Assembly: GCA_025458005.1 (NCBI GenBank)
Contig: JALOTG010000016.1
Span: 1-37,399, forward strand
From: Thiobacillaceae bacterium
GTDB lineage: Bacteria; Pseudomonadota; Gammaproteobacteria; Burkholderiales; Thiobacillaceae
Reading direction: 5' to 3'
DNA length: 37,399 nucleotides
The notes under the pieces were generated by a model. The model was not told the origin of the DNA. It searched no databases and saw nothing but the letters and a program-made list of their open reading frames with translations. Shown here one piece after another: positions 1 to 37,399 of the stretch. Position 1 is the first letter of the stretch, and every line of letters begins with the position of its first letter. Made by a program: the position numbers and the translations under genes.

Positions 1-984
1 GCCCTGATCGATGGCCTTCTGGGCGTCCGAGGGCGCCGCGGCGGTGCCGGCCTGGGGCGCCGGGGTGGCCTCGGGCGCGACAGCCGGCGCGGGCGTGGCT
101 ACCGGCGCCGCGGGGGCGGCGGCCTCTTCCTTGCCGGCCTCGCTGTAGTCGCCCAGATATTCCACCTTGGACGCCTCGCGCAAGCGCTTGAGTTCCGCCT
201 CGGCCACCTCGCGCTTCTTGGCGTTGGCCAGATAGCGCTCGATCAGCGGCTTGGCCTGATCGAGGCCGAGGGGCTGGCTCTGCGAACCGGCCAGATAGAC
301 GATGTTCAGCAGGCTGCCGGCGGACAGGGTGAGGGCCTGGCCGTCCTTGAGGGCGTGCAGGCGCGGCAACAGCTCCAGGGGCAGCTGCTCGGCGTTCTTG
401 ACGCTCTGGGCGCCCCGGGCGGGGATGTTCTCCGCCTTGAGCCATTCCACGAATTCGCCCAGGTTGCGGGTGGCGCCGAGCTTGGCCTTGACCGCCTCGG
501 CGTTCTCCGGGGTCACCTGCACGGACAGCTCCTGCAGGCGATAGATGCGCCGCTCGGAGAAGAGGGCCGGATTCTTGTCGAAATAGTCCTTGATCTCCGC
601 CTCGGTCGGTTGCGCGGTGTTCTGGGTGAGGCGCTCGACGTAGGCCTGGGCGAGGATCTGCCGGCGGGTGGACTCCAGGGCCTGCACGACCTTGGGATCG
701 CGGTCCACCTTCTCGTCGATGGCCTTCTGCATCAGCAGTTCCTGGTCCACCAGGGATTTCAGCACGCGATTGGCCACCTGCTGAGCCTGCTCGGGAGGCA
801 CGTTGCTGCCCAGCTTGCCCAGCTCGAAATTGAGCTGATGCACGGTGATCTCGCTGTTGCCCACCTTGGCCGCCACCTGGGTGGCCTTCTTTTCCTCGCC
901 CTCCTCCTTGTCGCCGCAGCCGGGCAGGGCGAGGGCGACGGACAGGGCGAGCGCGGACAAACCGATACCTTTGCTGATCTTCAT
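1..984 (-). CDS. epsD: EpsD-family peptidyl-prolyl cis-trans isomerase lipoprotein (3' end outside window)
   Basis: Open reading frame from an ATG at 984 running off the left edge (328 codons seen, no stop). The N-terminus is a lipoprotein signal with the lipobox LPGC (lipidated Cys23), followed by charged residues. A SurA/PpiC-like chaperone segment (about residues 38-140) leads into a parvulin-like part, then an Ala/Pro/Thr-rich tail from about residue 285. This layout matches EpsD proteins of exopolysaccharide and PEP-CTERM loci, which are thought to help fold or assemble polysaccharide-export proteins in the periplasm. GGGGAA lies 5 bases before the ATG. The rest of the eps cluster would lie left of the window. 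The family call rests on sequence pattern only; a generic SurA-like isomerase is the alternative. Confidence 0.75.
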   Translation of the reverse strand, partial: MKISKGIGLSALALSVALALPGCGDKEEGEEKKATQVAAKVGNSEITVHQLNFELGKLGSNVPPEQAQQVANRVLKSLVDQELLMQKAIDEKVDRDPKVVQALESTRRQILAQAYVERLTQNTAQPTEAEIKDYFDKNPALFSERRIYRLQELSVQVTPENAEAVKAKLGATRNLGEFVEWLKAENIPARGAQSVKNAEQLPLELLPRLHALKDGQALTLSAGSLLNIVYLAGSQSQPLGLDQAKPLIERYLANAKKREVAEAELKRLREASKVEYLGDYSEAGKEEAAAPAAPVATPAPAVAPEATPAPQAGTAAAPSDAQKAIDQG

Positions 985-1044
985 TGAGTTCCCCAATTGA
1001 ATTGATTGGATGAATGTACGATGGCAATCCGATTTCATGGGCAG

Positions 1045-1098
1045 CCTGGGCCCCGGCCACGACACAGGCCCCATGATGGCTGCATCGCGGGGCCCAGG
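1045..1098. repeat. 11-bp perfect inverted repeat in epsD leader region
   Basis: CCTGGGCCCCG (1045-1055) is repeated in inverse at 1088-1098 with 32 bases between. It sits between the phoH-like stop (1162) and the epsD start (984), both on the minus strand. No T run follows on either strand, so it is not a typical intrinsic terminator. It could be a rho-independent-like hairpin ending the phoH transcript, or a structured 5' leader of epsD. Confidence 0.5.
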
Positions 1099-1161
1099 GC
1101 AAGGATCTGAGCGGATTATCGGACGCTATTGTTACAAACTTGAGGTGGTTTCACAAAACCG

Positions 1162-2571
1162 TCACAGCACGACGGCGGCGTGATCGGCCAACCGGGACCG
1201 CTCGCCGCGCGCCAGGGTGACATGCCCGCTGTGCGGCCAGCCCTTGAAACGGTCCACCACGTAGGTCAGGCCGGAACTGCCCTCGGTGAGGTAGGGTGTG
1301 TCGATCTGGGCGATGTTGCCCAGGCAGACCACCTTGGTGCCGGGGCCGGCGCGGGTGATGAGGGTCTTCATCTGCTTGGAGGTCAGGTTCTGCGCCTCGT
1401 CGATGATCAGGTACTTGTTGATGAAGGTCCGGCCGCGCATGAAGTTGAGCGACTTCACCTTGATGCGCGAGCGGATCAGGTCCTGGGTGGCCGCCCTACC
1501 CCACTCGCCGGCCTCCTGATCGTTCATGTTGAGCACGTCCAGGTTGTCCTCCAGCGCCCCCATCCAGGGGGTCATCTTCTCCTCCTCGGTGCCGGGCAGG
1601 AAGCCGATGTCCTCGCCCACCGGGACGGTGACGCGGGTCATGATGATCTCGCTGTAGAGCTTGTCCTCCAGGGTCTGGGTCAGTCCCGCGGCCAGGGTCA
1701 GCAGGGTCTTGCCGGTGCCCGCCTGGCCGAGCAGGGTAACGAAGTCGATGTCCGGGTTCATCAGCATGTTCAGCGCGAAGTTCTGCTCGCGGTTGCGCGC
1801 CGTGATGCCCCAGACGTTGTTCTTGTGGTGGCTGTAGTCCTTGATGGTGACGAGCAGGGCGGTGTTGCCGGCGATCTCGGTCACCATGGCGTTGAGCGGC
1901 CGGGCGCCTTCTTCCTGGTAGACGAACTCGTTGACCTGCAGCGAGGGCACCAGGGGACCGCTCACCCGGTAATAGACCCTGCCCTCCTTCTGCCAGGACG
2001 CCATGCCCTTGCCGTGGCTGTCCCAGAAATCCGCGGGCAACTCGCGCACGCCGGTGTAGAGGATGTCCGTGTCCTCCAGCACCTTGTCGTTGAAGTAGTC
2101 CTCCGCCGGGATGCCCAGGGCGCGCGCCTTGATGCGCATGTTGATGTCCTTGGACACCAGGATGACGGCGCGATCGGGGAAGCGGCCCTTGAGATGGGCC
2201 ACCACGCCGAGGATCTGGTTGTCCACCTTGCTGTAGGGCAGCACGGAGGTGATGTCGCTGTCGATGGGGTGGGTCTGCAGCAGCAGCTTGCCGGTGGCGG
2301 CGTTGTGGCTGTGCTCGGCCAGCTGGGCCCCTTCGGCGATGTCGGACTCGCGGCCGCTCACCACCTCCTCAATGAAGCGGCTCGCCTGGCGGGCATTGCG
2401 CGCCACCTCCGACATGCCCTTCTTGTTGTGGTCCAGCTCCTCCAGCGTGGCCATGGGCAGATAGATGTCGTGCTCCTGGAAGCGGTAGAGACAGGTGGGG
2501 TCGTGCAGCAGGACGTTGGTATCGAGGACGAACAGCTTGGCGAGGATCCGTGATCTGGGTTTGCGCGGCAT
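1162..2571 (-). CDS. PIN domain-PhoH family ATPase (PhoH2-type)
   Basis: The 469-residue protein has an N-terminal PIN ribonuclease domain, beginning FVLDTNVLLHDP with a conserved first acidic residue, and a C-terminal PhoH NTPase domain with Walker A GQAGTGKT and Walker B LIIDEAQNL. This fusion is the PhoH2/YlaK type, described elsewhere as an ATP-dependent RNA-cleaving, RNA-unwinding enzyme; its in vivo role is not settled. The frame stays open upstream to 2772 but that part overlaps the peroxiredoxin gene, so the ATG at 2571 (MPRKPRSRI) is preferred; it has no good Shine-Dalgarno. It lies 26 bp after the peroxiredoxin stop, so the two are probably cotranscribed. No antitoxin-like small gene precedes it, unlike the PhoAT-PhoH2 pairs. 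Confidence 0.88.
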   Translation of the reverse strand: MPRKPRSRILAKLFVLDTNVLLHDPTCLYRFQEHDIYLPMATLEELDHNKKGMSEVARNARQASRFIEEVVSGRESDIAEGAQLAEHSHNAATGKLLLQTHPIDSDITSVLPYSKVDNQILGVVAHLKGRFPDRAVILVSKDINMRIKARALGIPAEDYFNDKVLEDTDILYTGVRELPADFWDSHGKGMASWQKEGRVYYRVSGPLVPSLQVNEFVYQEEGARPLNAMVTEIAGNTALLVTIKDYSHHKNNVWGITARNREQNFALNMLMNPDIDFVTLLGQAGTGKTLLTLAAGLTQTLEDKLYSEIIMTRVTVPVGEDIGFLPGTEEEKMTPWMGALEDNLDVLNMNDQEAGEWGRAATQDLIRSRIKVKSLNFMRGRTFINKYLIIDEAQNLTSKQMKTLITRAGPGTKVVCLGNIAQIDTPYLTEGSSGLTYVVDRFKGWPHSGHVTLARGERSRLADHAAVVL

Positions 2572-2597
2572 GGGCCTGAAGGAGGAAAAGATAGGAA

Positions 2598-3056
2598 TCA
2601 ACCGAGGCTGCGCACGAACTCCAGCACATCCTGGGCATGGTTGGGCACCTTCACGGCACGCCACTCCCGGACGACGCGGCCATCCCGGTCGACGACGAAG
2701 GTGCTGCGCTCGATGCCGCGCACCTTCTTGCCATACATGTTTTTCATCTTGATGACGGCGAACTGCTCGCAAACCCGCTCGTCCTCGTCGGACAGCAGTT
2801 CGAAGGGCAGGCCCAGCTTGGCCTTGAACCCTTCGTGCGACTTCACGCTGTCGCGGGAGATGCCGAACACCTCGCAGTCCAGCGCCTGGAACAGGTCGTG
2901 CAGATCGCGGAAGTCCTGGCCCTCGGTGGTGCAGCCCGGCGTGTTGTCCTTGGGATAGAAATAGAGCACTACCGGCTTGCCACGCCGGTCGGAGAGGCGC
3001 ACCGGGCTGCCGCCGGTGGAGGGGAGTTCGAAATCGGGGGCGAGTTGACCTTGCAT
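2598..3056 (-). CDS. bcp: thioredoxin-dependent peroxiredoxin (PrxQ/Bcp family)
   Basis: A 152-residue cytoplasmic thiol peroxidase that reduces hydrogen peroxide and organic hydroperoxides, recycled by thioredoxin. The peroxidatic site is Cys42 in the motif NTPGCTTEG. The resolving cysteine five residues later, found in E. coli Bcp, is absent (Gln47); Cys96 in DERVCEQF sits where the alternative resolving cysteine of other PrxQ proteins lies, so this is probably the second structural subclass. Start at 3056 is chosen because AAAGGAA precedes it; a longer frame to 3095 has no ribosome site. The gene lies between the patatin and PIN-PhoH genes on the same strand. Confidence 0.93.
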   Translation of the reverse strand: MQGQLAPDFELPSTGGSPVRLSDRRGKPVVLYFYPKDNTPGCTTEGQDFRDLHDLFQALDCEVFGISRDSVKSHEGFKAKLGLPFELLSDEDERVCEQFAVIKMKNMYGKKVRGIERSTFVVDRDGRVVREWRAVKVPNHAQDVLEFVRSLG

Positions 3057-3164
3057 GTTCAGCGTTCCTTTCGTCAGCCGGCGTCTATCCGGCATTATCG
3101 GCCAGCGTCCATCCGGCCAGCAACCAAGCGCGGATGCCTGACCGGGCCTCGTGCCAGGCCGCCA

Positions 3165-4025
3165 TCAGGCGGCCGGCGGCGCTGCCTCGTCCGGCTGAGC
3201 GTGGCGGGCCAGCTTCTGAGGCAGGATTTCCCGGGTGGTGTTGTAGCCCTGGTCGAACAATTCCATCTTCTCGGCCAGGGACAGGGAGAATTCGGCGGGA
3301 AAGGATGGCCCCGTGTCGATCAGCACGGTATTGTCCCAATTGCGATCGGCGACGTATTCCCTGGACAGGGTGGCCAGGAAGGTGCGCAGCAGGAAGGCGA
3401 GATAATCCGACCTGGCCAACTCCGGTTGGACCTCGGCGTCCCGCCCCTGACCGACGCGCAGCCGGAAGTTGATGGCGGGCGTGCCGTCGCCGGCCCAATC
3501 GCGGCGCAGCACGTTTTCCTCCAGGATGCTGCCGTCCACCAGCACCTTGCCGCGCCAAGGCAGATAGGAAAACAGCAGTGGAATCCCCATCGACGCCCGC
3601 ACGGCCGCAGCCACGTAGACCTTGGGGGTCTGCTGTCGGTCGAAGATCACCGGCTTGCCGCTGAGCACGTCGGCGGCCACCACGTGCAAATCCAGCTCCA
3701 GGTCCTTGAACCGGACCCCGCCCAGCTGCGCGTTCAGCCAGGCCTGGAAGGCCTTGCCCGACGATAGCCCACCGTGGGTCATCAGGCGCAGCAGCGATTT
3801 GCCCCGAAAGCTCCGGAAATCCTCGCCGCGGAACAGTTCGACCAGCTCGGGCACGCTCCGGCCGGCGGCGCGCATGGCGGCCACCACGCTGCCGCCCGAC
3901 ACCCCGGCCAGGTGGGTATAGGACACCCCCATGTCCTGCAGCGCGGCCAGCACGCCCACGTGCGCCGGCAAGCGCGTGCCGCCGCCGGACAGGATGGGGA
4001 CAATGCTCATCCCGCGCTTCTCCAT
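3165..4025 (-). CDS. patatin-like phospholipase / RssA-type serine esterase
   Basis: A 286-residue patatin-fold protein. The glycine-rich oxyanion loop (SGGGTRLPAHVGVL, residues 13-26), the nucleophile elbow GVSGG with Ser43 and the VDG motif near residue 165 supply the Ser-Asp dyad expected of the family, which cleaves acyl chains from phospholipids or other lipids. No signal peptide is seen, so it is probably cytoplasmic or membrane-associated. The ATG at 4025 has a near-perfect AAGGAGGT five bases upstream; the ATGs at 4043 and 4010 do not. It follows the membrane-fusion protein gene by 79 bp on the same strand. Substrate unknown. Confidence 0.85.
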   Translation of the reverse strand: MEKRGMSIVPILSGGGTRLPAHVGVLAALQDMGVSYTHLAGVSGGSVVAAMRAAGRSVPELVELFRGEDFRSFRGKSLLRLMTHGGLSSGKAFQAWLNAQLGGVRFKDLELDLHVVAADVLSGKPVIFDRQQTPKVYVAAAVRASMGIPLLFSYLPWRGKVLVDGSILEENVLRRDWAGDGTPAINFRLRVGQGRDAEVQPELARSDYLAFLLRTFLATLSREYVADRNWDNTVLIDTGPSFPAEFSLSLAEKMELFDQGYNTTREILPQKLARHAQPDEAAPPAA

Positions 4026-4104
4026 TTGACCTCCTTCCGGCATGCCCGTCCCCGATCCCGCAGGACGCCCGGGGCGCGGGCCGTTGGACGCGGGGGGCGG
4101 CGAC

Positions 4105-5328
4105 TCATCGCAGCACCTCGACCTTCAGGCCGGATACCGCGTTCGGCAGGTGGGTGGCCATGACCCGGTCGCCCGGAGCGAGTTCCGCGCTGCGGATCAG
4201 CAGCGCCGGGGGCTCGCCGGGCAGTTCGCCCGCCACCGCCACCGCCACCGCCCGGATGCGCCCGTCCTGAACCTTGTATACCTGTCCACCGCCATAGAGG
4301 GCCGCGTAGGGGATGGCGATGGCATCGTCCAGGGGTGCCCGCGTGAGGTGCAGGGTGAGCAGGCTGCCGACGCGCAGTTGCCCGCCGGCGTCCCGCAGCT
4401 GGAAGAATCCATCCAGCCCGCGGGTGTCGGCGGCCCCGGCCACGCGGGCAAGGCGCATGCGCAGTTCCGCGCCGCCCAGCGTGGCCCGTGCATCGAGGGA
4501 CTGTCCCGTGCCGATCCGGGCGATGATCTCGTCCTGGTAGGGGGCCGGTATCTTCGCCCGAACCTCCAGCCCGGCGTAGGGATACAGGGTGAGCAGGGTC
4601 TGGCCGCTGTTGACCTGATCCCCTTCCGCCACCTCCAGGTCCGCGGCATAGCCGTCGAAGGGCGCCACCACCCGGCTGCGCTGCAGCGCCAGCTCGGCTT
4701 GTTCCAGGCCGGCGGTCGCCCGCGTCAAGCGCGCCCGCAGCTGGGTCAGGCGGGCCTGATGATCGGCAATGGCCAGCTCCCGGGAGCGCAGGGTGATGCG
4801 CTGGCGGGCCAGGTTCTGCCGGCTCTGGTCCACCGCCGCCTGGGAATAGAAGTTCTCCTGGCGCAGCTGCTCGTAGCGGTCGACGTCGGCCGTGGCGAAC
4901 TCCAGCAATCGCCGTTCCTGCTCGAGTTGCTCGAGATCCGCGGCATGACGCAGCTCCTCGCTGCGGATGGCCGCCATCAGTTCCTCCACCTCGCCGCGCG
5001 CCTGGTCGACGCGGGGCTGGAAGTCGCGCGGGTCGAGCTCGACGAGCAACTGGCCGGCGCGCACCGGTTGACCCTCGCGCACCGACACCCGCGTCACCCT
5101 ACCCACCCCCGGCGCGGCGGCGCGGGTCAGCTCGGGGCTCTCCACCTTGCCATACAGCTTGAGGACCGGGCTCTGGCGGCGTGGCTCCACGGCGACCGTC
5201 TCGATCCGCCAGACCTGCTCCTGGGGCGGCACCGGCGACTGCTTGGGGCGGCTGGCCTTGAGGGCGGCGAATCCCGCCACGCCCACCAGCAGCAGGATGA
5301 CGGGGAGCAGCAGCTTTTTCCTGTTCAT
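4105..5328 (-). CDS. periplasmic adaptor (membrane fusion) protein, RND/HlyD type, orphan
   Basis: A 407-residue protein with one N-terminal membrane anchor (LLLPVILLLVGVAGF), a biotinyl-lipoyl half (GQPVRAGQLLVELDP), a long coiled-coil alpha-hairpin rich in Gln/Arg/Glu (about residues 105-205), the returning lipoyl half (VVAPFDGYAADLEVAEGDQV), and a beta-barrel/membrane-proximal part. This is the architecture of adaptors that bridge an inner-membrane pump to an outer-membrane channel. No RND, ABC or MFS pump and no TolC-like gene lies next to it, so its partner must be elsewhere. It lies 73 bp after the Rieske gene and before the patatin gene, all on the minus strand. Confidence 0.85.
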   Translation of the reverse strand: MNRKKLLLPVILLLVGVAGFAALKASRPKQSPVPPQEQVWRIETVAVEPRRQSPVLKLYGKVESPELTRAAAPGVGRVTRVSVREGQPVRAGQLLVELDPRDFQPRVDQARGEVEELMAAIRSEELRHAADLEQLEQERRLLEFATADVDRYEQLRQENFYSQAAVDQSRQNLARQRITLRSRELAIADHQARLTQLRARLTRATAGLEQAELALQRSRVVAPFDGYAADLEVAEGDQVNSGQTLLTLYPYAGLEVRAKIPAPYQDEIIARIGTGQSLDARATLGGAELRMRLARVAGAADTRGLDGFFQLRDAGGQLRVGSLLTLHLTRAPLDDAIAIPYAALYGGGQVYKVQDGRIRAVAVAVAGELPGEPPALLIRSAELAPGDRVMATHLPNAVSGLKVEVLR

Positions 5329-5401
5329 GACCTGCGGGGCGATGGCTGAAGGGGGGCATTATCCCGGCAGCGGTACAGGAAAAAAAGCCGCCATAGCCGC
5401 C

Positions 5402-5716
5402 TCAGCCGGGATCGACCCAGACCTGGCCGTCGGCGACCCGCACCGGATAGCTGCGTATGGGACAATCGGCCGGCTCGTTGAGGGGCTTGCCGGTGGCCAG
5501 GTCGAAGTAGCTGCCGTGCAGGGAGCACTTGATGGAGCGCCCCTTGATGCAGCCGAAATACAGGGAGTAGTCCTCGTGGCTGCACATCTCGTCGACGCAA
5601 TACCAGCCGTCCTCGGCGCGGCACAGCAGCAGCTGCTTGCCGCCCGTCACGACGCGCTTCATCTGGCCCGGCTGGAGCTCGTCCTCGCGGGCCGCAGGGA
5701 CAAAGCCGCCCGCCAT
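5402..5716 (-). CDS. Rieske [2Fe-2S] ferredoxin-like protein
   Basis: A 104-residue soluble Rieske protein with cluster ligands Cys45-X-His47 and Cys64-X2-His67 (MCSHEDYS and IKCSLHGSYFD), resembling the small ferredoxins of dioxygenase systems and NirD-like proteins. Cys56 between the two motifs is additional. It should carry single electrons to an unidentified partner. The ATG at 5716 overlaps the TrpD-like stop codon in the arrangement TGATG, which points to translational coupling; a GTG one codon upstream is the only alternative. No oxygenase or reductase gene is adjacent. Confidence 0.88.
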   Translation of the reverse strand: MAGGFVPAAREDELQPGQMKRVVTGGKQLLLCRAEDGWYCVDEMCSHEDYSLYFGCIKGRSIKCSLHGSYFDLATGKPLNEPADCPIRSYPVRVADGQVWVDPG

Positions 5717-6834
5717 CACTTCACCCTCGCCAGGGCGCGGCCGGAGTCCAGCGCGGCGCGCGCCATGTCCGCCGCCTCGGCGAGGCCGCGGGCGCGGCCG
5801 ACGTGGTGGAGGATCAGGGCGGCGCCCAGCGCCAGGGCGTCATAGGTGGCCCCGCGATTACCGGCCAGGGCCTCCAGGCCTGCCTCGGCCGCGGACCGCG
5901 CCGTGGCCGTCACGTCCACCATGATGGCCACCTCGTCGCCGGAGCGCTCGCTCTTGGGCAGATCTGCGGGCAGGGGCACGGCGCGCACGCCCTGCTCGAT
6001 GCCCAGGGCCTGGGGGTTCACGTCCCCCTCCAGCTCCTCGCCGCGGTCCTGGAACCAGTAGTACTTGCCCGGCTGGCGCAGGCTGGGGATCACTCCGCCC
6101 TCCACGCCGCGGATGATCAGTGCCGAGTCGAATCCGGCGTGGCGCGCCAGCATGGCGTAGATGGGCGGATAGGGCTTGTGCACGTAGCCGGTGACGAAGT
6201 GGGTGCGCTGGCGGCCGGCGATCGGCCGGGAGGCCACCTCCACGGTGGTGATTGCCTGGCGCTTGATGATCTTGGCACGCAGCGGCACCAGGTCGTGCAG
6301 GCTGGGACAGAAGCGGGCCTGGTCGACATACGCCCAGCCCACGGCGGGATCGGCGAGGCGCGCGGCGGCCGCCTCCGGGGCGAGGTCGACGTTCACCCCG
6401 GCCGCCTGGAGCACGTGCCGGGCGGTCACGCCATACTTGGGCCCCACCGCGTCCACGCCGTGGTTCACCGCCGCCACCCCCAGCTCGGCCAGCAACGGCG
6501 GCAGGAAGGGGGCGGCGGGCAGGCAGCGGTTGTAGCCGTCGTAGGGGTCGGCGATGTCCACCACCTCGTCCACCTCCGCGGTGACGCGCCGGGTCGCCTC
6601 CAGGATGGCGTCCAGCACGCCCTTGTTCTCGTCGTCGGTCTCCCGCTTCATGCGCAGGGCAATGAAGAAGATGCCGCACTGCACCGGGTCGATCTGGCCA
6701 TCCAGGATCGCCTTCATGCCCAGGTAGGCCTCGTCGCGGGTGATGTCCTTGGACAACTCGGGACCCGTGGCGATGCGCTGGATGATGGAATGCATGACCT
6801 GCTTCGGATCGGTCAGGGACACGGACTGATTCAT
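5716..6834 (-). CDS. TrpD2/YbiB-like protein (anthranilate phosphoribosyltransferase fold, PRPP motif lost)
   Basis: A 372-residue member of the glycosyltransferase family 3 / anthranilate phosphoribosyltransferase fold, with the helical N-domain (about 10-75) and the alpha/beta domain after it. True TrpD enzymes carry GTGGD for PRPP binding; here the same place reads DIADPYDGYNR (DPYDG, residues 96-100). NHG is kept, but the following VSSKSG-type loop reads VGPKYG. Catalysis of the tryptophan step is therefore unlikely. E. coli YbiB (TrpD2), a relative with altered active site, binds nucleic acid, which is one possible role. The gene lies 73 bp downstream of the sigma-54 activator and is coupled to the Rieske gene. 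No other trp gene is near. Confidence 0.75.
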   Translation of the reverse strand: MNQSVSLTDPKQVMHSIIQRIATGPELSKDITRDEAYLGMKAILDGQIDPVQCGIFFIALRMKRETDDENKGVLDAILEATRRVTAEVDEVVDIADPYDGYNRCLPAAPFLPPLLAELGVAAVNHGVDAVGPKYGVTARHVLQAAGVNVDLAPEAAAARLADPAVGWAYVDQARFCPSLHDLVPLRAKIIKRQAITTVEVASRPIAGRQRTHFVTGYVHKPYPPIYAMLARHAGFDSALIIRGVEGGVIPSLRQPGKYYWFQDRGEELEGDVNPQALGIEQGVRAVPLPADLPKSERSGDEVAIMVDVTATARSAAEAGLEALAGNRGATYDALALGAALILHHVGRARGLAEAADMARAALDSGRALARVK

Positions 6835-6907
6835 CAGGGGCTCCCGGTGGGCATTGGAGGATTATTACCCGACCCATTCAATCAACAATTATTAATGCGC
6901 GTCAAGT

Positions 6908-8194
<1,287 letters not shown>

Positions 8195-8242
8195 GGCGAT
8201 GACCAGGAAAGAGCGAAACCGGAAGGCAGTGTCCAACCGCCA

Positions 8243-8277
8243 TGTCAATGTTGTCAATATGTCATGTCATAAATGAC
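8243..8277. promoter_or_regulatory. cluster of TGTCA half-sites upstream of the sigma-54 activator gene
   Basis: TGTCA occurs at 8243, 8252, 8260 and 8265, the last forming the dyad GTCATAAATGAC (8266-8277). The cluster lies 49-83 bp upstream of the activator start on its coding strand. The half-site resembles the TGTCG arm of the dyad at 8305-8320, so autoregulation by the same protein is possible. Inference only. Confidence 0.4.
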
Positions 8278-8304
8278 TTTTATTTCGACCTTGCCTCTAC
8301 TCCT

Positions 8305-8320
8305 TGTCGCGGGGGCGACA
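8305..8320. promoter_or_regulatory. enhancer-like dyad TGTCGC-N4-GCGACA (also TGT-N10-ACA)
   Basis: A perfect 6-bp inverted repeat with a GGGG centre, fitting the TGT-N10-ACA layout known from NifA upstream activator sites. Its centre lies about 88 bp before the predicted start of the transcript from the promoter at 8375-8390, the usual distance for an enhancer-binding protein. The divergent sigma-54 activator gene (6908-8194) is the obvious candidate to bind it. Confidence 0.6.
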
Positions 8321-8374
8321 GGGTTCCTTCATGATTTCAGCATGTTATTCAATTCTGAATGTACCTACGCCCGC

Positions 8375-8390
8375 TGGCATGAATACTGCT
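8375..8390 (+). promoter_or_regulatory. sigma-54 (-24/-12) promoter
   Basis: TGGCATGAATACTGCT matches the consensus TGGCACGNNNNTTGCW at all but two defined positions and has the obligatory GG and GC separated by exactly 10 bases. A pyrimidine precedes the TGG. Predicted transcription start is near 8401. Directly downstream there is no gene, only about 110 bases ending in an intrinsic terminator. Confidence 0.7.
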
Positions 8391-8400
8391 TATGTCTGGA

Positions 8401-8510
8401 GGCAACCCGTGTTTTCCCGGGCGCATCGTGACCCGAGGCGTTCGAGAAGCGGTTTGTGAGCTTTCTCCTCTACTAGGCAAGGGAGGGGGTCATTCCCCTC
8501 CCCTTTTTTT
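8401..8510 (+). ncRNA. candidate sigma-54-dependent small RNA, about 110 nt
   Basis: The segment is bounded by a -24/-12 promoter and a strong intrinsic terminator. It can form a 5' hairpin (CGGG around 8418 with CCCG around 8432), then an apparently single-stranded pyrimidine stretch CTTTCTCCTCT (8461-8471) that could pair with purine-rich ribosome-binding sites, then the terminator with a 7-T tail suitable for Hfq. A reading frame from ATG 8392 crosses the terminator, begins before the predicted transcript start, and looks non-coding. It could instead be an attenuated leader of the globin gene at 8630. No known RNA family was recognised. Confidence 0.55.
8481..8510 (+). terminator. intrinsic terminator
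   Basis: GGGAGGGG (8481-8488) pairs with CCCCTCCC (8495-8502) around a 6-base loop, followed by C and seven T residues (8504-8510). The T run is on the plus strand only. No plus-strand gene precedes it within the window, so it must end a non-coding transcript. Confidence 0.85.
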
Positions 8511-8583
8511 GCCGATCCGCGCGGAGAAGGCGATCCCCCTGCGCCTGTGGTGGGCCGGAATCCGGACCCGAACCCTCCTGCGG

Positions 8584-8589
8584 TATGAT
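8584..8589 (+). promoter_or_regulatory. possible sigma-70 -10 box for the truncated globin gene
   Basis: TATGAT matches the -10 consensus at five of six positions and sits 40 bases before the globin ATG, downstream of the terminator. No convincing -35 box is found at 16-18 bases spacing, so an activator or sigma variation would be needed. Confidence 0.3.
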
Positions 8590-8629
8590 CCTCCGTGATG
8601 TCCTCCACGTCGGCACAAGATCCCATAGC

Positions 8630-9010
8630 ATGCAAACCCACTATCAACGCATCGGCGGCGAGGCCCAGGTGAGGGCGCTGGTGGACCGCTTCTACCAGCA
8701 CATGCACGAGCTTCCCGAGGCCTGGGAGATCCGCAGGCTGCATGCCGAGGACCTCGGCGGCGCCCGCCTGAAGCTGTTCGAGTTCCTGTCCGGCTGGATG
8801 GGCGGCCCTCAGCTGTACACGGAGAAATACGGCCACCCCATGCTGCGTCGTCGTCATCTGCCCTTCCCCATCGGTGTCCGGGAACGCGACCAGTGGCTGA
8901 TGTGCATGCGCATGGCGCTGGACGAAGTGGTCCAGGACGAGGCCCTGCGCCAGGAATTGCTCGCCGCCTTCGCCAAGGTCGCGGACCACATGCGCAACCA
9001 GGCGGGGTGA
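8630..9010 (+). CDS. group II (O-type) truncated haemoglobin
   Basis: A 126-residue globin of the 2-on-2 fold. The N-terminus THYQRIGGEAQVRALVDRFY is the family's A/B helix signature. His76 in LRRRHLPFPIG is the expected proximal haem ligand and Trp89 (RDQWLMCM) the conserved G8 tryptophan of group II. Such proteins bind oxygen and can detoxify NO or reactive nitrogen species. ATG 8630 is chosen because homologues begin at this place; the frame extends to 8585 without a ribosome site. It is followed 173 bp later by a DUF3365 haem protein on the same strand. Confidence 0.88.
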   Translation: MQTHYQRIGGEAQVRALVDRFYQHMHELPEAWEIRRLHAEDLGGARLKLFEFLSGWMGGPQLYTEKYGHPMLRRRHLPFPIGVRERDQWLMCMRMALDEVVQDEALRQELLAAFAKVADHMRNQAG

Positions 9011-9183
9011 GGCGCGCTGGAGCCGCGCGCGGGCCATCCCCCCCCGGCCGCTTGTTTCACCAGCAAGGCGTCGTTCGAAGGCATAATTATCGCGGGCCGC
9101 GTGAATCGGGTCGGATGCGCGCCAGCCGGCGCGATCCGTCCCAGCCCAAACTGAACAGTCTGTCCAATCGGAGGAGTTACACC

Positions 9184-9750
9184 ATGCGCAAGACACTGCT
9201 GACCCTGGCCCTGGCGGGCATGACCCTGACCGCCTGGGCCGACGAGGCCAAACTCACGGACGCGGCCCGCCAGACCGCCATGGGGATGATCAAGCAGCTC
9301 GGCGGCGAGCTGCAGAAGCAACTCGCCAGCGGCGGCCCCGAGAGCGCCATCTCGGTCTGCCGTGAAAAGGCCCCGGCCATCGCCAGCGAGCTGTCCCGGG
9401 CGAACGGCTGGCGCGTCACCCGCGTCAGCCTGAAGGCCCGCAACCCCCTGCTGGGCACCCCGGACACCTGGGAGCAGGGCGCGCTGATGATCCTGGAGAA
9501 ACGCCTGGCCCAAGGCGAGAAGCCCGAGACCCTGGAGTTCGCCCAGGTAGTTGAAGAGCCGGCCGGCAAGGTGTTCCGTTACATGAAGGCCCTGCCGGTG
9601 CAACCGCTGTGCACCACCTGCCACGGCGCCGGCGAGGCCATCCCCGAAGGCGTCAAGGCCCGCCTGGCCAGCGATTACCCGCATGACAAGGCCACCGGCT
9701 ACGCGCCGGGCATGATCCGCGGCGGCATCTCCATCAAGCGTCCGCTGTAA
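9184..9750 (+). CDS. periplasmic DUF3365 (Tll0287-like) c-type haem protein
   Basis: A 188-residue exported protein with a cleavable signal peptide (LALAGMTLTAWA, cut near residue 19). The central domain is of the DUF3365/Tll0287 type, a PAS-like sensor fold, and Cys143-Cys146-His147 (CTTCH) is a c-type haem attachment site. The family is suspected of redox or ligand sensing or electron transfer in the periplasm, but specific roles are unknown. A strong GGAGGAG lies 8 bases before the ATG. It sits between a truncated globin and a SLAC1-type channel. Confidence 0.82.
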   Translation: MRKTLLTLALAGMTLTAWADEAKLTDAARQTAMGMIKQLGGELQKQLASGGPESAISVCREKAPAIASELSRANGWRVTRVSLKARNPLLGTPDTWEQGALMILEKRLAQGEKPETLEFAQVVEEPAGKVFRYMKALPVQPLCTTCHGAGEAIPEGVKARLASDYPHDKATGYAPGMIRGGISIKRPL

Positions 9751-9760
9751 CCGAAGCCGG

Positions 9761-9784
9761 GAGAGGGGCCGCTCGGCCCCCCTC
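9761..9784. other. strong hairpin between haem protein and channel genes
   Basis: GGGGCC (9765-9770) pairs with GGCCCC (9775-9780) across GCTC, with further G-C/A-T pairing outside. No T run follows, so it may stabilise the upstream mRNA end or give partial termination. Confidence 0.45.
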
Positions 9785-9808
9785 CAGCCACATCCTGGCC
9801 CTCCAACC

Positions 9809-10777
9809 ATGGCGATGCCCGAAGCTCCTGTCTCCCGTCTGCGACACTTCCCCGTCTCCTGGTTCGCCATGATCATGGGGCTCGGCGGCCTGACCATCGC
9901 CTGGCAGCGCGCCGAGGCGCTCCTCAGCCTGCCGATCCGGATCAGCCCCGCCCTCCTCGGCGCCTGCACCGGGCTGTTCCTGCTCATCGCCAGCGTCTAC
10001 TCCGCCAAGGTCATCCGCTATCGCGAGGCGGTGGCCGGGGAATGGGCCCACCCCATCCGCATGAACTTCGTGCCCACCTTCTCCATCGCCCTGATCCTTC
10101 TGTCCATCGCCTGGCTGCCGATCAGCTCGGCCTGGTCGGAGCTGCTCTGGACGGCGGGCACCCTGCTGCACCTGATCCTGACGCTCCTCGTCATCACCCG
10201 GTGGATCCACCAGGAGAGATTCGAGATCGCCCATCTCAACCCGGCCTGGTTCATCCCGGTGGTGGGCAACATCCTGGTCCCCATCGCCGGGGTGGCCCAC
10301 GCCCCCGCCGAGGTCTCCTGGTTTTTCTTCAGCATCGGCCTGGTGTTCTGGCCCGTCCTGCTGTCCGTCATCTTCTACCGCCTGATCTTCCACGGCAGCC
10401 TGCCGCAGCGCCTGCTGCCCACCCTGTTCATCCTCATCGCGCCACCGGCGGTCGGCTTCCTGTCCTACCTGCGCCTGACCGACGAGGTGGACGCCTTCGC
10501 CCGCGTGCTCTACTACGCCGCGCTGTTCTTCACCCTGCTCCTGCTAGTGCAGGCGAAATGGTTCCTGCGCCTGAAGTTCTTTCTCTCCTGGTGGGCCTAT
10601 TCCTTCCCCCTGGCCGCGGTCACCGTGGCCACGCTGGCCATGTTCCGCCATACGGGCGAGCCCATGTTCCTGCGACTGTCCGGCGTCCTGCTGGGCATCA
10701 CCAGCGTGGTCATCGCCGGATTGCTGATCCGCACCCTGATAGCGGTGCTCCGGGCGGAGATCTGCGTCGAGGAATAG
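9809..10777 (+). CDS. SLAC1/TehA-type anion channel (TDT family membrane protein)
   Basis: A 322-residue polytopic membrane protein with about ten hydrophobic segments and few charged loops. The start (FPVSWFAMIMGLGGLTIAW) and the later PAWFIPVVGNILVPIAG are typical of the SLAC1/TehA/tellurite-resistance-dicarboxylate transporter family, whose bacterial members behave as anion channels. Which anion is carried (nitrate, sulfite, C4-dicarboxylate, chloride) cannot be told. The frame has ATG codons at 9809 and 9815. Position after a globin and a haem protein hints at nitrogen-oxide or sulfur-oxyanion stress, as inference. Confidence 0.85.
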   Translation: MAMPEAPVSRLRHFPVSWFAMIMGLGGLTIAWQRAEALLSLPIRISPALLGACTGLFLLIASVYSAKVIRYREAVAGEWAHPIRMNFVPTFSIALILLSIAWLPISSAWSELLWTAGTLLHLILTLLVITRWIHQERFEIAHLNPAWFIPVVGNILVPIAGVAHAPAEVSWFFFSIGLVFWPVLLSVIFYRLIFHGSLPQRLLPTLFILIAPPAVGFLSYLRLTDEVDAFARVLYYAALFFTLLLLVQAKWFLRLKFFLSWWAYSFPLAAVTVATLAMFRHTGEPMFLRLSGVLLGITSVVIAGLLIRTLIAVLRAEICVEE

Positions 10778-10827
10778 CGTCGGCCGTCGGCAAACGAGAC
10801 CGCCCGGGTGCACGGCCTCACCCTTCC

Positions 10828-10852
10828 ATGCCATGCCTCGAGAGGCTGGCAT
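10828..10852. terminator. hairpin between convergent genes
   Basis: ATGCC-AT-GCCT pairs with AGGC-T-GGCAT around CGAG, in the gap between the channel gene (ends 10777, plus) and the unknown gene (ends 10901, minus). No T run on either strand; a bidirectional termination role is plausible but unproven. Confidence 0.35.
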
Positions 10853-10900
10853 GCCCCGGTGGCGCTGGGGTACAGCCGGGCCCCACCCCCTCCTCGCCCC

Positions 10901-11398
10901 TCAGCTGTTAAGGCTAATCCTCAAGCCGGGGTTGGCCTTCATCAGCGCCAGCATGGCGTTCAACGCGGCGGCGCCCTGGCCCTGGACCTCCTTGTCGAGG
11001 GCGTCAAAGGCCTCGGCGTGCTCCTCCGCGTTGGTCAGGAATTGCCGGATCTCCTCGGGTTGCTCGGCGATGTCCAGGACCGCTGGCGGCACGCCTCCGT
11101 CTGCCTCGGCTACCTGGGCGCCCTCGGAAGCGACACCCAGCGCCTGCAGAAAGGACTGCTGCTGCTCCGCGCTGCACTGCCGCAGGGTGCTGGCCACCAT
11201 CCTGGTCATCATGAACTGCGGCGGCGGGCACACCGGCGGGCCGCCCTTGCCGAGGTGGAACAGCAGGCAGCTGCGGAACATGGGATTGCAACGCACCATC
11301 ATCAGGCCGAAGCCCAGTATCGGCAGTCCGGCAAAGGACATGCCGGGCGCTTCGGGTATGTTCGGGGAATCAGGCAGATAGGGATTCTTGCTCGACAT
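10901..11398 (-). CDS. uncharacterised protein with four cysteines
   Basis: A 165-residue protein that I do not recognise. GGAGAAGAAA directly precedes ATG 11398, supporting the start. Residues 20-50 are hydrophobic and glycine-rich (SFAGLPILGFGLMMV) without being a clear signal peptide. Cys37, Cys44, Cys57 and Cys75 lie in a Pro/Met-rich part (VCPPPQFMM), after which comes an acidic, Ala/Gln-rich helical C-terminal half. Codon use resembles the neighbours. It is monocistronic, convergent with the SLAC1-type gene and followed upstream by a gene-free stretch. Confidence 0.65.
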   Translation of the reverse strand: MSSKNPYLPDSPNIPEAPGMSFAGLPILGFGLMMVRCNPMFRSCLLFHLGKGGPPVCPPPQFMMTRMVASTLRQCSAEQQQSFLQALGVASEGAQVAEADGGVPPAVLDIAEQPEEIRQFLTNAEEHAEAFDALDKEVQGQGAAALNAMLALMKANPGLRISLNS

Positions 11399-11985
11399 TT
11401 TCTTCTCCCGTTTGATCCATGATGCGAGCCGTGCCGGCCGCCACCCGGAGCGGGTTGGCGGCGCGGGCACTCAATATCATTCTGGATGCGAACATCCGGA
11501 AGGCAATCCCATCCTAGCCTCAGTCCCTCGTGCGCCGCGCCGCCGCCCACCCCGTCGGCCGCAGGTCAAGCACCCGCCTGGATGACGACTGTGACCCCCA
11601 CGTTCGACACTTTCCCGCGCAACTGATTGATTATGCGTAAGTCCATTGATCAGACTTGTCCCTAAAAGCCTTGACGGTGGAGTGCGGGCGGGTTGACGGC
11701 GTCGAACCGCTCCTTCTGTTCCAGGGTCAGGGTTGAAAGCCGAGGCGGCTTGCCTGCGATGCAAGTTGCGCTGGAGAAACCGGATGCGGCGCACGATCTC
11801 CAACACCCGGTCCGGGGAATAGGCTCTGTGCCCGGCCTTCGTCACGGTGCCTGCGCTGCTGCGCTTACGGTGCGCTTATTCTGACTTCGTACCCCAAATA
11901 CAAGGCCAACCCCGACTGGCGGGGATCTCGTCGCCTATTCAACTGCCAGAGCACCCGAATAACTACGCCAAGTGATAGTTGTTAA
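11399..11985. other. gene-free stretch of about 590 bases
   Basis: Contains the likely promoter region of the unknown gene at its left end, a degenerate minus-strand reading frame (11662-11880), and a short hairpin CCCCGACTGGCGGGG (about 11912-11926) downstream of tRNA-Ser on the tRNA strand that has no T run. GC is lower in parts than in the neighbours (for example around 11620-11665 and 11880-11985). Nothing else could be supported. Confidence 0.5.
11662..11880 (-). pseudogene. gene remnant with a frameshift, possibly transposase or integrase C-terminus
   Basis: Minus-strand reading gives GHRAYSPDRVLEIVRRIRFL in one frame and, one base shifted from about 11755, LSTLTLEQKERFDAVNPPAL ending at a TAG (11662-11664). 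Both halves look like genuine protein and join into one sensible C-terminal part only if a frameshift is allowed. No start or upstream domain remains. Location next to a tRNA-Ser 3' end fits a decayed mobile element, but the family is not identified; a broken regulator is possible. Confidence 0.35.
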
Positions 11986-12073
11986 TGGCGGAGGCGGTGA
12001 GATTCGAACTCACGAACGCTTGCGCGTTGCCGGTTTTCAAGACCGGTGCCTTAAACCGCTCGGCCACGCCTCC
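11986..12073 (-). tRNA. tRNA-Ser (anticodon TGA)
   Basis: The minus strand reads GGAGGCG at the 5' acceptor and CGCCTCC-G-CCA at the 3' end, with an encoded CCA. The anticodon stem CCGGT/ACCGG encloses CTTGAAA, anticodon TGA, and there is a long class II variable arm (CAACGCGCAAGCGTTC) and a TTCGAAT T-loop. Total 88 bases. Decodes UCA and related serine codons. Confidence 0.97.
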
Positions 12074-12088
12074 GTTAACAGACAGTTG

Positions 12089-12189
12089 CCGGTTCGACCG
12101 GCCGCCCGCTCGCGCGGGCATGACCTTCGCGGCGCGAAGGTTGGGGATGCGCTGTAACTATCCAGTTTCGTCATTCCGGCGGCAGCCGG
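12089..12189. repeat. four consecutive short hairpins upstream of tRNA-Ser
   Basis: CCGGT-TCG-ACCGG (12089-12101), GCCCGC-TCGC-GCGGGC (12104-12119), ACCTTCGCG-G-CGCGAAGGT (12123-12141) and CCGGC-GGCA-GCCGG (12176-12189) follow one another in about 100 bases between tRNA-Ser and the pabB stop. All arms are perfect. They may be REP/BIME-type palindromic units or, for the third, an operator-like dyad. Confidence 0.5.
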
Positions 12190-12313
12190 GGGCCTGTCAG
12201 ACCAACCACCTGGACCACCGGCCTTCGCGGAGGTGGCGGATGATACAGCGATGCCTCAGGCGGCCCATTGTAACCCGCGGGTGCTTCCCCGGCCGGGTTG
12301 CCGAGGTGGACTG

Positions 12314-13729
12314 TCATGCGTCGCCGACCGGGCCTTCCCATTCCGCCTGTTCGTCCGCGTCGGCCTGGCCACCGTGTTCGCGCAGCAGCCGAAGCAGGGC
12401 GGCGGCCTTGTCCAGGCATTCCTGGTACTCCGCGCCGGCCTCGGAGTCGGCGACGATGCCACCGCCGGCCCAGAAGCGCAGCCTGGCCTCGGACCAGACC
12501 AGGGTGCGGATGGCGATGTTGGTGTCCATGTCGCCGTTGCAGCCGAGGTAGCCGATGGCGCCGCAATAGATGCCGCGCCGGTGGGGTTCCAGCTCCTCGA
12601 TGATCTGCATGGCGCGCAGCTTGGGGGCGCCGGTGATGGAGCCGCCGGGAAAGGCGCCGCGCAGCAGGTCGACCGCGTCCCTGCCCGGCGCCAGGCGCCC
12701 GGTCACCGTGCTGACCAGGTGATGCACGGTGGCGTAGCTTTCCACCTCGAACAGCCGCGGCACGCTCACCGTGCCGGGGGCGCAGACCTTGCCCAGGTCG
12801 TTGCGCAGCAGGTCGACGATCATCAGGTTCTCGGCCCGGTCCTTGGCGCTCGCGCGCAGTTCCGCGACCCGGCGCGCGTCTTCCGCGACGGCGCCGGCGC
12901 GCGGCCGGGTGCCCTTGATGGGCCGCGTCTGCACCTGCCCGCCGCGCACCTCCAGGAAACGCTCCGGCGAGGATGACAGGACGCTTGCGAAAGGCAGGTT
13001 GAGGTAGGCCGAGTAGGGCGCCGGATTGATCCGACGCAGGGCCTGGTAGGCGAGCCAGGGGTCGCCCGTCACCGGCGCGGCGAAGCGTTGCGCGAGATTC
13101 ACCTGATAGCAGTCGCCCGCCGCGATGTAGGCCTGGATGCGCCCGAACGCCTCGGCATACGCGGCGCGGGTGAGGTTCGCGTGCACCGTGCCGTTGACCC
13201 GGAACGGCTGGCGCGGGCGCGGCGCCGGCGGAGCGCTGAAGGTCTCGACCAGGTCGTCCCATTGCGCCGTGGTCCGGTCGTCGCGCTCCGCCGAGACGAG
13301 CCAGGCGAGTTGCCGGTCATGGTCCTGGATGACCGCCCAGTCGTAGAGGCCGACAGCCATCTGGGGCAGATGCTCGGCGTCCGTCGCCCGCTCGGGCAGG
13401 CGCTCGATGCGTCGCGCGAGGTCGTAGGCGAAATAGCCGATGGCGCCGCCCGGGAAGGGCAACGGCGAGACTTCGGGCCGCGCCGCCAGGTACTCCCGCA
13501 GCAGTTCGAAGGGATCCGAGCCATCGAGGCTGACCTGGTCGCCCCGGCGGCATTCCGTCAGGCCGCCGCGCGTGACCAGGGTGGCATGGGGCCGCGCGGC
13601 GAGGATGTCCCAGCGGCCGGCGTCCGACCCTTGCCGGCCACTGTCCAGGAACACCGCCCAGGGCTCGTCGGCGATGGCTTCGAACAGGGCGGCGCTGTCT
13701 CGACGATAGGGGATTTGGACCTGGCGCAA
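12314..13729 (-). CDS. pabB: aminodeoxychorismate synthase component I
   Basis: A 471-residue chorismate-binding enzyme that, with a PabA glutamine amidotransferase, makes 4-amino-4-deoxychorismate for folate. The motif RPIKGTRPR is diagnostic for PabB over anthranilate synthase, and the chorismate-binding core GGSITGAPKLRAMQIIEELE and YCGAIGY follow at the C-terminal third. Length is normal for stand-alone PabB; there is no fused PabC domain and no pabA nearby. No ATG exists near the N-terminus: the best start is TTG 13729, with no clear Shine-Dalgarno. An ATG at 13791 opens a different frame that would need a frameshift. Confidence 0.92.
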   Translation of the reverse strand: MRQVQIPYRRDSAALFEAIADEPWAVFLDSGRQGSDAGRWDILAARPHATLVTRGGLTECRRGDQVSLDGSDPFELLREYLAARPEVSPLPFPGGAIGYFAYDLARRIERLPERATDAEHLPQMAVGLYDWAVIQDHDRQLAWLVSAERDDRTTAQWDDLVETFSAPPAPRPRQPFRVNGTVHANLTRAAYAEAFGRIQAYIAAGDCYQVNLAQRFAAPVTGDPWLAYQALRRINPAPYSAYLNLPFASVLSSSPERFLEVRGGQVQTRPIKGTRPRAGAVAEDARRVAELRASAKDRAENLMIVDLLRNDLGKVCAPGTVSVPRLFEVESYATVHHLVSTVTGRLAPGRDAVDLLRGAFPGGSITGAPKLRAMQIIEELEPHRRGIYCGAIGYLGCNGDMDTNIAIRTLVWSEARLRFWAGGGIVADSEAGAEYQECLDKAAALLRLLREHGGQADADEQAEWEGPVGDA

Positions 13730-13895
13730 CTGGGCAATACCCGACGCGGATGATGTGTGTCTCGGGCAACGGGAGGGACTCGCGCATTATGCTATCAATC
13801 CCGCTTCGGGGTGGCATCAGCCGCGCGACCCAGATGGCCCGGGTCACCTGGACGCGGCATGGAGGGCCCGGCGGCGGTTTGTGGCGGGCATGGTT

Positions 13896-13923
13896 TTGAC
13901 ATCGCGCGTATCGCTGCCAGAAT
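13896..13923 (+). promoter_or_regulatory. sigma-70 promoter for the OmpH-like/mod region
   Basis: TTGACA (13896-13901), a 16-base spacer and CAGAAT (13918-13923) give a perfect -35 and a four-of-six -10. It ends 72 bases before the OmpH-like start and points the right way. Confidence 0.55.
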
Positions 13924-13995
13924 CACACCCGGCACGACGGCGCGCGACGCGCGGCCACGCCAGCGCGCAATGCCGCCCAACCCTGGGAGCCCATC

Positions 13996-15367
<1,372 letters not shown>

Positions 15368-15429
15368 CGCGCTGAAGTGAAACGACCGCCAACCCCTGAC
15401 AAGAATGCCGCGTGCGGCGCGAAGGGTTC

Positions 15430-15445
15430 GGCCCGCAAGCGGGCC
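15430..15445. repeat. REP-like palindrome between modA and modB
   Basis: GGCCCGC-AA-GCGGGCC is a perfect hairpin flanked by TTC on the left and TCCTAC on the right, the look of extragenic palindromic (REP) units in proteobacteria. It is the only copy seen in this window. It could stabilise the modA mRNA end and lower modBC expression. Confidence 0.6.
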
Positions 15446-15506
15446 TCCTACCCGTGCCCACCTGTCATGCGCCGCGGGCCGCGCGATGCGCGGAGGAACC
15501 CCTGAC

Positions 15507-16184
15507 ATGGGCTTTTCCGACGCCGACCTGGCCGCCATCTGGCTCACCCTGCGGCTGGCCACGGTCACCACCGTCCTGCTGCTGGTGATCGGCACCCCCC
15601 TCGCCTGGTGGCTGGCGCGCACGCGCTCCTGGCTGAAAGGCCCGGTCGGCGCGGTGGTGGCCCTGCCCCTGGTGCTGCCGCCCACGGTGCTGGGCTTCTA
15701 TCTCCTGGTGACCCTGGGCCCCAACGGGCCGGTGGGCCAGCTCACCCAGGCCCTGGGGCTTGGGCTGCTGCCGTTCACGTTCTGGGGCCTGGTGGTGGCC
15801 TCGGTGCTCTACTCGATGCCCTTCGTCGTGCAGCCCCTGCAGAACGCCTTCGAGGCGATCGGCGAACGCATGCTGGAGGCCGCCGCCACCCTGCGCGCCG
15901 CGCCGCTGGACGCCTTCTTCAGCGTGGCGGTGCCGCTCGCCCGGCCGGGCTTCGTCACCGCCAGCATCCTGGGCTTTGCCCACACGGTGGGGGAGTTCGG
16001 CGTGGTGCTGATGATCGGCGGCAATATCCCGAACGAGACGCGGGTGGTGTCGGTGCAGATCTACGACCACGTCGAGGCCCTGGAATACACCCAGGCCCAC
16101 TCGCTGTCGGCGGCCATGCTGGTGTTCAGCTTCCTGGTCCTGCTCGCCCTCTACACCTTCAACCCCACCCGGCGGAAGGCCTGA
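15507..16184 (+). CDS. modB: molybdate ABC transporter permease
   Basis: A 225-residue inner-membrane permease with about five transmembrane segments and the EAA loop [20 protein letters not shown] that docks on ModC, followed by [19 protein letters not shown], a stretch characteristic of ModB. ATG 15507 has GGAGG at 15492-15496; the frame is open back to 15405 but without support. Forms the channel of the molybdate importer with ModA and ModC. Confidence 0.94.
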
Positions 16185-16195
16185 GCGAGCGCGGC

Positions 16196-17281
16196 ATGGT
16201 CAAGGCCATCCACCAGTCCATCCGCGCCAGGTTCCGCCTGGACTGGCCCGGCTTCGTCCTCGACGTGGACCTCGCCCTGCCCGGCCGCGGAGTCACCGCC
16301 CTGTTCGGCCCGTCGGGCTCGGGCAAAACCACCGTCCTGCGCTGCATGGCCGGCCTGGAGCGCGCGCGCGGCAGCCTCACGGTCAACGGCGTGACCTGGC
16401 AGGACGCGACCACCTTCCTGCCCACCCACCGCCGTCCCCTGGGCTATGTCTTCCAGGAGGCGAGCCTGTTCCCCCACCTGAGCGCGCAGGGCAACCTGGA
16501 ATACGGCCTCAGGCGGGTGCCCGCCGCCGCGCGCAGGGTCTCCCTGGAACAGGCCGTCGCGCTGCTGGGCATCGGCCACCTGCTCGATCGCTCGCCGGAC
16601 CGGCTCTCCGGCGGCGAGCGCCAGCGCGTGGCCATCGCCCGCGCCCTCGCCCTGAGTCCCGGCCTGCTGCTCATGGACGAACCGCTCGCGGCCCTGGACG
16701 CGCGGCGCAAGGAGGAGATCCTGCCCTACCTGGAACGCCTGCACGACGAACTGGAGATCCCGGTGCTCTACGTCACCCATGCCGCGGACGAGGTGGCACA
16801 CCTGGCCGACCACCTGGTGGTGCTGGATGAAGGGCGCGCGGTAGCCACCGGGCCGCTCACCGAGACCCTGGCCCGTCTCGACCCACCCATCCGCCTGGGC
16901 GAGGAGGCCGGCGTCGTGCTGGACGCCCTGGTCGCAGAGCGGGACGAGCGCTGGCACCTGATCCGCGTGGACTTCGACGGTGGCCACTTCTGGGCCCGCG
17001 ACAGCGGCCACGACCCGGGACAGCGCGTGCGGGTGCGGGTGCTGGCTCGCGACGTCAGCATCGCCCTGCAGCCGGGTGAAAACACCAGCATCCTCAACGC
17101 CCTGCCCGCCGTCGTGGAAGCCGTCACGGACGAGGCCCACCCCGCGTCGGCCTTGGTGCGCCTGCGCCTGGGTGCCTCCCCCCTCCTCGCCCGCCTGACC
17201 CGCCGGTCCGTGCACGCCCTCGAACTGGCGCCGGGCAAGCCGGTTTTCGCCCAGGTCAAGGCGGTGGCGCTGGTGGGTTGA
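16196..17281 (+). CDS. modC: molybdate ABC transporter ATP-binding protein
   Basis: A 361-residue ATPase with Walker A GPSGSGKTT, Q-loop YVFQEASLFPHL, signature LSGGERQRV, Walker B LLLMDEPLAALD and switch His in YVTHAADE, followed by a C-terminal TOBE/MOP molybdate-sensing domain (about 290-361), which marks ModC rather than a generic importer. It starts 11 bp after the modB stop. The long antisense frames over it are shadows. Confidence 0.95.
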   Translation: MVKAIHQSIRARFRLDWPGFVLDVDLALPGRGVTALFGPSGSGKTTVLRCMAGLERARGSLTVNGVTWQDATTFLPTHRRPLGYVFQEASLFPHLSAQGNLEYGLRRVPAAARRVSLEQAVALLGIGHLLDRSPDRLSGGERQRVAIARALALSPGLLLMDEPLAALDARRKEEILPYLERLHDELEIPVLYVTHAADEVAHLADHLVVLDEGRAVATGPLTETLARLDPPIRLGEEAGVVLDALVAERDERWHLIRVDFDGGHFWARDSGHDPGQRVRVRVLARDVSIALQPGENTSILNALPAVVEAVTDEAHPASALVRLRLGASPLLARLTRRSVHALELAPGKPVFAQVKAVALVG

Positions 17282-17297
17282 AGGCGGCAGTCACCAT

Positions 17298-17315
17298 CCC
17301 GGCCAGGGAGCCGGG
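17298..17315. terminator. hairpin between modC and tRNA-Thr
   Basis: CCCGGC (17298-17303) pairs with GCCGGG (17310-17315) over a 6-base loop just past the modC stop, between convergent transcripts. There is no T run, so termination strength is uncertain. Confidence 0.4.
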
Positions 17316-17336
17316 CGAAGCGACTTGATTGGGGGG

Positions 17337-17412
17337 TGGTGCCGACAGTCTGACTCGAACAGACGACCTACCGCTTACAAGGCGGTTGCTCTACCAACTG
17401 AGCTATGCCGGC
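17337..17412 (-). tRNA. tRNA-Thr (anticodon TGT)
   Basis: The minus strand reads GCCGGCA at the 5' end and TGTCGGC-A-CCA at the 3' end with encoded CCA. The anticodon stem ACCGC/GCGGT holds CTTGTAA, anticodon TGT; D-arm, 5-base variable loop and TTCGAGT T-loop are normal. 76 bases. It lies 47 bp after sspB. Confidence 0.97.
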
Positions 17413-17421
17413 GTTTTTTTG

Positions 17422-17427
17422 ATTATA
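17422..17427 (-). promoter_or_regulatory. -10 box of the tRNA-Thr gene
   Basis: The minus strand carries a perfect TATAAT here, 9 bases before the mature tRNA 5' end, giving a start at about 17415. No good -35 is seen at 16-18 bases. The tRNA may thus have its own promoter as well as read-through from sspB. Confidence 0.5.
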
Positions 17428-17459
17428 CGGTGTGGCGGCTTGACGCCGAGCCGAGGGGA

Positions 17460-17894
17460 CTATTTGATCAGGCGCAGGTTGGGCCGGCCCTTGGGTTTGT
17501 CCGGGTCGGGCGGGGTGGCCTCGTCCTGGCCTTCGAGGACCTCGGTAGCTATCGCTTCGTCTGCTTGAGTCCCGGATTCCGTCGCGGTCTGTGGGAAGGC
17601 CATCCCCTCGCCGCTTTCCCTGGCGTAGATGGCCAGGACGCTGGAGACGGGCACCTGGATCTCGTGCGAGACGCCGCCGAAGCGGGCCGAGAACATCACC
17701 CAATCATTGTCCATCTGCAGGTTGCGCACCGCGTTGGGGCCGATGTTCAGGACGATCTGTCCGTCCTTGACGAAGCCGGTGGGGACACGGGTCTGCGGGC
17801 CGAAGCGCACCGAAATGTAGGGGGTGTAGCCGCTATCGACACACCACTCGTAGAGGGCCCTGAGGAAATAGGGCTGCTGGGGCAGCGTACTCAC
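17460..17894 (-). CDS. sspB: ClpXP specificity-enhancing factor SspB
   Basis: A 144-residue adaptor that delivers ssrA-tagged proteins to ClpXP. The start of the globular domain (PYFLRALYEWCVDSGYTPYI) and NIGPNAVRNLQ are typical, a flexible acidic linker follows from about residue 95, and the last residues GRPNLRLIK form the ClpX-binding tail seen in E. coli SspB. It lies 12 bp after sspA, the usual arrangement. Confidence 0.95.
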   Translation of the reverse strand: MSTLPQQPYFLRALYEWCVDSGYTPYISVRFGPQTRVPTGFVKDGQIVLNIGPNAVRNLQMDNDWVMFSARFGGVSHEIQVPVSSVLAIYARESGEGMAFPQTATESGTQADEAIATEVLEGQDEATPPDPDKPKGRPNLRLIK

Positions 17895-17906
17895 CTGGCC
17901 ATGACC

Positions 17907-18506
17907 TCATTTGCGCATGGCCTTCTCCACCGGCGTCAGGGCGTCGATGAAGGCCTGGCGGCTGAAGATGCGCTCGGCGTACTTGAGCAGGGGCGCGGCC
18001 GGCTTCGGCAGGCTGATGCCGTAATGGTCCAGGCGCCAGAGCAGCGGGGCGATGGCCACGTCCAGCATGGAGTATTCCTCGCCGAGCATGTGCTTCTGCT
18101 TGGTGAAGATCGGCGCGATCTGGGTGAGGTTGTCGCGGACGATGACGCGCGCCTTGTCCGCCGCCTTCTGCGAGCCATGCTCGAGCTCGCCGATATGGCT
18201 GAACAGGTCGTGCTCGAAGTTGAACAGGAACAGGCGCGCCCGCGCGCGCATGACGGGGTCGGGCGGCATCAGCTGCGGATGGGGAAAGCGCTCGTCGATG
18301 TACTCGTTGATGATGTTCGACTCGTACAGCGTGAGATCCCGCTCGACCAGGATGGGCACCCGGTTGTAGGGGTTCATGGCCGCGATCGCCTCCGGCTTCT
18401 CGTGGAGGTCCACGTCGCGGATCTCGAAATCCATGCCCTTTTCGTGCAGGACGATGCGGCAGCGGTGGCTGAACGGGCAGGAGGTGCCCGAATACAGGAT
18501 CATCAT
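17907..18506 (-). CDS. sspA: stringent starvation protein A (GST-fold RNA polymerase-associated protein)
   Basis: A 199-residue glutathione-transferase-like protein with thioredoxin-like N-domain (YSGTSCPFSHRCRIVLHEKG), the cis-Pro region NRVPILVERDLTLYESN and an all-helical C-domain. SspA binds RNA polymerase and affects stationary-phase and stress transcription. Two ATGs (18506, 18503) start it. It lies 13 bp after petC, the common betaproteobacterial order petABC-sspAB. Confidence 0.95.
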   Translation of the reverse strand: MMILYSGTSCPFSHRCRIVLHEKGMDFEIRDVDLHEKPEAIAAMNPYNRVPILVERDLTLYESNIINEYIDERFPHPQLMPPDPVMRARARLFLFNFEHDLFSHIGELEHGSQKAADKARVIVRDNLTQIAPIFTKQKHMLGEEYSMLDVAIAPLLWRLDHYGISLPKPAAPLLKYAERIFSRQAFIDALTPVEKAMRK

Positions 18507-18519
18507 GATGTCGGAACCT

Positions 18520-19251
18520 TCAATGCACGTCCTTCCAGAACTCCTTCTTCAGGTAGAAGGCCACGATGAAGAACAGGGACAGGAACAGGATCACCCCCAC
18601 GCCGGTGTTCATGCGTTCGGCCTTGGCGGGCTCGCCCATCCAGGCGAGGTAATTGACCAGGTCGGCCACCAGGGCGTCGTATTCCGCCGGCGTGAGCCTG
18701 CCCGGCTTGTCCAGGACCAGCCGCTCGATGGCCTGGTGAGGCTTGCCATCCTCGCCGACGGTCTCGTGCATGACCGGCATCATGTGGCCCTGGAGATCCT
18801 GCAGCGCATGGGGCATGCCCACCTTGTCGAACACCGTGTTGTTCCAGCCGGTGGGACGGCTGTCGTCGCGATAGAAGCCGCGCAGATAGGTGTAGACCCA
18901 GTCCGCGCCCCGGGAGCGGGTGATCACCGTCAGGTCGGGCGGCGCGGCGCCGAACCACTCCTTGGCCTCCTTGGTGCGCATGGCGACGGTCATCAGCTCG
19001 CCGGGCTTATCCGCCGCGTAGAGCAGGTTGTCCTTGATCTGCGCCTCGGTCAGGCCGATGTCGGTCAGCCGGCTGTAGCGCATGTAGCCGGCGCTGTGGC
19101 AGCTCAGGCAGTAGTTGACGAACACCGCCGCACCCCGCTGCAGGGACTCCTGGTCATGGATATTGACCGGGGCACGGTCGAGCTTCAACGCGGTGGACGC
19201 GGCGGTGGCGGCCAGAGGCCAGGCAAGGAGAAGGAAAAGCAGCTTTTTCAT
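18520..19251 (-). CDS. petC: ubiquinol-cytochrome c reductase cytochrome c1
   Basis: A 243-residue membrane-anchored c-type cytochrome. Signal peptide LFLLLAWPLAATAAS, haem site CLSCH at residues 48-52, WVYTYLRGFYRDD and a C-terminal anchor (GVILFLSLFFIVAFYLKKEF) are as expected. It passes electrons from the Rieske subunit to soluble cytochrome c. Its ATG overlaps the petB stop by four bases (ATGA), so the two are translationally coupled. Confidence 0.96.
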   Translation of the reverse strand: MKKLLFLLLAWPLAATAASTALKLDRAPVNIHDQESLQRGAAVFVNYCLSCHSAGYMRYSRLTDIGLTEAQIKDNLLYAADKPGELMTVAMRTKEAKEWFGAAPPDLTVITRSRGADWVYTYLRGFYRDDSRPTGWNNTVFDKVGMPHALQDLQGHMMPVMHETVGEDGKPHQAIERLVLDKPGRLTPAEYDALVADLVNYLAWMGEPAKAERMNTGVGVILFLSLFFIVAFYLKKEFWKDVH

Positions 19252-20477
19252 TTGTCCGTGACCCTTTCCGGAACGGGTTTGGTCGTGTCGTTCTTGGTGT
19301 ACCAGGGCATCAGGAAGAAGAAGGCGAAGTACACCACCGTCAGGACCTGGGCGATCACGGTGCGCGCCGGCGTGGAGGGCAGCACGCCCAGCACGCCCAG
19401 CCAGATGAACGAGATCACGAACAGGGTCAGGGCGATCTTGAACTTGGGCCCGCGGTAGCGGATCGATCTCACCGGGCTGCGGTCCAGCCAGGGCAGCGCC
19501 AGGAAGATCAGCACCGCCACGCCCATCGCCGCCACGCCCGGGAACTGGGAGCCCAGCACCGGCGGGATGGCGCGCAGGATGGCGTAGTAGGGCGTGAAGT
19601 ACCACACCGGCGCGATGTGCTCCGGGGTCTTCAGGGGATCGGCCGGGATGAAGTTGTTGTACTCCAGGAAGTAGCCGCCCATCTCCGGCGCGAAGAAGAC
19701 GATGGCCGAGAAGACGATCAGGAAGACCACCACGCCGAGGATGTCCTTGACGGTGTAGTAGGGGTGGAAGGGGATGCCGTCCAGGGGGCGATGGGTGACC
19801 GGATCCTTGTGCTTCTTGATGTCGATGCCGTCCGGGTTGTTGGAGCCCACCTCGTGCAGGGCCACCAGGTGCGCGGCGATCAGGCCGATGAGCACCAGCG
19901 GCAGGGCGATGACGTGGAAGGCGAAGAAGCGGTTCAGGGTCGCGTCGGATATCACGTAGTCGCCGCGGATCCAGATCGACAGGTCCTCGCCGATGATGGG
20001 CACGGCGGCGAACAGGTTGACGATCACCTGAGCGCCCCAGAAGGACATCTGCCCCCAGGGGAGCAGGTAGCCGAAGAAGGCCTCGCCCATCAGCACCAGG
20101 TAGATGAGCACGCCGAACACCCAGATCAGCTCGCGGGGCTTGCGGTAGGAGCCGTACAGCAGGCCGCGGAACATGTGCAGGTAGACGACGACGAAGAAAG
20201 CCGACGCGCCGGTGGAGTGGACGTAGCGGATCAGCCAGCCGTAGGGCACGTCGCGCATGATGTACTCGACGGAGGCGAAGGCCAGGTTCGCGTCCGGCTT
20301 GTAGTTCATGGTCAGGAAAATGCCGCTGACGATCTGGATCACCAGCACCAGCAGGGCCAGGGAGCCGAAGTAGTACCAGAAGTTGAAGTTCTTCGGCGCG
20401 AAGTACTCGGCCAGGTGCGCCTTGTAAGTAGCGGTGAGCGGGAAGCGCTCGTCGACCCAGGTGAGGATTTTTTGCAT
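19248..20477 (-). CDS. petB: ubiquinol-cytochrome c reductase cytochrome b
   Basis: A 409-residue integral membrane protein with eight hydrophobic helices. Haem-ligand histidines occur in HSTGASAFFVVVYLHMF and FFAFHVIALPLVLIGLIAAH. The Qo-site motif is PVWY (HIAPVWYFTPYYAILRA) instead of the PEWY of mitochondria and alphaproteobacteria; this variant is common in beta- and gammaproteobacteria and supports the lineage call. It is the catalytic core of the bc1 complex. Confidence 0.97.
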   Translation of the reverse strand: MQKILTWVDERFPLTATYKAHLAEYFAPKNFNFWYYFGSLALLVLVIQIVSGIFLTMNYKPDANLAFASVEYIMRDVPYGWLIRYVHSTGASAFFVVVYLHMFRGLLYGSYRKPRELIWVFGVLIYLVLMGEAFFGYLLPWGQMSFWGAQVIVNLFAAVPIIGEDLSIWIRGDYVISDATLNRFFAFHVIALPLVLIGLIAAHLVALHEVGSNNPDGIDIKKHKDPVTHRPLDGIPFHPYYTVKDILGVVVFLIVFSAIVFFAPEMGGYFLEYNNFIPADPLKTPEHIAPVWYFTPYYAILRAIPPVLGSQFPGVAAMGVAVLIFLALPWLDRSPVRSIRYRGPKFKIALTLFVISFIWLGVLGVLPSTPARTVIAQVLTVVYFAFFFLMPWYTKNDTTKPVPERVTDK

Positions 20478-20500
20478 GGTCTGGTTCTCCCCCTAGTGAA

Positions 20501-21088
20501 TCAGGCCTGGTCCTCGCCGATCAGCACCATGCTATCGCTCAGGTACTTGTGCGGCGGGACGACCAGGTTGGTGGGCGCGGGCGAGCCGTTGAAGACGCGC
20601 GCGGCCAGGTCGAAACGGGACCCGTGGCAGGGGCAGAACCAGCCGCCGGGCCAGTCGGCGCCCAGATCGGCCGGCCCGACCTCCTTGCGGAAGGTGGGGG
20701 CGCAGCCGAGGTGGGTGCAGATGCCCACCACGACGAAGATTTCGGGCTTGATGGAGCGGTTCGGATTCTTGCAATAGTCGGGCTGCTGGGGGACCTCGGA
20801 GGCCGGATCGGTCAACCTGTCATCGTGCTTGGCCAGCAGTCCCAGCATCTCGGGGGTGCGCCGCACCACCCAGACCGGCTTGCCGCGCCATTCCACGTCA
20901 AGCTTCATGCCTGGCTCGATCTTGGAGAGATCCACCTCCACCGGCGCGCCGGCGGCCAAGGCGCGGGCGCTGGGCATCATGCTCCCCACGAAGGGGATCG
21001 CGGCGCCCAAGGCGGCCACGCCCCCCACCGCCGAACTCATCGCCACCAAGAAGCGGCGCTTGGAGTTATCCACGGTCATTTCACTCAT
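20501..21088 (-). CDS. petA: ubiquinol-cytochrome c reductase Rieske iron-sulfur subunit
   Basis: A 195-residue subunit with a twin-arginine-type anchor (KRRFLVAMSSAVGGVAALGA) and cluster motifs CTHLGC and CPCHGSRFD carrying the two Cys and two His ligands plus the disulfide cysteines. Of the close ATGs, 21088 is preferred because AGGA lies 7 bases upstream; 21094 is too near that site. First gene of petABC-sspAB, divergent from the DegS-like protease. Confidence 0.96.
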   Translation of the reverse strand: MSEMTVDNSKRRFLVAMSSAVGGVAALGAAIPFVGSMMPSARALAAGAPVEVDLSKIEPGMKLDVEWRGKPVWVVRRTPEMLGLLAKHDDRLTDPASEVPQQPDYCKNPNRSIKPEIFVVVGICTHLGCAPTFRKEVGPADLGADWPGGWFCPCHGSRFDLAARVFNGSPAPTNLVVPPHKYLSDSMVLIGEDQA

Positions 21089-21155
21089 ATTCATTCCTGA
21101 CTGACGGGTGTTGATCACGGAACCGTTGTTGCCACCCCGAAGCGGACGCCAGGCA

Positions 21156-21172
21156 CCGATACAGGATATCGG
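21156..21172. promoter_or_regulatory. palindrome CCGATA-N5-TATCGG in the petA upstream region
   Basis: A perfect 6-bp inverted repeat 68 bp upstream of petA and 147 bp upstream of the divergent protease. It may be a regulator binding site or a leader hairpin; no match to a known operator was recognised. A TTGACC on the minus strand at about 21195-21200 is a possible -35 for the pet operon, but no good -10 was found at normal spacing. Confidence 0.4.
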
Positions 21173-21318
21173 GATCGGCATACGCCAAGCGCGGTCAACA
21201 AAATCCTGGCATTGTACATAAATTCGTCACCCTTCTTAAACTCCCTCAGGCAGAATATGCCGCGCATGCCTGTTTCAGGGGCATTACGCGATTCCACCCA
21301 GTCCGGTTCATCCTTGTC

Positions 21319-22476
21319 ATGCAGAAAATCTGGCTGTCCTTCGCCCAGATCCTGGCGGCCCTGGTCCTGGTCCTGGCCGCCCTGTTCGTCCTCGACCGCG
21401 TCTTTCCCGGTCTGCTGCCGCCACGCGCCCAGGACGTGACCATCCGTGAGGTCGAACACAACGGTTCGGCGCCCTTGGTTTCCACCTTCGCCGATGCCGC
21501 CAGGAAGTCGCTGCCCTCGGTGGTCAACATCAACACCAGCCAGCAGACGCGTCGCCCGCGTCACCCGCTGATGAACGATCCGGTGTTTCGGCACTTCTTC
21601 GGCCCGCGCGAGGACGGGCCGCCGCAAAGGGCCGCCAACCTGGGCTCCGGCGTCATCGTCAGCCGTGACGGCTACATCCTGACCAACAACCACGTGGTGG
21701 AGGCCGCCGACGAGATCCAGGTCACCCTGCCCGACGGGCGCAACCTGCCGGCCGAACTGGTGGGCACCGATCCGGATACCGACCTGGCGGTGCTCAGGGT
21801 CGGGCAAAGCGGCCTGCATCCGATCACCTTCGCCAAGCCGGACAGCCTCAGCGTCGGCGACGTGGTGCTGGCCATCGGCAATCCCTGGGGCGTCGGTCAG
21901 ACGGTCACCCTGGGCATCGTCAGCGCCCTGAACCGAACCCAGCTGGGCATCAACACCTTCGAGAACTTCATCCAGACCGACGCGGCGATCAACCCGGGCA
22001 ATTCCGGCGGCGCGCTGGTGGATGCCTCGGGCCACCTGGTGGGGATCAACACGGCCATCTTCTCGCGCACCGGCGGCAACCTGGGCATCGGCTTCGCCAT
22101 CCCCGTCTCTCTGGCCAGGCAGGTCTTGGAGCAGATCATCACCCACGGCACGGTCATCCGCGGCTGGGTGGGGGTCGAGGTGCAGGACATCACGCCGGAG
22201 ATCGCCGAGTCCTTCAGCCTGAAGAACACCGAGGGGGCGCTGATCGCCGGCGTGCTGCGCGGCGGGCCGGCGGACAGGGCGGGCATCCGGCCCGGCGACG
22301 TGCTGGTGGCGGTCAACGGCAAGGGCGTCGCCGATTCCGCCGCCCTGCTCAACCTCATCGCCGCCCTCCCCCCCGGCGCGCTGGCCAACCTGCAGCTGAT
22401 CCGCAAGCAGAGCGGGATGCGAATGGTGGTCAAGGTGGAGCGGCGTCCGGTCACGCGCCGCCTCGCCGAGGAATAG
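21319..22476 (+). CDS. DegS/HtrA-like periplasmic serine protease with one PDZ domain
   Basis: A 385-residue protein with an N-terminal membrane anchor (FAQILAALVLVLAALFVL), a trypsin-like domain carrying His (LTNNHVV), Asp (DTDLAVL) and Ser (NPGNSGGAL), and one PDZ domain (about 285-375). One PDZ plus an uncleaved anchor is the DegS layout, a protease that senses misfolded outer-membrane proteins and starts the sigma-E response, though no rseA is nearby. Divergence from petABC is a conserved neighbourhood in betaproteobacteria, where these are often named 2-alkenal reductase or DegQ in error. Confidence 0.88.
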   Translation: MQKIWLSFAQILAALVLVLAALFVLDRVFPGLLPPRAQDVTIREVEHNGSAPLVSTFADAARKSLPSVVNINTSQQTRRPRHPLMNDPVFRHFFGPREDGPPQRAANLGSGVIVSRDGYILTNNHVVEAADEIQVTLPDGRNLPAELVGTDPDTDLAVLRVGQSGLHPITFAKPDSLSVGDVVLAIGNPWGVGQTVTLGIVSALNRTQLGINTFENFIQTDAAINPGNSGGALVDASGHLVGINTAIFSRTGGNLGIGFAIPVSLARQVLEQIITHGTVIRGWVGVEVQDITPEIAESFSLKNTEGALIAGVLRGGPADRAGIRPGDVLVAVNGKGVADSAALLNLIAALPPGALANLQLIRKQSGMRMVVKVERRPVTRRLAEE

Positions 22477-22494
22477 CGCCGGGCAGGCTCCCCG

Positions 22495-24306
22495 TCAATG
22501 ACGCGACGGCCTAGCCATGCTGGCGCGCCAGAACGGGTTGCCGGAGGCCGTCTGCCGGGCCTGGCGGGCGGCTTGCCTGGCCTGCCCCGCCAGCGCGCGA
22601 TCGCCCAGCCTGCCGGTGACCCAGGTCAGCATCTCGGCCGGCGCCGGTGTCGGTCCATCCTCCCAGGGATCCGCCTGGGGGCCCCGCAGCATGCCGGCCA
22701 CGGCGGCCTCCTCCATGCGGAATTGCCGTCCATCATGGAAGCGCCGCCAGGCCTCCCGTACCAGGGCACGCCCCATCTCGCGAGCGTCGGCGCGGCCGGT
22801 GGCGGCCGCATAGCGCTCCACGCCATAGGCGACGTAGGCATAGTCGGCCAGTTCGGCCCCGGATAGCGGCTTGCCCGCCGACCAGCCCTTCAGCAGCCGG
22901 CGGCCATCCCAGAGCCTGCGACTGACGTAGGCGTAGAGGGCATCGGCCTCCCGCCGGTAGCGGGCATCAGCATGGGCGGCCGCGGCGAGGGCCGCGAGCG
23001 CCAGGCCGTTCCAGCCGGCCAGTACCTTCTCGTCGCGCGGGATGATGCGCGGTCGGCGCGCCTCCCGCAGCTGCCCCAGCATGCGCCGCAGTTGCGCGCG
23101 CTCCGTTGCCGAGGGGGCGCGATGCTCGAGGGGCAGGTAGCCCGCCTCGAACACCGCCGCCCGGTCCAGGGCCCAGAGGCGCCTGGCCAGGGCGAAGTCC
23201 TGCTCGGACAGCAGCCGCCTGAGCCCTTCCCGGTCCCACAGGTAGGCGCCGCCCTCACGGCCCTGCCCATCCAGCGCGGACAGGCTGGCGACGAAGCCGG
23301 CGGCGGCCCTGCCCCGCTCCAGGCCCATCTCCGCGAGCATGAAATCCAGCGTCTCCAGGCCGACGTGGCGATAGGCCGGCTCGCGCATCTCCTCCGCGGC
23401 GCGCAGGTAGAGCTCGGCCAGCTGGGCGTTGTCGTAGAGCATCTTCTCGAAATGGGGCTCGTGCCAGTCCGGGTCCACCGTGTAGCGGAAGAAGCCGCCC
23501 GCCACGTGGTCGCGCAGGCCGCCGGCGCGCATCTGCTCCAGGGTCAGGCGCAGGAACTCGTCCAGCTTCGGGTCCCGATCGCGCGACCGAATGTCGAACA
23601 GGGCCTGCAGCTGGGGCACCATGGGAAACTTGGCGGTCTCCTGGAAGCCGCCGCGCAGGGTATCGGCCTCGGCCATTGCCACCGTCCGGAAGGCGCGCGG
23701 CAGGTCGGCGATGGTCCGTCGTGGGGCGGCTTCGGCCGCCTGGCGTGCCAGCGCGGCCAGGCTCGGGGCCTCCCTGCCCCAGCGTTCCGCCAGGCCCTCG
23801 GCGATGCGCAGGAATTCGGCCCTCGGCGCATAAGTCATGGCGAACAGCGGGTAGCCTTCCGGGGTCAGGAAGACATTCAGCGGCCAGCCGGCCACCCCCC
23901 GGGTGCGTTTCGAGAAGGCCTGCAGGGCGCCGTCCAGCGCCGCGTTGAGTTCCTTGTCCACCTTGACGGCCACGAAATGCGTGTTGATCAGGCGGGCCGC
24001 CTCGACATCGGCCCAGGTCTCCCGCTGCATGACATGACACCAGTGGCAGGCGAAATAGCCAATCGAGACCAGCACCAGGCGATTGGCGCGGCGCCCCTCC
24101 TCGAGCGCCGCCCCGCCCCATTCCCGCCACTGCACGGGATCGGCCGCGTGCTGGGCAAGATAAGGCGAGGGATGGCCGGCCATGCGGTTGCCCGCGCCGG
24201 CCGGGTACGCGGCGAGCGGGAGGACAGCCAGGGCGGCCAGGATCGCCCTGGCAAGCCAGCCGCTAAAGAAGCCTCGATGCCGGCCGATAAAGTCGGGCAG
24301 AGACAT
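22495..24306 (-). CDS. DUF255 thioredoxin-like protein (YyaL/SSP411 family), exported
   Basis: A 603-residue protein with a hydrophobic N-terminus (AILAALAVLPLAAYPAGAG) suggesting export, then the family opening HPSPYLAQHAADPVQW, a thioredoxin-like domain with redox motif CHWCHVM near residue 87, and an (alpha/alpha)6-barrel half resembling N-acylglucosamine epimerases (HEPHFEKMLYDNAQLAELY, later DEKVLAGWNGLALAALA). It is shorter than the usual ~680-residue cytoplasmic relatives. Function is unknown; a thiol-redox or sugar-binding role is guessed from folds. It is divergent from the hybrid kinase and ends 18 bp from the protease. Confidence 0.82.
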   Translation of the reverse strand: MSLPDFIGRHRGFFSGWLARAILAALAVLPLAAYPAGAGNRMAGHPSPYLAQHAADPVQWREWGGAALEEGRRANRLVLVSIGYFACHWCHVMQRETWADVEAARLINTHFVAVKVDKELNAALDGALQAFSKRTRGVAGWPLNVFLTPEGYPLFAMTYAPRAEFLRIAEGLAERWGREAPSLAALARQAAEAAPRRTIADLPRAFRTVAMAEADTLRGGFQETAKFPMVPQLQALFDIRSRDRDPKLDEFLRLTLEQMRAGGLRDHVAGGFFRYTVDPDWHEPHFEKMLYDNAQLAELYLRAAEEMREPAYRHVGLETLDFMLAEMGLERGRAAAGFVASLSALDGQGREGGAYLWDREGLRRLLSEQDFALARRLWALDRAAVFEAGYLPLEHRAPSATERAQLRRMLGQLREARRPRIIPRDEKVLAGWNGLALAALAAAAHADARYRREADALYAYVSRRLWDGRRLLKGWSAGKPLSGAELADYAYVAYGVERYAAATGRADAREMGRALVREAWRRFHDGRQFRMEEAAVAGMLRGPQADPWEDGPTPAPAEMLTWVTGRLGDRALAGQARQAARQARQTASGNPFWRASMARPSRH

Positions 24307-24430
24307 GGCGCGGGCCCTCGCGGGGATGGTAACGGCCCCATCATAGTCCTCGGCAAGGCTGCGATGGCGGGGCCGCCCGGGTTGGCTGGCGACCAGGACT
24401 CATCAACACGGGGAAGATCAGGGCAATTAC

Positions 24431-27112
<2,682 letters not shown>

Positions 27113-27122
27113 CCGGGCGCCT

Positions 27123-28604
27123 CTACACCCGGTTGCGCCATTCCGTGTCCTCGGCGTCGAACAGGCGGTTCGACTCGTGCGGCCCCCAGGTGCCGGCCGG
27201 GTAGGTGTGGATGAACTCCCGCTCGGTCGCCCAGTACTTCAGGATCGGGTCGACCACCCGCCAGGCCCATTCCACCTCGTCGAAACGGATGAACAGCGTG
27301 CGGTCGCCCTCGATCACGTCCAGCAGCAGCGCCTCGTAGGCGTCCAGGGGCGGCTCCTCGGGGTTGCGGTAGCTGGCGTTGAGCTTGACCACCCGGGTGT
27401 CCATGCCCAGGCCCGGCTGCTTGGCGTGGATCTCCATGTGCATGCATTCGTTGGGCTGGATGGACAGCACGATCCAGTTCGGCTCCAGCGTCTCCAGGGG
27501 GGTCTCGCGGAACAGCTGCTGCGGCGGGTGGCGCAGGCGGATGGCGATCATCGACAGCTGATCCTTCATCCGCTTGCCGGTGCGCAGGTAGAAGGGCACG
27601 CCGCGCCAGCGCCAGTTGTCGATGTAGAACTTGGCGGCGGCGAAGGTCTCGGTCACCGAGTTGGGCTCCACGCCCTGCTCGTCCTGATAGCCCACCACCT
27701 GCTCGCCGCGCACCATGCCGGCCTTGTACTGGGCGCGGAAGGCGTGCGCGTGGACCGAGCGCTTGGCGATCGGGCGGATGGAGCGCAGCACCTTCACCTT
27801 CTCGTCGCGCAGGGCGTCCGCCTCCAGGGCCGGCGGCGGCTCCATGGCCACCAGGGTCAGGAGCTGCATCAGGTGGTTCTGCAGCATGTCGCGCATGGCG
27901 CCGGCCTTGTCGTAGTAGTCGGCGCGCTTGTCGATGCCCACATCCTCGGCCACCGTGATCTGCACGTGGTCGATGAAGTTGCGGTTCCACAGGGGCTCGA
28001 TGAGGGTGTTGGCGAAGCGGAACACGAGCAGGTTCTGCACCGTCTCCTTGCCCATGTAGTGGTCGATGCGGAACACCTGCTCCTCCTCGAAGTAGCGGTG
28101 CAGCAGCTCGTTCAGGACCTTGGCCGACTCGATGTCCTCGCCGAACGGCTTCTCCACCACGATGCGGTGCAGTCCGCGCGGCTTGGAAAGTCCCGCCGCG
28201 TCGAGGTTCTTGATCACCGGCGGGAAGTCGTTGGGCTTGATGGCCAGGTAGAAGACGATGTTGGAACACGCCCCCAGCTTGGGCTTGGCCAGCATCTCCT
28301 TGAGCCGCATGTAGGACGCCGCGTCGTGCAGCTCGCCCTTCAGGTAGTCGAAACGGCCGGCGAAGCGCTCCAGGGCCTCGCCCCCGGCCTTCGCCCGCTT
28401 CGCCAGGACCTCCTTCATGTTGGCGCGCCAGGTCTCGTCATCCCATTCCCGGCGGGCGAAGGCGATGAAGTTGAGGCCCTCCGGCAGCCTGCCGGCCAGT
28501 TCCAGCCGGTACAGGGCCGGCAGCAGCTTGATGGAGGCCAGGTTGCCGGTGGCGCCGAAGATGACGAAGTTGCAGGGCGGCAGGGGCATTTCCAGGTCGA
28601 GCAT
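27123..28604 (-). CDS. zwf: glucose-6-phosphate 1-dehydrogenase
   Basis: A 493-residue enzyme that oxidises glucose 6-phosphate to 6-phosphogluconolactone with NADP, the entry to the oxidative pentose phosphate and Entner-Doudoroff routes. The nucleotide site [17 protein letters not shown] is at the N-terminus and the active-site motif [14 protein letters not shown] is intact. ATG 28604 has GGAG at good spacing. It follows gnd by 28 bp; pgl is not seen here. Confidence 0.97.
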
Positions 28605-28632
28605 GTCTGTCTCCTTCGGGTCCGCGCCCGCG

Positions 28633-29544
28633 TCAGGACTTCACTGCGTGGCCGCCGAAGCCCTTGCGCATCATCGCCAGCATCCGGTTGCCGAAGTCGC
28701 CCTTGCCCTGGCTGGCGAAGCGCATCATCAGGGCGAGCGACATCACCGGCGCCGGCACGCCGCGCTCCACCGCCTCCAGGGCGGTCCAGCGTCCCTCGCC
28801 GGAATCGGCCACGAAGGGCTCGATGCCGGCGAGCTTCTGGTCGTCCTGGAGGAAGTCCGCCGTCAGGTCGAGCAGCCAGGAGCGCACCACCGAACTGTGC
28901 CGCCACAGTTCGGCGATGGCCGCCAGGTCCAGCTCGAATTCCTCCTTGGCCCGCATCAGGGCGAAGCCCTCGGCGAAGGCCTGCATCATGCCGTACTCGA
29001 TGCCGTTGTGGACCATCTTCACGAAGTGCCCCGAACCGGCCGGGCCGGCGTGCAGCCAGCCGCGATCCGCGGCCGGCGCCAGGACCTGGAGGATCGGCTC
29101 CAGCCGGCTGGCGGCCTCCGGCCGGCCGCCGGCCATCAGGCAATAGCCGTTGGCCAGACCCCAGATGCCACCCGAGACGCCCACGTCGGCGAAGGCGATC
29201 CCCTTCGCCTCCAGTTCGACGGCGCGGCGCTGGGCCTCCTTGTAGTAGCCGTTGGCCCCGTCCACCAGCAGGTCGCCGGGGGACAGCAGGGGCACCAGGG
29301 CGTCGATGGCCGCCTGGGTCGCCTCCCCCGCCGGCAGCATCAGCCAGACCAGGCGTGGCGCCGCGAGTCCGCTCACCATCTCCGTCAGAGTCGCGCAGGC
29401 GACGATGTTCGCCTCCTCGCCGGCGATCTGCCGGGTCACCTGCGCATTGCGGTTGTAGGCCCGCACCGTGATGCCACCGCGCGACAGGCGCCTGGCCATG
29501 TTGCCGCCCATGCGTCCCAAACCGTACAGGCCGATCTCCAGCAT
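28633..29544 (-). CDS. gnd: 6-phosphogluconate dehydrogenase, short (YqeC/GndA-like) type
   Basis: A 303-residue decarboxylating dehydrogenase with dinucleotide site [16 protein letters not shown], substrate loop [16 protein letters not shown] and catalytic lysine region [16 protein letters not shown]. The short form lacks the second C-terminal helical repeat of the 470-residue enzyme and is often NAD-dependent. GGAGGGAAC precedes ATG 29544. It is the first gene of gnd-zwf. Confidence 0.93.
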
Positions 29545-29726
29545 GTTCCCTCCTGAACCGTTGCAAGTTGTCCACGACACTATCGGCAAGCCAGGGCGAG
29601 ACTGCAAGCGAAACAGACGCGGCGCGGGGCAACCAAGCGCCCCAATCCCGACTTGCGTTCTCGGACATGCCGCCGATAATGGAGGCAAGCCGACGCGGAG
29701 ACGTCACACATATCAAGGAGGCAACC

Positions 29727-30701
29727 ATGATCGGCCTATCCCCCGCATTCCAGGACATGTCGCGACTGATCGGCCGCTATGCCGGCTGCGACGCCCCCGT
29801 GCTCATCGAGGGCGAGACCGGCACCGGCAAGGAACTGGCCGCGCGCACCATTCACTATCAGAGCGCGCGCCGCGACCACCCCTTCATCCCGGTCAATTGC
29901 GGCGCCCTGCCGGACACCCTGATGGAGAGCGAGCTGTTCGGCTACCGCCGCGGCGCCTTCACCGACGCGCGTCAGGACCGCGCCGGTCTGGTCGACCACG
30001 CGCGCGGCGGCACGCTGTTCCTGGACGAGATCGAGACCCTGTCGACCAAGGGCCAGGTCACCCTGCTGCGCTTCCTGCAGGACCAGCGCTTCCGCCCGCT
30101 GGGCCGGGGCGAGGAGCGCAGCGCCGACGTGCGCGTCATCGCCGCCAGCAACAGCCGGCTGGACGCCCTGGCCCAGGACGGACAGTTCCGCCAGGACCTG
30201 CTCTATCGCCTCAACGTCCTGCTGCTGGTCTGCCCGCCCCTGCGCGAGCGGGGTGGCGATGTGGCGATGCTGGCCGAGCATTTCCTCGCCCGCTGCGCCA
30301 GCCAGAGCGGCATCCGGGCGAAACGCCTGCACCCGGACAGCCTCGCCTGGCTGGAGGCGCAGGCCTGGCCCGGCAACATCCGCGAGCTGGAGAACCTCAT
30401 CTACCGGGAATGCCTGCTGGCCGACGGAGAGGAGATCCGCGTCCGTCCCTCGGCTGTCGTCCAGGCCGGCGAGCGGCGCGGCCGGGCGGACCGGCGCGTC
30501 CAGGCCTGGTGGGGACTGGCCTACAAGCAGGCCAGGAGCAGGGTCCTGGAGGAGTTCGAGCGGCAGTACCTGTCGCGCCTGCTGGCCGAGTCGCGCGGCA
30601 ACGTCACCCGCGCCGCCCTGCGCGCCGGCAAGGAGCGCCGCGCGCTGGGCAAGCTGCTGAAGAAGCACGGCATCGACCGTAGCGCCTACCTCGTGGCCTG
30701 A
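29727..30701 (+). CDS. PspF-shaped AAA+ sigma-54-type activator with altered GAFTGA loop
   Basis: A 324-residue protein that begins directly with the AAA+ domain: Walker A GETGTGKELAA, Walker B GTLFLDEIETL, finger region FRQDLLYRLNV, and a Fis-like C-terminus (GNVTRAALRAGKERRALGKL). It has no receiver or sensor domain, like PspF, so it would be controlled by a partner or by its level. The sigma-54 contact loop reads GAFTDA instead of GAFTGA, which may weaken or abolish sigma-54 contact, as in some EPS regulators. ATG 29727 has AAGGAGG before it. It precedes the VPLPA-CTERM gene by 84 bp. Confidence 0.88.
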   Translation: MIGLSPAFQDMSRLIGRYAGCDAPVLIEGETGTGKELAARTIHYQSARRDHPFIPVNCGALPDTLMESELFGYRRGAFTDARQDRAGLVDHARGGTLFLDEIETLSTKGQVTLLRFLQDQRFRPLGRGEERSADVRVIAASNSRLDALAQDGQFRQDLLYRLNVLLLVCPPLRERGGDVAMLAEHFLARCASQSGIRAKRLHPDSLAWLEAQAWPGNIRELENLIYRECLLADGEEIRVRPSAVVQAGERRGRADRRVQAWWGLAYKQARSRVLEEFERQYLSRLLAESRGNVTRAALRAGKERRALGKLLKKHGIDRSAYLVA

Positions 30702-30785
30702 CCCGCCATCGCATTCCCTGGTGGCATGCCGTCGCCGCGTGCCGGCATACTGTCTTTCGATGACGACGACAAAAAGGAGAGGAGC

Positions 30786-31610
30786 ATGACCCACGCGGTG
30801 CGCGCGATGTTTCCGGCATGCCTGGCAATCGCCTGTTCCCTGCCCAGCCACGCGGCGACGGTGACCGAGCAGGAGCTGCCCGCCTCCGTCCTGGCCTGCA
30901 TGTCGTCGGCCAGCTGTTTCGTCATGACCACGAGCAGCCATGAATCGGACACGGCGAGCGCCTTTCCGATCTTCCATCTCACCGGCGACGGCATGGAAGG
31001 GAACTGGCTGTTGCGCTACCCCCTGGTTCCCCCTTCCGGGCGGACCGGCATCCATCCGCCCCGCTTCGAGGGCCATGGCGGCCATCTATGGCTGATGGTC
31101 GAGGGACGCTACGACGCCTCCGAGTCGAGGCATCCCGTCACCCTCTACCTGGACAAGGTCGATCCCGCGCCAACCCCTTTTTACGGCCAGGAAGGCGATC
31201 TGTCGCTGTACGTCTCGACCGCCGACCTGCTCGCCGGCGACAGCCACATGACCGTGGGACTCGGCTACGGCGGCAGCTACGGCCATGGCGACCTGTCAGG
31301 CGAGACGCCGCTGCCCTGCCTCGCCGACGGCTGTCGGGTGCATGCCCGACTGAACCTCCTGCAACTGTCCTACGCCGAGGCCGGCCCGGACCTGGTGTTC
31401 GCCGGCTTCAATCCGTCCGACAGCCGCGGCCTGCTCTACAGGCAGGAGATTTCCTACCTGACGGGAGATCCGTTCGTCGACATGCACGACGTGCAGGCCT
31501 ATTACGTGAGCGCCGTGCCCCTGCCGGCACCGGCGTGGCTGATGGGCTCCGGCCTGTTGACGCTGATCGGCCTGGGGAAACGCCGTCACGCCCACCGGCG
31601 AACGGACTAG
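30786..31610 (+). CDS. VPLPA-CTERM sorting domain-containing secreted protein
   Basis: A 274-residue exported protein: signal peptide (FPACLAIACSLPSHA), a Gly/His/Tyr-rich beta-type body of unknown fold with Cys38/Cys44 and Cys181/Cys186 as possible disulfides, and a C-terminal VPLPAPAWLMGSG, a hydrophobic helix and KRRHAHRR. That tripartite tail is the VPLPA variant of PEP-CTERM, processed by an exosortase (XrtD-type) during delivery to the cell surface or EPS. No exosortase gene is in the window. AAGGAGAGGAGC precedes ATG 30786. Body function is unknown. Confidence 0.85.
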   Translation: MTHAVRAMFPACLAIACSLPSHAATVTEQELPASVLACMSSASCFVMTTSSHESDTASAFPIFHLTGDGMEGNWLLRYPLVPPSGRTGIHPPRFEGHGGHLWLMVEGRYDASESRHPVTLYLDKVDPAPTPFYGQEGDLSLYVSTADLLAGDSHMTVGLGYGGSYGHGDLSGETPLPCLADGCRVHARLNLLQLSYAEAGPDLVFAGFNPSDSRGLLYRQEISYLTGDPFVDMHDVQAYYVSAVPLPAPAWLMGSGLLTLIGLGKRRHAHRRTD

Positions 31611-31672
31611 TCAGATCTGGCGACCACGCCGGGTCCTCCAGGGCAGAGGTAGGTGTCTGTCTCAGCCGTGAA

Positions 31673-31716
31673 GGCTTCGGTTAAACTCACGCTTCCCGAA
31701 ACCGGGCCTGGAAGCC
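31673..31716 (+). other. structured segment ahead of the TPP-enzyme operon
   Basis: GGCTTCGGTT (31673-31682) pairs with AACCG (31700-31704) and AAGCC (31712-31716) across a 7-base bulge and a 17-base loop. A further GGGGC-TC-GCCCC hairpin lies at 31745-31756, 28 bases before the start codon. It may be the terminator of the upstream gene (no T run) or a cis-regulatory leader; no known riboswitch was recognised. Confidence 0.35.
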
Positions 31717-31783
31717 CAAGATGCCGGGCCGGCTGGCCATCGACGGGGCTCGCCCCCGCGCCGACCGGCATGGCCGCGATGAC

Positions 31784-33535
31784 ATGGAAAAACAAGTTTC
31801 GGCGCGAGTTCGCGACGACGCGGTCGATGCCCGGCCGCGCGCTGACGACCTGCCCCAAATTGCCGCCAGCGAACTGATCGTCCGTTTCCTGGAGCGTCTT
31901 GGCGTCGAGTGCATCTTCGGCATGCCCGGCGCGCACATCCTGCCGGTCTACGACCGCCTGTACGACTCGGGCATCACCACCGTGCTGGCCAAGCACGAAC
32001 AAGGCGCCGCCTTCATGGCCTGCGGCTATGCCCGGGCCTCCGGTCGCATCGGCGCCTGCATCGCCACCGCCGGTCCCGGCGCCACCAACCTGGTCACCGG
32101 CATCGCCAACGCCTACGCCGACCGGCTGCCGGTGCTGGCGATCACCGGCGAGGCCCCCACCTACCTGTTCGGCAAGGGTGGCCTGCAGGAGAGCTCCGGC
32201 GAGGGCGGCAGCATCGACCAGACCGCCCTGTTCAAGCCCATCACCCGCTACAACCGGGTCATCGAGCGCACCGACTACCTGGAAAACGTGCTCAACCAGG
32301 CTGCCCACGCCCTGCTGGCCGAACCGCCGGGACCGGTGCTGCTCAGTCTGCCCTTCAACGTGCAGAAGGAGCGGGCGGACGCGAGCCTGCTGGACCGCAT
32401 CCCCGACCGACGCGCGGCGCCGCCGCCGTTCCCCGCCGACTCGCCGGCGGCCCAGAGGCTGGCGGAGATGCTGTGCGCGGCGCGGGATCCGGTCATCGTC
32501 GCCGGCTACGGTTGCATCCGCTCCGGCGCGCAGGCGGAGCTGGCCAGGCTGTCGGAGCTGCTGGCCATCCCGGTGACCTCCAGCCTGAAGGCCAAGGGGG
32601 TGATCAGCGAGGACTCGCCCATGGCCCTGGGCAGTCTGGGCGTGACCTCCAGCGGCCACGCCTACAAGTACATCGTCGACCACGCCGACCTGGTCGTCGT
32701 CCTGGGCGCCAGCTTCAACGAGCGCACCAGCTACCTGTGGGATCCCACCCTGCTGGCGGGCAAGCGGATCGCCCAGGTGGACAGCGACGCGTCCCAACTG
32801 GAGAAGGTCTTCCGGGCCGACCTGGCCATCCGGGGCGACATCCGGGCGGTGCTCGCCGGCGTGCTGGAGCGCCTGGAGGGCCAGGGCGGCGACGCCTACG
32901 TCTGCGACCGCCTGCGCGAGAAGATCGCCGCGGCCATGGCGGTGGTGGCGAGTGACTACGCCTTGTTCCAGTCTGGCTTCGCCCTGGTGCAGCAGTTCTT
33001 CGCCGCCCTGGCGGGCCGTTTCCCCCGCGGCGCGGTCATCTTCGACGACAACATCATCTTCGCCCAGAACTTCTACAGCGTGGCCGGCGGCAACCGCTAC
33101 TACCCCAACTCCGGCATCTCCTCCCTGGGCCATGCCATCCCGGCGGCCATCGGCGCGCGCCTCGCCGCGCCGGCGGACGCCCGGCCGGCGACCTTCGCCA
33201 TCCTGGGCGACGGCGGCTTCCAGATGTGCGGCATGGAGCTGATGACGGCGGTGAACCATGCCGTGCCGCTGAACGTGGTGGTGTTCAACAACGCCACCAT
33301 GGGCCTCATCCGCAAGAACCAGCACCAGCAGTACGCCCGGCGCTTCATCAGCTGCGACTTCGTCAACCCGGACTTCGAGCTCCTCGCCCGCGCCTTCGGC
33401 ATCCGGCACAAGCGGGTGGAGAACGCGGCGGACATCGACGACCTGTTCGAGCGTTACGATCTCACCGGCGCAATCAACCTGATCGAGATCGTCATCGACA
33501 AGAACCTGTTCCCGAACTATTCCTCGCGGCGCTGA
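31784..33535 (+). CDS. thiamine pyrophosphate-dependent enzyme, acetolactate synthase-like
   Basis: A 583-residue member of the TPP decarboxylase/carboligase superfamily. The catalytic Glu lies in VLAKHEQGAAFMACGYAR near residue 72, the central domain is present (ARDPVIVAGYGC), and the metal/TPP site is GDGGFQMCGMEL...NN near 475-505. It lacks the regulatory subunit gene and the BCAA context of IlvB, so acetolactate synthesis is doubtful; a carboligase or decarboxylase making a sugar-acid or ketone precursor is as likely. ATG 31784 is chosen by N-terminal length; the ribosome site is poor. The next gene starts 6 bp after its stop. Confidence 0.85.
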   Translation: MEKQVSARVRDDAVDARPRADDLPQIAASELIVRFLERLGVECIFGMPGAHILPVYDRLYDSGITTVLAKHEQGAAFMACGYARASGRIGACIATAGPGATNLVTGIANAYADRLPVLAITGEAPTYLFGKGGLQESSGEGGSIDQTALFKPITRYNRVIERTDYLENVLNQAAHALLAEPPGPVLLSLPFNVQKERADASLLDRIPDRRAAPPPFPADSPAAQRLAEMLCAARDPVIVAGYGCIRSGAQAELARLSELLAIPVTSSLKAKGVISEDSPMALGSLGVTSSGHAYKYIVDHADLVVVLGASFNERTSYLWDPTLLAGKRIAQVDSDASQLEKVFRADLAIRGDIRAVLAGVLERLEGQGGDAYVCDRLREKIAAAMAVVASDYALFQSGFALVQQFFAALAGRFPRGAVIFDDNIIFAQNFYSVAGGNRYYPNSGISSLGHAIPAAIGARLAAPADARPATFAILGDGGFQMCGMELMTAVNHAVPLNVVVFNNATMGLIRKNQHQQYARRFISCDFVNPDFELLARAFGIRHKRVENAADIDDLFERYDLTGAINLIEIVIDKNLFPNYSSRR

Positions 33536-33541
33536 GCGACG

Positions 33542-35101
33542 ATGGCGGAAGGCCGGCACGACTTCGTCATCGTCATCCCGGTCGCCGACCGGCCGCGCCA
33601 GCTCGCCGCCTGCCTGGAGAGCCTCGCCGCCCTGCTGGAGCGGCATCCCTACCCTGGCCGGGTCTCGGTGCTGATCGCGGAGGACAGCCGCGCGCCGGAC
33701 CACGTCGCCCGCCATCGCGCCCTGGCCGAGGACTTCAACGCCCGGGGCATCGCCGCGCATCACCTCGGCCAGGCGGAACAGCGCGCCCTGATCGAGACCC
33801 TGCCGGCGGACCTGCGGGCGCGGCTCAGCGGCGTGATCGGCGATCCGACCCGGGACCTCCATCACAAGGGTGCGTCCATCACCCGTAACCTGGCCTGCCT
33901 GTGGCTCGCGCGCCTGCCGCGCGACGGCGCCCGGCGGCTGTTCTGGTTCGTCGACAGCGACCAGGCCTTTTATGCCAACCTGCAGACCGCCACGGGCGAG
34001 GAACAGCCCCGCGTCATCGACTATCTTCACTGGCTGGACCGCATCTTCGCCGAGCGGCCGGTGCGCCTGGTCACGGGCAAGGTCGTCGGCGACCCCCCGG
34101 TCTCCCCCGCCGTCATGGCCGGCCACTTCCTGGACGACGTGCTCGCCTTCCTCGCCGAGCTGGCGGACCTGCCGCCCCAGGCGCCATGCGCCTTCCACGG
34201 ACTGGCGGCGCGGCCGGCCGGCGACGCCGCCTATCACGACATGGCCGATCTGTTCGGCTTCAAGCCGGCCGCCGAGACCTGGCGCCACCGCTGTCGCCTG
34301 ATCGGCGCGCACGACCACGTCGCCTGCCTGGCCGACTTCGCCGCTCGGGTCGGCCGCTTCCTCGACGGCGAGCACCTCACGCGGCGCGCCTTCTATCAGC
34401 CCGACGACCCGATGGCCAGCCTGCGGCCGGCGCGCACCGTCTACACCGGCAACTATGTCGTCGATGCGATGGGCCTGCGCTGGTTCATCCCCTTCGCTGA
34501 CCTGGGGCTGCGCATGGCCGGTCCCACCCTGGGCCGCATCCTGCGCGCCGAACTGGGCGACACCTTCGTCTCCGCCAACCTGCCCATGCTGCACGGGCGC
34601 GCCGTGGAGGACCTCGGCCAGGCGGAGTTCCGGCCCGGGATGGTGCGCGGGCACGACAGCGTCGACCTGTCCGGCGAGTACGAGCGGCAGTACTTCGGCG
34701 ACGTCATGCTGTTCGCCGTGGAGCGGCTCGCCGAGCAGGGCTTCCCCGGCGCCGAGCCGGACGCGGCGGCCATCTGCCGGGCGGTCGACGCAAGCGAGGC
34801 GCGCCTGCGCCAGCTCTATGGCGCCAAGCGCGGCGAGATCAGTGCAAAGCTCAGCCGGCTGGATGCGTTCTTCTCCGACCCGCGGCGCTGGTGGCATCGG
34901 GACGCCAACCTGGCCGGCGCGCGCCAGGCCATGCGCCGCTTCCTGGACGACCTGCGGCGCAACTTCGGCGATGATGCCCGCGCCTGGCAGCGGATTGGCT
35001 CGGATGCCCACCGCGAGTGGCGCAAGGCGGCCATCCGCCAGGCCATCGCCCGCTACCGCGACGAGCGCGAGGCCTGGCGCGTGGCCCTGGAGGGCGCATG
35101 A
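33542..35101 (+). CDS. GT-A-type glycosyltransferase-like protein
   Basis: A 519-residue cytoplasmic protein I cannot place in a named family. The N-terminus HDFVIVIPVADRPRQLAACL and VSVLIAEDS resemble GT-A nucleotide-sugar binding folds, and WFVDSDQAF near residue 140 supplies a DXD-like metal motif. Two further parts follow: a middle section with YTGNYVVDAMGLRWFIPFAD and a helical, Arg-rich C-terminus (about 420-519). The start is 6 bp after the TPP enzyme stop and the end overlaps the next ATG in ATGA, so the three genes form a coupled operon. Acceptor and donor are unknown. Confidence 0.65.
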   Translation: MAEGRHDFVIVIPVADRPRQLAACLESLAALLERHPYPGRVSVLIAEDSRAPDHVARHRALAEDFNARGIAAHHLGQAEQRALIETLPADLRARLSGVIGDPTRDLHHKGASITRNLACLWLARLPRDGARRLFWFVDSDQAFYANLQTATGEEQPRVIDYLHWLDRIFAERPVRLVTGKVVGDPPVSPAVMAGHFLDDVLAFLAELADLPPQAPCAFHGLAARPAGDAAYHDMADLFGFKPAAETWRHRCRLIGAHDHVACLADFAARVGRFLDGEHLTRRAFYQPDDPMASLRPARTVYTGNYVVDAMGLRWFIPFADLGLRMAGPTLGRILRAELGDTFVSANLPMLHGRAVEDLGQAEFRPGMVRGHDSVDLSGEYERQYFGDVMLFAVERLAEQGFPGAEPDAAAICRAVDASEARLRQLYGAKRGEISAKLSRLDAFFSDPRRWWHRDANLAGARQAMRRFLDDLRRNFGDDARAWQRIGSDAHREWRKAAIRQAIARYRDEREAWRVALEGA

Positions 35102-35676
35102 AGGTCTTCATCCTCAACAGCGGCCGCTGCGGTTCGACAACCTTCATCCAGGCCTGCCGCCACATCACCAACTTCACCGCCGGCCACGAGACCCGCGTCC
35201 GGCTGATCGGCGCGGCCCGACTGGCCTATCCCGACCAGCACATCGAGGCCGACAACCGCCTCGCCTGGATGCTGGGCCGCCTGGACCGGGTGCATGGCGA
35301 CAACGCCCGCTACGTCCATCTTCGCCGCGATCCGCTGACCACCGCCGCCAGCTTCGCCCGGCGCGCGGCGTTCGGGATCATGAAGGCCTACCGGGAAGGC
35401 ATCCTGCTGGAGGGCGAGCCGGGGCAGTCAGCCGAGGAGATCGCCCTGGACTACCTGGACACCGTGGAGGCCAATATCGACCTGTTCCTGCGGGACAAGC
35501 AGCAGCGCATGGACTTCCGCCTGGAGCACGCCAAGCGCGACTTTCGCGCCTTCTGGGCGTGGATCGGCGCCCAGGGGGACCTGGAACAAGCGCTGGCGGA
35601 ATGGGACAGGCGCCACAATGCCTCGGCGGCATGGGCCGAAGGGGGTGCCCCGCCCGCCGGGGACACCCCCGCCTAG
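35098..35676 (+). CDS. sulfotransferase family protein (PAPS-dependent type)
   Basis: A 192-residue protein starting with FILNSGRCGSTTFIQA, the 5'-phosphosulfate loop of PAPS sulfotransferases, and carrying YVHLRRDPLTTAASFARR, the 3'-phosphate-binding segment. It is short for the fold (usually 250-300), lacking part of the C-terminal region, but the ends look natural. The ATG overlaps the preceding stop (ATGA). It would transfer sulfate to a hydroxyl of the product made by the two genes before it; this is inference. Confidence 0.78.
   Translation: MKVFILNSGRCGSTTFIQACRHITNFTAGHETRVRLIGAARLAYPDQHIEADNRLAWMLGRLDRVHGDNARYVHLRRDPLTTAASFARRAAFGIMKAYREGILLEGEPGQSAEEIALDYLDTVEANIDLFLRDKQQRMDFRLEHAKRDFRAFWAWIGAQGDLEQALAEWDRRHNASAAWAEGGAPPAGDTPA
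35641..35670 (+). terminator. strong hairpin at the 3' end of the sulfotransferase gene
   Basis: GGGGGTG (35641-35647) pairs with CACCCCC (35664-35670) and CCCCG (35648-35652) with CGGGG (35658-35662), one base bulged, 6 bases before the stop codon. No T run follows. It may end the operon or protect its 3' end, between convergent genes. Confidence 0.4.
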
Positions 35677-35688
35677 GCCCCTGCCAGT

Positions 35689-36459
35689 CTAGGGTTGGGA
35701 CGAAGGCCGCTGCTGGATGCAGGCCAGGAACTCCGCCCTGGCCTCGCTGACGCATTGCCGCCAGCCCTCGTTATCGCCCTCCTGCAGGAACTCGGCGCAG
35801 TTCTCATGGTTCCTGGCCTGCGCCTCCACGCAGGTGGAATCGGCCTGGGACGGCCCGCCCGTCCGCCCCGCGCTGGCCTCTCGGGGGCCCGTGCCCGCGC
35901 CGCCGGACGCCGGTTCCTGCGGCGCCAGCGTGCCCTTGCCGTCAGCCTGGGCCGGGGGGCCGGCGGCCGCGCCGGCGCCCGGCGCCGCATCGAACAGGAA
36001 GACCCATTCCCGATAGCTTGGCAGCTCGGCGAAGTGGCGATAGGCGGCGGGAAAATTCGCGCTCTTGTAGGGGACCCCCTCATGCTGGCTGTAGACCCCG
36101 GCGATGCCGCCGTCTTGTCCGCGAACGATTCCCCATTCCTCGCCGCCGGTCATGGGGTCGCGGTAGACGCGGCGCAGATGGCGCACGGTGTTGGGAAAGC
36201 GCGGATCCCGGACGAGTTCCGCGAGGCTGTTCGGCAGGCGCTTCTGCGCGCCGGGCGCCGCCCGCCAGAAACTCTCGATGGCGCGGCGATACTGGTCGCC
36301 CACGAACAGCAGTTCCTGTTCCTTTTCGCGCTGCACGCTGGCATGCCAGACCACGCCCACGGCAGCCAGCGCGACGCCCAGCCCGGCGATGAGGAACAGC
36401 AGCCACAGGAAGGCGAATCCCTCCTGGCGCGGCGCAGAAGGGGACATGAATCGGCTCAT
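35689..36459 (-). CDS. type II pseudopilin-like protein with twin-CX10C tail
   Basis: A 256-residue protein with a prepilin-like N-terminus (RQEGFAFLWLLFLIAGLGVA), cleavage expected after Gly, but the position-5 Glu of true pilins is missing. The next part (KEQELLFVGDQYRRAIESFW, later PRFPNTVRHLRRVYRDPMTGGEEWG) is typical of GspG-like pseudopilins that accompany secretion or pilus systems. A Gly/Ala/Pro-rich linker (about 160-205) leads to a helical end with Cys210, Cys221, Cys236 and Cys247, two CX10C pairs. No ribosome site decides between ATG 36459 and 36447. No gsp genes adjoin it. Confidence 0.72.
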   Translation of the reverse strand: MSRFMSPSAPRQEGFAFLWLLFLIAGLGVALAAVGVVWHASVQREKEQELLFVGDQYRRAIESFWRAAPGAQKRLPNSLAELVRDPRFPNTVRHLRRVYRDPMTGGEEWGIVRGQDGGIAGVYSQHEGVPYKSANFPAAYRHFAELPSYREWVFLFDAAPGAGAAAGPPAQADGKGTLAPQEPASGGAGTGPREASAGRTGGPSQADSTCVEAQARNHENCAEFLQEGDNEGWRQCVSEARAEFLACIQQRPSSQP

Positions 36460-36474
36460 GGGAGATGGATTGTA

Positions 36475-36532
36475 GCCCCGGTGGCGGCTGCAGGCCCCCG
36501 CTGTCGTTCACGACCGGCGCGGGAGCCGGGGC
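36475..36532. repeat. inverted repeat downstream of the TauD-like gene
   Basis: GCCCCGG (36475-36481) and CCGGGGC (36526-36532) flank 44 bases in the gap between the pseudopilin start and the dioxygenase stop. May serve as a factor-assisted terminator for the dioxygenase transcript; no T run. Confidence 0.35.
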
Positions 36533-36544
36533 ATGGCCCGCGGC

Positions 36545-37399
36545 CTAGCGCCCGCGCAGGTCGCGCAGATGATCGTGATAGCGCGCCCGATAGAGCAGGC
36601 GGCGGCGTTCCGGACGATCGGTGAAGCCCGCGCGGGTGTGCAGCACGTTGTTGCAGATCAGGCCCATGCCGGGCCGCAGCTTCAGGGTGAAGACGCCCGG
36701 CGGAGAGCTGGCGAGCAGGTCCTCCAGGGCCTTGAGGGCCGCCTGGGTGGCCGCGTCGTCCTTCCAGCGGATGCTCTTGGTGCGCGCGGTGTAGCGCAGG
36801 TGCAGTCGCCCCGCCTCCACCAGCAGCGCCGGGCCGACCTCGTCGGGGCGTGCCACGCCCGTCTCGTCCACCCGGGCGGGGATGGTCATGGCGTCCTCCG
36901 CCATCAGGGCCCGGATATGGGCCGGATCGGCGTCGCGCAGGGCGATGTAGGCCAGTTCCGGGTCGTACAGGTCGTTCTCGCCACCCTCGTCGGCCTCCCG
37001 CACGCAGTGCAGCATCATGGCGTGAATGCGCCGCTCGGGCGGGTTGTAGTAGCCGTCGGTGTGCCAGCGGATGCGGTGGTGGGTGTAGGGAATGTAGTCG
37101 CCCCGGCGGCCGGGGTCGGTGCCCGGCGCGCGCCCGTCGGCGGCGCCGCTGTCCTCGTCTCTGGGGGTGAGGCTGGAGATGCCGTCCTCGTCCGCCAGCC
37201 AGTTGGCGTCCAGGCGGGTCAAGCCGAACTGGCCGGCCAGCTTGCGGGGGATGTCCTTGTCCTCGGTCTCGCCCAGGGGGGTGGCGTAGATGGCCATGTT
37301 GGTCTTGGCCACCAGCCGCCAGATGGACCGGTATTCGTCATCGGTGAGGTGGGCTGGGTCGCGCACGGGCACCACCAGATCCTCGGCCGCGACGGGATA
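36545..37399 (-). CDS. TauD/TfdA-type Fe(II)/2-oxoglutarate dioxygenase (5' end outside window)
   Basis: An open frame of 285 codons to the right edge, without a convincing start, so truncated there. The iron-binding HXD is in RWHTDGYYNPP, the distal His in ICNNVLHTRAGF, and the 2-oxoglutarate Arg in RRRLLYRARYHDH. These enzymes hydroxylate or cleave small molecules such as taurine, sulfonates, phosphonates, carnitine precursors or amino acids; the substrate cannot be told. The stretch GGENDLYDPELAYIAL is conserved in a subgroup often found near unrelated metabolic genes. Confidence 0.85.
   Translation of the reverse strand, partial: YPVAAEDLVVPVRDPAHLTDDEYRSIWRLVAKTNMAIYATPLGETEDKDIPRKLAGQFGLTRLDANWLADEDGISSLTPRDEDSGAADGRAPGTDPGRRGDYIPYTHHRIRWHTDGYYNPPERRIHAMMLHCVREADEGGENDLYDPELAYIALRDADPAHIRALMAEDAMTIPARVDETGVARPDEVGPALLVEAGRLHLRYTARTKSIRWKDDAATQAALKALEDLLASSPPGVFTLKLRPGMGLICNNVLHTRAGFTDRPERRRLLYRARYHDHLRDLRGR

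Follow-up and report, generated by a model that had tools for sequence, protein, structure and literature searches.

A conserved gene pair for a TPP-dependent enzyme and a GT-A-fold protein, with an exchangeable third enzyme that is sulfotransferase-like in a Thiobacillaceae bacterium

Sulfotransferases such as CurM and the tyrosylprotein sulfotransferases (TPST) share a fold in which a P-loop, the 5'-PSB, is combined with a 3'-PB motif of the form Arg...Ser, and the Arg-Ser spacing of known sulfotransferases is eight residues. Among TPP-dependent enzymes, the three-domain superfamily includes AHAS as well as BbmA and CsmA (PDB 8x3x, 8x3z), for which no function was found in the literature searched. 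YerE-like enzymes, which belong to the decarboxylase family of TPP enzymes, make the C-branched sugars of LPS (PMC12247030). The GT75 family, with MtdL and UAM/RGP, combines a GT-A domain with core and C-terminal helices; in MtdL, His287 is the Mn ligand, Arg289 the diphosphate Arg, and Arg159 the autoglycosylated, essential Arg of GT75 (PMC9937993). Here, we focus on an operon of a Thiobacillaceae bacterium (GCA_025458005.1) and on its relatives in other genomes. Each of its enzymes is a member of a known superfamily; the literature searched contains no precedent for their combination, for the family to which the GT-A protein belongs or for a third slot whose occupant changes between genomes.

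The window, that is, the whole stretch of 37,399 nucleotides that was analysed (contig JALOTG010000016.1), contains the three genes listed in Table 1, and their reading frames are all open at the coordinates given there. The stop codon of the TPP enzyme gene (33533–33535) is followed by gacgat and then by the ATG of the GT gene at 33542, leaving a 6-bp gap, and the GT gene ends in ...GGCGCATGA, with the ATG of the third gene at 35098 and hence an ATGA overlap at 35098–35101. The coupling of the three genes that the original prediction had deduced from this spacing and overlap is thus borne out. The start codon of the TPP enzyme gene is uncertain, in that an in-frame ATG is also found at 31721 and relatives start ~20 residues later. 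The operon region yielded neither a consensus promoter nor a consensus terminator. The recognisable genes on its 5' side are those for molybdate transport, DegP, a histidine kinase and an NtrC-type regulator, together with weak PEP-CTERM-type matches at 30726–31610, which concern a single protein. With no more than this single weak match upstream, the idea that the operon feeds a surface layer served by a VPLPA system is unsupported, and the neighbourhoods of relatives contain no neighbour common to all versions of the module.

Table 1. Genes of the operon in the window.
Feature	Position	Strand	Description
TPP enzyme gene	31784..33535	+	ThDP (TPP)-dependent, ALS/AHAS-superfamily fold, not acetolactate synthase; core component 1
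GT-A-fold protein gene	33542..35101	+	Unnamed family, nearest whole-chain fold GT75 (MtdL/UAM); core component 2
Sulfotransferase-like gene	35098..35676	+	Short sulfotransferase-fold protein; variable third component

The TPP enzyme contains all three Pfam domains TPP_enzyme_N, TPP_enzyme_M and TPP_enzyme_C, and it keeps the catalytic Glu and the GDG...NN motif that it has in common with BbmA/CsmA and AHAS, as expected of the ThDP decarboxylase superfamily. Among PDB sequences, its best solved match over the whole length is BbmA, with AHAS also top-scoring. It differs from AHAS, however, in an extra SSGEGGS segment after LQE, in the replacement of the AHAS motifs (MLGMHG by SLGVTS, FDDR by FNER and QWQ by KNQ) and in scoring far under the AHAS equivalog cut-offs (359.8 bits against 538 for the acetolactate synthase equivalog TIGR00118). 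Its aligned relatives share LQESSGEGG, SLGVTS (or CLGVTS), NERTS and LIRKNQ. Exactly one other TPP_enzyme_N protein is encoded in the source genome, a textbook IlvB (854 bits to TIGR00118, 1070 bits to PRK06965), to which the TPP enzyme is 29% identical. Given this separate true IlvB and the missing AHAS motifs, a plain acetolactate synthase, the identity that would have spoken against the original prediction, is out.

The middle protein yielded no family hit above threshold in Pfam or NCBIfam, and the Pfam RGP model, which stands for sequence membership of GT75, did not match it at E up to 1. An AlphaFold2 model built from an alignment of 42 sequences (pLDDT 91) has the GT-A fold. In whole-chain comparisons with VIA-align, MtdL and UAM come first (Z 19–20, ~290 residues, 2.8–3.1 Å), with MtdL aligned over the whole length at Z 20, followed by GalNAc-T2 (Z 17) and then other transferases; Foldseek places GlfT2 and MpgS-type transferases among the first. 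A DXD motif occupies residues 138–140 and His351-x-Arg353 stands at the end of a strand, with D138, D140, H351 and R353 invariant across the alignment; these residues recall the Mn ligand and the diphosphate Arg of MtdL. The DXD and His-x-Arg pattern is also common in other GT-A enzymes. Lys180 is invariant as well and lies in what is probably the region of MtdL Arg159. The middle protein is thus like GT75 in its GT-A domain, core and C-terminal helices, DXD and strand-end His-x-Arg, but is longer, shares only ~16% identity with that family and is not linked to it by sequence-level detection. It defines a new GT-A family. Structure prediction and the database nulls therefore agree with its earlier description as a GT-A protein of no named family; the expectation that it attaches a sugar is not assured, because the nearest fold is that of a nucleotide-sugar mutase family. 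An apparent ACP-like N-terminal extension in relatives was dismissed as a weakly conserved stretch.

The third protein carries the 5'-PSB loop NSGRCGSTT and a 3'-PB motif of Arg77...Ser85, in which the two residues are 8 positions apart, and G9, R10, G12, S13, T15, R77 and S85 are invariant among 25 sequences. Sulfotransferases occupy the top ranks of matches to its model (pLDDT 90), with CurM at Z 14.2 and tyrosylprotein sulfotransferases also matched. By motif and modelled fold, it is a minimal sulfotransferase of the PAPS type, in keeping with the first assignment of its P-loop. In contrast to CurM and TPST, it comprises only ~176 aa, gives no sequence family hit above threshold and belongs to a different operon.

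Genomes carrying the middle protein were scanned, which gave 80 loci. The operon is beyond chance, since in 78 of these independent loci the TPP and GT genes lie side by side in the same orientation, and in 32 the sulfotransferase-like gene comes 3' of the GT gene, nearly always within ~170 bp. Within the window's family (117 genomes), the GT is present in 106 and the TPP orthologue in 107; 105 genomes have both and 9 have neither, with concordant presence or absence in 114/117 (Fisher p 7e-11). The two genes still co-occur in genus g10 (Thiobacillus), where they are far apart in many genomes, as in G052 with the TPP gene at 702 kb and the GT gene at 1573 kb. The module is absent from nearly a tenth of the family genomes, several of which are >90% complete. 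The TPP/GT pair, not the trio, is the conserved core unit; of the conserved trio first envisaged, the pair has held, but the trio as an indivisible unit is rejected because the third gene is swapped between genomes.

According to whole-genome searches, the third slot in the 106 GT-bearing family genomes is filled by the sulfotransferase in 14, by a PaaK-like enzyme in 36 and by a 250-aa protein in 56, the exceptions being two genomes with none and two with two (G019 and G101). In loci without the sulfotransferase, the gene after the GT is usually that of a PaaK/CapK-like adenylate-forming enzyme of ~430 aa, and the other alternative is a Sulfotransfer_3-like protein of 245–250 aa in convergent orientation. 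The PaaK-like proteins, which fill the slot in many relatives, have AMP-binding motifs and resemble the DVU_1553 family (TIGR02304), but stay under all equivalog cut-offs and are absent from the source genome. Profile comparison detected no homology between the two sulfotransferase-like third proteins, and the Arg of the 3'-phosphate-binding motif is missing from most of the 250-aa proteins sampled, so that sulfation cannot be claimed for all versions of the module. The third enzyme is exchanged among three unrelated proteins beside a constant core pair. Among culturable relatives, Thiobacillus denitrificans has the 250-aa version, Sulfurisoma sediminicola the PaaK-like one and Parasulfuritortus cantonensis the one with the sulfotransferase. 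The swap is visible in G101 and G083, since a broken or remnant PaaK-like gene adjoins the TPP gene there and the GT and 250-aa genes lie elsewhere. On the GT tree, the third-gene label changes 16 times, against 52 with shuffled labels; thus, the third partner tracks the GT lineage, with several switches. A strict tie between GT clade and third gene is only partial in view of these 16 changes and of G034, G036 and G039, where the sulfotransferase is on a different contig from TPP/GT. In these three genomes the sulfotransferase adjoins a Methyltransf_24 gene, and the module therefore consists of two pairs. About half of the loci of the sulfotransferase type have a Methyltransf_24 gene convergent to the sulfotransferase. 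Its orthologue occurs in 13 of the 14 family genomes with the sulfotransferase, as opposed to 0 of 20 others (p 1.5e-8); in the source genome it lies outside the window on another contig (G000:C167:12707-13321). The Methyltransf_24 protein is the closest partner of this sulfotransferase, a hidden fourth part of the module.

At the level of the order, the GT family is all-or-none, being present at >580 bits in 37 of 399 genomes, and a phylum-wide sample contains it in 3 of 398, with a few weak partial matches. Plasmids and phages gave no matches to the GT, and an origin of the module from either was dropped. Its carriers among sulfur oxidisers include Thiobacillus, Parasulfuritortus, Sulfurisoma, Thiodiazotropha, Sedimenticola and Chromatiales. 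The gene dsrA occurs in 86 of the 399 genomes of the order, namely in 36 of the 37 with the GT versus 50 of the 362 others (a test uncorrected for phylogeny), and, by family, in 8/8 GT families versus 12 of ~42 others, this family total being estimated. The sole exception of the 37 is the window's own genome, in whose assembly (89.8% complete) dsrA was not seen. Ancestry or habitat may account for this order-level association. Inside the family, dsrA shows no correlation with the module (p = 1), and genomes that have lost the module keep dsrA; therefore, Dsr does not depend on the module, whose link with dsrA is one of lifestyle or ancestry. An obligate member of the Dsr pathway is out, as co-loss with dsrA is not seen within the family.

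In the reading that we favour, with a probability of roughly 0.55, the operon represents a dedicated biosynthetic module in its sulfating form, with a constant TPP/GT core, a swappable third enzyme, a Methyltransf_24 partner and a sugar-linked product. The architecture of the module is well supported, but the order and chemistry of its steps are largely conjecture. The TPP enzyme would decarboxylate a 2-oxo acid and transfer the acyl unit to an acceptor carbonyl, thereby forming an alpha-hydroxy-ketone or a branched unit; the GT-A protein would use a nucleotide sugar, either for transfer or for pyranose/furanose isomerisation, so that a sugar is attached or prepared; the PAPS sulfotransferase is predicted to place sulfate on a hydroxyl, and the Methyltransf_24 protein would add a methyl group. 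In other lineages, the PaaK-like adenylating enzyme or the other sulfotransferase-like protein would finish the molecule. A small glycoconjugate or a decorated sugar is the probable product; it would be of use to bacteria that have the Dsr pathway of sulfur oxidation and, in the source genome, would be sulfated and probably methylated. Of the sulfated glycan, glycolipid or small metabolite originally proposed, we infer that a sugar-linked metabolite or glycoconjugate, sulfated here, is the form to retain, but its link to a surface layer is not. No recurrent genes for nucleotide-sugar synthesis, transport or polymerisation were seen beside the module in the partially annotated neighbourhoods of relatives, and for this reason it is the fold alone that points to a glycan. 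The context of an exopolysaccharide locus was dropped, as no shared glycan genes were recognised among those neighbours that are annotated. It is unlikely, though conceivable, that the product is a hitherto undescribed metabolite or glycoconjugate specific to Dsr bacteria, such as a carrier, a sulfur-globule or a sulfur-attachment compound, with the new GT-A family at its centre and lineage-specific sulfated or acylated forms.

Other readings, of which the first two below are the chief rivals, assign the same enzymes different roles. The GT-A protein might be a mutase of the GT75 type that makes an NDP-furanose, the module then leading to a small furanose-containing metabolite and not to a polymer. 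MtdL and UAM rank ahead of GalNAc-T2 as whole-chain matches, and the DXD and strand-end His-x-Arg match His287 and Arg289 of MtdL (PMC9937993), but the low identity, the equivalent of Arg159 that could not be placed and the transferases ranked first by Foldseek leave this a doubtful, if real, possibility. Alternatively, the module might be a YerE-type pathway to a C-branched sugar: the TPP enzyme would join a unit of two or more carbons to a keto-sugar carried on a nucleotide, the GT-A protein would transfer the product to a polysaccharide or lipid of the surface, and decoration would fall to the third enzyme. This pathway has its precedent in LPS sugars (PMC12247030) and finds here a GT-A partner with a nucleotide-sugar fold. 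YerE-like synthases resemble the module in placing a decarboxylase-type TPP enzyme near a nucleotide-sugar protein; however, no deoxysugar, LPS or polysaccharide genes recur alongside the TPP/GT pair and the TPP enzyme matches BbmA and AHAS best among solved structures, which makes this pathway improbable.

The sulfotransferase and the PaaK-like enzyme could also activate rather than cap, with sulfate or AMP as the leaving group for a later step. The nearest folds are indeed CurM and the sulfotransferase domains of olefin synthases, the matches include SgdX2 (PDB title 'activating sulfotransferase') and the PaaK-like alternative is adenylate-forming, but the reaction does not follow from fold similarity and TPST and glycan sulfotransferases score nearly equally, so we regard activation as quite unlikely. 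As short gaps and overlaps are frequent in high-GC genomes, one might finally think of chance co-transcription of unrelated genes, or of a standard catabolic acetolactate synthase accompanied by passenger genes; this is already contradicted by the conservation data, i.e., the 78/80 loci, the co-occurrence of unlinked genes, the partitioned third slot and the separate true IlvB, and can be given hardly any credence.

The favoured reading, a dedicated biosynthetic module, means that a compact, widespread and undescribed pathway of sulfur oxidisers is now directly testable, since its genes and its hidden fourth partner have been named, and the natural swaps of the last enzyme provide built-in comparisons. 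Should the module be linked to Dsr sulfur oxidation, a well-studied pathway would gain an extra component; otherwise, the module would represent a new class of small molecule or glycan in ecologically important bacteria.

In two genomes of the window's family, G101 (contig 8) and G083 (contig 90), the gene for the TPP enzyme is still adjoined by a broken or remnant PaaK-like gene, while the gene for the GT-A protein (GT) lies away from it, next to the gene for the 250-aa sulfotransferase-like protein, an arrangement that represents the traces of module replacement. Genome G017 (93% complete) contains both the PaaK-like and the 250-aa genes, and no TPP or GT orthologue was found in it. Since two PaaK-like loci of relatives, L041 and L059, also hold a distant relative of the 250-aa protein, both finishing enzymes can share one locus.

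In the window, the protein encoded directly 5' of the operon shows only weak PEP-CTERM/VPLPA-type matches. Downstream, the gene convergent to the operon's third gene encodes a protein without a Pfam family, and the dioxygenase has trimethylaminoethylphosphonate, trimethyllysine and gamma-butyrobetaine dioxygenases as its nearest models, with scores far below the cut-offs.

Genes neighbouring the operon in the window, and 250-aa-type genes in loci of relatives
Feature	Location	Strand	Remark
NtrC-like sigma-54 regulator	window 29568-30701		precedes the next gene
Protein with PEP-CTERM/VPLPA-type matches	window 30726-31610	(+)	matches C-terminal
Protein with prepilin-like N-terminus	window 35689-36459	(-)	N-terminus QEGFAFLWLLFLIAGLG; convergent to third gene
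TauD/TfdA-type dioxygenase	window 36545-37399	(-)	truncated by window end
Distant relative of 250-aa protein	L041:12867-13589	(-)	convergent to PaaK-like third gene
Distant relative of 250-aa protein	L059:5150-5848	(-)	convergent to PaaK-like third gene
250-aa family copy (A4)	L112:9171-9905	(-)	example of the family

Because most of the sampled copies of the 250-aa sulfotransferase-like family (A4, with locus L112 as an example of the family) lack the conserved 3'-phosphate-binding Arg, they may not use PAPS.
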